Notes under the pieces: generated by a model | Seen by the model: only the letters and a program-made list of their open reading frames with translations | Database searches by the model: none | Told to the model about the DNA's origin: nothing | Made by a program: the position numbers and the translations under genes | Assembly: GCA_001464455.1 (NCBI GenBank) | Contig: LNEI01000010.1 | Span: forward strand, 1 to 64,000 | Direction of reading: 5' to 3' | Length of the DNA: 64,000 nt | Source: Acidobacteria bacterium Ga0077534 | Lineage (GTDB): Bacteria; Acidobacteriota; Blastocatellia; Pyrinomonadales; Pyrinomonadaceae | In this document: one piece after another, positions 1 through 64,000 of the stretch | How positions within the stretch are numbered: position 1 is the stretch's first letter | How the letters are laid out: each line of letters opens with the position of its first letter

Positions 1-1
1 C

Positions 2-76
2 GAGATGTTCGAGCGGGAATTGCAAATGGTACAGGTGTTCATGCATAAGACGCTACATGAACTCTTGCGAAATTGA
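2..76 (+). CDS. C-terminal tail of an unidentified host protein (partial)
   Basis: Reading from base 2 gives 24 codons that end in TGA at 74-76. The encoded segment is amphipathic and helix-like, rich in E, L, M and H, and ends in LHELLRN, which looks like a genuine protein C-terminus rather than a random frame. The start lies outside the window, so the family cannot be named. It would be the last host gene before the left end of the prophage, implying an intergenic insertion just after its stop. Confidence 0.35.
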   Translation, partial: EMFERELQMVQVFMHKTLHELLRN

Positions 77-125
77 AATGCTATTCCGCACGAAATGGCC
101 AATAACGCACAAAATGACGCAAAAT

Positions 126-204
126 TGCGTGCAAATGCGATAACGTGCGTGGGTTAAAGGTGATAACTTGTGGAATTTTGTGTTGAGTGGGTCAACATAT
201 TTGG
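126..204. repeat. Left terminal repeat of the prophage
   Basis: Bases 156-180 match the reverse complement of 45,687-45,711 at 21 of 25 positions (core GATAAC, then GTGGAATTTTG). The similarity continues on both sides: a second GATAAC at 139-144 lies 17 bases upstream of the one at 162-167, and the right end has GATAAG/GATAAC at the same 17-base spacing. Further inward both ends share GAGTGGG and ATTTGGT words. This is the expected pattern for paired transposase-binding sites at the ends of a Mu-like phage. Confidence 0.8.
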
Positions 205-263
205 TGACCACTTGGGGTTGAGAAAGGATAACACGTTCAAGGGAAAAGTTGAGTCAGTCAACT
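181..263. promoter_or_regulatory. Two GTTGA-N5-TCAAC inverted repeats in the left end
   Basis: TGTTGAGTGGGTCAACA lies at 181-197 and AGTTGA-N5-TCAACT at 247-263. The same motif is at 45,641-45,655 in the right end and at 7634-7648 inside the prophage. Together with GTGGAATTT placed three bases before the motif in both ends, this suggests protein-binding sites, either for the transposase or for a regulator. A third GATAAC lies at 227-232. Bases 264-355 hold no other recognisable feature. Confidence 0.5.
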
Positions 264-355
264 GCATTTCTTTCCATTGGAGCGGGTCTGCTCTGATTTT
301 CATATAGAAGGGTGAGGATATCGGCGTGGTGATCACTCCCGATCGGGTTGCTGGA

Positions 356-694
356 CTAAGCCTCTTCCAGGTCGAAGCTGTAGGTGAAGCGGCCGGAGGA
401 TTCGCTGCCTTGTTCTCGGAAGGGCGAGACGAAGCGGCAATCGATGTCGCGCGGCGGGTAGTAGCGGTAATCGCGAAAGGTCATCACGGTCATCGGGTAG
501 TGTGAGGCATGAAAGGCTTCGGCGGCGTCGTATTCGGCCTGCGATCTGGTGGTGAAGATGCACGAGAAGCGACGTTTGAGCGTGCCGCGGACGAGGGCAA
601 CGGGCGTGCCGTTGTACGGTTCGCTTTTGTAGTGTTCGAGCTCACGCTCCATCGAGCGTGTTTTATTTGCGACGAACGGGAAGATCGAGGGCAT
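356..694 (-). CDS. Small phage protein, last gene of the late operon
   Basis: The protein is 112 residues long. The ATG at 692-694 is preferred over longer in-frame starts because AAGGAG lies just upstream and the longer reading runs across the neighbouring gene. No family is recognised. The sequence is hydrophilic, rich in aromatic and arginine residues, with no membrane segment or signal peptide. As the last leftward gene after the tail-tip block, it could be a tail-tip or assembly component, but that is only positional inference. Confidence 0.6.
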   Translation of the reverse strand: MPSIFPFVANKTRSMERELEHYKSEPYNGTPVALVRGTLKRRFSCIFTTRSQAEYDAAEAFHASHYPMTVMTFRDYRYYPPRDIDCRFVSPFREQGSESSGRFTYSFDLEEA

Positions 695-698
695 AGCC

Positions 699-1334
699 TT
701 AAGCTCCTTGCTGCCAGATATGATAACGCATCGCGATGTACTGATACACGCGAAGCAGGGCCATTTCGCCGAGCACGTGCTCGTAGCTGATGGCCTCGAC
801 GAAGTGGCCTTTGTGCAGCTCGCTGGCTTCGAGTTTCTTACCGATCTGGATGCCGTCCAGAGCGACGCCGTCGTCGTAAACAACCTCGATCAGACCGATC
901 TGACCATCGACCGGAGCGATCTGATCATTCGAATCTTTTTGCTGACCGAAAAGCCGATAGGTGTCAGCGCCGGTGTCGGCGAACTTATCGCCGCTGCCGT
1001 TGGTGCTGAGGATGTTTCCGGTGGTCAGGCCGGACATCAGCCCGCGCGCGGAGGGAAACTCCTCGTCCTCGAAGCTCGCGACGATAAAGACGTGGCGAAG
1101 TGTTACGCTGCCGCTCCAAGCGAGCGGGTTGCGGGATCCGTTGAAATACCAGCCGGGCTGACCGTTGACGATGTCGTCGGTCAGGACCGGTGCATTACTA
1201 GCGGCGACGAGGTGACGATCGTTGCCCGAATAGTCGTTTATCAGGCCGTTCGCCGACACGCCAGGCTCGTGCTGGTGCCAGGCCGCGAGTCCGTGACGCG
1301 GAATAACCTCCATGTTTGGCCAGTTATAGCTCAT
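699..1334 (-). CDS. LamG/concanavalin-like tail-tip protein
   Basis: The protein is 211 residues long, starting at the ATG at 1332-1334 behind AGAGGAA. A longer in-frame reading to 1517 overlaps the upstream gene and was not used. The middle of the protein (a DYSGNDRHL word, an NGQPGWYFNGS stretch and a run of alternating hydrophobic residues) has the pattern of LamG-type beta-sandwich lectin domains, which commonly sit at phage tail tips and bind host surface sugars. It directly follows the hub gene, so a role in receptor binding is plausible. The family call is by eye and moderate. Confidence 0.55.
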   Translation of the reverse strand: MSYNWPNMEVIPRHGLAAWHQHEPGVSANGLINDYSGNDRHLVAASNAPVLTDDIVNGQPGWYFNGSRNPLAWSGSVTLRHVFIVASFEDEEFPSARGLMSGLTTGNILSTNGSGDKFADTGADTYRLFGQQKDSNDQIAPVDGQIGLIEVVYDDGVALDGIQIGKKLEASELHKGHFVEAISYEHVLGEMALLRVYQYIAMRYHIWQQGA

Positions 1335-1342
1335 AAGTTCCT

Positions 1343-2995
1343 CTAGTCCCAATTCAGCAATTTGAACGATCGCTCGTCGGTCGAACTGTCGATCGAAAGA
1401 TCGGTAGCCTCGACGCAGATAAATTCCTTGTTCGTCCAGCCCGGTATCGAGTGCGTGACGGTGACCTTGTCGCCCGGCAGTACCGCGAGCGTCGAGGGCA
1501 TTCCGCGGAATTCGCAAACGAGCGGCTGAGTCTTCATTTTCGCGTAGTGAGCTAGGTTTTTCAGTGCCTGCCAGCGTGTCGAGTTGCCGATCGCGATTGT
1601 TTCCTCAATGATGCGGCCGGCAGCTGTCTGCAATGCCGGCATGTCGTAATAGAGCGGCGGATCGAACTTTTCGAGGTATCTTGATTCCAGATCGCGACCA
1701 TCTGCGATAAAGCGGTTGGGCAGCTGGAGCAGTTCCTGCTGCGAGAATCGAGGATAGAATCTGAATGTGTTTGCTACGATGTTCGACTCGGTAAAGGCAA
1801 AGCTGGTCGATGTCTGATCGTAGGAAAAGAACTTCAGCACGCCGTCTGCTTCCTGAAAACCGCCATTGCAGGTGAACATGACCCGACGCAGGAAATCGTC
1901 AAAGGTCGTTCGCTGGGTGACGGCGAGGTGAGTGCGAAACTTCACGACTGACGATGCGAAAGGATAAAGACGGTCCTGGGGAACGACCTGCTGTGCCTGC
2001 GTCGCGCTGGACCATTCGAATCGGAATTCGGAATCACCGCTGGCGTTGGTCCATTCGAGCTGGATGTCGTAGTACTGATCGGCCGTCGCCGAGAAATTAG
2101 CCGTGTGAGTACCGCTTGCCGACTGGTCGATCAACGGCGTTGACATGTTGTTGATCCACAGCTTGCCGCTGCCGTTATGGACAAGATGGAGCGTGTAGTT
2201 CTCGGTGTATTTGAACCGGATCTTGCCACGCCAGCGGACGGCGAAATCGGCCGGGTCCAGCTCGAGTGCCGGAGCGCCGGTCGATAGGTCGTATTGGATA
2301 ACAGGATCGACACGCGACTCGACCTTGAAGCTGAATCCGGCACCGTCGAAGTAGTCGCCGCTAAGGCCGACGCCCTGCGGCAGCGTCGTGTAATCGGGCG
2401 TTTCGGTGGTGCTGCAAAATGTGCGGAGCGTCGCGAGCGAATTCCAGTCGATCCGCGAGTTGGCGTAACGACGTATCTCTTTGCAGCCAAAGCCCAGGAC
2501 GTCGGCCGGATTGGTCAGATAGGAATTCGAACTGGCAACGCCGCCGCTTGAGTCGTAAACATCGCCTTTCTGGCACTCGAAAATGCCCGTGAATCCCGTT
2601 GGCGGCGAGGACTTGGTGTCGAATTCCGGAATGCCAACCTCCGAGCCATTCGGACATTCGACTCGGATCCAGGCAGTGTTGGAGTGCGGCGTATCATCGT
2701 CAAAAACGCTGTCAATGCCCTGCGTCGCGTCGCCGTTACCGGGCGACGAAATGCCGGGGTAGAACTTATATTGAGTACTGTCGCGGTTGGTCCCGCGAAA
2801 CCACACACCGCGAACGGCGTTCCAGCCCCTGCCGTACGCTTCGCCGAGTATTTGCTGGACCGTAACGACGTGCGTCGGGTCAGCACCCGTGACTATCGAC
2901 TTCGCGAGGTCGCCGGCGATCACGTGCTTTCCGAACGCAACCTCGAGCACGAGATCCTCAGGCCGGTTTCCTTTTAGGTGGTCAACGAAGGTCAT
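1343..2995 (-). CDS. J-like tail hub protein with an inserted PA14 domain
   Basis: The protein is 550 residues long. The N-terminal part (LVLEVAFGKHVIAGDLAKSIV) and C-terminal part (a KVTVTHSIPG turn, then W-rich beta strands) read as a siphovirus tail hub or tip-attachment protein of the gpJ/phage-tail-protein-III kind. Residues about 208-346 look like a PA14 beta-barrel: GLSGDYFDG at its start, then RWRGKIRFKYTENYTLHL, then FRFEWSS and a PQDRLYP end. PA14 domains are carbohydrate-binding in other proteins, so the insertion may add glycan contact to the hub. The gene overlaps the gpL-like gene upstream by four bases (ATGA). Confidence 0.65.
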   Translation of the reverse strand: MTFVDHLKGNRPEDLVLEVAFGKHVIAGDLAKSIVTGADPTHVVTVQQILGEAYGRGWNAVRGVWFRGTNRDSTQYKFYPGISSPGNGDATQGIDSVFDDDTPHSNTAWIRVECPNGSEVGIPEFDTKSSPPTGFTGIFECQKGDVYDSSGGVASSNSYLTNPADVLGFGCKEIRRYANSRIDWNSLATLRTFCSTTETPDYTTLPQGVGLSGDYFDGAGFSFKVESRVDPVIQYDLSTGAPALELDPADFAVRWRGKIRFKYTENYTLHLVHNGSGKLWINNMSTPLIDQSASGTHTANFSATADQYYDIQLEWTNASGDSEFRFEWSSATQAQQVVPQDRLYPFASSVVKFRTHLAVTQRTTFDDFLRRVMFTCNGGFQEADGVLKFFSYDQTSTSFAFTESNIVANTFRFYPRFSQQELLQLPNRFIADGRDLESRYLEKFDPPLYYDMPALQTAAGRIIEETIAIGNSTRWQALKNLAHYAKMKTQPLVCEFRGMPSTLAVLPGDKVTVTHSIPGWTNKEFICVEATDLSIDSSTDERSFKLLNWD

Positions 2996-4137
2996 ATCAA
3001 TATCGGCTCGTCTTTGCGGTTGTGGCAGACGATCATTTTCTGCGGCGTGTCACCGTAACAATAGATCTTTTCCTCGTCGGTATCGGCATCGATCTCGATG
3101 TGCATCACGTCGCCGGTGCCGAACTGACGGAGCAGAGCTGCCGAGGTTTGCAACAGATCCTCGTGTTCTGCGAGGACCCGCTCGCGGGGTTTGATCGTCT
3201 CGACGGGACGGCCGTTCATATCGGCGAAGTCAGCGATTATCGGGTGACTGCCCGACGAATAGCCGACCGCACCGGAAACCGTCAGCAGCTCCCAGATCGG
3301 CACACAGGGAACGTGACGAAGGCTCTTGATCGGGACAAAACGCCGCAACCGCGGATTCCACAGTTGACTCTCCAGTGTTAGGAACGCAACCATTTGCGGC
3401 TCGACATCGCCATTTTCGCCGCGTACACGGACGTACTGATCGACGCGAGGGCAATCGGGATTTATTCCGCTGCCATCGTCAAGAGGATCGTCGTTGCCGC
3501 CTGTTCCGGGTACGTTCACGTCTGGAGCGTAGCGATGCTCGAAGCCCATAAATCTGTGAGAATTGCTCCGGCCATCGCATCCATCAGGCGAGCGGAGCAG
3601 GTGATTACAGGTCGTCAGCCCTCCCGAATATCCGCAGGTATTCGACTGCTTGAACAGTGCCGGGCACAGCGGGCCGAGATTGCGATCGGCGACGATCTGT
3701 CCGGGCGAGACGGTGTCGGGAACGATGTCAAAGGCTACCTCGAAATCATCGACGGTCGGCCGCTGGACCGCACCGCGAAACATTTCAACCCAGGTGCTCG
3801 TACCGGTGCGGACACCGTTCGAACCAGTCTGGTAATAGTTCCGGCCGATGATGGCGATGGCCGATCGCCATGCGGCCCAGTTTGCCGCGACGTGCTGTCC
3901 GAGCGTTCGGTTAAGGTTCTGGATGCCGACGCTGACGGTATCGGTCGGTGCCTCGATCGTTTGGCGGATCGCTGAGACCCGCTGCAGCTCGTTCGTATAG
4001 CTGTTGCCGCTGACCACGATCGGCGACGTCGCAAAACGCATCGTTTGCGACGGAAAGATCAGATCGCAGGTCCAGTCGATGTCACGAGCCGCCGCCGACA
4101 GGATCCCCGATAATGTGCCTGAGATCGTCCTTCCCAT
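2992..4137 (-). CDS. gpL-like tail assembly protein with C-terminal Hint-like domain
   Basis: The protein is 381 residues long, well above the usual 200-250 of the gpL/DUF2163 family. Residues 1-200 carry the family layout, ending in four cysteines (C158, C168, C177, C187) before the HRFMGFE motif; in lambda gpL the matching cysteines bind an iron-sulfur cluster. A Gly/Asp-rich linker (205-228) leads to a second domain of about 150 residues. This begins CPRVDQYV (C229), contains SGSHPII (H298) and ends in IVCHN (H372-N373), eight residues before the stop. That pattern matches the Hint fold: N-terminal nucleophile, block B histidine, C-terminal HN. The residue after HN is Arg, so ordinary splicing is not expected. 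Confidence 0.6.
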   Translation of the reverse strand: MGRTISGTLSGILSAAARDIDWTCDLIFPSQTMRFATSPIVVSGNSYTNELQRVSAIRQTIEAPTDTVSVGIQNLNRTLGQHVAANWAAWRSAIAIIGRNYYQTGSNGVRTGTSTWVEMFRGAVQRPTVDDFEVAFDIVPDTVSPGQIVADRNLGPLCPALFKQSNTCGYSGGLTTCNHLLRSPDGCDGRSNSHRFMGFEHRYAPDVNVPGTGGNDDPLDDGSGINPDCPRVDQYVRVRGENGDVEPQMVAFLTLESQLWNPRLRRFVPIKSLRHVPCVPIWELLTVSGAVGYSSGSHPIIADFADMNGRPVETIKPRERVLAEHEDLLQTSAALLRQFGTGDVMHIEIDADTDEEKIYCYGDTPQKMIVCHNRKDEPILI

Positions 4138-7100
4138 TTACCTGATGTCGCCGCTCTCCTTTTTCTTTTTATAGACGTTGACGAACGTTTTGCTGCCATC
4201 GTCGCTCATTAAATATGCCCGCGTTTTCGCGTCGAATGTCGCACCCTCGACGACGACCGTCAGGTTCGGCTGCATCATGACCTGCGGGGCCGACGCGGCG
4301 AGGCCCATTCCGCCGACGATGCCGCCCGTGGCGAGATGCGACGAGGGATTTGCCTTCGGATAGTTCGGGATGCCGGCGCCCGCGAAAACATCAAAACCGG
4401 CTTGACGCCTTACCTTGTTGATCTGTGCCGGATTTAGCACCATTTCCCCGCGAGAGATCATCGCGAGGATGTTGTCAGAGCCGTCGAAAACACCCGGCAG
4501 CAGGCCGTTCGGACGGAAATAATGACCGCCCGCGAACTCGGGCAAGATGCGTTTCATCCGGTCAGCGGATCCCTGAGCGATCTCGGTCAGCCCTCGAAGC
4601 TCGGCCATTCGCTGGGCGATCAGCGAATCGACCCGCGATACGTCGGCGACGGCGATGCGACGCGTCTTCGAGTCCTGCAAACTGTTAGCCATCTGCAAAT
4701 ACTGCGACCTAACTTGATCGCCGATAGCCGTCCCGCGGATGATCGCCGAAGCCGGATCGATCTGCCCAAATCTAACCTGCGTCGCCAGAGCATCAAACTG
4801 CTTCTTGATCTCAGCCTGAGCGTCGAGCATACCTTGATTCCGGGTCCGCTCATCGCGACGACGTGCCGAATTCCCCGTGAACAGCCCGATCAACGCCCCG
4901 ATACCCGCCCCGATCGCCGCCCCCCAAGGGCCGAACATCGCACCGATCGATGCTCCCGTGCCGGCCATCGAGATGACGCCGCCGAGCCGTCCGCCGATAA
5001 AACCGCCCGCGATCGTTGCCAGTTGTCCGATTCCTGACATTATGCCCGCGGCACCTGACATTTTGCCGTTCAACAGATTCTTTTGCGGTGCGAAAATGCC
5101 TCCCGAACCCGTCGAGAACAGTTGTGAAAGCTGGCCGAGTAAGCTGCCGCCTCCTGACGAGCCCGAACCGCCGCCGAGAGAGCCGCCCGTGACCCAGTTC
5201 ATAACGTCGCCGTTCGACAGAGCACCGCCCGAGGATGATCCCGCGTTCGGATTAAAATTCGGAGTTCCACCCGGCACGGAACCGCCGCCGATGCCGAATG
5301 CACCGAGGATCCGCGAGAATATTCCGCCGCCGCCAGCTCCGGCCGCAGCTCCGGCACCACCGCCGCCGCTGAACGCGATCGTTTTGAGGATGTTGTTCGT
5401 CTCGTCCAGCTTATCGACGATCGGACGAGCGACCGGATTGTTGGTCTTTTTCGGGTCGTACCCGAGGAAATGCGTCGCGAAGATATCAGACAATTTGTCA
5501 GCCAGATTGTCCTTGATCCGGTCACCCCAATTCTCGAACAACCCCTTGAAATCACCGTCAAAAACATACCGCAGCCCTTCCTGAAAGAAAGCCTTCAACT
5601 CAGCGTGCTGACGGTTCAGATCGGTGACCAGGTCGATCTGCGACGCGAGGTCCAGCAAGTGCTGTTTCTGTTCTGGAGCGAGATCCTTGTAATCGCGGCT
5701 GAGGTCACGCATCGTCTGCTCGTAGACGGTCAGCGGTTCGTTGCCTCGACGAACGGCATCAAATTGGTCCTCGAGGCTCTGCGAATATTCCTGAAACGCC
5801 TTGTCGCGGGCCTTTGCCTTTTCGATCGCATCGATCTGGTTGAGCAGTTCGAGAACGCGTTCGAGCCGTTTGATCGTTTCCTCGCCCTCGACCCGCATTT
5901 TGGCGATCAGGCCTTCCCGGTCTTTAGCCTTCACTCCGGGCAATCCGGTAGTCTCGGCTTGAGCGAGCTTTGCGACCAGGTCAACACGTGCTTTCTCGAC
6001 AACGTTCAGCTCACGGCCCTTCGCTATCCGCTGCTGCAGCTCGGCGATGTTGGCAGCGATCGAGATCCGCTCGTTGATCGAGGCATTGTCGATCTCAGCA
6101 GTCGTTCGCTCCATCAGCTCCTTGTATTTCTTTTGTTCTTCGAGCCGTTTTTTCTCGGCGTCAGCGTCCTTTTGCTTCTGGTCGATCAGTCCGGCGATGT
6201 TCAGGATCTGCTTCGCAACCGAGTTGTTAACGATGTCGATGCCGCGAGCAAGCAACTGCTGAGAAACAGCGGCAACCTTGCTCTTGTCGCCGAAGTATTC
6301 CAATTCGCGATTAAGCTGACCCAGAAGTTCCCTCAGGAACTTCGCCTGCTTCTCGGCCTCAGTCTCCTTTTCTTTTTTGGGCGTGAAGCTAAACTTTGCA
6401 CCAAGAACGCCGTCGTCCATCGTCATTGCCTGGCCGCCCATTCGAGCGGCGAGCGGTGACTGAGCGACACGACCGCCGTAGTGTTCGCCGATCCCGCGAC
6501 CGACGTACTTTGCTATTGCATAGCCCGGCAGATAGTCAAGGTAGCTGAACATCGATTCGTTTGAATAAATCCAGTTCTTTAGCCGTGTAAACTGGTTGAT
6601 CGCGTCGTCGACCATGAGGCCGGTCGCTTCGGCGAGGCCCCGTACGTCGCCCTGATTTTCACGCAGCCAGCCCGAGAATCTGGACAGAACGTCCGTGACG
6701 ACCGGCAGGAATTCGTTGCCGAAGGTATAAGTGAGACCGAGCAGGACCTTCTTGGCGTCTTCATAGTTCCTGTTGAATTCACGGGCGGCGGCAACGTTGT
6801 TCTGGCCGACGACGATCCCGAGCTCTTCAGCCTTTCGGATCGCTCCGTCAACATCGCCCTGGAACTCACGCAGAAATGGCAGAAGCTTGGCTCCGTCGTC
6901 TCCAAACGCGGCGAATGCGAGCCGTGCCTGCTCGACCTCGTTCGGAGCTTTGACGATCGTAGCGATGGCCTGTTTGAAAGCAGAATCGACATCATAGGCC
7001 GCGGCCTGGCCGTCGATGCCGAGGGTTTTGAGGCTGGTGATCGCTTCTTTTGATCCAGCTGATGCTTCGCCGATCGTCTTTCGGAATGATGCTGCGGCTG

Positions 7101-7617
7101 ACTCAACGGTCGACCACGAACGCCCCTGAGCTTCGGCCTCATGACGCAATGCGGCTACGGTCTCAACCGCAAGCCCGGTCTGCTCCGCGATATTCCCGAT
7201 CTCGATCGCGTAATCGGCGAACGCCTTTGTGACCTTGGTGATCGCCGCCGCGAGACTGATAGCTCCGGCAGCAAGAACGACAAATACGGCGACGATCGCC
7301 GTGATCGCGGCGGCAACTGCCGCACCGCCCGCGGCCAGAACTCCGAAGGCGTTCGAACTGGAAGTCGTCGCCGTCGTGACCGCCTGAACCGCCGTCTCGG
7401 CCTGCTTTGCGGCCTGAGGAACTTCGCGGGACATGAACGCCGCCGCGCGGCGTTGACGCTCCTCTTCGTTCGCGGCCATCCCCGGACGAGTTTGGCGGAC
7501 ACCGTAGTCGGTGGTCGATGCAGCAGTCGCTTTCAGTCGGGCGATCGACGCCTCAGCACGACGAACATCCTGCTCGCCGCTGACCTTGATATTTAGATTT
7601 ACGTCGCGTCCTGCCAT
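4138..7617 (-). CDS. Tail tape measure protein
   Basis: The protein is about 1159 residues long from the ATG at 7615-7617; a TTG at 7626 is also possible. It is the longest phage gene and has the expected layout: an N-terminal helical region, hydrophobic segments near residues 100-140 rich in Ala/Val, long charged coiled-coil stretches in the middle (many KKEKETEAEKQ-like words), and a Gly/Ser-rich C-terminal third with further hydrophobic glycine runs. It lies directly between the tail chaperone and the tail-tip genes, the canonical place. Tape measures set tail length and are threaded through the tube. The gpL-like gene starts one base after its stop. Confidence 0.9.
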   Translation of the reverse strand: MAGRDVNLNIKVSGEQDVRRAEASIARLKATAASTTDYGVRQTRPGMAANEEERQRRAAAFMSREVPQAAKQAETAVQAVTTATTSSSNAFGVLAAGGAAVAAAITAIVAVFVVLAAGAISLAAAITKVTKAFADYAIEIGNIAEQTGLAVETVAALRHEAEAQGRSWSTVESAAASFRKTIGEASAGSKEAITSLKTLGIDGQAAAYDVDSAFKQAIATIVKAPNEVEQARLAFAAFGDDGAKLLPFLREFQGDVDGAIRKAEELGIVVGQNNVAAAREFNRNYEDAKKVLLGLTYTFGNEFLPVVTDVLSRFSGWLRENQGDVRGLAEATGLMVDDAINQFTRLKNWIYSNESMFSYLDYLPGYAIAKYVGRGIGEHYGGRVAQSPLAARMGGQAMTMDDGVLGAKFSFTPKKEKETEAEKQAKFLRELLGQLNRELEYFGDKSKVAAVSQQLLARGIDIVNNSVAKQILNIAGLIDQKQKDADAEKKRLEEQKKYKELMERTTAEIDNASINERISIAANIAELQQRIAKGRELNVVEKARVDLVAKLAQAETTGLPGVKAKDREGLIAKMRVEGEETIKRLERVLELLNQIDAIEKAKARDKAFQEYSQSLEDQFDAVRRGNEPLTVYEQTMRDLSRDYKDLAPEQKQHLLDLASQIDLVTDLNRQHAELKAFFQEGLRYVFDGDFKGLFENWGDRIKDNLADKLSDIFATHFLGYDPKKTNNPVARPIVDKLDETNNILKTIAFSGGGGAGAAAGAGGGGIFSRILGAFGIGGGSVPGGTPNFNPNAGSSSGGALSNGDVMNWVTGGSLGGGSGSSGGGSLLGQLSQLFSTGSGGIFAPQKNLLNGKMSGAAGIMSGIGQLATIAGGFIGGRLGGVISMAGTGASIGAMFGPWGAAIGAGIGALIGLFTGNSARRRDERTRNQGMLDAQAEIKKQFDALATQVRFGQIDPASAIIRGTAIGDQVRSQYLQMANSLQDSKTRRIAVADVSRVDSLIAQRMAELRGLTEIAQGSADRMKRILPEFAGGHYFRPNGLLPGVFDGSDNILAMISRGEMVLNPAQINKVRRQAGFDVFAGAGIPNYPKANPSSHLATGGIVGGMGLAASAPQVMMQPNLTVVVEGATFDAKTRAYLMSDDGSKTFVNVYKKKKESGDIR

Positions 7618-7624
7618 TTTGAAC

Positions 7625-7653
7625 AAAAAAGGCTGTTGACTGGCTCAACAGCC
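7625..7653 (-). terminator. Hairpin with T-run between chaperone and tape measure genes
   Basis: On the minus strand GGCTGTTGA pairs with TCAACAGCC (7631-7653, five-base loop) and is followed at once by six T. This has the form of an intrinsic terminator. It begins one base after the stop of the frameshift product and ends a few bases before the tape measure ATG, so it could attenuate transcription or shield the ribosome-binding region. Its core is nearly the same as the GTTGA-N5-TCAAC motif in the prophage ends. Confidence 0.6.
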
Positions 7654-8073
7654 CTATTCCTTAAACTGCCCTTTTATATAAACCGCATGTAGGTTTGCCC
7701 GGATCGTTTTGATCTCGTGTTCGGCGTTTCGCCAGACCTGAAACAAACGCTTCACCTGATAACAATAGTGGTCCCAATCGGTCGTAAATCCGGCATTTTC
7801 CCATTCGACCAGGTTCTCGATATCGCCGTACAACTCGTTTACGTCGTCCTCATGCGGTTCCTGGCTCGTTAGCCCCTCGTCGCACTCTGCAGGCGGCTTG
7901 GGAGGCGTTCCGCCGCACTGTTTGCAGCCGCCGCAGACGTCTGATTCGACCTTTTCATCGTAGTCGCCCGCTGCGGCCTCCCAGATCCGGCAGCCTTCGC
8001 CCGGACACGGCGGGTAAATGCCGTGTTCCTCGCCGTGATCCGCAAATACCTTTTTGCGGATCTTCTCTGCTAC
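7654..8073 (-). CDS. T-type extension of the tail assembly chaperone (made by -1 frameshift)
   Basis: This open frame of 139 codons runs from the slippery site at the end of the upstream gene to a TAG at 7654-7656 and has no ATG near its beginning. It contains two cysteine pairs of the CxxC type (CGGCKQC), acidic stretches and a helical C-terminus. Order and layout match lambda gpT, which exists only as the C-terminal part of the gpG-T fusion. With the 273-residue G part the fusion would have 412 residues. T domains recruit the tape measure, whose gene follows immediately. Confidence 0.8.
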   Translation of the reverse strand, partial: VAEKIRKKVFADHGEEHGIYPPCPGEGCRIWEAAAGDYDEKVESDVCGGCKQCGGTPPKPPAECDEGLTSQEPHEDDVNELYGDIENLVEWENAGFTTDWDHYCYQVKRLFQVWRNAEHEIKTIRANLHAVYIKGQFKE

Positions 8074-8891
8074 TTTCCCACCAGCTTTGGATCGAGCGAC
8101 GGTGCGAAAATGAACTTGATAACCGCGACCTTGAACCGCAGCGGGACATTGCTTCGATCGCCGCTCAGTACAAAACCGCTGACCGAATGCAGCATCGAAT
8201 CGTACAGCTCGCCGAGCTTATCGTCCTGCGGGACGTATTCGGCGACCGGTTTGCGGCGGAGCCCGCGTGTCTGTTCGAGCTTGGTTTGCTTGGCGATGAT
8301 CCGCTCATAACGCTTTTCGAGTTCGAGCGTTTTGACCGCCATTTCGTGCGTCTGTTCGAGGATCTCGCCGTTGAAATAAGCCTCGGTGACGATGGTCTGC
8401 GTGTCGCGTTTGCCAAGCTTCAGCTTGCCGGCCGACTTCTTTGGGTCACCGCCGATCGCGACGGCGAACAGATCATTGATCGCCTGATTTTTCTCGCTTG
8501 GCGGCACGAAATTGCGAAAATCGTCGCCCTCATCGACCTCGACACCATCGAGCCGGACAATGATCTCGTCCCACAATTTGCAGTTCGCCTCGCGTGACTC
8601 TTCCTCGAGCTTGTCGCCGTTGCCCCGGACCTTCATATCACGCTGCCACTGCATGTAACGCTCGTCCGAAACTGGTGCGAGCACGTGAGCGATCTCGTAT
8701 TTGAGATTGTCCTGGACGACCGTGTAAGGCAGAGCATTCTCAGCCTCGGCGTCATAGAGTTTGGTCGGCGTGGAAGTGCCCCGGTCACTATCGTTCCCGG
8801 TACTGACAGCAGCGGCCACGGGCCGCTCGACTGCGAGGATGTTTCCGTCCACGTCGGTGGTTACGGTGGCTGTTTGGGTTGATTCTGACAT
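8070..8891 (-). CDS. Tail assembly chaperone (gpG-like)
   Basis: The protein is 273 residues long. It lies between the major tail protein gene and the tape measure gene, as all G-type chaperones do, and ends exactly at a slippery sequence followed by its TAG stop. The sequence is helical and charged, with no membrane segment. Sequence similarity to lambda gpG itself is not obvious by eye; the call depends on position, the frameshift signal and the downstream open frame. The N-terminal 50 residues are Thr/Ser/Ala-rich and look disordered. Confidence 0.75.
   Translation of the reverse strand: MSESTQTATVTTDVDGNILAVERPVAAAVSTGNDSDRGTSTPTKLYDAEAENALPYTVVQDNLKYEIAHVLAPVSDERYMQWQRDMKVRGNGDKLEEESREANCKLWDEIIVRLDGVEVDEGDDFRNFVPPSEKNQAINDLFAVAIGGDPKKSAGKLKLGKRDTQTIVTEAYFNGEILEQTHEMAVKTLELEKRYERIIAKQTKLEQTRGLRRKPVAEYVPQDDKLGELYDSMLHSVSGFVLSGDRSNVPLRFKVAVIKFIFAPSLDPKLVGK
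8073..8079 (-). promoter_or_regulatory. Programmed -1 frameshift slippery heptamer GGGAAAG
   Basis: In the reading frame of the chaperone the codons are GTG GGA AAG TAG, so the heptamer is G_GGA_AAG, the same sequence lambda uses for gpG-T. A slip back by one base bypasses the TAG and enters the 139-codon T frame. The heptamer is in the correct phase and sits directly before the stop. Confidence 0.85.
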
Positions 8892-8915
8892 TGCTAAAAT
8901 TCTCCTTAGTAAATT

Positions 8916-8972
8916 GATCTTTGACCTTTGGCCTTTGATCTCCGAAGGTCAAAGATCGAAGGCCAAAGATCG
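8916..8972. repeat. Palindromic spacer repeat built from GATCTTTG/CAAAGATC words
   Basis: The spacer between tail-tube and chaperone genes contains GATCTTTGACCTTTGG and its near-inverse CCGAAGGTCAAAGATC, then GAAGGCCAAAGATC. It can form a long hairpin. Bases 8947-8972 match 52,725-52,750 in the host part of the window with a single difference, so the same repeat family occurs inside and outside the prophage. It may act as a transcript stabiliser or terminator. Confidence 0.65.
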
Positions 8973-8980
8973 CTTTAGGT

Positions 8981-10054
8981 TTAGAACGCCGAAGCGTAGT
9001 TCGTTACATCGTTGATCAGTTCGACTTCGAACAGTTTGTTCGTCGCAAAATCGAACAGAGCCTTGCCGGTAATAGCGAACTGCATGATGCCGTCGCCGAC
9101 AGTTGGTTTCGAAGTTTTGTACTTCGCAACCGGCACGGTGACCTTGACCTGATGACGGATCGCACCCTCGATGATGCCGCCAGCGGCGGTCATTACGACG
9201 AGCAGCGGCTTCTGCTGCTGGACGGCGATCGCCTCGGGCGAACCCACGGCCATATCTACCTGCAGCGTGAAGTCGAGCATCTGCTTGTCAAACTCGTGTG
9301 CCGAACGGACCATGCCGGATGTCGGATCGCCAGCGACCAGGAAGTTGCCGCATCCGGGCGACATGCCGGCATCGTCGAGCATCGTCTTGCGATACGCGAA
9401 CTCGAACGATCGATAACGGCAGCCGTACGTTGTCGGCGATCCCGCATCGGTGACGACGAGGGCGACCTGCGAGTTGAACAGCTTATGCTGGCCGGTTCGC
9501 CGTGCAACGTGCGGCGTTCCGGTCGGATACCAGGTCGTACTCGGCGCGAGGTTCAGCTTGCCCGAGCCGATCAGGTTAAAGTCGGCCGTCAGGACGCCTT
9601 TACCGTTGCCCTTCAAAACCCAGCCGTCCGCAACACACGACGGAGCGAGGATGTTCCAGCCCGGCCCGGTTGTTTCGCAATACGTGACCGCCTTGTCCTG
9701 ACGTGTGACGGTCGGGTCGGTCGGTTTGAAAGTGTGAGCTTTCGATGACGAGCCGCCGCCAGGCGTCGCGACCGCGTACGATCCATTGATGTAGAGCAGC
9801 TCGCCGAGCATCTGCGAAAACGCTGGTATCGAATGGCTGACGCGGAAATTCTGCGTCTCGATCCACTCGTCCGTTGGCGAATTGATATTAGGGTGTGACC
9901 AGTCTTCGTCGTTCGAGGTCTGAGGCTCGAAGTCGGCAAAGTTCTGATCCATGCAGACGATCTCTTTGATCGCTCCGGCCGACAAGGACTTTTGCGTCAG
10001 GTAGTCGGCCTGCAGGCCCCAGCCGTAGCCGCGTGCTGATGGTGTTTCTGACAT
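8981..10054 (-). CDS. Major tail (tube) protein
   Basis: The protein is 357 residues long and lies directly upstream of the G/GT chaperone, the position of the tube protein in siphoviruses. It is a mostly beta protein with many Gly/Ser/Thr turns, no signal peptide and no membrane segment, ending in short strands near VELINDVTNYASAF. Size is compatible with a tube protein carrying one added domain. The start ATG overlaps the stop of the upstream helix-hairpin-helix gene by one base. No catalytic motif is present. Confidence 0.7.
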   Translation of the reverse strand: MSETPSARGYGWGLQADYLTQKSLSAGAIKEIVCMDQNFADFEPQTSNDEDWSHPNINSPTDEWIETQNFRVSHSIPAFSQMLGELLYINGSYAVATPGGGSSSKAHTFKPTDPTVTRQDKAVTYCETTGPGWNILAPSCVADGWVLKGNGKGVLTADFNLIGSGKLNLAPSTTWYPTGTPHVARRTGQHKLFNSQVALVVTDAGSPTTYGCRYRSFEFAYRKTMLDDAGMSPGCGNFLVAGDPTSGMVRSAHEFDKQMLDFTLQVDMAVGSPEAIAVQQQKPLLVVMTAAGGIIEGAIRHQVKVTVPVAKYKTSKPTVGDGIMQFAITGKALFDFATNKLFEVELINDVTNYASAF

Positions 10055-10410
10055 TATTCTTTACCTCCGTGGTCGGCAAAATACGCGATGATCGCGTCCG
10101 CCGTTTTCTCGCCGATGCCGTCGAGAGCGATGAGCTGCTCGCGGGTGTATTCCTTGACCGCCTCGATCGTGAGGTTTTCACGAATGAGAACATTGCGGCC
10201 CGGCAGATCCTCCGGAAAGCCGTCAGTCGCTGCCGGTGTAACATCGACGAGCCCAAGCTCGCGGACCAGCCAATCGGCAAAACGACGACTGTCTACCTCG
10301 ACAGTGTCGCCCGGTGCCAGGGTCACAGAGTGCTCGCCCTGGCTGATATATTCTGGGAAACCCTCAGGCAGTTCGTCGGGCACTCGTAGTGTGAATTTTT
10401 CTTCTGACAT
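10054..10410 (-). CDS. Small late protein with C-terminal helix-hairpin-helix
   Basis: The protein is 118 residues long. The C-terminal half (about residues 75-115) contains YTREQLIALDGIGEKTADAI, a clear helix-hairpin-helix of the kind found in DNA repair proteins (LxxLxGIGxKTA). The N-terminal half has short beta strands and an acidic PDELPEGFPEY segment. It sits between the tail-terminator candidate and the tube protein gene. Similar HhH-bearing small proteins occur among phage head-tail genes, where the motif may mediate protein contact rather than DNA binding. Confidence 0.6.
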   Translation of the reverse strand: MSEEKFTLRVPDELPEGFPEYISQGEHSVTLAPGDTVEVDSRRFADWLVRELGLVDVTPAATDGFPEDLPGRNVLIRENLTIEAVKEYTREQLIALDGIGEKTADAIIAYFADHGGKE

Positions 10411-10414
10411 TGAT

Positions 10415-10870
10415 TTACTCCTCGTAGCTTGTCGGGTTTATCACCAGCGGCATATTGACGATCGCGTACGGATTGCTGTCGTAATTGTCATAGCCGCGAG
10501 GGCTTCTCCTGACCCAGATATCGCAGACACGGCCGCCAAGTTCCGGATCGGCCAGGAAAAGCTCGACCGCCTTTGTTTCCAGCTGGTAAGCGAGCTGCAG
10601 GGCGTCGGCCCGGTGTTTCTTGTTCGTCCCTTCGACCTTGGCAAAACAAACCAGCGTCATCTCGGCATCGAGTTCTCTCAGCCCGCCGCCCGGACCCGGC
10701 CGCAACTCGCTTACCGCGTCGGAGATCCGCCAGCCGTACGACTTTTTGATCGTTTGATAGATCGTGTCGTGCAGCTCGCACGTCCGCTCGTCGAGCAGCG
10801 AGCCCCGCTCGGCCGCAGCAATCTGCTCCGAAAGAAACTCGAACAGCAAAAGCTCTGCTGGTTTGCTCAT
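10415..10870 (-). CDS. Tail terminator / tail completion-like protein
   Basis: The protein is 151 residues long, mixed alpha/beta with strands such as AEMTLVCFAKV and the end strand AIVNMPLVI. The length and the place between connector/surface genes and the tube protein fit the gpU/gp17-type tail terminator family, which caps the tail tube before head joining. No specific signature could be seen, so this is positional with moderate support from the secondary-structure pattern. Confidence 0.45.
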   Translation of the reverse strand: MSKPAELLLFEFLSEQIAAAERGSLLDERTCELHDTIYQTIKKSYGWRISDAVSELRPGPGGGLRELDAEMTLVCFAKVEGTNKKHRADALQLAYQLETKAVELFLADPELGGRVCDIWVRRSPRGYDNYDSNPYAIVNMPLVINPTSYEE

Positions 10871-10872
10871 AA

Positions 10873-10941
10873 AGGTTGCGATGTTGCGATGTTGCGGAGT
10901 TGCGAAGTGAAACCCTCGAAACTCCGCAACTTCGCAACTCT
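10873..10941. repeat. Spacer of repeated GTTGCGGA/GTTGCGAA words in inverted copies
   Basis: The 73-base spacer upstream of the tail-terminator candidate is made of GTTGCGATGTTGCG, GGAGTTGCGAAG and inverted AACTCCGCAACTTCGCAACTC. It can fold into a hairpin. It resembles in style the CAAAGATC spacer at 8916-8972, although its words differ. Confidence 0.55.
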
Positions 10942-10943
10942 CG

Positions 10944-11651
10944 TTAACTTCCTGACGGAAGCGTCAGATCGTATGTGATCTGGAGGCTGTCGCCGTTGGC
11001 TGAGTCAAGGTTGAACGCCGCGAAGACGCTGCGGTCGAGAAGGACGCCGCCGCCTGTAGCTGCCTGGCTGAAAATACCGTGCTCTGTGATCGGTCTCACA
11101 CCGCCTGAGTCGGGCGTGTAGGTTGCGACGGAGCGGTAGATATTTGCCGAGGCCCCTTCGGTCTGCGAACCTGTCGGCCGCGTCGAGTTCGGGTTATATT
11201 GCGTCGTTTCCTCGGTCCCGAGTGCGGTATCGCCGGCTGCCTCGGCACCGGTTCCTGTACCGAAACCGTGATACCTGAAATTCTCAGGTTCCGCGAGGTT
11301 CTGGAAGCAGTCGACGAGATTGTTCACGCCGGTCGTCGTGACGACGCGGAGCGAAACCAGGCCGTATTCCTCGATACGTCCATCGCCGCGGATAACGGTC
11401 GCGTAGACCGCGCCATAATAAGTCGGGATACGGCACATGACCGCGATCGCGATCCGCCAGAAACCACGCCACACGTTGACGACGTTCTTAGCTCGATAGC
11501 GGTTGATGGCAGCATCTGCATTGCCGACGAACGGCAATGCCTGCTTGACGACCTCAAACAGCCGACGCAGGGATCCGCGAGGCGTTACGGCGGGACGCGA
11601 GACATGGAATTGTCGCTGCCCGGCCAGCGTTAGTTCTGAATTTCTGATCAT
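10944..11651 (-). CDS. Phage structural protein, beta-rich, function unknown
   Basis: The protein is 235 residues long. It has a short basic N-terminus (RGSLRRLFE), then a region rich in Gly, Thr and Ala (HGFGTGTGAEAAGDTALGTE) and beta strands to the C-terminus (SLQITYDLTLPSGS). Proteins of this shape are often annotated as tail fibre or virion surface proteins in phages of soil bacteria. It belongs to the six-gene block between the neck and tail genes and has no membrane segment or enzymatic motif. Confidence 0.5.
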   Translation of the reverse strand: MIRNSELTLAGQRQFHVSRPAVTPRGSLRRLFEVVKQALPFVGNADAAINRYRAKNVVNVWRGFWRIAIAVMCRIPTYYGAVYATVIRGDGRIEEYGLVSLRVVTTTGVNNLVDCFQNLAEPENFRYHGFGTGTGAEAAGDTALGTEETTQYNPNSTRPTGSQTEGASANIYRSVATYTPDSGGVRPITEHGIFSQAATGGGVLLDRSVFAAFNLDSANGDSLQITYDLTLPSGS

Positions 11652-11731
11652 TGTTTTCTCCTGTTCTCGCGTCTCTAGCCGGGTTGAAGTGCTTGGCCGC
11701 GAATCAAAAAATGGGTTATGGGTTCAGCCGG

Positions 11732-12031
11732 CTACGCCTTTTTCTTGGCGTCCGGCTTTGTTGCCTTCTGGTACTCACCGCGTTTCGAGGCGTTGGCATA
11801 CGACTCTGCGGCCTGAACCATTACTTTCTCGTCCAGCTCTTCGCGAACGTCCGTGATCGAAGCTTTTAGGGACGATGCGACGGCCTTAACGACCGCTTCG
11901 TCGGTCACCTCGACCGTTTCGCTTACCGTGCGGCCGTCAGGACCGTACGGTTTGACCGCAGTAACCGAAACTTTCGGATTGCCTTCGCCGTCGAGCGTTC
12001 CTTTGACCTGAAATTGAGTTTGTCCAAACAT
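11732..12031 (-). CDS. Small virion-associated protein, function unknown
   Basis: The protein is 99 residues long. The first half is beta (QFQVKGTLDGEGNPKVSVTAV), the second half helical and charged with a lysine-rich C-terminal tail (DAKKKA). The start ATG is preceded by AGGAGAAA. It is not recognised. It belongs to the surface-protein block of the late operon. Confidence 0.5.
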   Translation of the reverse strand: MFGQTQFQVKGTLDGEGNPKVSVTAVKPYGPDGRTVSETVEVTDEAVVKAVASSLKASITDVREELDEKVMVQAAESYANASKRGEYQKATKPDAKKKA

Positions 12032-12042
12032 GATGTTTCTCC

Positions 12043-12345
12043 TTAGCTAAAATTTGAGCGGTTGACCCTGAACGAGCCTTCCGTCGCCGCTTTTCCTGAA
12101 CCGGTCGAAAAGATCCGGTAATACCACCAACCTTCCAAATTCGCGTCGATGTCCTGGTGAAATGTGCCGAGGCTGTCCTTGACGATCTCGACATCCGTTC
12201 CGAAGATCTTCGTCGTCACCTCTCCCGCAGGGTTTCTCACCTTGAACGTCACCGTCGTCGGATCGACCTTTGTCTTGTCGACGTTCCGGAAAACGCCCTC
12301 GATCCTCACGGTATCGCCCAGATCGCATTCGAATGTTGGCCTCAT
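12043..12345 (-). CDS. Ig-like/baseplate-upper-type small structural protein
   Basis: The protein is 100 residues long from the ATG at 12,343-12,345, chosen because it overlaps the upstream stop as ATGA. The sequence (DLGDTVRIEGVFRN, then TVTFKVRNPAGE, then FHQDIDANLEGWWYYRIFSTG) reads as one immunoglobulin-like beta-sandwich, similar in pattern to BppU-type N-terminal domains. A virion role is likely but unproven. Confidence 0.5.
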   Translation of the reverse strand: MRPTFECDLGDTVRIEGVFRNVDKTKVDPTTVTFKVRNPAGEVTTKIFGTDVEIVKDSLGTFHQDIDANLEGWWYYRIFSTGSGKAATEGSFRVNRSNFS

Positions 12346-13988
12346 ACCGTAAATACCCTCGCTTCGAGCCGTGTTACGACAAACACATCGCTCGTGACCT
12401 CGACCTTGCCGGCCCGGAACAGCCCGACGATATTGCCCAGCACCGTGATCGCCCCGGAAACCCAACGCGACGCCAGGCGAATCGCTCTTCCCTCGAGCGT
12501 GATCTCACGGGCGACGTACTTGAACGACTCGCGACGCATGATGCTGCTCGGTGTGATCGAGGCGAGCAGTGTGTACGGCGTGAACTTTTTAGCCTCGAAC
12601 GTGCTCGTGCCCGTGACCGATCCGGCAACCTGTGTCTCTGTCACCGCGCCGGGAAAGCCGCTGACCGGGATGTTTGCTGTCAGCCGCTTCTGACCGTCGC
12701 GTTCGATCTGGCCCGCCATTTCGATCCTTGCGGTGATACTCAGGACGTAAGCCCCGAAACGGGACGCCAGGCCGGTAACGATCATCGTCCCGCCTTCCAA
12801 CCGTCTCGCCATTCGCTCAGCCTTTCCGGTCGGAAGCATGACGGAGGTTGACCACCTGGTGAGAGCCCTCAGCATCGTCGCCGACAGCGTGATCGACGCG
12901 AGCCGTGTAAGCAGTCCAACGCGGTCATAATCGCCGCTCGGAGTGACAGATCCTGAAACGCTGCGAAGCCCGAGCAATGCCGTCACCGGCGTCGGCATTA
13001 TGGAGGCGAGTCGCGAGATGATCGTTTCTCGTTTCCGCTCGGCTGACATCGTTATCGACGCCGCAATGTCCTTCAGGAAAACTGAAATGATCCCGAAAGT
13101 ACTGGTTGCCGTGATCGAGCCGCCCGTGTTCCTGGAACCGAGCGGCACAGCGATCGCCGAAGCTGTTAGCTTCGAGGCCAGGTTGCGGATCGTTAGTTTG
13201 ATCGTGTTCGCCGTCGCCGTGACAGCACCGGCTTTGACGATCGCTGCGTCCGAGCGGAGCGTCCCGGCCGGCGTGATCGAACTGGCCAGCGAATAGACGA
13301 AATGATACGTCGCGATCGCAGCTGCCGAACCGGCGAGCGTGATCGTCGCGGCGAGTGTGCGATAAGACTGCCTGAGGAGCGAGCTGGTCGCCGTTAGCGT
13401 ACCGCCAACGAACGTTCCGCGTGTCGTTGTGAGCGTTCCGCTCGGCGTGAGCGAGCTCGAAACGTTGAAAAGCGTCACGAGCAGCGGTGTGGCCGTTGCC
13501 GAGCCGGTCACCGAACCGCCCAGCAGCGTGATCGCGAGCCTTGCCGCGAGTCCATCCGGCGTAATGCTTCCAGCGAAAGCCAAAAACGCCGATCGAAGCA
13601 TAACGCCGGTCGCTGTCACCTGGCCCTCCCTCGTGATCACCGCCGATCGAAGCGTCGAGCCAACGATCGTCGTTGAACCTGTCAAAGATCTCTGTCCCTG
13701 TCCGGCTGCCGTTCCGCTCGCTGTCGAACTGCCGCCGATCGCTCTTGCAACCAGGCTGACGAGCACCGAGACCATCGTTATCGTTGCTGTCTCGAGATAA
13801 TTAGCCAGTCGCCCGATCGAGCCAGCCGCCGTTACGGAACCAGCCACCGCACTCGTCCCCGACTTGGCCGCCGAACTGCCAGGCGTCACCGAGCCGCCGA
13901 GCGAATGCTCGATCCTCTGGACGTACACTCCCGAGGCCGCGATCTTTCGCGGCATTTGTACATGTGGCGGATGGCGGAAAATTCCCAT
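12342..13988 (-). CDS. Long repeat-containing surface protein (GSVTxxG repeats)
   Basis: The protein is 548 residues long and composed of about twenty imperfect repeats of 20-30 residues. Each has a core like GGSVTPGS, AGSITPDG, SSLTPSGT, ASITLSAT or GSVTPSGD and is usually followed by a basic-hydrophobic segment such as LxRLAxxL. The N-terminal 30 residues are different (HPPHVQMPRK). The regular hydrophobic pattern suggests a stacked beta structure rather than a membrane protein. Strand composition is rich in Ser/Thr/Ala/Gly with almost no Cys. It lies among virion genes, so a fibre-like or decoration role is inferred. No catalytic motif is visible. Confidence 0.6.
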   Translation of the reverse strand: MGIFRHPPHVQMPRKIAASGVYVQRIEHSLGGSVTPGSSAAKSGTSAVAGSVTAAGSIGRLANYLETATITMVSVLVSLVARAIGGSSTASGTAAGQGQRSLTGSTTIVGSTLRSAVITREGQVTATGVMLRSAFLAFAGSITPDGLAARLAITLLGGSVTGSATATPLLVTLFNVSSSLTPSGTLTTTRGTFVGGTLTATSSLLRQSYRTLAATITLAGSAAAIATYHFVYSLASSITPAGTLRSDAAIVKAGAVTATANTIKLTIRNLASKLTASAIAVPLGSRNTGGSITATSTFGIISVFLKDIAASITMSAERKRETIISRLASIMPTPVTALLGLRSVSGSVTPSGDYDRVGLLTRLASITLSATMLRALTRWSTSVMLPTGKAERMARRLEGGTMIVTGLASRFGAYVLSITARIEMAGQIERDGQKRLTANIPVSGFPGAVTETQVAGSVTGTSTFEAKKFTPYTLLASITPSSIMRRESFKYVAREITLEGRAIRLASRWVSGAITVLGNIVGLFRAGKVEVTSDVFVVTRLEARVFTV

Positions 13989-14000
13989 GCTTAAGAACCT

Positions 14001-14504
14001 TTACGCGAGCTCTTCAAAATCAACAGCGATCGTCCAGCCGGTTGTCGTGCCCGGAGCAGCGAGGAAGCGGACGCCGAAGATCATCGCTGGCGGAACGACG
14101 ATGCGTTCCTCGGGCGTCGGGATCCACATGTAGCCGTTCAGGTTGTTAAAGTTGAACTGCCGCAGCGAAACGTATGCTCCGCCCGAATCGGCTGACGAGT
14201 TAACACCGCACCTTGCGGCACCGCCAGCGAGTGCCGTGTTGCCCGCGATACCAGAAGCAGGCCCCCCGACCGGATTGATCGGAGCAGGCGTTGCCGACGT
14301 CACGGTCAGGGTTCCTGCCGTGTCGCGTTTGAACAGCTCAGCTCTGCACTGGGCCGACGTTGTCGAACCGCTTTGCGAGATCTCGACGCGGTTGATCGCG
14401 ATCTCGCCGCCTGCTGTCGCCTTGTCGGCAGCAGTCCTGATCGCCGCCAGAATATTGCCCGTTCCGAGCGATAGATTCTCTCCATTGAGTGTGAAACGTC
14501 TCAT
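14001..14504 (-). CDS. Beta-sandwich virion protein, function unknown
   Basis: The protein is 167 residues long, beginning MRRFTLNGENLSL and ending in a strand TTGWTIAVDFEELA. It is Gly/Ala/Thr-rich, has two cysteines near the middle and no membrane segment. The layout suggests a single jelly-roll or beta-sandwich domain, as is common in capsid decoration and tail-surface proteins. It lies between the repeat protein and another beta-rich protein in the same orientation. Confidence 0.5.
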   Translation of the reverse strand: MRRFTLNGENLSLGTGNILAAIRTAADKATAGGEIAINRVEISQSGSTTSAQCRAELFKRDTAGTLTVTSATPAPINPVGGPASGIAGNTALAGGAARCGVNSSADSGGAYVSLRQFNFNNLNGYMWIPTPEERIVVPPAMIFGVRFLAAPGTTTGWTIAVDFEELA

Positions 14505-14518
14505 AAATTACTCCTGCC

Positions 14519-15226
14519 TCATCGTGCGAGAAATGGCTGCATCATCTGCCGGAATGGAACCCGCCCCGCGGCTGGCTCAAATGCTGCCTGATATGCTATT
14601 GCTCTGACCCCGTACCCGTATGGATCGTCAAAATTCGGGCTTGCGGTCCAGGTCGGGTTTATCGCCGCCGCTGCGGCTTGCTCTAACCAGCCGATCTGAG
14701 GTTTCCATTGCTCACTTCCGGTCAGAATATTGCCGATCTTTGCCAAACCGCTATCGACTGCGAGCGACATCCCGCTATAGTCAGTCAAAGCCACCGCCGA
14801 CACGATCAGTGAGCCGTTCTTAGCAGGAGTGACCGATCCCGGTTGGATCGTAGTATTACCGCCCCCAACCGTGGCATTTGGTGTTTGATCGCCGTCGAAA
14901 GCGAATATTCCGCTGAATGCCGCCGCACTACAATTCCCGTAATCATGGCCGGAAACCGTTACCGTGTGCGACGCTCCGACGATCGGATCCACGACATACG
15001 ACATACGAAGCCCGGCGAAGAAACCTGAAAGTCCACCGGTCAATGTCACAACTCGCTCAGCTCGGTGGATCCATGTGTTGCCTTTCGAGTCAGACACTGA
15101 AGGAAACGTCGAATTGTTCGAATGCTGCCAAGAGGAAAACACCACGAGCAGCTTCGCTCCTGACGTGTCGCCGAGGTTGAGCGAACTGTAAACCGGCCCG
15201 GCAGATGAGATCAGTGAGATCGGCAT
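14519..15226 (-). CDS. Beta-rich secreted-domain-like virion protein
   Basis: The protein is 235 residues long. Features are an N-terminal GDTSGAKLLVVFSSW strand, the phrase SVSDSKGNTWIHRAE, and AAAFSGIFAFDGDQTPNATV, together a beta-sandwich pattern often seen in uncharacterised surface and phage proteins. There is no signal peptide. It lies right after the neck protein genes and probably forms part of the particle surface. Biochemical function is unknown. Confidence 0.5.
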   Translation of the reverse strand: MPISLISSAGPVYSSLNLGDTSGAKLLVVFSSWQHSNNSTFPSVSDSKGNTWIHRAERVVTLTGGLSGFFAGLRMSYVVDPIVGASHTVTVSGHDYGNCSAAAFSGIFAFDGDQTPNATVGGGNTTIQPGSVTPAKNGSLIVSAVALTDYSGMSLAVDSGLAKIGNILTGSEQWKPQIGWLEQAAAAAINPTWTASPNFDDPYGYGVRAIAYQAAFEPAAGRVPFRQMMQPFLAR

Positions 15227-15240
15227 TGCGTTTCAAAGAA

Positions 15241-15654
15241 CTAGAACGGTCGAATCAGATCCAGATACTCGCTCGAAAAATGCTCGTTAAGGTACGTCAC
15301 ACAGTCACTGAACTGCTTCGAATCCAGAATGTCCGGCTTGAACTCCGCAGCCTTTTTCAGACGTGCGTAGAGCAGCAGATGATCGGCGTAAGCTTGACGA
15401 GCTGCGTCCACGCTTGGTGTCACCGCGACCCCCTCCAGGTCAACCTTTCCGAGACTGACTGAGTCGATCTCCTGCGGGCGATTCAGATTCTCCGCCTGCA
15501 GGCAGCACCACGCCTTAAACCAATCCTCGGTAAAGGAATCGGTGAATGACTTCCGCGAGATCGTCGGCAACCCTTCACCGCGAAACTCAACCGCAAAATG
15601 CACCATCCCGTCCGCCTGGCGTTGTGGGATCTCAGTTACAAATGGCTCGTACAT
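15241..15654 (-). CDS. Late phage protein of unknown function (neck region)
   Basis: The protein is 137 residues long from the ATG at 15,652-15,654; a longer frame to 15,741 overlaps the upstream gene. It has an N-terminal beta portion (GMVHFAVEFRGEGLPTI) and helical C-terminal half (ARQAYADHLLLYARLKKAAEFKP). The length and place after the gp10-like gene could fit a tail completion component, but no family is recognised. Confidence 0.5.
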   Translation of the reverse strand: MYEPFVTEIPQRQADGMVHFAVEFRGEGLPTISRKSFTDSFTEDWFKAWCCLQAENLNRPQEIDSVSLGKVDLEGVAVTPSVDAARQAYADHLLLYARLKKAAEFKPDILDSKQFSDCVTYLNEHFSSEYLDLIRPF

Positions 15655-15664
15655 AAAAACCTCT

Positions 15665-16216
15665 CTAAACAAACTTCTCAAGGATCGCTTCGCCGATCTT
15701 TGGAGCTTCGTTTTGCAGCCGCTCGGCGGCGCGTACGTCAAACGGGTTTGCAGCCTTTCCTTTCCGGCTGCGGCGGACGATGTAGTATTCTCCGCCGATC
15801 GATAGATACCCTTCGCCGCTTGGCGGGGTTGTGACCGGGATCAGAAATGCCCTGGCCGTCTTCGGTCTCAATGTCGGTTGGCGGTTGCCTCTCGCTACCA
15901 CCTCGGCATAGTTGTATGCCGGCTGCGGACGGAGCGTGACATTCCTGACCGCTTCGCCCTTGGCGTTGTAAACGGTCGCCTGCCCGCCGCCGCTGCGTGC
16001 CGATCTCGCCGACACTGTCAATACCGCTTGAAGAGCCTCGTAATCGACATCCGGAGCGGCGACACCCTGCTTCAGATTGCCGGTCTGCATCGGGACCTCG
16101 CGACGAAGCAGCTGATAACCTCGCTCCGCCAGCCGGCCGATCATCATGCGTTTGGCCTTGTCAATGTTTCGCCCGAGCTCGTCCAGCTCGCTGGCGTCGA
16201 TGATGATGTCAGGCAT
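15665..16216 (-). CDS. HK97 gp10-like neck protein
   Basis: The protein is 183 residues long. The N-terminal helix (ASELDELGRNIDKAKRMMIGRLAERGYQ) is followed by RREVPMQTGNLKQGV, the P-x-x-TGxLxxS-like motif typical of HK97 gp10/minor tail Z-type neck proteins, and a C-terminal amphipathic helix (RAAERLQNEAPKIGEAILEKF). Such proteins join the head to the tail. The gene overlaps the upstream connector by eight bases. Confidence 0.65.
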   Translation of the reverse strand: MPDIIIDASELDELGRNIDKAKRMMIGRLAERGYQLLRREVPMQTGNLKQGVAAPDVDYEALQAVLTVSARSARSGGGQATVYNAKGEAVRNVTLRPQPAYNYAEVVARGNRQPTLRPKTARAFLIPVTTPPSGEGYLSIGGEYYIVRRSRKGKAANPFDVRAAERLQNEAPKIGEAILEKFV

Positions 16217-16649
16217 CGCAACCTATCTCCGCCGTCTCGAAACCCACGTCCTCGATCGGCGTCATATATGGCTCGGCAATTTCGCGGGCCAGTTCCAGGA
16301 ACTGACCGGCCAGCTTTGCCGTCTCGTCCGGGCTGAGATATTTGCGGACCTCTTTGCCCTCGGACGCCATGTTCGTGCCCACAACGCCTTTCGACGAAAG
16401 CGGCGCGTTGAAGCCGTGGATCGCAAAATGAAATGTCAAATGAGCCTCGGCGTTCCTCAGATCGTTTACGATCTCCAGATCGCTCTGCTCGCCAGCCCCG
16501 ACCACCGAGGCCAGAGCGTAATTCGTATCGCCAACCCATTTCCGCAGACGCCTCGCCGCCGAGCCGATGTGCAGCTCGATTCGCTTGTCCGTGATGTCCG
16601 AATCAATATCGAACAACTCACGAAAGACCTCTACGGAAATGAGCGACAT
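16209..16649 (-). CDS. Head-tail connector (gp6/gp36-like)
   Basis: The protein is 146 residues long and largely helical. It begins with VEVFRELFDIDSDITDKRIELHI, a layout common to head-tail adaptor proteins that form a ring beneath the portal. It follows the capsid genes and precedes the gp10-like gene, as in many siphoviruses. Family membership is inferred from position and helical pattern. Confidence 0.55.
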   Translation of the reverse strand: MSLISVEVFRELFDIDSDITDKRIELHIGSAARRLRKWVGDTNYALASVVGAGEQSDLEIVNDLRNAEAHLTFHFAIHGFNAPLSSKGVVGTNMASEGKEVRKYLSPDETAKLAGQFLELAREIAEPYMTPIEDVGFETAEIGCDA

Positions 16650-16654
16650 CGTTC

Positions 16655-16912
16655 CTATTCCTGAGCCGGAGCTTCCTCAGCAGGCGTTTCTTCAGCTGCG
16701 GATTCGTCCTTCGCCTTCTTGCCCTTGGCCTTGCCCTGGACGATCAGCAGTCCGCCGCTCATGATCGCCTGCTGCGTCCGATCGCCGATCGGGTCCTCAA
16801 GCTTTTTCTGCTGGTCCCGCGAGATATCAAATCCGGTGACCACATCCGTAAATCCCGCCGTCTTGTCCGCGAGCTCGACGATATCGCCCGCTTTTCCTAT
16901 TTCCCAACTCAT
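16655..16912 (-). CDS. Small acidic-tailed protein next to the capsid gene
   Basis: The protein is 85 residues long. It has an N-terminal beta portion (KAGDIVELADKTAGFTDVVTGFDI) and a C-terminal tail alternating lysine-rich and Glu/Ala/Pro-rich parts. It may be a head-completion or decoration protein. There is no recognisable family. Confidence 0.5.
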   Translation of the reverse strand: MSWEIGKAGDIVELADKTAGFTDVVTGFDISRDQQKKLEDPIGDRTQQAIMSGGLLIVQGKAKGKKAKDESAAEETPAEEAPAQE

Positions 16913-16985
16913 ATCCTTTGCCTCCTTTCATCCGAGCACGAGAGGACGCGAGCATTTGCTCACGCCTCTCCTGGCCGGGTTATTT

Positions 16986-18206
16986 CTACGCCAGTGGCGT
17001 CATGTACGTTGGGAAGCCGTTGCCGCTGAATGCGATCGAACCGTCGATGACCACCGACGCCTTTCGCTGCAGCTTGGCAAAGCCCGTGTAGATCGACATC
17101 GCCGTGCCGTTTATCTGCTTCATGACGAGACGCTCGGTCTCGACAAGCAGCGGCTGGGCGGTCAGCTGCACGATCGACGCGGAAGGATCCTGAATGATCA
17201 CCTTTGAGGCACCGACTCCGCCCGAAACAAAAAGCTCCTCGGGCATCGTCAGCGGCGTTCTCAGTGCCGTCGTTAGCAGCGGCGTGCCCTGCTGTTTGTT
17301 CTTGACCTCAGGCAGATTGAGGTAGTTCAGCCCGGTCGTCTCGTTCGTGATGATCTGCGTTCCGACATGGCCGATCAGGCCAAAGCGGATAGCAACACGA
17401 GCGAGGTCGAGCCAGGTGATCCCGTTCGACGTGTTATCGACACCGATAACCGGAGCAGGCTCTGCGGTCGTCGAGAGCGAATCGTTGACGATCGCATCGA
17501 CGGCCATCACGTTGAGCGAGTGGCCGAAGATGCGGCCGAAATCCTCCATGAACAATGCAAGCAGGCTGAGCGACGAAAAACGGATCGCTTCGTCGGTGAT
17601 CTTGATCGCACGTGCCTTCTTGGTGATATTCACCTGCTTCGTGTCGTAGCTGATCGCCCCTTCCTCGATCGTCGCGGCCTCGTTCGAATCCGCGAGAGCT
17701 GCGTCCGACAGGTTTAGTCTCGGAACTGTCGTCTGCGGCTGCGGTACCGAGATCTCGCGGGCGATCAGGTCAGGGAAAAATGTTCCCTGCACCGCGCCGC
17801 GGCTGACCGGGTCGAGGAAAACCTCTGGCGAAACGAATCGCTGCCCGCCAGCATGTTCGCCGGTGATCGGCCCGAACGACGCGAGGGCACGTGCCCGCAT
17901 CTCGGCGAGCTGCTCACGCTGTGCGAGGCCCATTCCGTGGCGAACGCTCTGACGCATCAACTCGGCGACGATGTAGCCGCCATCCTCAATATCCATCAGC
18001 TCATTGACCTGAGTCTGGTTGATATCGATGCCGAGCTCGGCGAACAGATGATTCGGCGTGAGCGGCATGCCGTTCGGGTCCTTGAACTCCGAGGCCATGT
18101 ACTGGCGAAGCGAGATCTCGCGACCCGCCTTCGTCTTGGTGCCCTTACGGATGCTTTGCATCGTAAGAACCATTTCTTTGACTTTCGTCTTTAGTCCGTA
18201 ACTCAT
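16986..18206 (-). CDS. Major capsid protein (HK97 fold, phage)
   Basis: The protein is 406 residues long. It lies between the decoration/protease genes and the connectors, the usual place. The N-terminal 100 residues are helical and charged (RQYMASEFKDPNG, LAEMRARALASFG), typical of a scaffold-like delta region. The remainder has the E-loop and A-domain style of HK97 coats: repeated ARAIKITDEAIRFSS, TQIITNETTG and VSGGVGASKVII strands. The start ATG is preceded by GGAGAAAGGAAA. The assigned role is strong from context; the fold itself is inferred. Confidence 0.85.
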   Translation of the reverse strand: MSYGLKTKVKEMVLTMQSIRKGTKTKAGREISLRQYMASEFKDPNGMPLTPNHLFAELGIDINQTQVNELMDIEDGGYIVAELMRQSVRHGMGLAQREQLAEMRARALASFGPITGEHAGGQRFVSPEVFLDPVSRGAVQGTFFPDLIAREISVPQPQTTVPRLNLSDAALADSNEAATIEEGAISYDTKQVNITKKARAIKITDEAIRFSSLSLLALFMEDFGRIFGHSLNVMAVDAIVNDSLSTTAEPAPVIGVDNTSNGITWLDLARVAIRFGLIGHVGTQIITNETTGLNYLNLPEVKNKQQGTPLLTTALRTPLTMPEELFVSGGVGASKVIIQDPSASIVQLTAQPLLVETERLVMKQINGTAMSIYTGFAKLQRKASVVIDGSIAFSGNGFPTYMTPLA

Positions 18207-18250
18207 GATTTTTTCCTTTCTCCTCTAGTGAAATTTTCCGAGTCCGGACC

Positions 18251-18637
18251 TTACCAGGTCAGAACTTCTCCAACGGCTCCGTTAGCACCTTTCCAGACGA
18301 CGCCGAAGGCCCGCTCCCAAACGTCGGTACCGCTGACCCACGCGACCGCGACGTTCTCGCCAGTGCCGCCGTCAGCAGCAGCGAGCTTCACGATCGCACC
18401 GGCAGCGATGTTGCCGCTGAACTTGATCTCGATCAGCTCTTTGAACCGCGTCTCGACGGTGCCTTTACCATTCGTCGCCTTCGCGGGAACGGAAAGCCGT
18501 CCGATGTGAAAATCATTGGCCGATCCGGCTTTGTTTACCGTTTTGTCGGCGGTGATCTTGACCAGAGTGTCTTTGTCGAGCACCGCGGCGACGGTCGCCG
18601 GGATCGCCAGTCCTTCTTTCTGAGCTCTAAGTTTCAT
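18251..18637 (-). CDS. Capsid decoration/cement protein (DUF2190-like)
   Basis: The protein is 128 residues long, almost entirely beta strands and Gly/Ala turns (VLDKDTLVKITADKTVNKAG, then AAGAIVKLAAADGGTGENV, ending VGEVLTW). This matches small capsid cement proteins that lie next to the major capsid gene in Mu-like and lambda-like phages. It contains no cysteine-rich or catalytic motif. Confidence 0.6.
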   Translation of the reverse strand: MKLRAQKEGLAIPATVAAVLDKDTLVKITADKTVNKAGSANDFHIGRLSVPAKATNGKGTVETRFKELIEIKFSGNIAAGAIVKLAAADGGTGENVAVAWVSGTDVWERAFGVVWKGANGAVGEVLTW

Positions 18638-18695
18638 TGTCTTGTCTCCTCAAATTCCGGCTGCTTTTCGCACCGGTCCTAAAAAACTCGGTGGA

Positions 18696-19139
18696 TTAGA
18701 GCACTCCGGAGTCCGGAAGCTCAGCGGCATTGCTCGCTGTGCCAGCGGCATCATCGACCTGGTCGCTGTCCTCTAGCGACGAACGGCCGTCCTTAGGGAA
18801 TTTCTCCGCGACTCGCTTCGTGTAATAGCCCTCGAGCTTGACGAGCGTGTCGAAGTCCGCAGCTGCGATCTGCTGGCTGATAACCTCTTCGAGTTCGCCG
18901 GTCGCGTCCTCGGCTCCGAACTCGGCGATCTTTGCGAGACGAGTTACCTCGGCACGCTGCTTAGCGATAAATGCTTCGCCGGCTTCGGCTTTCTTTTGCA
19001 GCTCAGCAATGTTGACGGTGTCAACCTGCCCGGCTTTCTCCGCCAGCTGATCGACCGCCGCCAGAATCTGCTCGTCCGGGACGTCTTCGCCGTCAAACTC
19101 AATGCCGAGCCGAGCCTTTTGTTCTTTCGTTAGTTTCAT
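18696..19139 (-). CDS. Nested scaffold protein (internal start, Mu gpZ-like)
   Basis: An in-frame ATG at 19,137-19,139 (residue 283 of the full protein) is preceded by GAGGAGAG at good spacing, a stronger ribosome-binding site than that of the full gene. The product would be 147 residues, helical and charged, beginning MKLTKEQKARLGIEF. Separate production of a scaffold from the 3' end of the protease gene is known in Mu and lambda (Nu3). The evidence here is the site itself plus the change from globular to helical composition. Confidence 0.65.
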   Translation of the reverse strand: MKLTKEQKARLGIEFDGEDVPDEQILAAVDQLAEKAGQVDTVNIAELQKKAEAGEAFIAKQRAEVTRLAKIAEFGAEDATGELEEVISQQIAAADFDTLVKLEGYYTKRVAEKFPKDGRSSLEDSDQVDDAAGTASNAAELPDSGVL

Positions 19140-19985
19140 GGTGTTTCTCTCCTCGTTTGGGTTTGGCGGCGAAAACGTTTCCGCAGCCGTTTCAGCGTCA
19201 TCAGCCGAAAATTCTTCTAGTCTTAAGCTGCCAATCGACAGCTGGCCAGCCGTCTCTTTTGGCTGCATTTTTGCGAGCCGGTCGGCTCCCTGGAAGACGA
19301 GCGACGCCTCCCAATACTCGTTGATCTTTGTCACGATCAGGCGAACGATCTCGCCGTCGATCTCTTCGCCGAGGTTGCGGAAAAACTTCCAGCGATCCTC
19401 AGCGGCCATGTCGGGGTGCGAGTATTCAAACTCAAACAGTACCGTCATCGACGTCGAATGGATCGCCGGTGGATCCATCATCAAACCGCGAGCAATTCGC
19501 GGATTCATCAGCGCGTCGATCTTGTAGCGGGCATTGATGCCAGGCACGCCATTCGCGGCTTTGCCCTCGGCGTCCCACGCCACGTTCGAAACAGAACCGA
19601 GCCAGCCGTTAATGTCCCAGAACGTGTGGTTCGGGTAAACGGTCGCACCGAGCAGCAGCGGGACGCTCTCCTCGAGAACGTTGTCACGCGTCCAGTCGAT
19701 CCAGTGGCCAGGCACGAGCACCTTCGACAAAGCCCGAAAATCGACCGAGATATAGTCGCCGTCCTGCGGCATCACGTCTTCGATTTTTTTGAATTCGAAG
19801 TTGTCGTTCTTGCCGTTGTGCGACCACTGCGAAACCAATCCCGCCGCCTTGAGACGCTCAGCAAGCTGCTCGTCGGGCCTGATCTCCGCACAGCGAAGCG
19901 GCGACAGCAGCTGCACACGCCCCGCCATCGCATCGAGCGTCGCGAGCTGAATTCCGTTTGGCAAAATGATCGGTTTCATTTTCAT
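18696..19985 (-). CDS. Head maturation protease with fused scaffold (Mu gpI-like)
   Basis: The protein is 429 residues long. Residues about 1-250 form the candidate protease part, with LLLGATVYPNHTFWDINGWLG (candidate catalytic His) and IHSTSMTVLFEFEYS (candidate catalytic Ser). Residues about 283-429 form a charged helical scaffold part rich in Glu, Lys and Ala. In Mu the protease I gene contains an in-frame internal start making the scaffold Z from its 3' end; the same layout is seen here. The 5' end overlaps the KTSC gene by one base. Confidence 0.7.
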   Translation of the reverse strand: MKMKPIILPNGIQLATLDAMAGRVQLLSPLRCAEIRPDEQLAERLKAAGLVSQWSHNGKNDNFEFKKIEDVMPQDGDYISVDFRALSKVLVPGHWIDWTRDNVLEESVPLLLGATVYPNHTFWDINGWLGSVSNVAWDAEGKAANGVPGINARYKIDALMNPRIARGLMMDPPAIHSTSMTVLFEFEYSHPDMAAEDRWKFFRNLGEEIDGEIVRLIVTKINEYWEASLVFQGADRLAKMQPKETAGQLSIGSLRLEEFSADDAETAAETFSPPNPNEERNTMKLTKEQKARLGIEFDGEDVPDEQILAAVDQLAEKAGQVDTVNIAELQKKAEAGEAFIAKQRAEVTRLAKIAEFGAEDATGELEEVISQQIAAADFDTLVKLEGYYTKRVAEKFPKDGRSSLEDSDQVDDAAGTASNAAELPDSGVL

Positions 19986-20224
19986 TACTTCCAGTCGTCG
20001 AGTTTCTCGTAAGCTCGCGGCCGCAGCTGCGAGTTTAGGAACTTGCCAGCCGAGCGGCCTTTCTTGCCGTCGAACTGCGTTTGAAAATCCTTCCAGAGCT
20101 GCTCGCTGCAGTTCGGGTAGCGATATGCCGTGCCGTTCTTAAACCGCACGATGATCGATTCGTTGTCGGCGTCGTATGCTGCCGACTCTAAATTGCTCGA
20201 TTCAACGGGTTGAAAATCACTCAT
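19985..20224 (-). CDS. KTSC-domain small protein
   Basis: The protein is 79 residues long from the ATG at 20,222-20,224. The core reads SSNLESAAYDADNESIIVRF, then FKNGTAYRYPNCSEQLWKDF, then AGKFLNSQLRP, which is the KTSC domain (about 60 residues, found alone in phages and fused to a lysyl-tRNA synthetase in some bacteria). Its biochemical role is unknown; in phages it typically lies in the head gene region, as here. Confidence 0.8.
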   Translation of the reverse strand: MSDFQPVESSNLESAAYDADNESIIVRFKNGTAYRYPNCSEQLWKDFQTQFDGKKGRSAGKFLNSQLRPRAYEKLDDWK

Positions 20225-21191
20225 CTTCGTCCTCAAGGCCCTCGATCACACCTTCCAAGCGTGTGCGGCAGTTCGGGTGAAAAGGAGGAAAACCGCGTCC
20301 GGCCTTGGTGATCTCGTCATCGAGCGTTTTGCCGTCTTCCTCCAGGTACTTCTTGATCGTGTCAACTGGGTTTTTGGCTATGCCCTTACCGAGTTCCGAT
20401 CCGTACATCTGCAGGGCAAACTCGCTCGGGTCCAGCCGATTGAGCCTTTGAATCGCTCCCTGGGCGACGCCGATCTTGACAAGCTTTCCGTCGAGAAATT
20501 CGCATAACGGAGTCGTTCGAGAATCGAGGGTCGCGACAATGCGAGCAAGTTCGATCTCGGCCTGAGCCATTGTTCCGATGTGAGCCCAATTTCTGGTGCG
20601 CTGAACAGCTGTCTGAACGATAGTGAGTGTTTGCCGGTCAGTGAGTTTTTTGAATCTGTCGCCCGAAGCTCGCCGAAAGTCTGCAAGTTCCTCGCTCGAT
20701 TCGCGTCCGAATAGTGCAGCACCGTCTTTGAAATATCGCTCGACAAAGAATTTCCGCATCGGCTCGCGAGTGTTATCGGCGAACTTGCTGAAATAGAAAT
20801 GGTCGAGATCTCCGATAAACCTGATCGAGGTCCGGTCATCTCCGCCGAGCCGCAGTCGAAGCCGCGGATTGACGTCGCCGAAAACGGTGAGGTCGGTGAG
20901 CCGGTAAAACTCGTAAATGCGGCTGGTCGTTCGGCGGATGACCTGTCGGTATCGCTCCGAAGCCCAACCGTTGCCCCAGGCACGTTCGAGTTCGTTAAGT
21001 AGCTGCTCGGCGAAGTCTTCTGCTCCGTCGAAGTCTCCGGCGTCGTGCCGGCGTAGGAAATCAGCGAGACGCTGAAGCAATAAGCTAAGACCATCGTCAG
21101 CACTAGCGCCGACCGAGCGAAGATACTGCTGAATGAACCTTTCGAGAATTTCATCTATTTGCTCCTCTGTTAATTTCAGGCTGGTAGAGCC
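20217..21191 (-). CDS. MuF-type head morphogenesis protein, probably made as portal fusion
   Basis: From the slippery run to the stop the frame is 324 codons, beginning GSTSLKLTEEQIDEILERF. The C-terminal part has the MuF signature GRGFPPFHPNCRTRLEG, and the middle contains ERYFKDGAALFGRES. MuF proteins are minor head components near the portal. No ATG or GTG exists in frame before residue 60; the only candidates are a TTG at 21,080 and a CTG at 21,179, both without a clear ribosome-binding site. The frame is open back through the end of the portal gene, so a -1 shift there would fuse the two. Portal-MuF fusions exist in other phages. Confidence 0.75.
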   Translation of the reverse strand, partial: GSTSLKLTEEQIDEILERFIQQYLRSVGASADDGLSLLLQRLADFLRRHDAGDFDGAEDFAEQLLNELERAWGNGWASERYRQVIRRTTSRIYEFYRLTDLTVFGDVNPRLRLRLGGDDRTSIRFIGDLDHFYFSKFADNTREPMRKFFVERYFKDGAALFGRESSEELADFRRASGDRFKKLTDRQTLTIVQTAVQRTRNWAHIGTMAQAEIELARIVATLDSRTTPLCEFLDGKLVKIGVAQGAIQRLNRLDPSEFALQMYGSELGKGIAKNPVDTIKKYLEEDGKTLDDEITKAGRGFPPFHPNCRTRLEGVIEGLEDEDE

Positions 21192-22690
21192 TTTTTTTTT
21201 ACGAACGGCACGACGGTTTCCGTATCGATCCGTTCAGGTTGAAAGTTCGCCAGCTCAATAACCTCAGGCCGGTAAACGTATTTTTGCTGTCGCTTATCAA
21301 AGCTCAGCTTCAGCGTCCGTGTTTGTTTTGTGCTGCGTGCGAGGTTCGTCTTCGCCGGAATGCCGGCATCCGAAATGAGCAGGTCCGTATCGAACCACGC
21401 CTCCTCGCCAATCTCTTGTGCCGCCTGGTCAGGCGATATCGCTCCGTTCTTCAGCTTCGAAAGCACGGTGCGAAAATGGATCTCATCGGTTTCGGCCTCG
21501 GCCTTCGCGTTGCGGCTGTGTGCCTTGTCAAAAGCCAGACTGACGCCGATCACATCGGCACCGCCGAGCATCAGGTCGAGCCGATAGGTCCGCTCCATTC
21601 GCCGCTTCACGATTCGCTGCATTCCCTGGACCTGTGCCGTCAGCAGGTAATAGACGACGTCGGCAAACGTCTCGGTCGTCGAATCCGTACGGCCGTGAAA
21701 TCCGGGCATGGCCCCGAGGCCGGAAAATACTTGTTCCTCCGAGATCCGGTTGGCGTCATAAAGCCCGCTCGCACCTTCGGCCAGATTCGTGTGCTCGATC
21801 TTCTGATCGCGAAACGTTACCAGCAGGCCGTTCTTGAAACCGGATTCGAGAGCCTTTGTCACGCTCGATCGGTAGGCCACGCAGCGGGCGGTGTATTCCG
21901 CCTCGGTCTCGCCCGATGGATTTCGCCTCGGTGCGACCAGCGAAGCCGTCACCAACCCGAGCAGCCCGAACTTCGTTGCGACAAACTTCAGGTTGTCCAT
22001 CAGCGGCTTCTGCATTTCGAGGATCGCCTCGATAGCTCCGGTCGCTGGCGGTTTGGCATACGGCGAGTTCTCGACCGTCGAAAGAGCAAAATACCGATAC
22101 GTCTCGGCGTTCAGCGGCACCAGCCCGAGCGGATCGCTCGAACCGTTTCGCCGCAGGATGTTGAACGATTTCTGGAAAGGGCGATAGGTGTCGGTGTCGC
22201 GGTCGTACTTGAACCGGATCTGTTCGACCGGGACAAGCACGACCTTTTCAACGCGGCGACCGGGAAGATTTACAACGTCCTCGGACGAGACTGCACCCGA
22301 CCACGCGACCGATGTCAGGTACTGATTGATCAGGCCATCGACGCCGCAGCCGTGTTCGTAGATCCTCGAGGCCGATTCGTTCAGACGGTTTACCGCTGCC
22401 TCAGCCGCCGCGTCCGTCCTGGCATCGACCGAAAGCTGATGTCCGGGATTGCCGAGATTGACGATGTTGGCGACGTATTGTGAAAAGTCTGGGTTGTAGA
22501 TCCAAAAGTTCTTGAGGACCTTCAACATCTCGAAATCGACAACCGGCGAGACCGTATCGAACGACGCGAGATAAGCCGACATCGCCCCCGATATCGTCTC
22601 CTCGGACGAACGCCCCGAAGCTGGCAGCTCGACCCCGAGCGTCCCGCGAAAAGCGGCATATCCGATCTTTAGTCTTTCGAGAATTGTCAT
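21176..22690 (-). CDS. Portal protein (Mu gp29-like)
   Basis: The protein is about 504 residues long from the ATG at 22,688-22,690 (MTILERLKIGYAAFRGTLG); an upstream alternative at 22,750 reads through a simple repeat and is less likely. It lies between terminase and MuF. The layout is that of a portal: an N-terminal strand/helix region (VDFEMLKVLKNFWIYNPDFSQYV), a wing, then long helical stem (NRISEEQVFSGLGAMPGF, AQVQGMQRIVKRRMERTY), and a basic-acidic C-terminus ending in KKKALPA. Portals form the dodecameric DNA channel. Its last codons contain the A9 run discussed under the slippery site. Confidence 0.8.
   Translation of the reverse strand: MTILERLKIGYAAFRGTLGVELPASGRSSEETISGAMSAYLASFDTVSPVVDFEMLKVLKNFWIYNPDFSQYVANIVNLGNPGHQLSVDARTDAAAEAAVNRLNESASRIYEHGCGVDGLINQYLTSVAWSGAVSSEDVVNLPGRRVEKVVLVPVEQIRFKYDRDTDTYRPFQKSFNILRRNGSSDPLGLVPLNAETYRYFALSTVENSPYAKPPATGAIEAILEMQKPLMDNLKFVATKFGLLGLVTASLVAPRRNPSGETEAEYTARCVAYRSSVTKALESGFKNGLLVTFRDQKIEHTNLAEGASGLYDANRISEEQVFSGLGAMPGFHGRTDSTTETFADVVYYLLTAQVQGMQRIVKRRMERTYRLDLMLGGADVIGVSLAFDKAHSRNAKAEAETDEIHFRTVLSKLKNGAISPDQAAQEIGEEAWFDTDLLISDAGIPAKTNLARSTKQTRTLKLSFDKRQQKYVYRPEVIELANFQPERIDTETVVPFVKKKALPA
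21191..21200 (-). promoter_or_regulatory. dnaX-type slippery site A_AAA_AAG in an A9 run
   Basis: The portal codons are GTA AAA AAA AAG GCT. The last heptamer, A_AAA_AAG (21,191-21,197), is in the correct phase and is the sequence used for -1 frameshifting in E. coli dnaX. A -1 ribosomal slip, or one extra A added by transcriptional slippage, continues as GGC TCT ACC into the open MuF frame instead of stopping five codons later at TGA 21,176-21,178. Confidence 0.65.
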
Positions 22691-22722
22691 CTTGCGTTTA
22701 ATCGCCCTGTACCGATCCGTCC

Positions 22723-22757
22723 CGACCACCGACCACTGACCACCGACCACCGCCTCT
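22723..22757. repeat. Short tandem ACCACCG/ACCACTG repeat
   Basis: About five units of the form CGACCACC or TGACCACC lie in the spacer between portal and the DUF6527 gene. On the minus strand it reads GGTGGTCGGTGGTCAG. It is not protein-coding if the portal starts at 22,690. No function is apparent. Confidence 0.5.
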
Positions 22758-22799
22758 GACCGCCATCAGAAACAACCAGAAACAATATGGCGGCGAGAT

Positions 22800-23075
22800 T
22801 TACCAGCACTCATTCGTCCATTCCGGCAGTTCGACCGTCTGCCCTGCAAGATCGTGAAAACAGTCGTTCAAGAACTCGATCTTTCCGTCGCGAACAAACG
22901 AGTGACATCGGCTCGGCTCATGATCCGGGTTGCACAACAGCGACGGACTGAATGTCGGACTGTCCACATCGCCGCTGAAAGTCCACCGCTGATCGAAAAC
23001 GTGGGGCGTTTTGCACCCAGGACAGTAAAAAACGTACTGGGGCTGCTCATGCTCTGACTTCCAAACTTTCGCCAT
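22800..23075 (-). CDS. Small zinc-binding phage protein (DUF6527-like)
   Basis: The protein is 91 residues long from the ATG at 23,073-23,075. It contains FYCPGCKTPHVF (CxxC), then WTFSGDVDSPTFSPSL, RCHSFVRDGKIEFLNDCFHDLAGQ and ends VELPEWTNECW. This ordered set of Cys and His residues around the PTFSPS phrase is typical of DUF6527, a small metal-binding phage family of unknown function. It directly follows the large terminase gene, with a two-base gap. Confidence 0.75.
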   Translation of the reverse strand: MAKVWKSEHEQPQYVFYCPGCKTPHVFDQRWTFSGDVDSPTFSPSLLCNPDHEPSRCHSFVRDGKIEFLNDCFHDLAGQTVELPEWTNECW

Positions 23076-23077
23076 TC

Positions 23078-24919
23078 CTACCTCGCGTAACCCGTCTCCG
23101 GCATAATGCCGATGAATCCAACCGTCTGAGCCGCCAATTTCACTCTCACGTAGTTCGCCAGAGCGAGGGCGATCACCTTGTCGTCGTGATAGCCGCCGAG
23201 GGCTCCCCACTTTGCGTTGTCAAACCAGACGACGGTTCTCGCCTCCTGGCACCAGTCCTCACTGCTCAGCCCGATCTCGCCGGTCCTGATCGCCTGTTCC
23301 AGTGCGATCGCGTAGTCGGCTTTGTTCAGCGCCGTCGTCGGCAGTCCGAACTCCGCACGAGCCATCGCTTCATCGAGTGTCAACTCGCCGTCCTCGACCT
23401 TTCGCTGTAGGCTGCGGTCGAGGTAGCGGAAAATAAAGTCTTCAAGGATCAACCGCTGCAGCTCGCGGATAGTCGCGATCCCCGTGTTGTTTCTCTCAAC
23501 AACGACGAGGGCACCGTTGTACAGGTGGTGCAGTTCCTCGAGCCTGTACGCCAGCAGATCCGGCGAACGCCGGAGCGTCTCGCTGTGGACCTGACGGCCC
23601 GTCGTAATGTCAATGACCTCGATCGCCGATGGATCTCCGGTCTCGTGCCCGAGCGACGTATCGCAGCCGATGATGTACTCGTGCCCGGCAACTCCTTCCT
23701 CGTGCGGCAAACACGAAACTTTCAAATACTTGCCCTGAATGACGGGCCGTCCCGTCTGCTCGAAGCAATCGACGTCGTTCTCGGGATACTCGACCTTGAA
23801 CTGATTCTCACCGCCCGGCAGCTCCTCGATCTTCGCCCGACGCCAAGCCAGAAACTCCGCTACCTCGTCGCGAGCCCAACTTGGCATCCCGAGCAGCGGG
23901 TTACGCTTCGGAACGTGTCCCATTCGAACCAGATGAGCGGCGATCAGCTCACAAACCGCGATCTCGTCTGTCGTGAGCTTTGCGTTGTCAAACTTGTTCC
24001 GTTTTGCGATCCGCTCGGCTTCCGAGATCCCGGCTGCGGGAACTTCCCAGATGCCCTTGAGCGTTTCACCGGGCAGGAGCAAAACCCATTCTTTCTTTCG
24101 GCCCTGGGCGAACTTCGCACCCTCGATCCGATAACTCCGTTTCCACCACCACTCGAAAAAGAACGACGTCCAACCGCCTTCGCCTTTTTTGCCCTGCTGG
24201 TAAACCGCGTGCGTCCAGTCGATGCCGAAGGCCGTCGATTCGACCGCGACGTTTCCACCCTGAGCGGCTTCGAGCAGCGATGTCGCTGCCTTTTTTGAAT
24301 CGCCACGCCAGAACGGCGGCTCGGTCAGGTGAAGATCCGTGATCGTCTGACCGCGTCCCTTGCCTTCGTGGCCCGGCTGAACCGAAGCCGTCGAGACTCG
24401 CGAGTTGATCGTTCCCTTGACCGTGTCCTTAAACTCGATCAGCGATTCCGAGTAGTACTTTGTCGCCGGCTTCAAATGCGGCGGCAGATTCTCGTACATC
24501 GACCGGAAGTCGGCCCGGAACTGCTCCTCGGTGTCAGGATCATGCGGAACGATCCGAACGTTTCGCCCTGACTTCACCACGGCGTTTGCAAAATACATCG
24601 CCTTGAAAAAGGTCGAAAGCCCTTGCCGACGCGACTTGATGACGACATCCTTGCCCGTCAGATTCTCCAGCAGGTGCTGCTGGATCTCGTTGAGCTTGAG
24701 CAGCGTCAGCTTGTTCTCGTCGAACGCATCGCGAATGAATATGAAGTTTTCAATGAACTGCCGCTGGATCTCTTTGTCGTGCCAGCGTTCACGCCACCAC
24801 GCGAGTGGTGCAAAACTGATGTCATTTGACGAGTCGGAGCTGACTTTCACCCGGACCCGGTCGTTCGCCGCCTTCATCCGTTCGATCGCTTGTTCCGTCG
24901 TCGATTTCTTCCTTGCCAT
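23078..24919 (-). CDS. Terminase large subunit (Mu gp28-like)
   Basis: The protein is 613 residues long. The ATPase part has a deviant Walker A around residues 94-103 (IKSRRQGLST) and a Walker B-like ITDLHLTE near 193-200. The nuclease part has the RNase H-type acidic residues: D420 in EYIIGCDTSLG, E475 in LVVVERNNTG, and a late HDDKVIALALA. It packages phage DNA into the head. The first 98 bases overlap the small-subunit gene; a later start at MKAANDRVRV (24,877) would reduce that overlap. It is in the late operon just after the small subunit. Confidence 0.9.
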   Translation of the reverse strand: MARKKSTTEQAIERMKAANDRVRVKVSSDSSNDISFAPLAWWRERWHDKEIQRQFIENFIFIRDAFDENKLTLLKLNEIQQHLLENLTGKDVVIKSRRQGLSTFFKAMYFANAVVKSGRNVRIVPHDPDTEEQFRADFRSMYENLPPHLKPATKYYSESLIEFKDTVKGTINSRVSTASVQPGHEGKGRGQTITDLHLTEPPFWRGDSKKAATSLLEAAQGGNVAVESTAFGIDWTHAVYQQGKKGEGGWTSFFFEWWWKRSYRIEGAKFAQGRKKEWVLLLPGETLKGIWEVPAAGISEAERIAKRNKFDNAKLTTDEIAVCELIAAHLVRMGHVPKRNPLLGMPSWARDEVAEFLAWRRAKIEELPGGENQFKVEYPENDVDCFEQTGRPVIQGKYLKVSCLPHEEGVAGHEYIIGCDTSLGHETGDPSAIEVIDITTGRQVHSETLRRSPDLLAYRLEELHHLYNGALVVVERNNTGIATIRELQRLILEDFIFRYLDRSLQRKVEDGELTLDEAMARAEFGLPTTALNKADYAIALEQAIRTGEIGLSSEDWCQEARTVVWFDNAKWGALGGYHDDKVIALALANYVRVKLAAQTVGFIGIMPETGYAR

Positions 24920-25436
24920 AGTGGGCCTGAGCCAGTTCGGCCAATTTATCGCCGTGCTTTATCAGCATCTTTGCCGCGGCCGGATCAAGATCGCCGAGCC
25001 ATATCACTAGCTTTTCGTAACCCGAGACGAATGTTTCGAGGTTGTCACGGCTCAGGTCGAGGTTTCGCCGGGCTTCGATCTCCAGCTTGCAGAAATCGCG
25101 ATACTGGTAAATGTCGTCCTTCGTCGCATCCTTGCCCGCAACCTTCGCTTGCATCCGCTTTCGAGCTTCGCGGATCCCGATGTACAGGTCCTGCTCGTCG
25201 TCGTTGACCGACTCGGTCAGCTTCTGCAAATGCAGCTTCAGCGAATTGTCAAAACCGTACCGGCTGATCCAGCCCATTCGTTGGCCGGCCTTGCCGCGAT
25301 CGTGGAGGTTGGCTTTTTGCCAGCCCGGATATTGCCGACGCATCTCGGCCTCGATCGCGTCGTGATTCTTGCCGCCGTATTTGCAGTAGAGCGACCGGCA
25401 GAGTTCGATTGCTTCCTGTCCGTAACGTGCTGGCAT
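24822..25436 (-). CDS. Terminase small subunit (Mu gp27-type candidate)
   Basis: The protein is 204 residues long, immediately upstream of the large terminase. The N-terminus (YGQEAIELCRSLYCKYGGKNHDAIEAEMRRQYPGW) looks like a helix-turn-helix, followed by a long charged helical region and an acidic/basic C-terminal tail. Small terminases bind DNA and feed the large subunit. The call depends mainly on position and on the N-terminal DNA-binding pattern. Confidence 0.65.
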   Translation of the reverse strand: MPARYGQEAIELCRSLYCKYGGKNHDAIEAEMRRQYPGWQKANLHDRGKAGQRMGWISRYGFDNSLKLHLQKLTESVNDDEQDLYIGIREARKRMQAKVAGKDATKDDIYQYRDFCKLEIEARRNLDLSRDNLETFVSGYEKLVIWLGDLDPAAAKMLIKHGDKLAELAQAHYGKEEIDDGTSDRTDEGGERPGPGESQLRLVK

Positions 25437-25544
25437 TTCCTTAAATTTCGCGGCCCTTAGTCGGTGGAGTCGGCTTACCGATAGCCATTCGCTTTACCTC
25501 TGCCCACCGGAGCCGCGTCCGCCGCTCAACCCTGACGGCGAACT

Positions 25545-26075
25545 TTATTTCTTGACGATCGACCCGACCACGATGCCCGCCGCACCGCCGATCACGACCC
25601 ACTTAAACTGTTTCCAGAACGTGACCTGGTTCTTTTTCAAGACCTGATTCGCGGACTTCACCGCCGCCACCTCCCGGTTTGCCGCGGCGATCGCATTCCG
25701 CAGCTCGTCTTTCTCCTGGGCGTCAAGCGTCCGGAGATTTTTCAAACCGGTCGAAAGCTGCCTTTCCAAACCGACCAGCTCTCCAAATTTGTCGATCTGC
25801 AACCCTTGGGCATTTATCAGACGCCTTGCTGCTTTCAGCTCCTCGACCGCCTCGGCACACGCCGCCCGCAGGCCCGCATCGTTCGGGTCAGCGGCTGGGG
25901 TCGGTGTCGTGACAGGGATAGCCGAGTCCGGCGAGGTCTGCGCATAGCTGACTTGTGCTGGGAGTATTTGGAAGGCGATAGCGAACAGCACGCTCGTAAT
26001 TATCACGCTCACGCTGAACGATCTCAGCAACCTGTTTGACCTCTTCTGCTTTTGCATCACGTTTTGCCTCAACAT
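25545..26075 (-). CDS. Spanin-partner-like envelope protein overlapping the Rz-like gene
   Basis: The protein is 176 residues long from the ATG at 26,073-26,075, behind AGGAAG. Its 5' third (about 190 bases) lies within the Rz-like gene in another frame. It has a basic N-terminus, a hydrophobic signal-like segment (SVSVIITSVLFAIAFQILPAQVSYAQ), a periplasmic helical middle, and a C-terminal membrane segment (WVVIGGAAGIVVGSIV). There is no lipobox cysteine, unlike classical Rz1. Signal plus C-terminal membrane helix recalls unimolecular spanins. The lysis context supports an outer or inner envelope role. Confidence 0.55.
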   Translation of the reverse strand: MLRQNVMQKQKRSNRLLRSFSVSVIITSVLFAIAFQILPAQVSYAQTSPDSAIPVTTPTPAADPNDAGLRAACAEAVEELKAARRLINAQGLQIDKFGELVGLERQLSTGLKNLRTLDAQEKDELRNAIAAANREVAAVKSANQVLKKNQVTFWKQFKWVVIGGAAGIVVGSIVKK

Positions 26076-26337
26076 TAAAAACTTCCTGCTCGCGGATTTT
26101 GATCTGGCTGGCGATCTCTGCCGCACGTTCCAGAGCCTCGACCCTTTCCATCTCGGCCTTTGCGGCCTGCTGCTCGTAAACCCGAACTTCGCTCCACGTC
26201 TGAAACGTGTTGACCCAGCTCGTCACCAGCAGCCCGACGAACAGAGCGACGAGGCTCACGGTCACAAACCGCTGGGCACCAGACAGGTCCCGCCACAGAT
26301 CACCGATTGCGTCTCGAATTGTCACTTTCTCAGTCAT
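25888..26337 (-). CDS. i-spanin (Rz-like)
   Basis: The protein is 149 residues long. A short cytoplasmic N-terminus is followed by one membrane helix (FVTVSLVALFVGLLVTSWV), a long coiled coil (QQAAKAEMERVEALERAAEIAS and on) and a Pro/Cys-containing C-terminus. This is the layout of Rz-type inner-membrane spanins, which with an outer-membrane partner fuse the membranes at the end of lysis. Its stop region is overlapped in another frame by the neighbouring envelope protein gene, as in Rz/Rz1 pairs. Confidence 0.6.
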   Translation of the reverse strand: MTEKVTIRDAIGDLWRDLSGAQRFVTVSLVALFVGLLVTSWVNTFQTWSEVRVYEQQAAKAEMERVEALERAAEIASQIKIREQEVFNVEAKRDAKAEEVKQVAEIVQRERDNYERAVRYRLPNTPSTSQLCADLAGLGYPCHDTDPSR

Positions 26338-26636
26338 TTGCCTGCCATCCCTTTGATCAGGTCCTTGATCTCTTTCAGGTCGCCTTCGATCCGGCCAAAC
26401 CGCTCGCTCTGCCGCCTGTCAACTTCACTCGCGACCCGCTGGTTAAAATGAATGCCCTCGTTCGCCCGGTGCGATTCGAGGTCCTTCCACGTGTCCTCAA
26501 GCGACTGGTCCTGCCGGACCTGTGCCTTTTCAACCGCGCCCACTTTCGCCTCCAACCGGATCTGCCATGAAATCCAAGCGATCAGGCCCAAAGCTGTCGG
26601 CACTATAAAGCCGGGATGGAGAAACGGATTTTCCAT
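26334..26636 (-). CDS. Small membrane-anchored coiled-coil protein (holin/lysis module)
   Basis: The protein is 100 residues long. One N-terminal membrane helix (IVPTALGLIAWISWQI) is followed by a coiled coil (KVGAVEKAQVRQDQSLEDTW) and a basic amphipathic C-terminus. It resembles XhlA/DUF2730-type phage lysis proteins in layout. It overlaps the Rz-like gene by four bases and lies next to the endolysin, so a holin-accessory function is inferred. Confidence 0.5.
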   Translation of the reverse strand: MENPFLHPGFIVPTALGLIAWISWQIRLEAKVGAVEKAQVRQDQSLEDTWKDLESHRANEGIHFNQRVASEVDRRQSERFGRIEGDLKEIKDLIKGMAGK

Positions 26637-26645
26637 TCAGGTGAT

Positions 26646-27518
26646 TCATTCAGGCGGTCCCGACAGGACCGGATTGCCAACGCCCTCGGTCGCACGCAGC
26701 GCATTCATTCCCGTGACGTAAGCAAAGATCTGCTCGTGATACTTCACAAACAGGACGATGATCCCGACGACGATCAGCACGACCAGGCCGAAAAGCCCGA
26801 TCTGCAGCCACAGCGGCAAACCCGCAACGACCGACACCACCGTCCCGATTCCCGTAATACCAAACAAGCTCGCCAGCCACGTCTTCGCCGTGTTGATCTG
26901 CGGCACATGTGCCGGGAACGAACCGCCCGCGATGCCCACGGTTTGCGGAGCCGGTGCTGCGGGACCAGTAGCCGGTTCTTGAGTAGCCGGATTTTGAGAG
27001 GCGTTTGTTTCAGTCGGCGGGACGTCTATCAGGCCGGGCTCCGCGAGATCTTGTTTTAGCTGTTCGAGTTCGGATACCACTTTCGGCAGCGGCCCGATGT
27101 TCCATTCGGCCCGGTTGTCGTAATGCAGCGGAGCGGCATTGACCGAAACGTGAGCGTGCTGCGTATGAGCATTGGCGCCGCTGTACGGTCGCCATTTCCA
27201 AGCCGCTACACCTTTGACCGGATACGATGCGAGGATCCTTCGATTAAAAATGATGTACTTGATTCGCGGGTCTTTTGACGCGATCAGAGCATCGACGATC
27301 ACACCGACCTTGACCGTGTTCGTCAGATCGGCGTCGATGTCGATCGCCGTCACCACGCCCTGGCCGCGAGAGTCCTTCACCCAGGGGTTATGGTCAGAGC
27401 TTCGCGAAGCATGAGCCGCATCGCCGATCGAACCGTCCGAGGCTCGGTCGCGGTTCGGATACGCAGCATTGATCTGCTCGCGTAGTTTCTTTAGGCTTTC
27501 AGCTACTCTCCAACTCAT
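26646..27518 (-). CDS. M15-type endolysin with C-terminal membrane hairpin
   Basis: The protein is 290 residues long. Residues about 25-130 form an M15/VanY-like peptidase: AHASRSSDHNPW (H43), VVTAIDID (D60) and QHAHVSV (H123) give the expected zinc ligands. Residues 140-210 are a Pro/Ala/Thr-rich linker. Residues about 213-233 and 236-258 form two membrane segments, followed by a short tail. The enzyme would cut peptidoglycan stem peptides; the membrane hairpin is unusual for an endolysin and may hold it at the membrane or substitute for a holin. No signal peptide is present at the N-terminus. Confidence 0.75.
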   Translation of the reverse strand: MSWRVAESLKKLREQINAAYPNRDRASDGSIGDAAHASRSSDHNPWVKDSRGQGVVTAIDIDADLTNTVKVGVIVDALIASKDPRIKYIIFNRRILASYPVKGVAAWKWRPYSGANAHTQHAHVSVNAAPLHYDNRAEWNIGPLPKVVSELEQLKQDLAEPGLIDVPPTETNASQNPATQEPATGPAAPAPQTVGIAGGSFPAHVPQINTAKTWLASLFGITGIGTVVSVVAGLPLWLQIGLFGLVVLIVVGIIVLFVKYHEQIFAYVTGMNALRATEGVGNPVLSGPPE

Positions 27519-27679
27519 AAAAAATAAAGGTTCCGAGTGGTCTAAGGTGCGGGCTCGGATTCTCCGCCTCGGGTATTCAGGACCTTGAAAAGCCTCTGCA
27601 CGGCCCTGCCCAAGTCAGGTTTCCGTGGAGCGACGGGATCAAAGCAAACTTTTCCTGCTCCTCCGTCGCTAATGGATAT

Positions 27680-27755
27680 TGGTCGCGGGGACCGGACTTG
27701 AACCGGTGACCTTCGGGTTATGAGCCCAACGAGCTACCAACTGCTCCACCCCGCA
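27680..27755 (-). tRNA. tRNA-fMet (CAT), initiator type, inside the prophage
   Basis: The 76-base gene includes the 3' CCA. The acceptor stem is strong from position 2 and position 1-72 is a U-G pair; the D stem is GAGC/GCTC (A11-U24); the anticodon loop is CTCATAA; the anticodon stem ends with three consecutive G-C pairs (GGG/CCC); the T arm is ACCGG-TTCAAGT-CCGGT. The three G-C pairs and A11-U24 are hallmarks of bacterial initiator tRNA. It lies between the endolysin and Gam-like genes on the late-gene strand. Confidence 0.92.
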
Positions 27756-27760
27756 CAAAC

Positions 27761-28243
27761 TTAATCTTTCAATTTCAGCCTCACGGTCTTCGTGTCCGTG
27801 CTGTCGCGTCGCGAGATCGCATCGACCTCGGCTTTGCCGAGCTTTTCGTCGAGCTTGCCGACGAGCAGCGAGACGAACTGCCAGAAATCCACCTTCTTTT
27901 TCTTGCACAGGGCTACGAGCTTTTCGGTATCGACGATCCGGTTACCGAGCTTCACACCGTGCACAACCTCAGCCGTCGCGTGTGTAGCATCGACCGTCGT
28001 CGTTTTCTTTCGCCCGTTGAGCCAGCCGGTTATTACCGTTTCCCGCTGGTCAACCTCAGTGGTCAGCTTGTCGATCGTTTTCCGATGACGTTCGACGATC
28101 TCTGCACTCCGAGCTTCAAACTCGGCCGCAAATGGCTCGATCTCCGCAGCCTGAGCCGCTTCGGCTTTTTCAAGCTTCTTTTTGCTCGACGCCCAACGTT
28201 CGAGCTCGTAAACGACATCTGATTGTGTAAGTGCTTTTGCCAC
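27761..28243 (-). CDS. gam: Host-nuclease inhibitor Gam (Mu Gam-like)
   Basis: The protein is 160 residues long. It begins with GTG at 28,241-28,243; the frame is open further upstream but has no ATG. It has the Gam layout: a long N-terminal coiled coil (SKKKLEKAEAAQAAEIEPFA, then EIVERHRKTIDKLTTEV), then a globular part containing ITGWLNGRKKTTTVD and a basic CKKKKVDFWQF. Mu Gam is a Ku-like protein that coats DNA ends and blocks exonucleases. It lies leftward, apart from the transposition genes, unlike in Mu. Just upstream are two direct repeats that may be regulatory. Confidence 0.7.
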   Translation of the reverse strand: MAKALTQSDVVYELERWASSKKKLEKAEAAQAAEIEPFAAEFEARSAEIVERHRKTIDKLTTEVDQRETVITGWLNGRKKTTTVDATHATAEVVHGVKLGNRIVDTEKLVALCKKKKVDFWQFVSLLVGKLDEKLGKAEVDAISRRDSTDTKTVRLKLKD

Positions 28244-28265
28244 GCGAGATAATATTTTCGATATC

Positions 28266-28306
28266 CAGTTCGATAAACTTTTCGATCGTCAGCTCGATAA
28301 ACCTTT
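28266..28306. promoter_or_regulatory. Direct repeats upstream of gam
   Basis: CAGTTCGATAAACTTTT (28,266-28,282) and CAGCTCGATAAACCTTT (28,290-28,306) are near-identical 17-mers spaced 24 bases apart. They sit 23-63 bases upstream of the GTG start of the Gam-like gene, and could bind a regulator there. Confidence 0.45.
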
Positions 28307-28307
28307 G

Positions 28308-28355
28308 TGTTAAAAAGAACCGGAAGCCGTCTCAATCAACAAAGCCGGCTTCCGG
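28308..28355 (-). terminator. Terminator of the leftward lysogeny operon
   Basis: A 10-base-pair stem CCGGAAGCCG/CGGCTTCCGG (28,320-28,355) with a 16-base loop is followed, on the minus strand, by TTCTTTTTAA. It would stop leftward transcripts from the repressor operon before gam. Confidence 0.65.
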
Positions 28356-28416
28356 CGTTTCTAGGAAGTAACCGTCCGTTCACACACATCCTGACCGATG
28401 TACGCGCACAAAAATA

Positions 28417-28438
28417 GGACGTTTTTGGCGTCCTTTTT
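28417..28438 (+). terminator. Bidirectional small hairpin terminator
   Basis: GGACG-TTTTTGG-CGTCC is followed by TTTTT on the plus strand, and by TATTTTTG on the minus strand. It separates the gam side from the plus-strand accessory genes. Confidence 0.5.
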
Positions 28439-28475
28439 AAACCTGTTGACTTTTCTGATTTTTTAGTTTGTGATT

Positions 28476-28730
28476 ATGAGCGTGAGAAATTCCTACCAGA
28501 TGCCGTTAATGCAGATCGACCGCCTGATCAAGCTGGTCGAGGTCGAGGCTGCGCTCGCAAAGGTTTTTCACCCGGCACCAAGCCGGCCGACTATCGTGGG
28601 TTGGATCGACGAAGGCATCCTCGAAGGAAGACAGATCGGCGGCGGAAACAACTGGTTCGTCTACTCCTCCAGCCTAGATGCCTTTATACTAGCCTCCCAA
28701 CGCCAAAGTCAACAGAGGATGGCCGCATGA
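28476..28730 (+). CDS. Small HTH-like accessory protein
   Basis: The protein is 84 residues long from the ATG at 28,476 (a GTG at 28,470 is in frame). The segment IDRLIKLVEVEAALAKVFHPAPSRPTIVGWIDEGILEGRQIG resembles the MerR/excisionase-type winged helix that reads a target-sequence table. A possible -35 TTGACT lies at 28,446-28,451 but a good -10 is not obvious. It is one of two plus-strand genes lying among leftward ones, so it is likely an accessory (moron) unit together with the following membrane protein, whose start overlaps its stop by ATGA. Confidence 0.55.
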   Translation: MSVRNSYQMPLMQIDRLIKLVEVEAALAKVFHPAPSRPTIVGWIDEGILEGRQIGGGNNWFVYSSSLDAFILASQRQSQQRMAA

Positions 28731-29263
28731 ATCCAACAGAGGTTTCCCTGACCTGGAAGGATGTCCTCCTTGTCACGGGTCCATTGGTCGGCGTTATTCT
28801 CGGTGGCCTCATTACCAGTGTTGCAAAAGTTCTGGAATTGCGTTTTGTAAAGAAGCGTGCAAAACAAGATGCTCAGATCGAACGGCTAACATCTATTTCA
28901 TCCAAGCTGATCAACGTAAGCCATTCGGCTTCCAATCTAGGCTTAGCGCTGCGGAATGCGGTTGATCGCGGCGACTTGCAGAAAGGCCTAGATTCATTAA
29001 ATGCCCTGATCCAAAGCTTGTTTGAGATTGTAAACGAAGTCGATATCGTCGTGCCCGCCCTAAATCACCGCTGCGTCGACCTTCTATCAGCTCATCAGGA
29101 ATACACTGCTGCCGAATCCACGCTCCTCAAAACTCCACAGAGCTATGAAAGCCTTATGATTTTCCGAAACGCTGCAATGGAAGCTGGGACGAAGTTAACC
29201 AGAGCGATCCTAGAACTTCGGCATGACATCAACGTCGAAATTCGCAGACTGGATGCTCTATAG
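28727..29263 (+). CDS. Membrane-anchored helical accessory protein
   Basis: The protein is 178 residues long from the ATG at 28,727. An N-terminal membrane helix (VLLVTGPLVGVILGGLITSVAKVL) is followed by a basic stretch (RFVKKRAKQ) and a long mainly helical cytoplasmic domain without known motifs. The overlap with the upstream small HTH-like gene suggests co-expression. Single-pass proteins of this form are often phage exclusion or conversion factors, but no direct evidence points to that. Base composition is more AT-rich than the late genes. Confidence 0.55.
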   Translation: MNPTEVSLTWKDVLLVTGPLVGVILGGLITSVAKVLELRFVKKRAKQDAQIERLTSISSKLINVSHSASNLGLALRNAVDRGDLQKGLDSLNALIQSLFEIVNEVDIVVPALNHRCVDLLSAHQEYTAAESTLLKTPQSYESLMIFRNAAMEAGTKLTRAILELRHDINVEIRRLDAL

Positions 29264-29286
29264 AAGTATGACGGTCTCGAGTACGA

Positions 29287-29787
29287 TTAAAGCCCTTCTA
29301 TTCGACAGATACACTCAATCGAAAAAGGCGGAAAACCAAGATCTCTGCCCCAAACCTCTTCGCTGTATTCCAACAAGCTCAAACGCCTGATCACTCGCAG
29401 CTTTGCCCGAGATAGCTCCACGTCGATTACGCGGCCGTTGTGAGCTTCGCAGCCATACGAGATCGCGTGAACGATGCGGGCTTCGGAAAGGGTTTGGAGG
29501 TGGACGTAGTTGCGGACGCGTTGAACAAAATACTGAGCGATCAGGTAAACATCGTCGTCGCTCGTCTCATCGAGATACCCTCGTGCCCATTCGCGAATGG
29601 TCTGGAGTTCCTCCGGCGACTCTCGCCCGAACAAGGCGGCGCCGTCTTTGAAGTATCGCTCGGTGAGAAATCGCTGCAGTTCGCAGTCAAAGTTATCCAC
29701 GAGCGGGCTGATATAAAAGCCACGCGGCCATTCTTTCAAGAACCGGATCGATGGCCGATCCGGCCCGCCAAGTCCTATTCTAAGCAC
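29287..29787 (-). CDS. Truncated paralogue of the MuF head protein in the lysogeny operon
   Basis: The product is 166 residues long, from a GTG two codons after the TAG of the upstream gene in the same frame. It aligns with the MuF protein of this phage over nearly its whole length: LRIGLGG/LRLRLGG, SIRFL/SIRFI, and an almost identical ERYFKDGAALFGRES, ending in GFPPFSIECICRIEG versus GFPPFHPNCRTRLEG. It lacks the first approximately 108 residues and an internal stretch, and has lost the HPNCR motif. It may be a remnant or a functional interfering copy expressed from the prophage. Confidence 0.7.
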   Translation of the reverse strand: MLRIGLGGPDRPSIRFLKEWPRGFYISPLVDNFDCELQRFLTERYFKDGAALFGRESPEELQTIREWARGYLDETSDDDVYLIAQYFVQRVRNYVHLQTLSEARIVHAISYGCEAHNGRVIDVELSRAKLRVIRRLSLLEYSEEVWGRDLGFPPFSIECICRIEGL

Positions 29788-29790
29788 GAT

Positions 29791-30336
29791 CTATCTGCTT
29801 CCAACGGAACTTTTCCTCGGTTGCGAAGTCTCGAAGAGCTCAATAAACTCCCGCACCGTCGCCAGTCCCGCAGCGCTAAACTTCCACTCAAGCTGGCCAG
29901 CTTTCACCTCGACAACCTTTGCAGATCCAATCTTTTGCAGGCTGGCGAACGGCATTCGCAGCTCAGAGTTTTCTATCACCGTGCCGCGATAAGGTACGGC
30001 TATGGGTGCGAACTTTCCCAGCGTGATCCGTTCGCCGTCGATGATGCCGTACAGCATTAGATCGCTGGTTTGGAGCAGGCCCATCTTCGACGACGTCGTC
30101 AGCAGCAATGTCACGACCGGTTCCTTCGGCGGCTTTTCCCCTGGAAAGCTTACGACGACATCCCACTTGACCGAGCGATATTCCGCATCCATCGGAGAAT
30201 TCCCGATCAGTGCGGTGATCGTGGTTACGTCCTTGAACCGGTCATACTTCCGCTCGACCTGACCTGAAGCCATAACCGCAAAGCTCAGTAACGCCAGAAA
30301 GATCGCACAAGTCTTATTCTGCATAGCCAACATCAT
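29791..30336 (-). CDS. Secreted protein of the lysogeny operon
   Basis: The protein is 181 residues long from the ATG at 30,334-30,336, behind AGGAGG with six bases of spacing. The N-terminus is a typical Sec signal peptide (AMQNKTCAIFLALLSFAVMASGQ) with cleavage expected near ASG-Q or SGQ-V. The mature part is beta-rich with no recognised domain. Its position downstream of the repressor and UmuD-like genes suggests expression from the prophage, so lysogenic conversion is possible. Its TAG is two codons before the MuF-paralogue start in the same frame. Confidence 0.6.
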   Translation of the reverse strand: MMLAMQNKTCAIFLALLSFAVMASGQVERKYDRFKDVTTITALIGNSPMDAEYRSVKWDVVVSFPGEKPPKEPVVTLLLTTSSKMGLLQTSDLMLYGIIDGERITLGKFAPIAVPYRGTVIENSELRMPFASLQKIGSAKVVEVKAGQLEWKFSAAGLATVREFIELFETSQPRKSSVGSR

Positions 30337-30583
30337 CAAAGTCCTCCTCTGTCGATCCTGAACCAAGATAGCAATTGCCGCAATGTATATTTCGCGGGTC
30401 GTCTTCGTGGGCTTCGCCGTCTAGTTCGTATCGCCTTCCGCCCGGCTGAAAGCTGAACCAAAGCTCCTCGCCCTTGTCCGGGCCATATTTCTCGATCAAC
30501 TGTGATCGGTGCTTCGCTGTGATGGCAGCTTCCATTTGCTCGACGATCGCCATTATATCCGGTCTCGATTCGATGTCTCTCAT
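30314..30583 (-). CDS. Small acidic protein of the lysogeny operon
   Basis: The protein is 89 residues long. It begins with a helical portion (IMAIVEQMEAAITAKHRSQLIEKYG) and ends with an acidic tail containing HCGNCYLGSGSTEEDFDD (CxxC). Its ATG overlaps the UmuD-like stop by ATGA, so the two are translationally coupled. No family is recognised. Confidence 0.55.
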   Translation of the reverse strand: MRDIESRPDIMAIVEQMEAAITAKHRSQLIEKYGPDKGEELWFSFQPGGRRYELDGEAHEDDPRNIHCGNCYLGSGSTEEDFDDVGYAE

Positions 30584-31014
30584 GCTGCCCTCCTCATCTT
30601 ATGGATCACGTAATGAACGCGGCCCCAGACGCGGAAGGCGTCGGTGCGCTCGATTCGCCGGATCGGGTAGTCTTCGTTGGCCGGAACGAGATATAGCCCG
30701 TGAGCGTGGTGTTTCAATCGTTTGATGGTGTATTCGCCGTTTACCTCGGCGATCACCACATCGCCGGGACGTGCAAAGCCCGTTGGCTGAACGGCGATAA
30801 TATCGTTGTCGTCGATCCCGATCTCTTGTCTCGATTTCATGGACAGGCCGCTCGCACGGCAGTAAACGATGTCGTTGGTTCCGCGAATGTATTTATCGAT
30901 GTCGATCCACTCCGGATCCTGATCCATCGGCTGGGCCTTTCCGGCTGGAATGCCGACCGGGAAATATGGGCTTAATTTGTTTGGTGAACGTGGGGATAAG
31001 ACTTGTAGCTGCAT
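30580..31014 (-). CDS. UmuD-like S24 self-cleaving peptidase
   Basis: The protein is 144 residues long, the usual UmuD length. The N-terminus reads YFPVGIPAGKAQP, matching UmuD around its Cys-Gly cleavage site (here Val20-Gly21). The catalytic Ser is in ASGLSMKS (S58) and the Lys in EYTIKRL (K98), at the same spacing as UmuD S60/K97. It ends with VWGRVHYVIHKMR, very like the UmuD end. RecA-stimulated cleavage is expected by family. No umuC is present nearby. The gene lies directly downstream of the putative repressor, which has no peptidase domain, suggesting a role in SOS-controlled induction. Confidence 0.85.
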   Translation of the reverse strand: MQLQVLSPRSPNKLSPYFPVGIPAGKAQPMDQDPEWIDIDKYIRGTNDIVYCRASGLSMKSRQEIGIDDNDIIAVQPTGFARPGDVVIAEVNGEYTIKRLKHHAHGLYLVPANEDYPIRRIERTDAFRVWGRVHYVIHKMRRAA

Positions 31015-31047
31015 GGTCGTTCGTGTTTGTGCCTCCGCTTGAGTGAT

Positions 31048-31704
31048 TTAACCCGCCTTTCGGCTTCGCTGATCGTCTTCGTCGGCCTGGCCGAAGTTGA
31101 TCGGATAAACCGGCACTTCCTTCGACCCCGCCTCTTCTTTGACGATGTCACGAATCATAGCACGAAATCCCTCATCTTGTGCAAGCGATGAAACGCCTTT
31201 TCCCGCAATTTTCTTTTCAATGATCTCCCCGATCCGGTCATCGAGCGATTGTGGCACGTTCGCGACGAAGGTGAAACGCTCCGCTCGCTTCAGATCAGCC
31301 GCCGACATTACGTCACGCTCGCTGTCGATCAGGTTTACCGACTTCAAGGCTCGGGCGAGTAAATAGTTGGCAATTAGGTCGAGCGTTCGCCGTTCCAGAT
31401 TCGCTCCGCCGATCTCGGCCTCGGCAAAAACGACGTTCGATTGCTCCGCCGCGATCCGCCGCAGCAGCCCAGCAATCTCAGGTTCGAGCACTCCGGCTTC
31501 ACGATCCGTTTCATCTCTGCCCAAAATCAGCCAGTCTAATGAACGACCCGTTAAGGAATTTATCTTGATGAGAACTTCGAGGCTGGGTATCCGGCCATCC
31601 ATGTAATTTTTGACAGCGGAGTCTGAAGTTCCTAATTTGCGTGCAATTTCGGCGTTTTTGGCGTTGTGGAATGCCTTTCTTAGTCGTTCGCCGAAGGTGT
31701 TCAT
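31048..31704 (-). CDS. Putative phage repressor (XRE-type HTH)
   Basis: The protein is 218 residues long from the ATG at 31,702-31,704. Residues about 5-60 form a Cro/C1-type HTH (ERLRKAFHNAKNAEIARKLGTSDSAVKNYMDG, ending LDWLILG). The rest is helical, with no S24 peptidase Ser/Lys pair. It is transcribed leftward away from the early genes, and the intergenic region carries direct repeats overlapping a rightward promoter, which is a typical lysis-lysogeny switch layout. Function as the maintenance repressor is inferred from this. Confidence 0.75.
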   Translation of the reverse strand: MNTFGERLRKAFHNAKNAEIARKLGTSDSAVKNYMDGRIPSLEVLIKINSLTGRSLDWLILGRDETDREAGVLEPEIAGLLRRIAAEQSNVVFAEAEIGGANLERRTLDLIANYLLARALKSVNLIDSERDVMSAADLKRAERFTFVANVPQSLDDRIGEIIEKKIAGKGVSSLAQDEGFRAMIRDIVKEEAGSKEVPVYPINFGQADEDDQRSRKAG

Positions 31705-31714
31705 TGAGAAAAAT

Positions 31715-31766
31715 TTAACGGAGCGTGAACTTTCCGCTTGACAAGTCTTAACGGAGCGTTTAGATT
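31715..31766 (+). promoter_or_regulatory. Early promoter with two operator-like direct repeats
   Basis: TTAACGGAGCGT occurs at 31,715-31,726 and again at 31,748-31,759, 33 bases apart (about three helical turns). A rightward promoter candidate has TTGACA at 31,738-31,743 and TAGATT at 31,761-31,766 with a 17-base spacer, so the second repeat lies inside the promoter. Repressor binding there would block the early operon. Confidence 0.65.
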
Positions 31767-31825
31767 CTAATTCAAGCCTGTAACCCTTAGTTAAATCTTT
31801 CAGGCTATAAACGGGGAATTTTACC

Positions 31826-32071
31826 ATGACGCCACGTGAGAACAAAGAAAAACTGATGGACATTGGCAAGAACGTCGCCGATCTGGTCAAGGAACTACAC
31901 GAGCAATATCCGCAGGTTAAAGAGCGAAGCCTTCGAGCGATGATCGACGACATGATCTGGTGCCGCGATTATTACCCACGGTACGCGATGTACCTCAACA
32001 CGAAATACGGCTTCAAGTTCAAAAGTCCCGACCACAAACGACCGGCCAAGCAGATGCTGCGCGCGGCATAG
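31826..32071 (+). CDS. First early-operon gene, small protein of unknown function
   Basis: The protein is 81 residues long, starting 60 bases after the early promoter candidate. It is helical and basic (MTPRENKEKLMDIGKNVADL, ending HKRPAKQMLRAA) with a cluster of aromatic residues (WCRDYYPRYAMYLNTKYGF). In Mu the first early gene is ner, but a Ner-like HTH is not recognisable here. Confidence 0.6.
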   Translation: MTPRENKEKLMDIGKNVADLVKELHEQYPQVKERSLRAMIDDMIWCRDYYPRYAMYLNTKYGFKFKSPDHKRPAKQMLRAA

Positions 32072-32160
32072 ATCCCGATAGGTTTTCTCCATTCCGAGAA
32101 GCCTATCTTTTTTTGCCTGTTTTTTGCAGTTGAAATTCGTCGAGAAACGAAAGGATAAAC

Positions 32161-32496
32161 ATGAAAAAAGACTCAGTTCTGCAGCAAGTTTTCTACGGTC
32201 ACATTCCCGAGTGTGCCCGCGATATCGGGGTAACGGACAAGCGACTCTATCAGATTCTGACGCGGGACGATCCATATCGTCGATTATGGCGATTGCTGGA
32301 TGTACTTGCCCACCATAATCCCGAGGGCATGGCTCTGGTCGTGAAAGACATTCGGAAACGCCTTCTTAAAACTGGTGTCTTCTCGTCGGACCTAGATAGT
32401 GACAAATTGCTCCTAGTCCGAACCAGTGAACGCAAGAGGCGACGCGTACAACGCCTTACAGCCGAGTTGCAGCTTGCGGTAAACGACATTCTCTAA
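32161..32496 (+). CDS. HTH regulator-like protein, copy 1 of a paralogous pair
   Basis: The protein is 111 residues long. The segment IPECARDIGVTDKRLYQILTRDDPYRRLWRLLDVL matches the next gene's IAIELGITDKRVYEILGNDNPYPKLWRLLNPL, showing paralogy. The part ARDIGVTDKRLYQIL looks like a helix-turn-helix, as in lambda CII-type activators. The C-terminal half is basic (RTSERKRRRVQRL). Confidence 0.6.
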   Translation: MKKDSVLQQVFYGHIPECARDIGVTDKRLYQILTRDDPYRRLWRLLDVLAHHNPEGMALVVKDIRKRLLKTGVFSSDLDSDKLLLVRTSERKRRRVQRLTAELQLAVNDIL

Positions 32497-32532
32497 AAAC
32501 CTGCGGCGGTTTAGCCGCGAAAAGCCCAAACT

Positions 32533-32916
32533 ATGCAAAACCCAAATGACGTTACAACCCAGGCCTTTGACGGCCTCGTCAGGGAAATTGCCATTGAGCT
32601 GGGGATCACCGACAAACGTGTCTACGAGATCCTAGGCAACGACAATCCCTATCCAAAGCTCTGGCGCCTTCTCAATCCGCTCGGCCGGTTAAACGCCGAC
32701 CGGCTCGAACTGATACGTGCGGATTTCAACGCCCGCTGCGACCGCATTACCCGCGGGTGCAATCAGCCCTCGACGATCGTCACGCTCACCCGCGAGCTGC
32801 ACGACGTGATCGAACACGTCCTCGAACGCCGTCCGCCCGCCGAACGCCGCGAGGCCATCAACGAGGCCATCGTCGAACTCTACAAACAGCTCCAGCTGTG
32901 CGGAGGTGCGGAATGA
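32533..32916 (+). CDS. HTH regulator-like protein, copy 2 of a paralogous pair
   Basis: The protein is 127 residues long and shares with the preceding gene the LGITDKRVYEIL helix-turn-helix and the DNPYPKLWRLL phrase. The C-terminal part differs (helical, acidic, ending YKQLQLCGGAE). The CII-like size and the tandem paralogous arrangement suggest early transcription regulators or replication accessory factors. The stop overlaps the next start as ATGA. Confidence 0.6.
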   Translation: MQNPNDVTTQAFDGLVREIAIELGITDKRVYEILGNDNPYPKLWRLLNPLGRLNADRLELIRADFNARCDRITRGCNQPSTIVTLTRELHDVIEHVLERRPPAERREAINEAIVELYKQLQLCGGAE

Positions 32917-33206
32917 CAAGATACTTCGCATTTTTCGGAAGCCACAACCAGCCCAAGAATGCCCTGCAAAGCGCCGCCGTTGAGGTTCTCAAAGGTTACA
33001 GCGGACGCATCATCTCGGGCGGTCCGACGCGATTTCTGAACACGCTTCGCGTTCAGATCAGCCAGCTGAATCGAGATCACCCGAGATGTTCCCCGCTTCG
33101 GGTAAGGGATTGGATTATCGGCTGCGGTTGGGGAATATCGCTTGGCGACCAGTTCACGGTTGGTTTTTACCTCTACGAGATCAAGGAGGACGAAACCGAT
33201 GCCTAA
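32913..33206 (+). CDS. Small early protein, function unknown
   Basis: The protein is 97 residues long from the ATG at 32,913, overlapping the upstream stop. It begins MTRYFAFFGSHNQPKNALQS and ends in a beta portion (RDWIIGCGWGISLGDQFTVGFYLYEI). No family is recognised. It overlaps the GemA-like gene by eight bases. Confidence 0.55.
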   Translation: MTRYFAFFGSHNQPKNALQSAAVEVLKGYSGRIISGGPTRFLNTLRVQISQLNRDHPRCSPLRVRDWIIGCGWGISLGDQFTVGFYLYEIKEDETDA

Positions 33207-33684
33207 ACCACAACCAAAGCAGAATTTTCAGATTCGCCGGATGTTCGGGCTGGCGAAGGACAAGGCCCGAGCGGCCGGTTACGACGAGCCAAAAGAGTAC
33301 CTCGAAATGCTAGCGGGCGAGCCGCTGTCAGGGCTGACCTTTGAGAAGGCGAACGCGGTGATCGTTTCTCTCGGCGGTGAGCCGATGACGCGGAGATACT
33401 CGCGGCGGACGGTCAACTACCACCGTCAGCAGGCAGGCGTGAAAGCGGTCGAGACGGCTGCACATCTCGATTTCATGCACGAGCTGGCCAAGCTTCGCGG
33501 GATGTCCGATGAGGGCCTTGAGCGAATGGGCACGCGGATGCTCAAACACTGGCCGCCCCGCACGACCGAGGAGGGCAACAAGATCGTTGAGGCCCTCAAG
33601 TCAATGAACAAACGCGACGGGATCACGCCGCCTACAAGCCCAACGCCGGCAGCCGCCGAGCCACAATTCAGGAGGGTTCCATGA
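33199..33684 (+). CDS. GemA-like protein (Mu gp16, DUF1018-like)
   Basis: The protein is 161 residues long from the ATG at 33,199. The N-terminal half (QNFQIRRMFGLAKDKARAAG, then YLEMLAGEPLSGLTFEKANAVIVSLGG) and the C-terminal half (LDFMHELAKLRGMSDEGLERMGTRMLKHW, ending NKIVEALKSMNK) follow the two-part GemA layout, in which two short helical units each end in a helix before an L-x-G/K turn. Mu GemA modulates host gene expression and DNA topology. Position in the early operon before the transposase agrees. Confidence 0.6.
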   Translation: MPKPQPKQNFQIRRMFGLAKDKARAAGYDEPKEYLEMLAGEPLSGLTFEKANAVIVSLGGEPMTRRYSRRTVNYHRQQAGVKAVETAAHLDFMHELAKLRGMSDEGLERMGTRMLKHWPPRTTEEGNKIVEALKSMNKRDGITPPTSPTPAAAEPQFRRVP

Positions 33685-33893
33685 CGCAAACGCAGATCTA
33701 TTTCATCTCGATGCTCTGCATCATTATCGGCTCGATCGGTCTCGGGTTCTTTCTCGGCAAGCCTTACTGGTTTAGCAAGGGCTACACCGAAGGGATCGAA
33801 CGCGGAGGCGATATCTGGTGGGAAACCATCATGGGCGACGACGAGGACCTAGAGGCTGAGGACGGCGTTCTTGACGCGAAGGAGCTTGTCTAA
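33681..33893 (+). CDS. Small single-pass membrane protein
   Basis: The protein is 70 residues long. One membrane helix (IYFISMLCIIIGSIGLGFFLG) is followed by an acidic C-terminal tail (GDDEDLEAEDGVLDAKEL). The ATG overlaps the upstream stop by four bases. Function is unknown; it could be an early exclusion or host-takeover factor. Confidence 0.55.
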   Translation: MTQTQIYFISMLCIIIGSIGLGFFLGKPYWFSKGYTEGIERGGDIWWETIMGDDEDLEAEDGVLDAKELV

Positions 33894-34490
33894 ATGCTGA
33901 TTGAGTCAAGACATCTCGATACGACACCGCCGCTCTTCGTGCGGGTTGACGGTGCACGGTGCAGCCGCTGCGGCGATCTCGGCATCCAGATCGGGCCGAA
34001 CGGCGACGTGCGGACCTGTCCGGTGATCGAGCTGGGACTCGCTCACGACGAGCCGAACGCGGCGGCAAAGATCATCGACCGGGCTACACGGTCGCTGATG
34101 TTTCGCGGGGTGCCGGTCAATCCGCTCGCCTTCGACGTTGCTCGGGCGTTGTCGCGTCGATCGACCGATGATCCGGCACCACGCCAAACATTGCTCGATA
34201 AGTATTTCGGCTGGGCCTCGCACCAGCGGCTGCGTAAGTTTCACTACGTTATCGAGGATCTGCGCTCCGTCTGGCTGCTGCCGGTCGCGAGCCGCAAGGG
34301 AAGCCCGCACGGCTACTGGATCGCCACTGAAGAGGATGATTTCGCGGCCTGGGTCAAACGTGCCAAATCCGCACCGATCCGTCAGCTAACGACGATCCAC
34401 CGCGTAGCAAAGGCGAATTTTCCGATCCTCGCCGAGCAGATGGAGTTTGAGTTTTGGCAGGATCTAGAGGCTCTGCCGCCCGGTGCGTGA
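33894..34490 (+). CDS. Zinc-finger plus winged-helix-like early protein
   Basis: The protein is 198 residues long, starting one base after the upstream stop. Residues 22-42 contain ARCSRCGDLG...VRTCP, a CxxC plus C metal-binding pattern. The C-terminal half (LRKFHYVIEDLRSVWLLPV, then GSPHGYWIATEEDDFAAWV) resembles winged-helix proteins of phage replication or regulation, where a GYWI-type strand follows the recognition helix. It could act in replication initiation or transcription. No enzymatic motif is seen. Confidence 0.5.
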   Translation: MLIESRHLDTTPPLFVRVDGARCSRCGDLGIQIGPNGDVRTCPVIELGLAHDEPNAAAKIIDRATRSLMFRGVPVNPLAFDVARALSRRSTDDPAPRQTLLDKYFGWASHQRLRKFHYVIEDLRSVWLLPVASRKGSPHGYWIATEEDDFAAWVKRAKSAPIRQLTTIHRVAKANFPILAEQMEFEFWQDLEALPPGA

Positions 34491-34570
34491 CCGGGACGCC
34501 GGGCGTGAGGCAGAGGCAGACGGGGAGAAACCGACTGAGAAACGACCAAGCGTCCGGCAATTTTCTAACG

Positions 34571-34672
34571 ATGATGAATACGACAGGACTTTACGTGACA
34601 TTTGCGGTGATCGCACTGGCGATAGTTTTCGTCCTGGCTCAGTCGATCATCAATGACGACGACGATGAATAA
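34571..34672 (+). CDS. Tiny membrane peptide
   Basis: Thirty-three codons from the ATG at 34,571 (or 34,574) encode one membrane helix (YVTFAVIALAIVFVLAQSII) and an acidic end NDDDDE. The stop overlaps the start of the next gene, which supports translation. The layout echoes the 70-residue membrane protein upstream (helix plus acidic tail). Confidence 0.4.
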   Translation: MMNTTGLYVTFAVIALAIVFVLAQSIINDDDDE

Positions 34673-34931
34673 ACGCGATGACGAACAGTACCGGGTCGAA
34701 TCATTTACGAAGGTATGGCAGGTTTTCGAAGCTCTCGAAGGTACGGCGTTTGAGCCGGTTAAGCAATCGAGGATCGAAACGAGAACTGGTTACAGCCGCG
34801 ATTTTACGATGCGAGCGTTACGAACTCTCCGTCTACACGGACTCGCCGTCCAGAACGAACGAGGCGAGTGGACCATCGGGCGAAACGCGATCCGCATAGC
34901 CACCGCGATCGCGAGGCATGAGGGGCTTTAA
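34653..34931 (+). CDS. Winged-helix DNA-binding protein (IclR-like N-domain)
   Basis: The protein is 92 residues long (or 88 from a second ATG at 34,665). VWQVFEALEGTAFEPVKQSR, then RIETRTGYSRDFTMRALRTLRLHGLAVQNERGEWTIG, forms a standard winged helix in which the turn GYSRDFTMRAL precedes the recognition helix and RGEWTIG is the wing. It is followed immediately by the GGAATTTAAA palindrome, which could be its operator. Confidence 0.65.
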   Translation: MTTTMNKRDDEQYRVESFTKVWQVFEALEGTAFEPVKQSRIETRTGYSRDFTMRALRTLRLHGLAVQNERGEWTIGRNAIRIATAIARHEGL

Positions 34932-35019
34932 ATTCCAGAAAACGGAATTTAAACGGCATTTTTTCGAGCTAAGTTGTTGATTCTATTGAAAACGTACGAT
35001 TCCGTATCCGGAATTTAAA
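34927..35019 (+). promoter_or_regulatory. Regulatory region with three GGAATTTAAA copies
   Basis: TTTAAATTCC (34,927-34,936) and GGAATTTAAA (34,944-34,953) form a 10-base inverted repeat with a 7-base spacer. A third copy, GGAATTTAAA, is at 35,010-35,019, seven bases before the ATG of the next gene. The same 10-mer occurs at 45,631-45,640 in the right end of the prophage. It looks like an operator set controlling the transposition operon. Confidence 0.6.
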
Positions 35020-35026
35020 GCAAAAC

Positions 35027-35923
35027 ATGAGTGAAAAATTAAAAGAAAAGATTCGCGAGGTCGAAGATCAGCATTTTGGAGCGATCGAAAAGGCCCGCAT
35101 TGAAGAGTTCGACAAGCATTTTATTGCCGAGGCTCACAAGTTCAGCGGTGCCCTCGCCGCGGTTACGTCGATCGCCCGCAGCCTCTCGTCAAAGATGATC
35201 GAGGGCCTGATGGAGGTCGAGGAAAAGAAATACTACGCGGTGTGGGGCTTCGAGCGATTCGTCGATTACCTCAACAGCGACGAGGTTCCGGACCTGTCCA
35301 AAAGCAAATACTACGAGCTAAAGGAACTGCTGCTGAGCGAAGGCCCGCAGGTCTTCGACGTGTTTTCGGGCAAGAAGATCATCCCGCTCAAAACCCGCAA
35401 GCTGCTTGCCGGTTCCGGCGTCAAGATCGAGCTCGATGGCGACGATCTGCTGATCGCAGATCAGCGCGTCGCCGTCACCGACAGGGCCGCGATCAAAGAG
35501 CTGGTCGAGACGATGCACGACGTCCTGCGTGAACGCGACATCCGCGAGGAAAAGCAGGCCAAACGGATCGCCACCCAGACCGAGCAGATCCAGCGCGGCC
35601 AGACCGAGTACGAAGAGCTGCAGCGAAACCTCGACGCTCTCAACCAGGGCGACCCGTTCGACCGGGCGTTTATGAAGGTTCTCGACGGTTTCGTGCTGCT
35701 CACACGCGAGGCCGAAAAGCTAAAGCCCGCAGCCAGGGCCGAGAAAAGCGGTGTCACGATGCGTTCGCTTTGGGGGCAATTCCTGCACCTGAAAAAAGCA
35801 CTCGGCAGCACATTCGATTTTGAGGATAGTCCTACATCAACCCATGGAGCAAAAGGTGCGATATCGGATCGCACACGGCAGATCCTCGCCGAAGACGACG
35901 ATTTTGGGGACGAAGAGGTATAA
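35027..35923 (+). CDS. Coiled-coil early protein of unknown function
   Basis: The protein is 298 residues long. It begins with a charged helix (EKLKEKIREVEDQHFGAIEKA), includes YYAVWGFERFVDYLNSDEVPDLSKSKYYELKELL (helical), a small beta part (VKIELDGDDLLIADQRV), and a long coiled coil (REEKQAKRIATQTEQIQRGQ), ending in an acidic tail. It is the first gene after the GGAATTTAAA operator region, upstream of the transposase genes. No family is recognised; a DNA-replication or partition-like accessory role is possible. Confidence 0.5.
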   Translation: MSEKLKEKIREVEDQHFGAIEKARIEEFDKHFIAEAHKFSGALAAVTSIARSLSSKMIEGLMEVEEKKYYAVWGFERFVDYLNSDEVPDLSKSKYYELKELLLSEGPQVFDVFSGKKIIPLKTRKLLAGSGVKIELDGDDLLIADQRVAVTDRAAIKELVETMHDVLRERDIREEKQAKRIATQTEQIQRGQTEYEELQRNLDALNQGDPFDRAFMKVLDGFVLLTREAEKLKPAARAEKSGVTMRSLWGQFLHLKKALGSTFDFEDSPTSTHGAKGAISDRTRQILAEDDDFGDEEV

Positions 35924-35959
35924 GCCGCGGACTCGAGTTCCGCACACAGGAGATTACTC

Positions 35960-36658
35960 ATGAAAACCATTCAGCAAAAAGACTTCACCAGAGCCCAACA
36001 CGAGCTGGTCGCCGAATACTGTGCGACCTACGGCCTCGAACCCGATCAGATCCTGTTCTTTGAGAACGCCGCGAACGAGCCATTTTTCGACCGCGAAGCG
36101 ACAGCCGTGCTGCTGCACAAGTTGACCGATGTCGTCGGGATCGAGGACGAACCGATCGTCTCGCTTTTTCCCGATAATATCGCCGTGTCGTACAAGATCA
36201 CCTTCCAGGACGGGACGTTTGCCAGCTCGACCGGCATGGCCAATCTAGGCGAGAAACGCAACGGCCACGAGATGTCGCCCGAGGAGATCAAATCGCTCGC
36301 GACGGCCCGTGCCGCCCGTTCGGCACTCGTAAACAAGGGCATCAACCTGATCCGTCTGCACGAGGCTGCCAAAGGCCGCGGCAACGTCGCGGAGTTTTCT
36401 GGCCCGCCGCGCGATAACAACGCGAAGCTGCTCCGTGAGGTCCACGCACTCGGTTACGAGACAAGCTACATAGTCGATTCGTGGTTCGAAGGCGCGAAAG
36501 GCCAGGAGCGATTTACCGACAAGGCCGCGTGGAAGCGTGTTCTCCGGGCGCGTTACGGCGTTGATCGTTCGAGCGATCTCAGCGAGCTCCAGTTGACCGA
36601 CTTCGCTGCGTTCCTGCGATCGCAGCTTCCGGCCAATGCAGTAAAAGCCGCTGCTTAG
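35960..36658 (+). CDS. Possible single-strand annealing-type or accessory recombination protein
   Basis: The protein is 232 residues long. It contains a beta-turn section (PIVSLFPDNIAVSYKITFQDG) followed by SLATARAARSALVNKGINLIRLHEA, reminiscent of the TKAxxRAL helix of phage annealing proteins, and a helical C-terminus. It also resembles uncharacterised phage proteins near transposases. The link to the annealing families is weak and based on one motif. It follows the coiled-coil gene in the same operon. Confidence 0.35.
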   Translation: MKTIQQKDFTRAQHELVAEYCATYGLEPDQILFFENAANEPFFDREATAVLLHKLTDVVGIEDEPIVSLFPDNIAVSYKITFQDGTFASSTGMANLGEKRNGHEMSPEEIKSLATARAARSALVNKGINLIRLHEAAKGRGNVAEFSGPPRDNNAKLLREVHALGYETSYIVDSWFEGAKGQERFTDKAAWKRVLRARYGVDRSSDLSELQLTDFAAFLRSQLPANAVKAAA

Positions 36659-36731
36659 TTTTTTGATGCACAAGCGGAGGCGGTAATTCAGCCCATCGCC
36701 TCCGCGTTCTTTTCTGACCCCTTTTTGAACG

Positions 36732-38495
36732 ATGAATCGAAAACTCGGATCCACGGCATTTGAGGAGATTCGCAACGCCATGTCCGGTTTGAGCGGTACC
36801 GCCGCCAAATCAGAGGCTGAACGGCTGGCGGCGAATTACGGCGTGAGTTGGCAATACGTTTACCGCATGACGAAAGACCTTCGTTCAGGTCAGCGGAAGA
36901 CCCGAAGCGATGCCGGAAAACGGACTTTTGAGATCAAGCCCGGCACCGATCTCTATTACGCGATGCAGCTCGTGATCGTCGATAAGCTCGACCCGGATCA
37001 GGCATTGCTGACAGCACGAACACGCGGCCGGACCAACCTGCCGACGCTCGAAACGTTTCAGCGATATTTGCGCGAGCAGGGTTTAGGCAAAACGCAGCGG
37101 CGAAACACTCGCCGGGCACACCGACGCTTTGAGGCAGAGTTTCCAGGACAGATGTATCAGATCGATTGCACAGCTCTAAAGGTCAGATGGCAGGACGAAA
37201 AGACCCGTCGTGTCCTCAAGATCGAGGGCATCGACAAGAACCATCCGCAGATGGACGAGACGAAGCTCCGCGTCTGGCAGATCATGCTCGTGGACGATCA
37301 CTCGCGTCGGCGTTTCCTGCGTTACGTCGCGGTCCCGGCGATCACGAGTCTCGATATGGTTCGCTTCGAGTGCGAGGCGTTCACCAGGCTCGGCGTTCCG
37401 CGTGAGCTTTATACCGATAACGGCTCCGAGTTCAAGGGCTATCACATCCGCGCCGAACGCATTCTGAATTCGATCCTCAAAAACGAGGGCGGCTACGTTC
37501 ACAAACGCCACGCTCCGAACAATCCGCAGGCGACCGGAAAGGTCGAGGGTGCCCACAAATGGGCTGAAAAGGCCGACCGCTTTATCGGCCTCGCGGTTAG
37601 CGAAGGCCAGACGGTAACCATCGACGACCTCAACCGCTTCGCCGACGAGATTTGCGAGCACTACAACCACCGAATTCACCGGGCGACCGGTGAAAAGCCC
37701 ATGAACCGCTGGCACGGCAAGCGGATCGTCGTGCGAAAAGTCGCTCCGGACGTGATCGAATCGGCCCTGCTTTCGGACGAGTTCGAGGCAGTTCTCGATG
37801 CGTCGATGACTGTCACACATCGCAAAGTCGCCTACAAGATCCCGAACGCCAGGCCGTTTGTCGATTACACCGGCAAGGTCGTCCGCATCGTCGTTCCGCA
37901 CTCGATCGGAATGATCCTGCTTACGCTGCCGAATATCGACGGCAAGTTTGAGCCAACCAACGGCGGTGTTTATGAGATCGACAAGCTCGTCGCCGGCGTC
38001 GACAAAGCGGGGGAGTTCCGCACCGTCGCCGAGTCCAATGCCGAACGGCTGACCCGCGAATTGAAAGCCGAACGCAAACAGGAGGTGGCCGCGATCAAAG
38101 AGCAGAAACGCCTAACGGGCCAGATCGCTCCGGTCCCTCACCTCAATGTCCCGATCGAGGTCGAAAAAGCCGGAGTCGTCAATTTCCCGCACCGCGAATT
38201 CATCGCCTCGAGCGAAGCCGTCAACGAAGTCGTACCAGTCGTTTCCGCCCCTTCCGAAACTTCCGAGACTTCCAAAACTTCCCAGACTTCCAAAACCGCT
38301 TACATCGGCAAGCCGATCACCTATTGGCAGGCCGTCGCCGAGTACAGCGACCGCTTTGAGTCGAAGGATGCGGCTAAATCGTTCCTTCGCGAGATCTTCG
38401 CAGACGACGCAGTAACCGTCGCCGAAACTGAGGTCGAGGCCGCTATCGACCGTTTGAACAGACCATTCGAGGAGGGACTTCGTCTCGTCGGATAG
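36732..38495 (+). CDS. DDE transposase (MuA-like, rve fold)
   Basis: The protein is 587 residues long. The N-terminal 50 residues have an HTH (AAKSEAERLAANYGVSWQYVYRMTKDL). The catalytic triad is visible: D145 (GQMYQIDCTA), D229 (LYTDNGSEFKGY) and E272 (QATGKVEGAHKW). After the core come a basic region and a C-terminal Mu-C-like part; near residue 510 is a Thr/Ser/Lys low-complexity linker (SETSKTSQTSKT). The enzyme would cut the phage ends and join them to new targets, both in integration and replicative transposition. It is followed by the MuB-like gene. Confidence 0.9.
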   Translation: MNRKLGSTAFEEIRNAMSGLSGTAAKSEAERLAANYGVSWQYVYRMTKDLRSGQRKTRSDAGKRTFEIKPGTDLYYAMQLVIVDKLDPDQALLTARTRGRTNLPTLETFQRYLREQGLGKTQRRNTRRAHRRFEAEFPGQMYQIDCTALKVRWQDEKTRRVLKIEGIDKNHPQMDETKLRVWQIMLVDDHSRRRFLRYVAVPAITSLDMVRFECEAFTRLGVPRELYTDNGSEFKGYHIRAERILNSILKNEGGYVHKRHAPNNPQATGKVEGAHKWAEKADRFIGLAVSEGQTVTIDDLNRFADEICEHYNHRIHRATGEKPMNRWHGKRIVVRKVAPDVIESALLSDEFEAVLDASMTVTHRKVAYKIPNARPFVDYTGKVVRIVVPHSIGMILLTLPNIDGKFEPTNGGVYEIDKLVAGVDKAGEFRTVAESNAERLTRELKAERKQEVAAIKEQKRLTGQIAPVPHLNVPIEVEKAGVVNFPHREFIASSEAVNEVVPVVSAPSETSETSKTSQTSKTAYIGKPITYWQAVAEYSDRFESKDAAKSFLREIFADDAVTVAETEVEAAIDRLNRPFEEGLRLVG

Positions 38496-38539
38496 ACCAA
38501 TTTACCAGCGGCCTAGCCAGCCGCTTCAACTAAAAACCT

Positions 38540-39727
38540 ATGTCAGATCAACCCAGGACACCTAGAAAATACCGCCGCCACAAGCAACACCCGAATACGC
38601 CGCTCGGCCAGGTCCTCAACAAGTACGACCTGCCGCTTTCGACGCTGCATAACTGGCTCACAGAAGCCGGCGAACAATATGCCAGCACATCGACGCTTAG
38701 CCGTCTTGTCAATGGCAAAGGTTCACCGCAGTGGACCGACCGCCTCAACACCATCATCGCGGCTCGGCTGCGTGACCACATGATCCAGCTCGGCGAGACA
38801 AAAGCCTCAGTCGACGCCCAACTGCTCGAAGTTTTCACCGAAGGAGAATATCAACCCATGATCTCGAAACGCATTGCGCTGCGGCAGGACGAAATCTCGT
38901 ATTTCGGCCTGACCGACGACCCTTTCAAAAACTACCCGTCGAGCCGTGACGAGGTATTCATTTCGCGGCCGCTTCGCGAGATCTACGACGCCGTGCTCGA
39001 CGCGATCAAGTATCGCCATTTCGTCGCCGTCATCGGCCCGATCGGCTCCGGGAAAACGACGCTGCGGGCATTGATCGAGGACCACGTTGCCGGTGACGAA
39101 AACCTGCACGTCATCTGGCCCGAGTTTTTCGATCAAAAGAACGTCTCGCCGATCGAGATCGCCCGCACCATCCTGCGCGAGACCGACACGCCCGCACCGC
39201 AGCGAGCGACGGCACTCGGCGCGGCCGTCAAGGCAAAGCTTTCGTCGATGACCCAAAACGGCAAACGCGTCGCCCTGGCGATCGACGAGTGTCACCGGAT
39301 GAACAAATCCGCGGTCAGCTCGCTCAAAAACTTTTTCGAAATGTCGTCAGGCGGCTTTCAGAAGTACCTCGGCATCGTGCTGCTCGGATGGCCGTCATTC
39401 GTCTCGACGCTCGAAATGCCTGAGTTTCAGGAGATCTACGAACGCATCCACGTTCTCGAAATGCCGCCGTTTCAGGATCAGGCAGCGGGCTATCTCGCCC
39501 ACCGGCTGCGGCTCGTCGGCAAAAAGGTCGAGGATCTCTTCGACGACGAGGCCGTCACCTACATCGCCGCCAACGCCGAAACCCCGCTCGGCCTCGGCAA
39601 CATCGCCAATCAGGCCCTCAGGATCAGTAAGGAAAAATACGATAACACCCGCGTAATCGGCGCCGCGCTGAAAAACGAGATGATCTTCGAAAACAAGGTT
39701 AGCCAGCAGGGATGGAGGAAACGATGA
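38540..39727 (+). CDS. MuB-like AAA+ ATPase, target-selection factor
   Basis: The protein is 395 residues long. The N-terminal part has an HTH-like domain (LGQVLNKYDLPLSTLHNWL, then ASTSTLSRLVNG), as in MuB. The ATPase core has Walker A GPIGSGKT (166-173, K172) and Walker B VALAIDECHRM (D249, E250). MuB binds DNA and ATP, delivers target DNA to the transposase and gives target immunity. The gene directly follows the transposase and overlaps the next small gene by ATGA. Confidence 0.9.
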   Translation: MSDQPRTPRKYRRHKQHPNTPLGQVLNKYDLPLSTLHNWLTEAGEQYASTSTLSRLVNGKGSPQWTDRLNTIIAARLRDHMIQLGETKASVDAQLLEVFTEGEYQPMISKRIALRQDEISYFGLTDDPFKNYPSSRDEVFISRPLREIYDAVLDAIKYRHFVAVIGPIGSGKTTLRALIEDHVAGDENLHVIWPEFFDQKNVSPIEIARTILRETDTPAPQRATALGAAVKAKLSSMTQNGKRVALAIDECHRMNKSAVSSLKNFFEMSSGGFQKYLGIVLLGWPSFVSTLEMPEFQEIYERIHVLEMPPFQDQAAGYLAHRLRLVGKKVEDLFDDEAVTYIAANAETPLGLGNIANQALRISKEKYDNTRVIGAALKNEMIFENKVSQQGWRKR

Positions 39728-39930
39728 TATACCGCCATATCAAAGTGGACTGCCAGGAGGCGGTGGATGAAGTGACGTTTCACGATCCTTCGTATGGCAA
39801 CCCGTTGACCCTTCGTCCGGACGACAAGATAACGGTGACTTTCCCGGACGGCAAGATCGTTGCCATCGAATTCATGCGTCCAGAGCGCGGCCTCGAATAC
39901 ATGACGAAAAACGGCATTAAACGACCCTAA
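39724..39930 (+). CDS. Small beta-type protein after the ATPase
   Basis: The protein is 68 residues long from the ATG at 39,724, overlapping the ATPase stop. Two beta portions (VTFHDPSYGNPLTLRPDD, then KITVTFPDGKIVAIEFM) suggest one small barrel-like domain. No family is recognised. It overlaps the next methyltransferase gene by one base. Confidence 0.55.
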   Translation: MIYRHIKVDCQEAVDEVTFHDPSYGNPLTLRPDDKITVTFPDGKIVAIEFMRPERGLEYMTKNGIKRP

Positions 39931-40607
39931 TGTTCAGCTACTACGGATCAAAATCGAAGATCGCTCACCTGTACCCGCAGCCGCGGTACGACGTGATAGT
40001 CGAGCCTTTTGCAGGCTCGGCGCGGTATTCGCTGCTTCATTTTGATCGCGAGGTTTTCCTGTACGACGCTTCGCCGCTGATCGTCGAGATCTGGCGATAC
40101 CTGATAGCCGCTTCCGAGCGTGACATTCGCTCGCTGCCTGACGTCCCGAGCGGAGTCCACATCGACGTCTTCACGCAGCTCGCGCCGGTCGAAAAGGCCC
40201 TGATCGGCTTTAACCTGTGCCGCGGCAAAGCCGTCCCGCGCAAACGTGGCCACGGCCAGAATAGCTGGTCGCAGGACCGCGAACGCATCGCCCGCGACCT
40301 GCATAAGATCCGTCACTGGCGCGTCGAGCAGTGCAGCTATCTGTCGATACTAGAGAACCGCACGGCAACGTGGTTTATCGACCCGCCGTACCGTTACGCC
40401 AACACGGCCGGAAACGGCGATCGCTACGCACGCTCGACGATCCATTACGAAACGCTGCGTTACTGGATCCACTCGCGCCGCGGCCAGGTCATCGCCTGCG
40501 AAGGCACCGGCGCCGACTATCTGCCGTTCGAACGGCTCACGACCGTCAGCGCAAATACCAATAACTCCACCGTCAAACAGATCGACGAACTGATCTACAC
40601 ACGGTAG
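39930..40607 (+). CDS. DNA adenine methyltransferase, D12 class, copy 1
   Basis: The protein is 225 residues long. MFSYYGSKSKIA is the N-terminal motif X of Dam-type enzymes, VIVEPFAGSARYSL is motif I (SAM binding), and TWFIDPPYRY is motif IV (DPPY, catalytic). It likely methylates adenine in a short site and may protect phage DNA from host restriction or mark it for packaging. It lies just after the transposition genes, and a second, more divergent copy is near the right end. Confidence 0.85.
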   Translation: MFSYYGSKSKIAHLYPQPRYDVIVEPFAGSARYSLLHFDREVFLYDASPLIVEIWRYLIAASERDIRSLPDVPSGVHIDVFTQLAPVEKALIGFNLCRGKAVPRKRGHGQNSWSQDRERIARDLHKIRHWRVEQCSYLSILENRTATWFIDPPYRYANTAGNGDRYARSTIHYETLRYWIHSRRGQVIACEGTGADYLPFERLTTVSANTNNSTVKQIDELIYTR

Positions 40608-40730
40608 GACCGGGCAAACCCGCCGCAATGCCCCCGAACCTGCGGCAATAGGAAAATGTAGAAGAACTAAAAATTGCAGGCGAAAGCGGCGGAGTGATAA
40701 CCCGCCGCCAAGCTTGAAGGAGATCAACCC

Positions 40731-41336
40731 ATGTTAGAAAAACTCGGACTCGTAAAGCTTGTGGAGGAATGTGGCGAGCTCCAGCAAATAGCCGCCAAGA
40801 AAATGGCTCGGATGGACACCGACGAACACTGTTCCGCATCGCTCGATCGGCGCCGAATTTATCGCTACGAATTGTGGCGAAGCTGGACGCCTGGGCCTCG
40901 CCGTTTCGTCAATTTCGTCTGCCTGAACCCTTCGATCGCCGACGAGAATAAGGACGATCCAACCGTCCGCAAATGCGTCAAGTTCGCCCGTTCGTGGGGT
41001 TTTGACGCTCTATGTATTACCAATCTTTTCGCCTACCGAGCCACTGATCCGCGATCCATGATGAAGGTCGCCGATCCGGTTGGATTCGGTAACGATCGCC
41101 ACATCATCTCTGTCGCACAGGGAGCATCGCTTGTCGTCTGTGCTTGGGGTCGCGACGGTGCCTTCATGGGTCGCGGCTCGATCGTCCGTCGAATGCTCGC
41201 ACGGTTCGATCCTCACTATCTGCGGCTGACTCGGGAACAGCCGTGGCATCCGCTCTACTTGCCCGATAACACCAGACCCTCGCGATGGTATTCCGAGGAC
41301 TATTTCAACAAAAAGGAGATCAACTCAAATGGCTGA
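40731..41336 (+). CDS. DUF1643-type protein with MazG-like N-terminus
   Basis: The protein is 201 residues long. The first 25 residues (MLEKLGLVKLVEECGELQQI) match the beginning of MazG-type nucleotide pyrophosphohydrolases, including the EECGE metal-binding motif, but the rest of MazG is absent. Residues about 45-190 form DUF1643: FVCLNPSIADENKDDPTVRK, then GFDALCITNLFAYRATDP and VVCAWGRDGAF. The start is behind GAAGGAGATC. A 123-base spacer before it contains a GGCGG/CCGCC hairpin. The N-terminal fusion looks like a graft of an upstream gene's 5' end. Confidence 0.65.
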   Translation: MLEKLGLVKLVEECGELQQIAAKKMARMDTDEHCSASLDRRRIYRYELWRSWTPGPRRFVNFVCLNPSIADENKDDPTVRKCVKFARSWGFDALCITNLFAYRATDPRSMMKVADPVGFGNDRHIISVAQGASLVVCAWGRDGAFMGRGSIVRRMLARFDPHYLRLTREQPWHPLYLPDNTRPSRWYSEDYFNKKEINSNG

Positions 41337-41625
41337 TAACCAGTCGAAATTCGTTATCTGTCGAACCTACTCCGCGGGAGTATTCGCAGGTTTTCTTGAG
41401 AGCCGAGATGGCAAAGAGGTCGTTCTCACCAAAGCCCGTCGTCTCTGGCGTTGGTACGGTGCAGCGTCTCTTTCACAGCTCGCAATGGAAGGAACGAAGC
41501 AGCCGAAAGACTGCAAGTTCCCGGTAGCCGTAGACCGGGTCGAGCTCACGGAAGCGATCGAGATCCTCGACGTGACACCGGAAGCTCAGAAGTCGATCGA
41601 GGAGGTGCCGGTATGGTCGGCGTAG
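41329..41625 (+). CDS. Small phage protein, DUF6948-like
   Basis: The protein is 98 residues long. VICRTYSAGVFAGFLESRDG, then KARRLWRWYGAASLSQLAMEG, and ELTEAIEILDVTPEAQKSIEEVPVW follow the pattern of DUF6948, a small phage protein family of unknown function. It overlaps the upstream gene by eight bases and the following Gly/Tyr-rich peptide by thirteen. Confidence 0.7.
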   Translation: MADNQSKFVICRTYSAGVFAGFLESRDGKEVVLTKARRLWRWYGAASLSQLAMEGTKQPKDCKFPVAVDRVELTEAIEILDVTPEAQKSIEEVPVWSA

Positions 41626-41699
41626 GTAACGACGGCTCCGGCTACGGCTCCGGCTACGGCGACGGCTACGGCGACGGCTACGGCGACGGCTACGGCTAA
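41613..41699 (+). CDS. Gly-Tyr-Asp repeat peptide
   Basis: The frame has 28 codons, read as MVGVGNDGSGYGSG followed by repeated YGDG units. At DNA level the 12-base unit GGCGACGGCTAC is repeated in tandem. It is overlapped by the DUF6948-like gene. Similar Gly/Tyr-rich tails accompany such genes in other phages. Function is unknown. Confidence 0.45.
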   Translation: MVGVGNDGSGYGSGYGDGYGDGYGDGYG

Positions 41700-41749
41700 A
41701 TCACTACTTCCGGGAGCGGTCAAAGCCCCGCTCCCGGAACCCCAAAACA

Positions 41750-42082
41750 ATGTCTAAGAAAGAAGATCTTAAAACCCGCCCCGACCTGGACGATCAGACG
41801 TTTGTCGTTTGGATCGCGGCACAGCCTGAGAATCGCGGCATCGACGTTCACGCGATGTACCGCAAGATGCTCGATTGGTGCATGAAAAAGGGCGTCACGC
41901 CGACCCGGCTGCGGCTGCTCAAATGGCTCGACACCGAACGCAAAGCCATGCCCATGACCTACGAACCGGCCTACTTCGAAAAGCCCGAACCGCCCCCGAT
42001 CGAGGTCAAACCCGAACCGCCCTGCGAATTCTGCGGCAAAGAAAACTGCCTGCTGCTACACCGAGAAGAGAGAGGATTTTAG
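41750..42082 (+). CDS. Small early/middle protein with zinc-binding C-terminus
   Basis: The protein is 110 residues long. The N-terminal part is helical (DDQTFVVWIAAQPENRGIDVH, then MYRKMLDWCMKKGVTPTRLRLLKWLDTE); the C-terminal part is proline-rich and ends with CEFCGKENCLLLH, a CxxC...C/H motif. It may bind metal. It lies between the DUF6948-like gene and an HNH-type gene. Confidence 0.5.
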   Translation: MSKKEDLKTRPDLDDQTFVVWIAAQPENRGIDVHAMYRKMLDWCMKKGVTPTRLRLLKWLDTERKAMPMTYEPAYFEKPEPPPIEVKPEPPCEFCGKENCLLLHREERGF

Positions 42083-42085
42083 ACG

Positions 42086-42535
42086 ATGCCGATCAAAGAT
42101 CAATCAATATATCCGCCGTACTGGAAGCAGTTCTCCGAGTACATCCGTTTCGACCGAGCCCAGAGCCACTGCGAACTTTGCGACGTAAAACACGGCTGGT
42201 TGAAGTACACCTTCGCGACGGGACGCGTCGAGATCTTCTCGCCAATGAACCTCGCGAGGATCGGTCAAATAGGTTCGTGGTTCGACCAGAAGTCTTATCG
42301 AGTAACGACCATCGTCCTGACCGTCGCGCACCTCGACCACGAAGGCGGTCCGTGCCAATGCAAAGCCGAAACCGGCCGCAAATGCGCGAAGCCCGATCAC
42401 GTCCTCGCCCTCTGCCAGGCGTGTCACCTAATGCTCGACATGCCCAAGCACATCGAAAACCGCCGCCAAACCCTAATTACCCGCAAAGACGCCTCACGCG
42501 GGCTACTGGCTGGAATGGAGGTCGCCGGTGCCTAA
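42086..42535 (+). CDS. HNH-type zinc-binding nuclease-like protein
   Basis: The protein is 149 residues long. CELCDVKHGW gives one CxxC pair; LTVAHLDHEGGPC carries the HxxH-like part; and DHVLALCQACHLMLDMPKH gives the second CxxC and final His. This is the order of treble-clef HNH endonucleases, though the central H-N-H residues are atypical. HNH proteins in phages nick DNA or assist packaging. The stop overlaps the next start. Confidence 0.6.
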   Translation: MPIKDQSIYPPYWKQFSEYIRFDRAQSHCELCDVKHGWLKYTFATGRVEIFSPMNLARIGQIGSWFDQKSYRVTTIVLTVAHLDHEGGPCQCKAETGRKCAKPDHVLALCQACHLMLDMPKHIENRRQTLITRKDASRGLLAGMEVAGA

Positions 42536-43205
42536 CCTTCGCTCTGAGTTCAAGACCGATAGATTCGAGCAGCTGCCTATGTCGCGGACCTGCAATCGCT
42601 GCGGCGAGACGAAGCCTCGCGAAGCGATGATCATTCAGCATCGCCGCGACCAAAGCGGCAATTACTACTATTTCCGCCCCATTTGCAAAGAGTGTCATAA
42701 CGCCCGCGAACGCGGCCACCGGCGAGATTACAAAACACGATATCTCCAGCGCTGGCGACAACAAAATGCGTCTTTGAATGAAAGTTACTGGAAAGGAAAC
42801 GACGATGTTCGCGAGGCCGCGAGGCTCCGCGCCGCCGCACGCACCCGCGAAGAGAAAGAAGCCATCGCGATCCAGCGCAGACTGCGAAAACGAGGTGATT
42901 CCGTCACGATCGCCGAAGCCCGCGAGCTGCTCGAAAAATACGGACGCTGCTATCCGACTCGGTATGGGCTGACGCAAAAGGGCCTCGACCGTTGCGAACA
43001 GATCAGATCTCGACTCCGCGCCCGATCCGCAAAGTCTGGCCGTCGCGTCCTGTCGAGCTTTCAGATCCGCATCATGGTTTACGAGGAAAGCGAAGAAGAG
43101 CCGAGCCTCGTAATCGCCCCGTGGGAGCAGCCCATTCCGTACGAAAAAGCCGCGGAACGCCTGCGGCAGTATCACCGCAATCAATGGATCATAGCCGAAA
43201 TTTAA
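42528..43205 (+). CDS. Zinc-finger protein with basic helical C-terminus
   Basis: The protein is 225 residues long from a GTG at 42,528; an ATG at 42,579 (MSRTCNRCGETKPREA) is the alternative. CNRCGETKPREAM and RPICKECHNARERG form a treble-clef like those of HNH-domain proteins and DUF-type phage DNA-binding proteins. After it lies a long basic helical region (RRDYKTRYLQRWRQQ, AARTREEKEAIAIQRRLRKRG). A DNA-binding role is likely; whether it cuts DNA is not clear. Confidence 0.5.
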   Translation: MPNLRSEFKTDRFEQLPMSRTCNRCGETKPREAMIIQHRRDQSGNYYYFRPICKECHNARERGHRRDYKTRYLQRWRQQNASLNESYWKGNDDVREAARLRAAARTREEKEAIAIQRRLRKRGDSVTIAEARELLEKYGRCYPTRYGLTQKGLDRCEQIRSRLRARSAKSGRRVLSSFQIRIMVYEESEEEPSLVIAPWEQPIPYEKAAERLRQYHRNQWIIAEI

Positions 43206-43444
43206 TGAATATGGGAAGTAACGCCGCCACCGCACGAATTCACTGTCGACCGACGATCAGCGAAAAAACCGCCGCCGCCCTGATCGAAATGATGCAGTGC
43301 GCCGCCAAACAGGAATGCGGCTACGAAGGCCCGATCCAGGTCGAGATCATCGGACGCCCCGCCGAAGGCCCACCACCCGACCCCGACACCAACAACTACC
43401 CACGCCCCCAGGAGGACTTTTTCTATGCCCAATACAGCTTTTGA
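43205..43444 (+). CDS. Small protein of unknown function
   Basis: The protein is 79 residues long from the ATG at 43,205, overlapping the upstream TAA. A short beta/helix part (ISEKTAAALIEMMQCAAKQE) is followed by a proline-rich C-terminal half. Bases 43,445-43,641 hold no further recognisable gene. Confidence 0.45.
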   Translation: MNMGSNAATARIHCRPTISEKTAAALIEMMQCAAKQECGYEGPIQVEIIGRPAEGPPPDPDTNNYPRPQEDFFYAQYSF

Positions 43445-43641
43445 ACTCCTCCACAGCGGGATCAACCGCCAAGTTCTCTATTTCAAAAGCCCCGAATAGC
43501 CCACCGCGCCGGTTTTCGAAAATACACACCTGCGCTAGAATTCATCCACCAAGGGACGCCAGTTCCTCGGACGAAACTCAAAAGGCGAGGCGCGGAATGG
43601 GAGACGCTCCTCGCCGTTTCGGTTTCAGAAGACACACAACC

Positions 43642-44460
43642 ATGCCCCGATTCAGCGAAAGAAAAGGTTTTCGGACTGTTGATACGTCTATTCAGACAGA
43701 CACGTTGCGCGAGAGCACCCGTACCAAGATATGGAATGCATTAATAGAAATGGTTTGGGAAAGTAAAACCTTTCATACCGACAGTAGCTCATGGAGGGGA
43801 CAGCCCTCGTACGCCTTCGCACGAAGCTTCTGGGCGGATCTCCGCGGGCAGCCGCTCGACAGACTACCCAGTAATCAGGATCTCGTTAGATCAGAATTTC
43901 GGAAGGCAATTTTCCATTCGGACATCCATGATGTTTATGACCACATCGAGTTCATGCTTGAGTTTCTTGACAGCGACGAACTGAACGATAGGATAAACGC
44001 CATCTTTGAAACAGACTTTGTTGGCTACCGGTACGTTGCAGGAAATATAACTGACATTATCGATAAGCAGGAAGTTGCTTTGCTTGAGAACGCTCTAGCG
44101 GATGATGATTATCCTCATGTTCGTTCTCACTTGGCTGCGGCACTGGAAATGATGTCTGATAGAGAAAAACCTGATTATCGCAACTCGATTAAAGAGTCAA
44201 TTTCCGCCGTTGAAAGCATGGCCAAGCAGGTTGCTGGTACTACAAAGGGTGAGCTTGGCGAGGCCTTGAAGGCTTTAGAAAAAGCTGGCGAACTTCACAA
44301 AGCTTTGAAGACGGGTTTCAGCGCTTTGTACGGGTGGTCGAGCGATTCGAATGGGATTCGTCATGCGCTGATGGACGAGCCAAACCTAACCGCACATGAG
44401 GCTAGATATTTCCTGGTCACGTGCACGGCTTTTGTCAACTACTTAAAGAGTAAAATATAG
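43642..44460 (+). CDS. AbiJ-type abortive infection protein (phage-carried defence)
   Basis: The protein is 272 residues long from the ATG at 43,642. The N-terminus (PRFSERKGFRTVDTSIQTDTLRESTRTKIWNALIE) is the AbiJ N-terminal domain 4 pattern: F-S-E-R-x-G, then IQ, then L-R, then the WN helix. The C-terminus ends with SSDSNGIRHALMDEPNLTAHEARYFLVTCTAFVNYLKS, the RH-containing helical region of HEPN-like partners. Such proteins act by halting translation or growth during infection. Composition is clearly more AT-rich than the surrounding phage genes, which suggests recent acquisition. Confidence 0.75.
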   Translation: MPRFSERKGFRTVDTSIQTDTLRESTRTKIWNALIEMVWESKTFHTDSSSWRGQPSYAFARSFWADLRGQPLDRLPSNQDLVRSEFRKAIFHSDIHDVYDHIEFMLEFLDSDELNDRINAIFETDFVGYRYVAGNITDIIDKQEVALLENALADDDYPHVRSHLAAALEMMSDREKPDYRNSIKESISAVESMAKQVAGTTKGELGEALKALEKAGELHKALKTGFSALYGWSSDSNGIRHALMDEPNLTAHEARYFLVTCTAFVNYLKSKI

Positions 44461-44467
44461 GTCTTAG

Positions 44468-44689
44468 CTAGATGGAAACATTTGCATCAGGAGCAAATGC
44501 GAGTAGATCGCTGGGAGTGCACTCAAGTACGTTGCAAAGCGTGTTTAGCGTCTTTAGATCGACTTGCTTCCATTCGCGATTCCACAGCCGATAGGCCATA
44601 CCGACCGGAAATCCGGTTAGCTTTTGCAACTGGTAGGCGTTCTCGATCCCGGCATTTTTCGCGACTTCTCGCAGGCGTGGGCGAATCAT
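44468..44689 (-). CDS. XRE-type HTH regulator, convergent with AbiJ gene
   Basis: The protein is 73 residues long, composed of one HTH domain (REVAKNAGIENAYQLQKLTGFPVGMAYRLWNREW, then LNTLCNVLECTPSDLLAF), the HTH_26/Cro-like pattern. It is transcribed toward the AbiJ-type gene, eight bases apart. Palindrome CCACT-N5-AGTGG begins five bases upstream of its start and may be the site through which it regulates itself. Confidence 0.7.
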   Translation of the reverse strand: MIRPRLREVAKNAGIENAYQLQKLTGFPVGMAYRLWNREWKQVDLKTLNTLCNVLECTPSDLLAFAPDANVSI

Positions 44690-44693
44690 TTCA

Positions 44694-44767
44694 CCACTAT
44701 AAAAGTGGCGCCCGTTTGAGGTAATATCTCACCAGAGAGTACCGCTCCACCTATTGCCTCAAGCGGG
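44694..44767. promoter_or_regulatory. Palindrome and long inverted repeat between HTH and methylase genes
   Basis: CCACTATAAAAGTGG (44,694-44,708) is an operator-like palindrome. Then CCCGTTTGAGGTAAT (44,711-44,725) and ATTGCCTCAAGCGGG (44,753-44,767) form an inverted repeat with 13 of 15 positions pairing and a 27-base loop. The remaining bases to the next gene at 44,848 show no motif. Confidence 0.5.
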
Positions 44768-44847
44768 ATTGTTCGATCTTTGAAAACTTACTAACCTGAC
44801 CCCATCGAAACGGTCCTCAGCCCGCCGCTTTTCGTCTCATTAAAAAT

Positions 44848-45624
44848 ATGACGATCACAAGCCCGGTGCTGAAATACTACGGTTCCAAATTCCGTCTCGC
44901 TCCCTGGATAATCTCGCACTTTCCCGAGCATCGACACTACGTCGAGCCTTTCGGCGGCGGTGCGAACGTCCTGCTGCTCAAACCGCCGTCATCGCTCGAA
45001 ACGTACAATGATCTGAACGACGACGTTGTCGAGTTTTTCCGCGTCCTGCGCGACCGGCCGCGCGAGCTGGTCCGCAAGGTAAAGCTCACGCCCTGGTCTC
45101 GGACCGAGTTCGAACGCTGCTGCGGCAGCTCGATCGGCATTGACGACCTCGAACGAGCTCGCCGGCTGTTCTTTCGTTTGTGGATGAGTATCGAAGGTGG
45201 TTTCGCGAAAGGATCCTTTCGACGGCACAACCGAGGATCACGCGCCGTCACTAAGGATATAAGACCGATCGCACTGTTCAGAGCGTCCAGGAGGCTCAGG
45301 AACGTCATGATCGAGCGATGCGACGCCTTCAAGCTGATCGCCGACATGGACGCTCCGGACACGCTGTTCTATCTCGATCCGCCTTACGTCGCTTCAACAC
45401 GGGTATTTACCAAGATGTACTCGCACGAAATGAACGATGACGCCCACCGCGGATTTATCGACCTGATCAAATCTCTGAAAGGCAAGGTTGTTCTCAGCGG
45501 CTACCCGTCGCCTCTTTATACGAACCTTCTCGAAAACTCAGGCTGGCGCCGCGTAGACAAACGAGCGATCGTAAACAATGGCGGATCCCGGATCGAAAGC
45601 CTCTGGCTCTCACCGAACAACTAA
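44848..45624 (+). CDS. DNA adenine methyltransferase, D12 class, copy 2
   Basis: The protein is 258 residues long. VLKYYGSKFRLAPWIISHFP is motif X, YVEPFGGGANVLLLKPP is motif I, NDLNDDVVEFFRVLRDRP follows as in Dam, and TLFYLDPPYVAST is motif IV. It is a standard Dam-like enzyme. It is the last gene before the right end, the place where Mu carries its DNA modification gene mom. It is only distantly similar to the copy at 39,930. Confidence 0.9.
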   Translation: MTITSPVLKYYGSKFRLAPWIISHFPEHRHYVEPFGGGANVLLLKPPSSLETYNDLNDDVVEFFRVLRDRPRELVRKVKLTPWSRTEFERCCGSSIGIDDLERARRLFFRLWMSIEGGFAKGSFRRHNRGSRAVTKDIRPIALFRASRRLRNVMIERCDAFKLIADMDAPDTLFYLDPPYVASTRVFTKMYSHEMNDDAHRGFIDLIKSLKGKVVLSGYPSPLYTNLLENSGWRRVDKRAIVNNGGSRIESLWLSPNN

Positions 45625-45628
45625 AGGC

Positions 45629-45747
45629 GTGGAATTTAAAGTTGACCCAGTCAACACCTTTCAATACCAAATGCACCCCACTCGCCCAAAATTCCACCCG
45701 TTATCGCCTTTCACACACCCCTCTTATCTCCTCTCCCCTCAAATGCG
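45629..45747. repeat. Right terminal repeat of the prophage
   Basis: It contains a direct copy of a left-end composite (GTGGAATTT at 45,629-45,637, three bases, then GTTGACCCAGTCAAC at 45,641-45,655) and an inverted copy of the 25-base core (45,687-45,711). Further GTTATC/CTTATC words lie at 45,700-45,705 and 45,723-45,728. CAAATGCG at 45,740-45,747 matches 132-139. Confidence 0.75.
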
Positions 45748-45961
45748 TGAAATATATTCCGTTCGTACTCCTGCTTCTGACCATCAGGTCTAAGGCTATT
45801 TAACACATTCCACTTTCTTGCATCTAAAACGCGGTTCAAAGCGAATACACGCACAAGTGATCATTAGCGGAGGATCGTGCGTGCTGAGAGTTCTGTACGG
45901 ACGGGAAAGAGCATTTCGCTAGCGAGAGCCGATCGGTAATTTTTCTTTGGGAGACTTAAAC

Positions 45962-46624
45962 ATGAAATCAATATCAATTCTTACCTTGGGCCTCGGCCTG
46001 ACTGTTGGCCTCGCGGGCTGCGGTGCACCGGCAACCAATACTGCGAATACGAGCGGGAATGCAATGAGGTCAAACACGGCCAATACAATGGCTACAAACG
46101 CATCGCCGGCGGCCAACACCGCGACGGCACCTGCTACTGACGGCAACCCGACGGTCGGTGGAGCCCCGATGCTCAAGACCAAGGACATCATTGACAACGC
46201 TGTAAATTCGAAGGACCACACGACTCTCGTTACAGCGGTCAAGGCTGCCGAACTCGTCGACACGCTGAAAGGTGCAGGGCCGTTTACCGTTTTTGCTCCG
46301 ACCAACGCAGCCTTTGACAAGGTTCCAAAGGCGACGCTTGATACGCTTCTGAAGCCGGAAAGCAAAAAGGCCTTAACTGGTATCCTGACCTACCACGTCG
46401 TTGCCGGAAAGCAGGACGCTGCTTCTATTGTTAAGGCGATTGAAGCAGGCAACGGAAAGGCGACCTTCAAGACCGTCGCAGGTGGAACGCTGACCGCTTC
46501 ACTCGAAGGCAAAGATGTAATCCTGACGGATGAGAAAGGCGGCAAGTCAAAAGTGACGATCGCTGACGTAATGCAGTCGAATGGCGTGATCCACGTCGTC
46601 GACAGTGTACTGATGCCAAAATAG
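45962..46624 (+). CDS. Fasciclin-domain lipoprotein
   Basis: The protein is 220 residues long from the ATG at 45,962, behind GGGAG. A lipoprotein signal (ILTLGLGLTVGLAGC, Cys20) is followed by an Asn/Thr/Ala-rich linker and a fasciclin (FAS1) domain: DHTTLVTAVKAAELVDTLKG, GPFTVFAPTNAAFDKVP, LTGILTYHVVAGK and VTIADVMQSNGVIHVVDSVLMP. FAS1 proteins mediate adhesion or polysaccharide contact at the cell surface. It is the first host gene to the right of the prophage. The 215-base spacer before it shows no clear feature. Confidence 0.9.
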   Translation: MKSISILTLGLGLTVGLAGCGAPATNTANTSGNAMRSNTANTMATNASPAANTATAPATDGNPTVGGAPMLKTKDIIDNAVNSKDHTTLVTAVKAAELVDTLKGAGPFTVFAPTNAAFDKVPKATLDTLLKPESKKALTGILTYHVVAGKQDAASIVKAIEAGNGKATFKTVAGGTLTASLEGKDVILTDEKGGKSKVTIADVMQSNGVIHVVDSVLMPK

Positions 46625-46651
46625 TACTCGCCCGCGAGAGTGCCAAAAAAG

Positions 46652-46690
46652 AAAAGACGTGCGTACTCTCCTGTCCGCGCGTCTTTTCTA
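46652..46690 (+). terminator. Terminator after the fasciclin gene
   Basis: AAAAGACGTGCG pairs with CGCGCGTCTTTT around a 12-base loop and is followed by CTATTTCT. It lies 27 bases after the fasciclin stop. The plus-strand hairpin has good stability, though the T-run is interrupted. Confidence 0.6.
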
Positions 46691-46767
46691 TTTCTGCGGC
46701 TGCAAAGACCTCGCCTAGGTAAGCGATGGCGATGGTGCTCCTACGCAGAAGGCGAGTTTGGACGGGG

Positions 46768-49635
46768 TCATGGCGTAGGCGTTGAAGCACCGAGGTTTGA
46801 AATTAGTACCGCGTCCGACACCAGTTTCCCCCTGATCACAGCCACCAATTTGCCATCCGGCGACCAGGCTACATCCCGAAGCACCTCGGGAGTCACGTCG
46901 AATACAAGTTTCCGTGTATCGGTCGAAAGGTCGTACTGCCAAAGCGAAGCGTAGGGGTTCGCTCCCGCGTCTCTCTCTCGAAAGAAAATACTCTTGCCGT
47001 CGAGCGACCATTTGAGCGTATTTGTCGGCCACGCGTCAATAACTTTAACTGGGGCGTCGGCACCTAAGGGGGCGATACCAAGCTTTGGCTGAGAATTTGT
47101 CTGAGGGTCGACAAATGTAAACGCCACAAGTTTGTCGTCCGGCGACGGAATAAAATATTGCAGACTTCGCGGGTTAAGAGTAGTTATTTCGCCGCCATCG
47201 ATCGGCACTCGGGCATAGGTGCTTCCCGAACCACTTAAGTATGAGAAATACACCCACCGATCGTCGCCCGAGATCTCCGGCCCTTGAGCTACGCCGTCGG
47301 CCGGCGACAGCATTCGCGGATCGCTCCCATCGATGTTGATCCGCCAGATCCGATTCTCTCCGGTACGGTCCGACATAAAAACAATGTATTTGCCGTCCGA
47401 GGTGACCCGAGGGTGAACGTCGCTAGACGAATTTGGCGTGAGTTGTTGTACGTTCTGTTTTTCGCGGTCGGCGATATAGATATGCGGCCGATTGTTGTCT
47501 ATCCCGTCAAAAACGACACGGCCATCAGGTGTCCAGCCGACTTTAGAATATACATTTGTCTCGAGCGTCAAGGGCTTCATGTTTTCATAATCCGGTACCT
47601 CGCCAGCCCAGATCCTCATGACATCGTCCCGCTGGGACGTGACGATCTGCCTGCCCGCAGCATCAACGCTGATTCCGAAATATGAGTTCAGGTCGTTGGT
47701 GAGTCTCGAAAGGGTGCCGTCTCTAAGCGAAAATGTGTATATCTGCGGCAGGTTTGAGATCGGGTCGGTTGAATTGAGAAGGAGATTTTGTCCGTCTGCC
47801 AGAACGGCGATCTCGCTGATCCTTGGCTTTTGGCGCGGCAAAAGTACAGTTTCACTGCCGCCTTCTGCCGACATCTCGATCAACGACCAGTACTCGATTC
47901 CGGCTTCCCGATCAAAACGGATCGCAAATATTCTGCGGCCATCGGTAGAGAAGTGAGGATCTCGGTAGTGAGTATCAGGGCCGGTCGATCGAACGATGCG
48001 TTCGTCGCTGCCGTCGAGTGCATTAACGGATATCAGCTGGTTGCCGCTGTCGCCAAATCTTACAAGAAGAAGGCGCTTGCCGTCGGGCGACAACGAACCC
48101 AGGTCGTTGACCTGCTCAACCATTTTCCGCGGCAAGCCGCCCAAGGCCGATATGCGGTGCAGAACGCCGTGTCGAGCCGCTCGTTCGGCGACGATATAAT
48201 AGATCGAACTACTGTCCTGCGAGATAGTCAGTCCGCCCCAAAACTGCACGGGCTGCGGCGGTAGGAGTTGAAGGGCATTTCGATCGGCCAAGCGACGAAC
48301 CCACAGAGAACGCATTTCATTGGCTTCGATCGTATTAAACGCGATCGAATTACCATCGGGCATTACGTGGGCATAGACAACGTTATTTGTCTGCGAGAGC
48401 TTTCTAAGACTCAGCTTGTCAACCGAGAACTGAAGGCCGCTATCCGGCGTGAAGTAGTACCGGGCTCCTACCGCAAGTAAGACAACAGCGACGGCCGCAG
48501 CAACCCAGCGAAGCGGGGAACGGGTCGAGAACTCTCGATAGAATCGGAGTGCTGAGCCGGATAGAGAAACACTCCGCTGTTCGTTTGCCCAAAAATGATC
48601 CAGGACGGCAACGATCTCCTTTAGGTTCTGCGGTCGGTTATCCCTTGATTTCGAAAGGCAGCGGCTCACAAGTCCCGAAATTTCAGGTGGAACGTCTGAA
48701 CGTAACGTCGATATCGCCACTGGCTCATTCTTCAGCAAGTTGCTAACGATCTCGGCATTACTGTCACCAGCAAAGGGTTTGCGGCCCGTTAGAGCCTCGT
48801 ACATAACCACGCCGAGGCTGAAGATATCACTCCGGTGATCGATCTCTTTTCCTTCGGCCTGTTCGGGTGACATGTAGGACGGAGTACCGATCACCTGACC
48901 GGGTTCGGTGATGTCCAGGCTAGCTTCCGAGCGAAGGGCTTTCGGCGGCACCATTCGGGCGAGGCCAAAGTCCAGGACTTTGGGAATGCCGGTGTCTGAG
49001 ATCATTATGTTTCCCGGCTTCACATCTCGGTGTATGACCCCTTTTGTGTGGGCATGATCGAGTGCGTCGACGATCGCCGTGAACCACTTTAGAAATGTCT
49101 TTAGGTCAAGGCCGCCCGGCGGGATCGCTTGGTCAAGAGTTTTGCCCTGGATGAACTCCATGGCAATAAACTCCTTTCCGCCAAATTCTTCTATCGAATA
49201 GACGGTCGCGACGTTGGGATGATTTAAGGTCGCGGTTACCCGGGCCTCGTTCTGAAAACGCTTGCGAAATGAGGGTTCCGACGCAAAGCTCGAGGGCAGG
49301 GTCTTGAGAGCGGCATCGCGGTGGAGACGGGAATCCGTTGCCCGAAACACTTCGCCCATACCGCCCGATCCGATCTCGGATACGACACGGTACGGCCCGA
49401 TCTCTACTCCGGGTTCGATCCGCTCGACCGGATCTCCGTCAGAAAACAGGCCGACTATAGGTTCCGTTATAAAGTCACCGGCCCGACTGTTTGCCAGGAG
49501 CAGTGATTCGACCTCTAGCCGCATTGCTGAATCTCCGTCGCAAGCTTTTGCGAGGAATGCAGAGCGACTTTCGTCGTCGAGGTCGCTTGCGGCCTCGTAC
49601 AACTCGGTGATCTTTTGCCATTCCTCGGCTGTCAT
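46768..49635 (-). CDS. Ser/Thr protein kinase with C-terminal TolB/PD40 propeller
   Basis: The protein is 955 residues long from the ATG at 49,633-49,635. The kinase part has the G-loop IGSGGMGEVFRATD, catalytic loop HRDVKPGNIM and DFGLARM, ending in SLGVVMYEALTGRKPF. One membrane helix (SPLRWVAAAVAVVLLAVGARYYF) follows. The extracytoplasmic part is a beta-propeller of WD40-like PD40 units (SPDGKRLLLVRF, TSDGKYIVFMSDR and similar). The N-terminal 45 residues (WQKITELYEAASDL) are typical of acidobacterial kinases. The start overlaps the sigma-factor stop by four bases, so the two are co-expressed. Confidence 0.92.
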   Translation of the reverse strand: MTAEEWQKITELYEAASDLDDESRSAFLAKACDGDSAMRLEVESLLLANSRAGDFITEPIVGLFSDGDPVERIEPGVEIGPYRVVSEIGSGGMGEVFRATDSRLHRDAALKTLPSSFASEPSFRKRFQNEARVTATLNHPNVATVYSIEEFGGKEFIAMEFIQGKTLDQAIPPGGLDLKTFLKWFTAIVDALDHAHTKGVIHRDVKPGNIMISDTGIPKVLDFGLARMVPPKALRSEASLDITEPGQVIGTPSYMSPEQAEGKEIDHRSDIFSLGVVMYEALTGRKPFAGDSNAEIVSNLLKNEPVAISTLRSDVPPEISGLVSRCLSKSRDNRPQNLKEIVAVLDHFWANEQRSVSLSGSALRFYREFSTRSPLRWVAAAVAVVLLAVGARYYFTPDSGLQFSVDKLSLRKLSQTNNVVYAHVMPDGNSIAFNTIEANEMRSLWVRRLADRNALQLLPPQPVQFWGGLTISQDSSSIYYIVAERAARHGVLHRISALGGLPRKMVEQVNDLGSLSPDGKRLLLVRFGDSGNQLISVNALDGSDERIVRSTGPDTHYRDPHFSTDGRRIFAIRFDREAGIEYWSLIEMSAEGGSETVLLPRQKPRISEIAVLADGQNLLLNSTDPISNLPQIYTFSLRDGTLSRLTNDLNSYFGISVDAAGRQIVTSQRDDVMRIWAGEVPDYENMKPLTLETNVYSKVGWTPDGRVVFDGIDNNRPHIYIADREKQNVQQLTPNSSSDVHPRVTSDGKYIVFMSDRTGENRIWRINIDGSDPRMLSPADGVAQGPEISGDDRWVYFSYLSGSGSTYARVPIDGGEITTLNPRSLQYFIPSPDDKLVAFTFVDPQTNSQPKLGIAPLGADAPVKVIDAWPTNTLKWSLDGKSIFFRERDAGANPYASLWQYDLSTDTRKLVFDVTPEVLRDVAWSPDGKLVAVIRGKLVSDAVLISNLGASTPTP

Positions 49636-50201
49636 GGTGCAGAATTCAGTTCTCGAAAAAGCCAGGCACGCGCAACGCTCCAATCACGGCGAACGGTTCG
49701 TTCGGAGACATCGAGTACCTCCGCGATCTGTTCTTCTGTTAGCCCGCCAAAGAATCGCAGTTCGACGATCTGGCCCTGACGCGGGCTTAGAGCGCTGAGC
49801 CGTTCGAGGGCCTCACTAAGCAGAATGACGTCGGTCTTATCTGACTCTTCGATCCGAATGTCTTCATTTAGCGTTACCTGAACACGATCGCCCCCGCGTT
49901 TAAAACTGTTCCTTCGACGAGCTACATCTACCAGAACTCGTCGCATTAGCTGAGCAGATATCGCAAAGAAATGATTCCGATCCTGCCAATTCACCTTGTC
50001 GGAATCAACAAGACGCAGGAACGCCTCGTTGACGAGTTCGGTTGCCTGCAGTGAGTTGCCGGGGCTTTGTCGTCGGATAAAATTCCGTGCGATCCGGTTC
50101 AGCTCGCGCTGAACAAGCGGCAAAAGTTCCTCCAAAGCCGCAGACTCGCCCTCTCTCCATAACAGCAAGAGTTGGGTTATCTCAGCGGGATTTGGCGGCA
50201 T
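49632..50201 (-). CDS. ECF sigma factor, acidobacterial TIGR02999-type
   Basis: The protein is 189 residues long. Region 2 is LLPLVQRELNRIARNFIRRQSPGNSLQATELVNEAFLRLVD and region 4 is LSPRQGQIVELRFFGGLTEEQIAEVLDVSERTVRRDW. The middle (MRRVLVDVARRRNSFKRGGD) and end (ARAWLFREL) agree with the ECF subfamily found in large numbers in Acidobacteria beside Ser/Thr kinases. It overlaps the kinase gene by ATGA; the pair likely links phosphorylation signalling to gene expression. Confidence 0.9.
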   Translation of the reverse strand: MPPNPAEITQLLLLWREGESAALEELLPLVQRELNRIARNFIRRQSPGNSLQATELVNEAFLRLVDSDKVNWQDRNHFFAISAQLMRRVLVDVARRRNSFKRGGDRVQVTLNEDIRIEESDKTDVILLSEALERLSALSPRQGQIVELRFFGGLTEEQIAEVLDVSERTVRRDWSVARAWLFRELNSAP

Positions 50202-50324
50202 CGTTCGATCGATTCAAGTGAAAATTTCCCTCGATTTTAGCACAGCGCTCGGATGTCAATGAAAAAAACTTTGACCGGTTTCGTCCGGACTTTCCGTCTT
50301 CTTTTTACGGAGGAGCATTGAACA

Positions 50325-50996
50325 ATGTTTAGTGAAGCAGTTACAGAAGAACAGATATCGATACCCCATTATCGTACCGGGGGAATTTTTAGGGCACGCC
50401 AGACGGACGTATCATCAGCGATCGCAACGGTCACGATGGCTTTCAGTACGGACCCGGTCGCACGCTGGGTCTACCCTGAAGCGGCCGACTATCTGACGTG
50501 GTTTCCGCAGTTCATACAGGCCTTTGCGGGAGGGGCGTTTGAGGAGGGTTCGGCCTACTGTGCAGGAGGATTTGCCGGAGTGGCACTTTGGCTGCCCCCC
50601 GGAGTTCATTCGGATTCGGAGGCAGTAGAAGCAATTTCGCGAGGATCCGTACCGGATACGAAGCTCGACGAACTCTTCGAGGTTTTCGAACAGATGGATA
50701 TCCACCATCCGAAGGAGCCGCATTGGTATTTGCCGATGATCGGCGTGGATGTCTGCTCACAGGGGAAAGGCGTGGGATCGGCTCTGATGAGGTACGCCCT
50801 CGCCCGTTGCGATGAGGAAGGGCTGCCGGCCTATTTGGAATCGACGAATCCCAAAAACATTTCGCTTTATACACGGTTTGGTTTCGAAATTCAGGGCCAG
50901 ATCCAGGTCGGCGACTGTCCGCCAATATTTCCGATGCTGCGCAAAGCGCGCGGCTGGATAAGCGCGGTGGCGGATAAATACCCCGCTTCCGCATAG
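50325..50996 (+). CDS. GNAT-family N-acetyltransferase
   Basis: The protein is 223 residues long. LPMIGVDVCSQGKGVGSALMRYAL carries the acetyl-CoA motif (SQGKGVGSAL), followed by LESTNPKNISLYTRFGFE, the usual GNAT C-terminal half. The substrate is unknown. The start has GGAGGAG at good spacing. The gene is divergent from the sigma-factor gene and is followed by the ferritin-like gene with 46 bases between. Confidence 0.85.
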   Translation: MFSEAVTEEQISIPHYRTGGIFRARQTDVSSAIATVTMAFSTDPVARWVYPEAADYLTWFPQFIQAFAGGAFEEGSAYCAGGFAGVALWLPPGVHSDSEAVEAISRGSVPDTKLDELFEVFEQMDIHHPKEPHWYLPMIGVDVCSQGKGVGSALMRYALARCDEEGLPAYLESTNPKNISLYTRFGFEIQGQIQVGDCPPIFPMLRKARGWISAVADKYPASA

Positions 50997-51042
50997 TTAA
51001 GCAACCCGGCAAGTCCGGTTATAGATGGAGGAATAATAAATA

Positions 51043-51993
51043 ATGTTAGGTGCAACTGTTATAGATACAAACACGACAAATGGTCGGGTCGAATACGACT
51101 ACTACGACACGATCGTTGCGGCTCATAAGGTAAACTGGCGGATCGAGGACATCATCGGCGGTGAGAAGAAACTCGATTTCACCAAGCCATTCCTGCCCGA
51201 ATCGCTGGCTCGGGTTTCGACCCTTTCATTCCTGAACGAGAACGAAAAGCGGATGCTGAATCAGATCCGCGGACATGCCTATCTGAACATCTTCGGCCTC
51301 GTCGAAGAGTTCATCCTGCCTTTTGTGCTCGACCACATCCGGCCGTCGCTCGATAAGGACGACTATCGTGTACGAGCATTCCTACAGTTCGCGGGTGAAG
51401 AGGCGAAACACATTCAGCTTTTCAAGATATTCAGCCGCGAGTTTCAGGAGAACTTCGGAACCGAATGCAAGGTGATCGGGCCGCCGTCAGAAGTCGCAAA
51501 GGCCGTGCTCGCACACGGCCCGCTCGGGATCGCTCTGGCCATTCTTCATATCGAATGGATGACCCAGCGGCATTACATCGAGAGTATTCGCGATGACCGG
51601 GAGCTATGCCCGCAGTTTAAGAGCCTGCTCAAGAATCACTGGCTCGAGGAGGCTCAGCACGCGAAGCTTGATACCCGAATGGTCGAGTCGCTGGCCGAGA
51701 GCCTCAGCAGCGAGATCCTTGAAAAAGGGGTCGATGATTATCTCTCGATCGGGGGAATCCTCGATGACGGCGGGCGGCAGCAAACGCTGTTCGATCTCGA
51801 GGCCTTCGAAACCGCCACAGGCCGCATACTAAACGATGAGGAGCGCGGGCAATTCATAGACGTGCAGGTTCAGGCCAATCGCTGGACATACATCGGTACT
51901 GGAATGACCCATCCGAAATTCCTATTCACGCTTGGACGGCTCAGTCCGGGACAGCGTCAAAGGGTCGAGGATGTTTCTTCGGCTTTTTGCTAA
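51043..51993 (+). CDS. Diiron ferritin-like oxygenase (AurF-like)
   Basis: The protein is 316 residues long and helical, with AGEEAKHIQLF and HWLEEAQHAKLD, the repeated E-x-x-H carboxylate/histidine pairs of ferritin-like diiron proteins; LVEEFILPF supplies a further candidate ligand. The spacing resembles AurF-type p-aminobenzoate N-oxygenases and related uncharacterised enzymes. It is behind a ribosome site GGAGG. The neighbouring GNAT could act on the same metabolite, but that is only adjacency. Confidence 0.75.
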   Translation: MLGATVIDTNTTNGRVEYDYYDTIVAAHKVNWRIEDIIGGEKKLDFTKPFLPESLARVSTLSFLNENEKRMLNQIRGHAYLNIFGLVEEFILPFVLDHIRPSLDKDDYRVRAFLQFAGEEAKHIQLFKIFSREFQENFGTECKVIGPPSEVAKAVLAHGPLGIALAILHIEWMTQRHYIESIRDDRELCPQFKSLLKNHWLEEAQHAKLDTRMVESLAESLSSEILEKGVDDYLSIGGILDDGGRQQTLFDLEAFETATGRILNDEERGQFIDVQVQANRWTYIGTGMTHPKFLFTLGRLSPGQRQRVEDVSSAFC

Positions 51994-52017
51994 ACAAGTC
52001 GCGCAAGCTGTGAAAGC

Positions 52018-52061
52018 AAAAGACGTGGGAACTCTGTGGTTCTCACGTCTTTTCTTTTTTT
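52018..52061 (+). terminator. Strong intrinsic terminator
   Basis: AAAAGACGTGGGAAC pairs with GTTCTCACGTCTTTT around a six-base loop, followed by CTTTTTTTT. It lies 25 bases after the ferritin-like gene and before the end of the convergent MglA-like gene. Confidence 0.85.
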
Positions 52062-52087
52062 AACCTAAATTGTGGCTGACCTTCGTC

Positions 52088-52672
52088 CTACCCTTTCCTG
52101 AGCTCGGTCAAGACCTGCTTGGCGACCGCTTTCAGGGTGTCGAAAACACCCGATCCATTGGTCGCGACGGCTTCGTAGACCGGTTCGTTCTTTTTGAGCA
52201 GCTCCTGGGCGAGTTCATCGGCCGGGATGACGTTCGGCAGGTCGCGTTTGTTTAGTTGGAGGACGTAGGGCAGATTATTAAGGTCGTAGCCTTGGGTCGA
52301 CAGATTTTCTTCGAGGTTGTAGAGCGACTCGATGTTCGCGTCCATACGCTCTTCCTGGCTGTCGGCGACGAAGACCACGCCGTCGACGCCTTTTAAGATT
52401 AGCTTTCGCGAGGCGTCGTAATAGACCTGGCCCGGGACGGTATAGAGGTGAAAACGCGTCTTAAATCCGCGAACCGTTCCCAGCTCAAGCGGCATAAAAT
52501 CGAAGAACAACGTTCGATCGGTCTCGGTCGCGAGCGAGATCAATTTTCCCTTAGCCTGCGGAGCGGTCGAATCGTAGATGTACTGCAGATTTGTAGTCTT
52601 ACCGCACAGGCCGGGGCCGTAGTAGACGATCTTGCAATTGATCTCTCGTGATGCGTAGTTAATAAATGTCAT
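52088..52672 (-). CDS. mglA: MglA-like small GTPase
   Basis: The protein is 194 residues long. The P-loop is GPGLCGKTT (19-27), the G4 motif is LNKRDLP, and FHLYTVPGQVYYDASRKLIL covers the G3 region (TVPGQ). These features match the MglA group of bacterial Ras-like GTPases that set cell polarity. The partner-like roadblock gene lies just upstream. The start codon is followed on its upstream side by a short-word repeat spacer. Confidence 0.9.
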   Translation of the reverse strand: MTFINYASREINCKIVYYGPGLCGKTTNLQYIYDSTAPQAKGKLISLATETDRTLFFDFMPLELGTVRGFKTRFHLYTVPGQVYYDASRKLILKGVDGVVFVADSQEERMDANIESLYNLEENLSTQGYDLNNLPYVLQLNKRDLPNVIPADELAQELLKKNEPVYEAVATNGSGVFDTLKAVAKQVLTELRKG

Positions 52673-52757
52673 GATCTTTGATCTTTGATCTTTGATCTTT
52701 GGGCCGTACGATCTTGCCGATTTCGGTCAAAGATCGAAGGTCAAAGATCGAAGATCA
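52673..52757. repeat. Spacer of ATCTTTG tandem and inverted CAAAGATC words
   Basis: ATCTTTG is repeated four times (52,674-52,701), and an inverted set CGGTCAAAGATCGAAGG, TCAAAGATCGAAGATC lies at 52,724-52,757. The spacer can form a long hairpin. Bases 52,725-52,750 match 8947-8972 inside the prophage at all but one position. Confidence 0.65.
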
Positions 52758-53237
52758 GCTAAACAAACTATCAATATCCTCGTCAGTGATCTCGGAAAAG
52801 AACGAATTCTGATTGACGCGGAAATTTGCTGAGTCTTCCGTTGCTTCGTCCAAAATACCAGCGACCTCAAAGCTGCCGCGTTTGGTGCGAATTTTTACAA
52901 GGCTGAGCGTTGAGCGTTCGTCGAAAACGACGACAAGAAGGCTTCGCCCGATGATCGAGATAAAAATACTCTCACGTTCGCCCTCGTGGAAAACGCTTGG
53001 AAACGTATCTTCGCCGATCAGTTTCGCCATCGAACTCGTCGCTGCGACGTTGCCGGCGGCGAGCGAAGCAAAACTCGTGGTGTCCATGTCGCCGATCTCG
53101 CCATGAAAGGCTATCGGCTGACCATCGCGATCGATAAGAAACACTACGCGAGCCGCGCACTCAACACGCAAACGTTCCAACACGGATTTAAGCCGTTGAA
53201 ACTGGTGTTCTTGCAAAATAAAAGGCGTATCTGCCAT
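52755..53237 (-). CDS. Roadblock/LC7 protein (MglB-like)
   Basis: The protein is 160 residues long. RLRVECAARVVFLIDRDGQPIAFHG, then SFASLAAGNVAATSSMAKLIG and SIFISIIGRSLLVVVFDERSTLSLVKI form the roadblock/LC7 fold. MglB-type proteins activate the GTPase of MglA. The gene lies upstream of the MglA-like gene in the same direction, separated by the repeat spacer. An acidic C-terminal extension (EITDEDIDSLFS) follows the domain. Confidence 0.8.
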   Translation of the reverse strand: MADTPFILQEHQFQRLKSVLERLRVECAARVVFLIDRDGQPIAFHGEIGDMDTTSFASLAAGNVAATSSMAKLIGEDTFPSVFHEGERESIFISIIGRSLLVVVFDERSTLSLVKIRTKRGSFEVAGILDEATEDSANFRVNQNSFFSEITDEDIDSLFS

Positions 53238-53401
53238 TTCAGATGATATCGAGGCCGAAAGGACCTAGCGAAGGTAGTTTAATAAGTAGATTGTACTTGG
53301 CAACGCGGTTGAAGGTTCACGAACGAACCGCAAAACAGAGTCTAACACAACGAAACGCCGTGCTACAAGATTTTTTTGGTTGGAATCAACTGGGGCAAGC
53401 T

Positions 53402-53932
53402 CTACTGCTTCGGCAACGTCATGGTTTTGCCCTCAGTATCCAATTCTAGCTGCCGCGTCGTGTTGTCTGTAACGCTTGCCGGTACCAGGTCGCCTGTCTT
53501 GTAGCGAGACTCGACTGAAACAAAATCCGTGCTCTGGGGCGGCAGTGTGCCACCCACGTTAGCCGGAAAGGTTGGCTGCTCGACGGACGGCGAAAAGCCT
53601 TTCTGACGCTCTTCCGCTTTACGAAGCTGGATGTATTGAGCGATCCCTGTCCCCATCATTGTAAATGCAGGTATCAGCATCCAGAACCACCAAACTCTGC
53701 CGCCCGCCATGTTTGTCACGCCCAAAACTACAGCGATCGCGAGAAAGGCAATACCAGTGGCGAATTTGGTTATCGCACCTTCCCAGCTGATCGGCTTATT
53801 TTTACTGTCTACCAATGCCGCACCGGTCCGGGGCGAACTCAAGGCGGTGGAGATATTGCCGAGGTCTGTACCGCAGCTTCGGCAGAATTTGCCGTTCTCA
53901 GGATTTTTGCTACCGCATTTTGGGCAGAACAT
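53402..53932 (-). CDS. Zinc-ribbon membrane protein
   Basis: The protein is 176 residues long. The N-terminal zinc ribbon is MFCPKCGSKNPENGKFCRSCGTDL. Two membrane helices follow (FATGIAFLAIAVVLGVTNMAG and VWWFWMLIPAFTMMGTGIAQYI) and a hydrophilic C-terminal tail. This is a common acidobacterial layout of unknown function. Confidence 0.75.
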   Translation of the reverse strand: MFCPKCGSKNPENGKFCRSCGTDLGNISTALSSPRTGAALVDSKNKPISWEGAITKFATGIAFLAIAVVLGVTNMAGGRVWWFWMLIPAFTMMGTGIAQYIQLRKAEERQKGFSPSVEQPTFPANVGGTLPPQSTDFVSVESRYKTGDLVPASVTDNTTRQLELDTEGKTMTLPKQ

Positions 53933-53935
53933 CGT

Positions 53936-54775
53936 CTAATCTCCGTTTTTGGTAATGGAACGCTGTCGTCTGGCTTCAAATAGAAGTACGCCGGCGGCCA
54001 CCGAAACGTTCAGCGACTCTATTTTTCCATACATCGGAATTTTTACCAATACATCACAATTTTCGGCGACCAATCGATGCAGTCCGCCGCCTTCGCCGCC
54101 CAGGACCACCGCGGTTGGCTGGGTCCAATCCCATTCGGTATAGTCCATCGTACCTTCAAGGCTCGTTCCGACCACCCAGACTCGATTTTCTTTGACCTGC
54201 TCGATAAAACGATTCAGATTGACAGTTTTGGCCACCTTAACGTATTCGATCGCTCCGGCCGAGGATTTCGCAACAGTTTCATTCAGCCCGACGGCCCGCC
54301 GTTCGGGTATCACAACGCCATCGGCTCCTGCACATTCGGCGACGCGTAGGATCGCACCGAGATTTCGCGGGTCTTCAACCCCGTCGAGGATCAAGATCAA
54401 AGGGGGTTCTGAACTTGCTTCGAATATCTCATCCGTGGAAACATAGTCCGCCGCTGCTGAGAATGCCACGACGCCCTGATGATTGGCACCCTGGCCGACG
54501 TACTTTGCAATCGATTCCCGCGGGACTTTGTTCCAAATGATACCGTGCTCGCGGCAGAGGCCGATTATGTCGGCAATGCGCGATTCGCGAGCTCCGTCGG
54601 CAATCAATACGCGATCAACGCGCCGCTTTTGAGCACGAAGAGATTCGATCACGGGCAGAAGCCCGAAGATCACGTTCGAAGTGCCCGAGGAACTGCTGGG
54701 TTCAACAGGAGCGGGTCGGCGAGGTTTTGACTGCCCCGCGTCTACGGGTTTGGGTGCCCAACGCTTATTTTTCAT
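53936..54775 (-). CDS. rlmB: SpoU-family 23S rRNA 2'-O-methyltransferase (RlmB-type)
   Basis: The protein is 279 residues long from the ATG at 54,773-54,775. The substrate-binding N-domain begins SNVIFGLLPVIESLRAQKRRVDRVLIADG. The SPOUT part has LILDGVEDPRNLGAILRVAEC (motif 1), VVLGGEGGGLHRLVAE (motif 2) and IPMYGKIESLNVSVAAGVLLFEARRQR (motif 3). It methylates a ribose in 23S rRNA. The first eleven bases overlap the upstream gene. An N-terminal Pro/Ser-rich stretch precedes the domain. Confidence 0.9.
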   Translation of the reverse strand: MKNKRWAPKPVDAGQSKPRRPAPVEPSSSSGTSNVIFGLLPVIESLRAQKRRVDRVLIADGARESRIADIIGLCREHGIIWNKVPRESIAKYVGQGANHQGVVAFSAAADYVSTDEIFEASSEPPLILILDGVEDPRNLGAILRVAECAGADGVVIPERRAVGLNETVAKSSAGAIEYVKVAKTVNLNRFIEQVKENRVWVVGTSLEGTMDYTEWDWTQPTAVVLGGEGGGLHRLVAENCDVLVKIPMYGKIESLNVSVAAGVLLFEARRQRSITKNGD

Positions 54776-55724
54776 AAAGATGCCAACGAAGCCGCGAATA
54801 TCTTCGGAACTGTTCCGCGTTGCTCGACCACTCTGTCCGCCCGAAAGCCCGTTTACCAAAACCCGTTTTTACGAGTCCTTTTGTTTCCGACTTTCTTGCA
54901 GTCGGCCAGGTGTGTTCAAAGTGGCTGGCCAAGAGGTCATATTCCAGATCTTTCGTTAACCGCGGCAATTTTTCGCCGAGCATGCGTATCAATCTTGCCC
55001 AGTTCTCGCGTGCCATTAGTCCTTTTTCGGCGCCCAAGCATGAGAAATCAAAGCCTGCCGGAGTGATCTGAAAGCCTATATCCTGCGTGTCACAGTAGAT
55101 ATCCATAACGGCTCCATCACCAGAGATCTCAGATTCATCCGCTGATTTGGCATCGCCGAACACTGCCCGCTTTTGAAACGTTTCAGTACGGGTCTCTCGA
55201 ACTGTTCCGGCGACCAGGAGCCTAACTTCGGACAGGGCGAAGACTGTCATCTCGGCCGTATTGAAATCTTCAAAACGGATGTTGCCATCAGTGATCGCAA
55301 GCCTCCGCAGGCGTGTGTTTGCCCGTTGTAATCTCAATTCAATATCCGCCACGAGATCACAGCGAAACCCTATTGAAGCGAGTTCAATTACGAGCGATCC
55401 AGCGTTCGTAGCGTCACTCGACCGAAACAGGGGAACTGGGCCTTCAAACTTTAGAACAGCGGATAGATCGTCCGTGCTCGTGTCCAACAAAGCTGCCGCC
55501 CGTTCGATGTCTCCATTCCGTGAGGCAAGTGTCCAAACCACCACGTTGAAGCCATTTTCCCAGCCTTCTGCCCGGTTCAACACCGGTTTTTCTGGCGCCA
55601 AGATCGCGGATGCGATAGCGTGTCCGCAATAAAAACATCCAGGACGAGCCGCAGCCGTCGAGCGGCCGCAATGTTCGCAGAGGACAACTTCGCCAAATCG
55701 ACGTTCGTTAACCGGAGCATCCAT
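54765..55724 (-). CDS. Zinc-ribbon protein of unknown function
   Basis: The protein is 319 residues long from the ATG at 55,722-55,724; a GTG at 55,742 is in frame. The N-terminus has LCEHCGRSTAAARPGCFYCGHAI, a zinc ribbon. The remainder is mixed alpha/beta with no recognised domain. A short N-terminal part resembles a peptide region acting on repeated acidic helices (GDIERAAALLDTSTDDLSAVLK). It lies directly upstream of the rRNA methylase gene. Bases 55,725-56,024 upstream hold no recognisable feature. Confidence 0.6.
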   Translation of the reverse strand: MDAPVNERRFGEVVLCEHCGRSTAAARPGCFYCGHAIASAILAPEKPVLNRAEGWENGFNVVVWTLASRNGDIERAAALLDTSTDDLSAVLKFEGPVPLFRSSDATNAGSLVIELASIGFRCDLVADIELRLQRANTRLRRLAITDGNIRFEDFNTAEMTVFALSEVRLLVAGTVRETRTETFQKRAVFGDAKSADESEISGDGAVMDIYCDTQDIGFQITPAGFDFSCLGAEKGLMARENWARLIRMLGEKLPRLTKDLEYDLLASHFEHTWPTARKSETKGLVKTGFGKRAFGRTEWSSNAEQFRRYSRLRWHLYEK

Positions 55725-56024
55725 CAAGGATGATGTTATCACGCGTCATTCGGACGCACACATCCTGCAGTGCCACGTAAAACCTAAGATGCTTGACCAT
55801 CGCGGCGACAAAGGGCAAACTAAAATGAAAGCTTTTTTCCGAAAGAGCACTTATTTGAATAGAGACTTTGACCCGTTTATTGAATATTGAAATCGTTGTA
55901 CTGATCAGCATCGTTACCATTAAACTTCTTTAACAACATCGTTTACGACCTACGACCGGTCTTCTTTATCAAAATCTTCCGGAAAACAAGCCTCAAGAGA
56001 TCTCGTAGTTTGAGGTGAATTAAA

Positions 56025-56693
56025 ATGCAGTTCGATACGACTACCAGTTCATCCTGGCGATTCGGGCATCGTGGGCGTGTCGCCGTCTTTATTGACGGAA
56101 ACAACCTGTTTCACGCCGCGCGGTTTCATAACATCGATATTGATTACAACAAGCTTCTTCGGGTTTTGCTCGGCGATGGCCGTCTTTTGCGTGCCTTTTT
56201 CTACACCGGAGTCGATGTGGGAGCCGAGCGGCAGCAAGGATTTTTGCTTTGGATGCGACGTAATGGTTTTCGAGTCGTTCAAAAAGAGCTTAAGACTTTC
56301 TACGACGGCACTCGGAAAGCAAATCTCGACGTCGAGATAGCCGTCGATATGCTCAGCCTTGCGGGTCGTTATGACACAGCCGTACTCGTTTCGGGTGACG
56401 AAGATTTTGTTTATGCCATTAACGCAGTCGCTTATAAAGGCTGTCGCGTCGAAGTAGCCGGATTTCGTTCAAACACGGCCCCGAGGCTGATAGATGTCGG
56501 CGATTTCTTCATCGATCTAGGAGATATCGCTCATCTCATCCGCAAGGATGTTGGACAGGCTGGCGAGGAGTATGTACCGTCGTTTGTGCCTCCGGGCGAA
56601 CACTCGGAGGCCCCGAACCGGGCACGAGATGATTTTAGACGGTCTGCCCAGGAAGGTTTTCCATCCACGGACGGTTTTGGAGATGATCGATGA
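56025..56693 (+). CDS. NYN-domain (LabA/DUF88) RNase-like protein
   Basis: The protein is 222 residues long. RVAVFIDGNNLFHAARFHNI carries the first conserved Asp and Asn, DVEIAVDML the second Asp, and TAVLVSGDEDFVYAINAV the third acidic set, as in PIN-like NYN RNases. The C-terminal 45 residues are disordered-looking and charged. It overlaps the DUF2203 gene by four bases, so the two are co-expressed. Confidence 0.85.
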   Translation: MQFDTTTSSSWRFGHRGRVAVFIDGNNLFHAARFHNIDIDYNKLLRVLLGDGRLLRAFFYTGVDVGAERQQGFLLWMRRNGFRVVQKELKTFYDGTRKANLDVEIAVDMLSLAGRYDTAVLVSGDEDFVYAINAVAYKGCRVEVAGFRSNTAPRLIDVGDFFIDLGDIAHLIRKDVGQAGEEYVPSFVPPGEHSEAPNRARDDFRRSAQEGFPSTDGFGDDR

Positions 56694-57064
56694 AGCTGTT
56701 TTCGGTCGCCGAGGCGAATGACGTGCTGCAGGAGGTTATTCCCAAGCTCGAATCCATCAAGGACCTCTATGAGCGCCTTGACACGTTGCGTCCGGAAGCA
56801 CGTGCCGCGGCCTCCTCGGCGAATCAAGGCGGCGGTATGGTTGGCGGAACTACTTATGTAGACACGCTTTACAGGGTCGGGAAGCTAACGACGGAGATCC
56901 ACAACCTCGGTATTGAGATCAAAGACCCGACGTCGGGTCTAATCGATTTTCCAAGCGTGCGCGGTGAACGGATAGTCTATCTGTGTTGGCGGTTAGGCGA
57001 GGAGAATGTTATTCGTTGGTGGCATGAGACAGAGGCTGGTTTTGCGGGCCGGAAGCTGCTTTAG
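56690..57064 (+). CDS. DUF2203 protein
   Basis: The protein is 124 residues long. It begins MKLFSVAEANDVLQEVIPKLESI, followed by a Gly-rich loop and EIHNLGIEIKDPTSGLIDFPSVRGERIVYLCWRLGEENVIRWWHETEAGFAGRK, the full DUF2203 pattern, including the PxxGLxDFP phrase. Function is unknown. The start overlaps the NYN gene. Confidence 0.9.
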   Translation: MKLFSVAEANDVLQEVIPKLESIKDLYERLDTLRPEARAAASSANQGGGMVGGTTYVDTLYRVGKLTTEIHNLGIEIKDPTSGLIDFPSVRGERIVYLCWRLGEENVIRWWHETEAGFAGRKLL

Positions 57065-57235
57065 GCGTGTTTTCCACAGAGATTTCCACAAATTCGTTAA
57101 CTATTTTGTAAAAACTTAAATTCTTTAAGCATTTGTGCGCTTTATCGGTTGACTACTTAAAGTAATTCTTGATATCCTTACCCCGTTTTTGAACCAAACG
57201 CTTCGCTTAATCCAGACCGGAACAGAGAAAAGCCT

Positions 57236-58621
57236 ATGAACTGCCCCGTATGTGATCGGAGTCTTGCCCCGACTCTTTCAATCTGTCCAAGCTGCGGTGC
57301 GATGATGTTTGATTCAGTTCGTGAAGAACTGCAAACAAAGATCACCTCGGGCCGTCTGACATCGCGGCCTGTTCCTTCGGCTGAGACCAACGCCGCTCCC
57401 GCAGTGGCAGTGCAAACAAGGCCAGCGTCGTTCACACCGCCCACTCCGGCGAGTGCGGTTGCGGTTCCCCGGCCGGCAGTCTCTTCGATGCAGTCTGCGG
57501 CTGTGGCCGTCGCCGTCGCACCGGCCCGTGAGAGGGAAAAGCCGGTCCAGACAGCCGATCTCAGTTCTCCAAAGACCAGCCCGACACTCGTGGGGTTTCA
57601 GAGCAACAACCCAACTCTGCCCGACTGGCGAATAAAGCTCCAGAATGCTGTACAGCAGCGTAAGGGAATCGCTGCCAACGCTCCCGACCCTGTTGTCAAT
57701 GGAACGATAATGCCTGCTTCCGCCGCCGAAACGGTAAAACCGACGGTAGTGCAGCGTGCACCTGCGGCCGTTGCTCCAGTCTCCAAGATTTCCGACCCGA
57801 GGGTTGCAAATGCGATGCGTCGGATCGATGAGTCGCGAAGCACCTTTCTCGAGCCGCCGCCGAAACCAGTCGTCAAAGCAACGCCCGTTCCGGCTAAATC
57901 GTACAAGTTCGACGTAGTTCAGAATTCGACTGCTACGGCACCGGTCGTTAATCGCTTTAAGACGCCGCCGCCCGCTCTTCAGGTCGTCGCCGCTCCGCCG
58001 CCGGTTAAGCGCGATACGAACAAGCTTCCGCCGATCTCGATGCGGTCGATGCCCGCTGCGGAGCCGGCCATCGAGGTGCGCGAGTCGGCTGACGTCTCGA
58101 TTCACGAGACCTCGCCCACGGAATTTGCAGCAGTTAACAGGATCCGTATCAAGGCTGAGGTAGAGGATTTTGAACCAAACACGGCTGTTCAAGCCGAAGC
58201 GGAAGAAATAGATGATCTGGCACTTTTTTCCACGAGATTTGGAGCTGGTTTCTTCGATCTACTCATTACCTCATTTGCGAGTATGCTGATACTATCCCCG
58301 ATCGCATTATCTCGCGACGGATGGTTTTCACTCGCTGGCGTGCTTGCTTTTGTTGGCGTCACTTCGATCGTCACCTTCTTTTACATGACGATCTGCCTGG
58401 GCTTTTACGGCAAGACGATGGGAATGCGGCTATTCTCGCTCGAACTGGTCGATGCGGTGGAGAATGAGTACCCAACGCTCCATCAGGCGGCAGTAAGCTC
58501 GTCGGTTTTTCTGCTGTCGTTGATCTTTGGCGGAGCGGGGTTCATCACAATGCTTTTCAACGAAGAAAAGCGTGCAGCTCACGACCTGCTTTCTGGCACG
58601 ATCCTGGTGCGAGAATTTTAG
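57236..58621 (+). CDS. Zinc-ribbon, proline-rich linker, RDD membrane protein
   Basis: The protein is 461 residues long. Residues 3-21 are a zinc ribbon (CPVCDRSLAPTLSICPSCG). A long Ala/Pro/Val-rich linker follows (about 40-310). The C-terminal RDD domain begins STRFGAGFFDLLITSFASML, then FFYMTICLGFYGKTMGMRLF and ends in EEKRAAHDLLSGTILVRE. RDD proteins are membrane proteins linked to ion or solute movement. The 171-base spacer upstream is AT-rich and holds a possible promoter with TTGACT. Confidence 0.85.
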   Translation: MNCPVCDRSLAPTLSICPSCGAMMFDSVREELQTKITSGRLTSRPVPSAETNAAPAVAVQTRPASFTPPTPASAVAVPRPAVSSMQSAAVAVAVAPAREREKPVQTADLSSPKTSPTLVGFQSNNPTLPDWRIKLQNAVQQRKGIAANAPDPVVNGTIMPASAAETVKPTVVQRAPAAVAPVSKISDPRVANAMRRIDESRSTFLEPPPKPVVKATPVPAKSYKFDVVQNSTATAPVVNRFKTPPPALQVVAAPPPVKRDTNKLPPISMRSMPAAEPAIEVRESADVSIHETSPTEFAAVNRIRIKAEVEDFEPNTAVQAEAEEIDDLALFSTRFGAGFFDLLITSFASMLILSPIALSRDGWFSLAGVLAFVGVTSIVTFFYMTICLGFYGKTMGMRLFSLELVDAVENEYPTLHQAAVSSSVFLLSLIFGGAGFITMLFNEEKRAAHDLLSGTILVREF

Positions 58622-58636
58622 GATCTAAAGACGTAT

Positions 58637-60097
58637 ATGGCTTCCAGGCCCAGGGCTTTATGCTTTGGGCTTTTATTGTTTTCGGCTAGATTTACTGGAG
58701 TGACGAAAGAAGAGCTCAATCAGATCGCTGTCGAGATCCGAACAACATTGGTCGGCCTCAGATTTGGCCGGCTTTTTTCTCTTAGCTCTACAGCGTTTGC
58801 CGTCGATCTCCACCCGCACAGCGGAGCTTATCTTTTCATCGACATTTCTCCCCGATATCGTTCGGTCTACCTGATCGTTCGAAAACTAAAGACCCTCGAG
58901 CGGGAATCGACCAATCCTAACCCCTTCCAACTTCAGCTGCGTCAGGCTTTGAGCGGGTGTGCTCTGGCTGAAGTTTCAGCTGTCGACGAGGGGATCGCTC
59001 TGAGATTTAAGAGACCGGACGGGAATCTGGCTGATCTGCTTGTGTTAGTTAGTGCGAACCCGGCCAACATCGTTCTGATCGACAGATCAGGGGCAGTCAT
59101 TCTTGCGGCGCGGGATGCGAATATCGTGTCTCGTCCAGTATTTACGGACGAGGGACAAGAGAACGCCGCTTCTAAGATCGAAAATCTGTCAGCATTTCTT
59201 GACAACAAGCGAATCGAAAACGATAAGGCCGAACAGTTTAACAAGCTTTCAAATGAAGCATTAAAACGCGTTAAGCGCGAGATCGCGAAACGTTATAAGC
59301 TGCTGTCTAATTTGGATAGCGACCTTGAAAAGCATGGAAATGCCGAAAAATGGAAAAGGTTTGGCGATCTCATCCTGGCGAGCCTTCCGAGTCCGAAGAG
59401 AGAAGGCGACAGCTTTCTTTTGATCGACTTTTTCGAAGCAGATCAGCCAGAGATCTTGATCCCGGCCGACGCAAACGACTCACCAAAAGTGGCTGCGGAA
59501 AAATTCTACAAGAACTATCGGAAAGCCTCGAACGCTCTGGAAGCGATAGCGAAAAGAAAGGCCGCGGTGGAGGAGGAGCTGAATGGCTTAACCGAGAGGT
59601 TAAGATTCATTGAGATTGCGATAGAAAGGGCAGATATCGGTGTTCTGCTGGCTTATGTGACGCCGGTCGACCGAGTGGTCGAGAAGCCGAAAAAGGATAG
59701 GAACGCACCGGAACTGAAAGGCGTCAGAAGGTTTGCGTCTAGCAACGGTTTTGAGATCCTCGTAGGTAAAAAAGCGAAGGATAACGATAGTTTGACGTTT
59801 AGGATCGCAAAGTCCCTAGATACATGGCTTCACGCGGCTGATTACCCCGGCTCGCACGTGGTGATCCGGAACCCAAACCGAAAGGAGATTCCAACCCAAA
59901 CATTGATCGAAGCGGCTTCGCTCGCGGCTTTTTATAGCGACGCCCGAGAAATGACGAAGGCGGCGGTCAACTACACTCAACGAAAGTTTGTAAATAAGCC
60001 CAAGAGAGCGGCTCCGGGGCTAGTCAGCTTGTCAAGCTTTAAGACGCTTGTAGTAAAACCCGAGGTCGCGACGAGGGTGCAAAAGATCGACGGTTAG
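58637..60097 (+). CDS. RqcH/NFACT-family protein
   Basis: The protein is 486 residues long (465 if it starts at the GTG 58,700). NFACT-N (TKEELNQIAVEIRTTLVGLRFGR to about 200) is followed by a coiled coil (ALKRVKREIAKRYKLLSNLDSDLEKH) and NFACT-R (SNGFEILVGKKAKDNDSLTFRIAKSLDTWLHAADYPGSHVVI). The family binds 50S subunits and adds alanine tails to stalled chains in bacteria. The N-terminal 21 residues before VTKEEL are not typical of the family and may not be translated. The gene overlaps the convergent thioredoxin gene by four bases. Confidence 0.85.
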   Translation: MASRPRALCFGLLLFSARFTGVTKEELNQIAVEIRTTLVGLRFGRLFSLSSTAFAVDLHPHSGAYLFIDISPRYRSVYLIVRKLKTLERESTNPNPFQLQLRQALSGCALAEVSAVDEGIALRFKRPDGNLADLLVLVSANPANIVLIDRSGAVILAARDANIVSRPVFTDEGQENAASKIENLSAFLDNKRIENDKAEQFNKLSNEALKRVKREIAKRYKLLSNLDSDLEKHGNAEKWKRFGDLILASLPSPKREGDSFLLIDFFEADQPEILIPADANDSPKVAAEKFYKNYRKASNALEAIAKRKAAVEEELNGLTERLRFIEIAIERADIGVLLAYVTPVDRVVEKPKKDRNAPELKGVRRFASSNGFEILVGKKAKDNDSLTFRIAKSLDTWLHAADYPGSHVVIRNPNRKEIPTQTLIEAASLAAFYSDAREMTKAAVNYTQRKFVNKPKRAAPGLVSLSSFKTLVVKPEVATRVQKIDG

Positions 60098-60708
60098 CCT
60101 TCGTTCATCGTCTTCTCGACCGTTGCTTTCATCGAATCCATAACTCGCTGGCCACCGCCGACGAAAACACCTCTCAGGTGCCCCTCGCGATCAACCAGCA
60201 ATGTCTGCGGGACGACTTGCTGCTTCGAGATCTGATAAAAATGGATCGTCGATGAGTTTGGGCTTCGTGCGATCGTGTAGTTTACCTTCATTCTCTCGGC
60301 AAACGACTTGATCAGATCATTCGGTTCAGGTTGACCGCTTCCGTCGCCGATGTTCAGTCCGACGACCTCGAATCCCTGAGATCCGTAGCGGGCCTGTAAT
60401 TCAACAAGATGCGGCATTTCCTCGCGGCATGGCCCACACCAGGTGCCCCAAATGTTGAGAAGCAGTACCTTGCCCTTCTTATCAGATATCTTAAACTTCG
60501 TTCCATCAAGCAGTTCGAAGTCGGCTTCCGCCAGAGCCGAAGCGAGCGGCGGAAAATCCTTTGATTTGGAGCCCGTCGATTTCGAGGCGGGCTTACTTCC
60601 GTTGCTCCCGTTCGAATTCGCCATATCAGAGCCGCCGCAAGCCGCAAGTCCTAAAGAGATCAAACAAAAGGCCGATATAAGCCCAGATTTTCGAAGAAGT
60701 TGATTCAT
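60094..60708 (-). CDS. TlpA-like thioredoxin lipoprotein
   Basis: The protein is 204 residues long from the ATG at 60,706-60,708. A lipoprotein signal ends LISLGLAACGG. A Ser/Lys-rich linker follows. The redoxin domain includes DFELLDGTKFKISDKKGK, VLLLNIWGTWCGPCREEMPHL (active site WCGPC) and VVPQTLLVDREGHLRG (cis-Pro part). It acts in the envelope as a thiol-disulfide reductase, perhaps in cytochrome maturation. Confidence 0.9.
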   Translation of the reverse strand: MNQLLRKSGLISAFCLISLGLAACGGSDMANSNGSNGSKPASKSTGSKSKDFPPLASALAEADFELLDGTKFKISDKKGKVLLLNIWGTWCGPCREEMPHLVELQARYGSQGFEVVGLNIGDGSGQPEPNDLIKSFAERMKVNYTIARSPNSSTIHFYQISKQQVVPQTLLVDREGHLRGVFVGGGQRVMDSMKATVEKTMNEG

Positions 60709-60953
60709 AACGCTCGTCGCACAAAATACTTCGATGCAGTTTGTGACTGGAATATATCGCAATAATACAAAAATCACCGAAGATTAGCACGGCAGTAAGG
60801 AGCGGTTTTAAAAAGAGAAGTGCGGCTTGGTTTCGGGAAACACAAGCCGCTAATTACGGATAGGCATTTACTGTAGGCCTCGCGGAGCTGTAGGCAAAAA
60901 GCGGATTTTCAAAGGCAGGGCAATGTGCTAAACGAACAACTCCTCCGCGTAAG

Positions 60954-61334
60954 TTAGTTCTTCGGCACGGGAACTTTTTCAGAATATACGGGGATCCCGA
61001 GGCGGCGAGCTTCCCGCTCGATCATTCGTGGATCCGTTTTCAAAAGATGTATCTCTTCCTGTAATGCCAGGTTTTCGTCCATTAAGTTCTGAACCTGACC
61101 CGAAAGATGAGCATTCTGACCACTTTCTTCCTGAACGGCGGAAAGCGCCCGGTAGTTGATGGAAACGCACAACATTAAAAAGATCGAAGTAACGATCACC
61201 ACAGAGACCCACCACGGAGCGGTTCGTCGCTCAACTTTGGCAACGGAACGTCGTTCACGGGAAGCGGTCGACCGTTTGGCGGTCTTCGGACGGCTTCGTG
61301 GACTATCCCAATAAATATCTGCGGCCTTGCTCAA
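60954..61334 (-). CDS. ftsB: FtsB/DivIC-type septum protein
   Basis: The protein is 126 residues long. A basic N-terminal tail (PKTAKRSTASRERRSVAKVERR), one membrane helix (WWVSVVIVTSIFLMLCVSI), a leucine-zipper-like coiled coil (LSGQVQNLMDENLALQEEIHLL) and KTDPRMIEREARRLGIP, the family end motif. FtsB links FtsL and FtsQ in the divisome. Its 5' end overlaps the phosphohexomutase gene by 32 bases. Confidence 0.85.
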   Translation of the reverse strand: MSKAADIYWDSPRSRPKTAKRSTASRERRSVAKVERRTAPWWVSVVIVTSIFLMLCVSINYRALSAVQEESGQNAHLSGQVQNLMDENLALQEEIHLLKTDPRMIEREARRLGIPVYSEKVPVPKN

Positions 61335-62694
61335 GTAAATTCTCCAGATCGGCTTTATTTTCGCTTTCAGCGTATATCCTTACCATCGGCTCGGTGCCTG
61401 ATGGCCTCATCAGCATCCAGGCATTGTTCTCAAATAGGAACTTGACGCCATCCATGCGATTGATGCTTTCAACTTTTCGCCCGCCGATCTCAGTCGGCTC
61501 CTGTGCAAGTCGTTCCCTTAGCTTATCGGCGACTTCAGGTGTCAACTTTAGCCCTATTCGTCCTGATTCAAGCTTCCCGACTCGTCGGTAGAGATCCTCC
61601 AATTGCTCAGTCAGGCTTTTCCCCCGTCTTGCAACCGCTTCAGCCGCCAACAAGCATGCCAGAATTCCATCTTTCTCAGGGTAGTGCCCCCGTATAGAAA
61701 GCCCGGCCGATTCCTCGCCGCCGAGAATGATCTTGTCTTCATTTATCAATTCACCGATAAACTTAAACCCGACTGGCGTCTCGTAAAGTTCGATCCCGCG
61801 ATCTTTTGCGACGCGATCGACGAGGTGCGAAGTTGCGACGCTCCTTGCCACGCCTTGCGTCCATCCGCGGCTTTCGGCCAAGTAATCTGTCAGGAGTGCC
61901 ACTAACAGATTTGGCTCGATGAATTCACCGTTTGAATCAATAAGACCAAATCTGTCTCCGTCGCCATCAGTTGCAATGCCAAGCGTCAGGCTCTTGCTAG
62001 TTACAGCCGCTTTTAATTCTTCGAGATGGTCTTTACCGGGTTCAGGAGACCTGCCCCCGAAAGTGACATCGCGCCAGTCATGGAGGGTTTCGACCTCTAA
62101 TCCTCTATCTCTTAGACACTTATCGAGATATCCGCGGCCAGTGCCCCACAAGGCATCGTACGCATATTGCCCCTTGGCATCGGCGATCGTTTCAAAGTCG
62201 ATCTTCTTGGTAAGATCGTCTAGATAAGCGGGCTTCGGGTCGTAACTCTCGATGGATCCGCCAGAAGCGTCGGACGCAGTACGCTTTTCGGCAATGCCTG
62301 CCTCGATCTCCTTGGTAATCTCAGGCAACGCCGGAGCACCATCCGCAGTTGAAAACTTTATTCCCTGATACTCCGGAGGATTATGCGAGGCCGTGAAATT
62401 CAGGCCGCCGGCGGCCCCAAGGCTGCGTATTGTGTTTGAAATAGTTGGCGTCGGCGTTGGCCCCTCACAAATAAGCACACGGAAACCGCGTTGTGATGCG
62501 ATGTCTGCCGCCGCCGCCGCGAATTTCTCGCCCATAAACCGCGAGTCGTGGCCGATGATCAGATGCTGGTTCGCGTTTGGCGATTGAGTTTTCAAATAGC
62601 TGCAAATCGAGTCGGTAACGATGCGAACGTTTTCGAACGTAAAAGCTTCTGCGATGATCGCCCGCCATCCGGATGTTCCAAATCGTATGGGCAT
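61303..62694 (-). CDS. Phosphoglucomutase/phosphomannomutase
   Basis: The protein is 463 residues long. The active serine is in GGLNFTASHNPPEYQGIKFS, metal binding is IATDGDGDRFGLID, sugar binding is GGEESAGLSIRGHYPEKDG, and phosphate binding is RPSGTEPMVRIYAE. It converts hexose-6- to hexose-1-phosphate. All four domains are present. The family is clear; the preferred sugar is not decidable from the sequence. Confidence 0.92.
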   Translation of the reverse strand: MPIRFGTSGWRAIIAEAFTFENVRIVTDSICSYLKTQSPNANQHLIIGHDSRFMGEKFAAAAADIASQRGFRVLICEGPTPTPTISNTIRSLGAAGGLNFTASHNPPEYQGIKFSTADGAPALPEITKEIEAGIAEKRTASDASGGSIESYDPKPAYLDDLTKKIDFETIADAKGQYAYDALWGTGRGYLDKCLRDRGLEVETLHDWRDVTFGGRSPEPGKDHLEELKAAVTSKSLTLGIATDGDGDRFGLIDSNGEFIEPNLLVALLTDYLAESRGWTQGVARSVATSHLVDRVAKDRGIELYETPVGFKFIGELINEDKIILGGEESAGLSIRGHYPEKDGILACLLAAEAVARRGKSLTEQLEDLYRRVGKLESGRIGLKLTPEVADKLRERLAQEPTEIGGRKVESINRMDGVKFLFENNAWMLMRPSGTEPMVRIYAESENKADLENLLEQGRRYLLG

Positions 62695-63174
62695 AATGAC
62701 CAGAGCTTCCCCAAACCTTGCTGCTTCGACTCTATTGCGTGAAGTATGAGAAAGTTACCACACAATAAAGCGCCTGTAAAGCAAGTGCTAAAGCGAGTCT
62801 AAATATACAATAAATCATATATTTAAGCTCTATAAATTAAGGTGGATGGCGCTAGGAAGGCTTAAAACATGAACGAAATATGAACATTCTCCTTAACCAT
62901 CGGTCATTTTGAACGAAATTGATTGGGGCGTGTGTCGCTATGGCCCTTTGATACGAATTTTGTCATACGTGTATCAAAATGGCCCATTCTAAAAAGCGTT
63001 GAGATTGGATAGCTACTGGTTTTGTATAGGTTTCATCGTATTTTGGTCTGGTAACGTCCCACTGAGCTTTGATGGCACGAGCATTGCCTTGTTCAGCCTG
63101 AATCTGTGCCCTTCGCTTTCTTATTAGGATTTTGGGGGGCCGTTGGAATATCTCGATAACAGTTGGAGAACATA
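62695..63174. other. 480-base spacer with hairpin before the radical SAM gene
   Basis: No coding frame is convincing. The region is AT-rich between 62,760 and 62,900. TGGCCCTTTGATAC (62,941-62,954) and GTATCAAAATGGCCCA (62,971-62,986) form a 14-base stem with a bulge. GAACGAAAT occurs twice (about 62,871 and 62,911). It may hold the promoter and leader of the gene at 63,175. Confidence 0.4.
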
Positions 63175-64000
63175 ATGAGACCTATTAAGCATTTTGAGAA
63201 AGGATTGACCTACGTGGCTTCGGCGGCTTTTAACGCTGTGAAGTCGGTAAACCAGTTCAAACCGAATCCGTCGTTCACGCCAAAGTGGGCTGACAAGCCT
63301 ATCCTTAAATCTTGGCAGAAATCTAAGCCGACGCTCGGTTTCCCGCGACAGACAGACAGCCTCTGCCCTAACTGTGTTATCGAGGCGCGTGAATCGATAC
63401 TGAGCGGTGACAACGACGTTTCGATGCTAATAAATGAAAAGGTCGGTGAGATCAAGGCTCAGATCATCGAGCGTGATGGTCAGGTCTGGATGATCAAGGA
63501 TTGTCCGACGCACGGCCATTTTGAAGATATGATGGCGATCGACAGCGAGTTTCTCCAGCACATCGAATCGCTCTTCCCGGGCCGCGATATGGAGTCGCAC
63601 AATGACAAGAAACTCCACAACCACGGCACCTCGTCGGTCAAATATGGCCGCGGAGCTGTCCTCACGGTCGATCTGACGAACCGCTGCAACATGATGTGCG
63701 ATCCGTGCTTCATGGATGCAAACCAAGTTGGTTTTGTTCATGAATTGAGCATGGAAGACGTTCAGGAGATCCTCGATAACGCCATCCAGATCAAGCCGCG
63801 TCGTCAGATGTCAGTGCAGTACTCGGGTGGTGAGCCGACTTTGTCGCCTTACTTCCTCGATGCAGTGCGTTATGCACGTAAAGTCGGTTACAACTCGGTT
63901 CAGGCCGCGACCAATGGAATCGAGTTCGCCAAATCGAAAGAATTCTGCCGCGAAGCCGCTGAGGCCGGTCTCCGTTTCGTATATCTCCAGTTCGACGGTA
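63175..64000 (+). CDS. Radical SAM protein, tetraether/membrane-spanning lipid synthase type (partial)
   Basis: The frame runs from the ATG at 63,175 (GGAGA seven bases upstream) to the window end, 275 residues. The N-terminal part has SLCPNC (C64, C67) and KDCPTHGHF (C110), then TVDLTNRCNMMCDPCF with the radical SAM cysteines C171, C175 and C178, and SVQYSGGEPTLS. The order SLCPxC, CPxHG, LTNRCNxxCxxCF is that of the GDGT/MAS synthase (Tes) group and related bacterial enzymes that join lipid tails. Acidobacteria make membrane-spanning iso-diabolic acid, which agrees with the host call. The C-terminus is not in the window. Confidence 0.75.
   Translation, partial: MRPIKHFEKGLTYVASAAFNAVKSVNQFKPNPSFTPKWADKPILKSWQKSKPTLGFPRQTDSLCPNCVIEARESILSGDNDVSMLINEKVGEIKAQIIERDGQVWMIKDCPTHGHFEDMMAIDSEFLQHIESLFPGRDMESHNDKKLHNHGTSSVKYGRGAVLTVDLTNRCNMMCDPCFMDANQVGFVHELSMEDVQEILDNAIQIKPRRQMSVQYSGGEPTLSPYFLDAVRYARKVGYNSVQAATNGIEFAKSKEFCREAAEAGLRFVYLQFDG

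Follow-up and report, generated by a model that had tools for sequence, protein, structure and literature searches.

A conserved run of nine or ten adenines at the end of a phage portal gene is a probable site of -1 frameshifting into MuF

The 64,000 nucleotides analyzed here (hereafter the window), from a contig of Acidobacteria bacterium Ga0077534, carry on the minus strand a phage head operon in the order terminase, portal, MuF-like protein, protease and major capsid. The portal gene ends in a run of nine adenines (A9), behind which the MuF frame continues at -1 with no usable start codon. We propose, at a probability of roughly 88%, that this run is a programmed -1 frameshift site and that MuF is made as a portal-MuF fusion. 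The proposal draws on sequence comparison: the conservation of run and frame, relatives in which the two proteins are fused in frame, the absence of the run where no MuF was found, and a linker that reads as coding in the MuF frame. We consider the fusion a likely functional product. Most transcripts or ribosomes would yield the portal protein, which stops four codons past the run and 21 nt before the start of an open frame overlapping MuF (termed ORF X); a minority would shift to the -1 frame and yield a single portal-MuF chain, so that MuF would enter the head built into the portal ring. As the main cause we propose that RNA polymerase slips, as it does on Thermus thermophilus dnaX, and adds one A, so that the message carries A10. 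Ribosomal -1 slippage at A_AAA_AAG ranks next, and the two may operate together. We infer that the shift occurs, and likewise its rate, the machine that slips and the assembly of the ring.

The portal-MuF junction and its conservation

The portal start was placed at the ATG at 22690, in agreement with the start (MTIL) of the homologue L006. At the 3' end of the gene the minus strand reads GTA AAA AAA AAG GCT CTA CCA GCC TGA, which confirms the in-phase A_AAA_AAG within an A9 run described in the original prediction. That prediction had given the run as 21191-21200; the T9 of the plus strand occupies 21192-21200, and the extra base, 21191, is the G of AAG. Its account of the -1 frame was accurate: from the run, 324 codons follow without a stop until 20217, within a frame open from 21233 (338 codons from stop to stop), and neither ATG nor GTG occurs before residue 60. 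TTG first appears at codon 38 and ATG at codon 145, and upstream of the run the MuF frame of the window contains no ATG, GTG or TTG. Both predicted protein identities held, the upstream protein matching the portal family PHROG_3753 (Table 1) and the downstream protein being MuF-like by its matches to PHROG_241 (head morphogenesis; E 2.2e-17), PF04233 (E 3.9e-06; 28 bits, slightly below the cut-off of 29.6 bits) and TIGR01641 (34.8 bits; cut-off 39.65 bits). It lies directly 3' of the portal gene, as in the MuF/SPP1 gp7 family, and its C-terminal part weakly matches PHROG_2662, annotated 'portal' (E 0.0032). No promoter-like sites were found in 19900-23000. The genome also carries a MuF fragment (L015/L033).

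Table 1. Features of the portal-MuF junction, in window coordinates
Feature	Position	Strand	Description
Portal gene	22690-21176	minus	504 aa, C-terminus KKKALPA-stop; PHROG_3753 E 4.1e-84
A9 run, putative slippage site	21192-21200	minus (T9 on plus)	A9 or A10 in 24/24 loci
MuF-frame coding region, run to stop codon	21191-20217	minus	324 codons in the -1 frame of the portal gene; usable start codon not found
Short stem (5 bp) adjoining the A9 run	21178-21192	minus	plus-strand reading: stem and T-run, terminator-like
Shine-Dalgarno-like GAGGAG before ORF X	21162-21167	minus	sequence
ORF X	21154-20378	minus	258 codons, MuF +1 frame (the portal frame); signal-peptide-like N-terminus

Related loci were gathered by MuF and portal searches with single sequences and alignments, and duplicates of one contig or genome were counted once: L002 (100% identical to the window over 9572 bases), L016 and L089 are the window phage, and L104 shares its junction with L103. 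L128, in which the portal end is missing, and the MuF fragment of the window's own genome were excluded. A close-relative portal search of genome contigs returned one locus, and a search of 396 genomes from the phylum with the MuF alignment returned three genomes, all already known. A same-family genome (L007 = L010) also carries the locus, and the host lineage is Acidobacteria. Among the 24 distinct loci (window included) with an out-of-frame MuF behind this portal, MuF lies at -1 in every one, and the run is A9 in 19, A10 in five and shorter in none. Pairwise MuF identity across these loci has a median of 49% and a maximum of 85% (276 pairs). The original prediction had named conservation of run and frame in relatives as a check, and this is what we find; no relative found with a portal identity of at least 36% lacked the run while having a MuF with its own start.

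The missing start is likewise shared. No ATG, GTG or TTG is found in the first 20 codons past the run in 21 of the 24 loci, the exceptions being L096, L115 and L097, which all have a TTG at codon 4; L097 also has an ATG at codon 5, where no Shine-Dalgarno sequence was seen by eye. L099 has a GTG 76 codons upstream, and in the remaining 20 loci the nearest start is no closer than codon 24. In nine loci that share the same linker, the 11 codons that precede the D of LTEEQID, read in the MuF frame, showed a variation of 0.119 at the second codon position and 0.444 at the third. Least change at position 2 and most at position 3 is a mark of coding, and by this measure the linker past the run evolves as MuF codons; the portal frame ends within the same bases, with tails that differ between loci. 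The loci display sequence features of a programmed -1 cassette, with a conserved in-phase slippery sequence at the end of the first frame (24/24) and a second frame that is coding right up to the shift site (nine loci, and the fused relatives described below).

Runs of this length are scarce around these genes. The window's own 4.2-Mb genome has nine A9/T9 sites, and 16 related loci totaling 115,947 bases, 10 kb of them from the window, contain no A/T run of at least nine apart from the 16 at the junctions, 13 of nine and three of ten. Across the 24 loci the run occupies all three codon phases (18, 3 and 3 loci) and is still at least nine throughout. In 11 of 16 loci the run reaches this length only by virtue of an A-ending codon for Ile, Val or Leu ahead of the lysines, a codon that is rare in the same genes (usage 0.01-0.15). 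The heptamer offered as evidence by the original prediction is present and in phase but carries no separate weight, because any A-run of at least nine contains A_AAA_AAN in phase; the evidential weight sits in the length and position of the run. The run also encodes the portal tail KKK, and part of its conservation may be at the level of the peptide.

Four relatives, with portals 36-42% identical to that of the window, encode portal and MuF in one in-frame ORF of 795-857 aa. Three of them (795, 798 and 802 aa) match the portal profile from position 21 or 22 to 482 and then MuF from 7 to 314, and the fourth, L113 (857 aa), follows the same order more loosely (portal 18-489, then MuF 14-247). 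By eye, the fused junction AKKSLVSE is similar to the junction predicted from frameshifting, KKKGSTSLKLTEE, L113 again being looser. None of the four has a run of nine; L109 has A7 at the junction, so that the frameshift form is not alone in being A-rich at this point. In five other relatives (L100, L101, L106, L112 and L114) no MuF was found within the 1.1 to 4 kb of sequence downstream, and in the same five an A-run of six or more is absent from the portal end. L106 looks broken. Across the relatives compared, loci with an out-of-frame MuF have the run, and those with MuF in frame, or with no MuF found, do not.

A tree of 34 portals, rooted at its midpoint, has some open forks, and its branches to L113 and to the outgroups are long. 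In it the fused forms branch outside the putative frameshift clade and the MuF-less forms make up two groups inside it (L014 was kept out of the tree for its truncated portal). MuF-less relatives nested in this clade without the run are as expected if the run was lost along with MuF. Six phage-collection portal matches (21-26% identity) proved of little use as outgroups. Enterococcus phage fHoEfm07, whose portal is 23% identical, has a separately annotated head-morphogenesis gene behind it that the MuF profile did not match; in MT121964 and MT835790 the portal is followed by a frame that by eye resembles the window protease, and the MuF profile had no match in the four of these records examined (L024-L027). 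Taken together, the 24 loci, the in-frame fused relatives and the coding character of the MuF frame support the predicted production of a portal and a portal-MuF fusion by frameshifting or slippage.

Polymerase slippage and ribosomal frameshifting

The cause of the shift is less certain than the fusion itself. We hold polymerase slippage to be somewhat more likely than ribosomal shifting, an unproven preference, because the loci all retain nine A's or more and most of them lack the signals that stimulate ribosomal shifting. A homopolymer of at least nine, a feature of slippage of the T. thermophilus dnaX type, is present throughout (19 A9, five A10), in spite of the three codon phases and the rare codons noted above, and slippage in bacteria is highly efficient at nine A's or T's, according to part of a review (PMC5009743). 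A Shine-Dalgarno-like sequence lies within 20 nt upstream of the run in only two of 24 loci. A stem of at least 5 bp was found near the run in ten loci, each time within 4 nt of it, whereas structures that stimulate ribosomal frameshifting generally begin 5-8 nt from the shift site (PMC4066793, in excerpt). The arrangement of E. coli dnaX, with an upstream Shine-Dalgarno sequence and/or a structure at 5-8 nt, was therefore not found.

The same fusion could instead be made solely by ribosomal -1 frameshifting at A_AAA_AAG, in the manner of E. coli dnaX, which we regard as possible, if somewhat doubtful. All 24 loci carry the heptamer in phase, as any A-run of at least nine would. The direction of the shift weighs for the ribosome and against slippage: it is -1 in all 24 loci, and by a rule of thumb given in a passage of PMC3711429 a constant direction is taken as a sign of ribosomal shifting. 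The stems also speak for it, as they are concentrated in the window's clade of 12 rows, where ten of 12 loci have one, compared with 5-17% of control portal segments. Slippage alone does not explain this enrichment, and RNA structure may contribute in the window's clade. A general role of the stem as frameshift stimulator was rejected: it is found in 10/24 loci only, and the folding energy at the junction was not unusual relative to portal segments (16 loci folded). Against purely ribosomal shifting stand the restriction of a Shine-Dalgarno-like stimulator to two loci, the 14 loci without a near stem, the closeness of the stems in the others, and the occurrence of both lysine tRNAs in the host lineage. 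tRNA-Lys CUU is present in the window's own genome, tRNA-Lys UUU in three same-genus genomes, and both together in one same-class genome (L084); of a tRNA-Lys UUU gene, the 3' half alone was found in the window's own assembly, which counts against slippage. The two lysine tRNAs of T. thermophilus may, according to the available text of PMC5009743, explain why its dnaX uses slippage. The original prediction had likened the junction to dnaX; the heptamer is indeed that of E. coli dnaX, but T. thermophilus dnaX is the better comparison.

The overlapping frame and other readings of the junction

Past the portal stop, the window contains a Shine-Dalgarno-like GAGGAG and an ATG that open ORF X, a frame overlooked in the original prediction. 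ORF X is present in 22 of the 24 loci, with a length of 199-296 codons and a start 6-33 nt past the portal stop. In 16 loci, the first 199 codons of the X frame contain no stop, compared with 58.5 expected from synonymous shuffles of MuF, and in six further loci none compared with about 14.2, sums that cover the 22 loci with X and leave aside L103 and L115. These two keep the run and have no X, their MuF +1 frame being interrupted by 10 and 14 stops; the run is therefore not there for X.

Whether the open frame reflects a gene was judged against controls in the same 16 loci. The portal +1 frame had 300 stops compared with 267.6 expected, and MuF past the end of X had 63 compared with 35.0, a figure inflated because X ends at a stop. 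In the +2 frames, 188 stops compared with 235.8 were found in MuF under X and 264 compared with 345.7 in the portal; the null is therefore inexact, these frames being 20-24% short of expected stops, which is far from zero. Taken locus by locus, the open frame alone gave P < 0.05 in 17 of 22, and in the other five (L014, L028, L029, L096 and L105) the permutation P for 199 open codons was 0.052-0.37. The N-terminus of X is hydrophobic beyond shuffles in all 22 loci (maximum KD15 1.83-3.10; P ≤ 0.021). In the window X, a helix is predicted over residues 5-35 and disorder over the remainder. Amino-acid similarity relative to synonymous shuffles was raised in the signal region (z 9.5) and also in the +2 frame over the parts under X (z 4.2-6.1), probably as shuffling destroys shared ancestry. 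Because the similarity test is weak by itself, we base the case for X on the absence of stops and on hydrophobicity.

An alternative is that X is not a gene and that the MuF +1 frame is open through codon bias, which we consider unlikely. Predicted disorder past the N-terminus, the lack of a match of the window X in Pfam, PHROG or NCBIfam, the five loci with P above 0.05, the two loci without X, the inexact null and the raised +2 similarity all fit such a reading, but it accounts poorly for the complete absence of stops where the +2 frames show a mere shortfall, for a portal +1 control with more stops than expected, and for a hydrophobic N-terminus in each of the 22 loci. With a conserved start and fewer stops than chance in 22/24 loci, X is most likely an overprinted protein, exported or membrane-anchored, its export being predicted from the N-terminus. 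Translation of X may, as a side effect, give ribosome cover to the MuF region.

A tentative extension of the frameshift reading would make the A9 run the switch of a three-product unit of ~1 kb, in which the unslipped message gives the portal and an exported X encoded inside MuF, and the slipped A10 message gives portal-MuF. Re-initiation at X, just past the portal stop, would keep the little-translated MuF region covered by ribosomes and so act against polarity, while polymerase slippage would set the dose of a head protein held covalently in some portal subunits.

The GAGGAG before X raises a further possibility, which we hold to be very unlikely, that MuF has an independent, non-standard start codon (ATA/ATT/ATC or CTG) just after this sequence and that the run is simply the portal's lysine tail. 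By eye, a GGAGG-like sequence does lie a few nucleotides ahead of an Ile codon in most of 16 loci. That codon is ATA, ATT or ATC in 15 of the 16 but GTA in L022, the Shine-Dalgarno sequence suits the ATG of ORF X, and in nine loci the MuF-frame residues upstream of the codon are conserved while their codons change synonymously; a non-standard start would also leave both the run of at least nine in 24/24 loci and the in-frame fused relatives without explanation. Least credible of all is that run and stem form a plus-strand transcription terminator unconnected with MuF, for although a scanner marks 21178-21192 as terminator-like on the plus strand, the scanned region has four such sites compared with 3.8 expected in shuffles, the run is kept without a near stem in 14/24 loci, and the missing MuF start would go unexplained.

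Comparison with known systems

If the portal-MuF frameshift is real, the portal ring would be a mosaic, with MuF covalently attached to some subunits and the ratio fixed at the decoding step, not through binding, and would offer a simple handle on the number of MuF copies that enter a head. The portal family would place permanent fusion, frameshift fusion and loss side by side in evolution. If X is a gene, this double-stranded DNA phage would contain an overlapping gene that is both long and conserved, with a likely exported product that ordinary annotation would overlook. Programmed frameshifting in phage structural operons is known; what would be new here is the conditional portal-MuF fusion, together with a probable overlapping gene. 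Among the literature matches listed, a frameshift joining portal and MuF appeared in no title or abstract opening.

The junction shares with E. coli dnaX the heptamer A_AAA_AAG and the -1 direction; it differs in having an upstream Shine-Dalgarno-like sequence in just 2/24 loci and no stem at the usual distance. In E. coli dnaX the shorter product reportedly arises by shifting. With T. thermophilus dnaX the likeness extends to a run of nine and a host with two lysine tRNAs (PMC5009743, in part), but in that system the long product comes from the zero frame and the short ones from slipped messages, whereas here the slipped message would give the long fusion.

Among phages, the existence of fused portal-MuF proteins cited in the original prediction is corroborated by Microbacterium phages of subclusters EA3, EA5 and EA8 and cluster EB, in which, according to an excerpt of PMC7302621, a single gene encodes portal and MuF as one protein. 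Those fusions are permanent on all portal subunits, whereas the fusion proposed here is conditional and some subunits would carry MuF. In SPP1, a few copies of MuF (gp7) enter the procapsid bound to the portal (gp6) (portions of PMC6316719 and PMC5576092); the two are separate proteins joined non-covalently, unlike the covalent fusion predicted here. Finally, the lambda-type G/GT genes resemble the portal-MuF junction as part of a phage structural operon in which a -1 frameshift gives an extended product (PMC2628397 and PMC7911831, as far as excerpted), but they encode tail chaperones, use other slippery sequences and involve no portal.

The A9 run and the MuF gene

When read on the plus strand, window positions 21178-21200 form a stem followed by T9, an arrangement that is intrinsic-terminator-like. 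Stems near the run were found at 10 of the 24 loci in which a portal gene is followed by an out-of-frame MuF (the window included), and all ten fall inside the 12-row clade to which the window belongs in the portal tree. MuF itself spans 412 codons in L022 and 415 in L023, two of the loci with an out-of-frame MuF, making it about 90 codons longer there than at the other loci of the same comparison. Separately, residues 111-269 of the window MuF share 39% identity with a second MuF-like fragment at window 29287-29787, next to which no portal-like ORF was noticed.

Related records

Over the two stretches compared (9572 and 8975 bases; window ~16220-26750), the window phage and the viral contig IMGVR_UViG_3300002461_000293 match at 100% identity. 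This contig probably represents the same phage or sample, and it was left out of the counts as an independent locus. In L106, a relative in which no MuF was found in the available downstream DNA, the portal gene looks broken because the portal match is split over two ORFs of 112 and 323 aa (L106:285-1600).

tRNA genes and lysis-like genes

Features of the window outside the head genes
Feature	Position	Strand	Remark
tRNA-Met gene	27683-27755		adjoins phage lysis/packaging genes
Putative lysis-like cassette	25545-27518	minus	sequence inspected by eye

The tRNA-Met gene is a possible attachment site. The tRNA-Lys (UUU) gene at L077 (G000:C1:105024-105054) retains just its 3' half; other sequence occupies the place of its 5' half, a layout suggestive of an element's insertion. 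Within the putative cassette, a peptidase-like ORF and small membrane ORFs were recognized by eye; the ORFs at 25888-26337 and 25545-26126 overlap each other, resembling an overlapping spanin pair.
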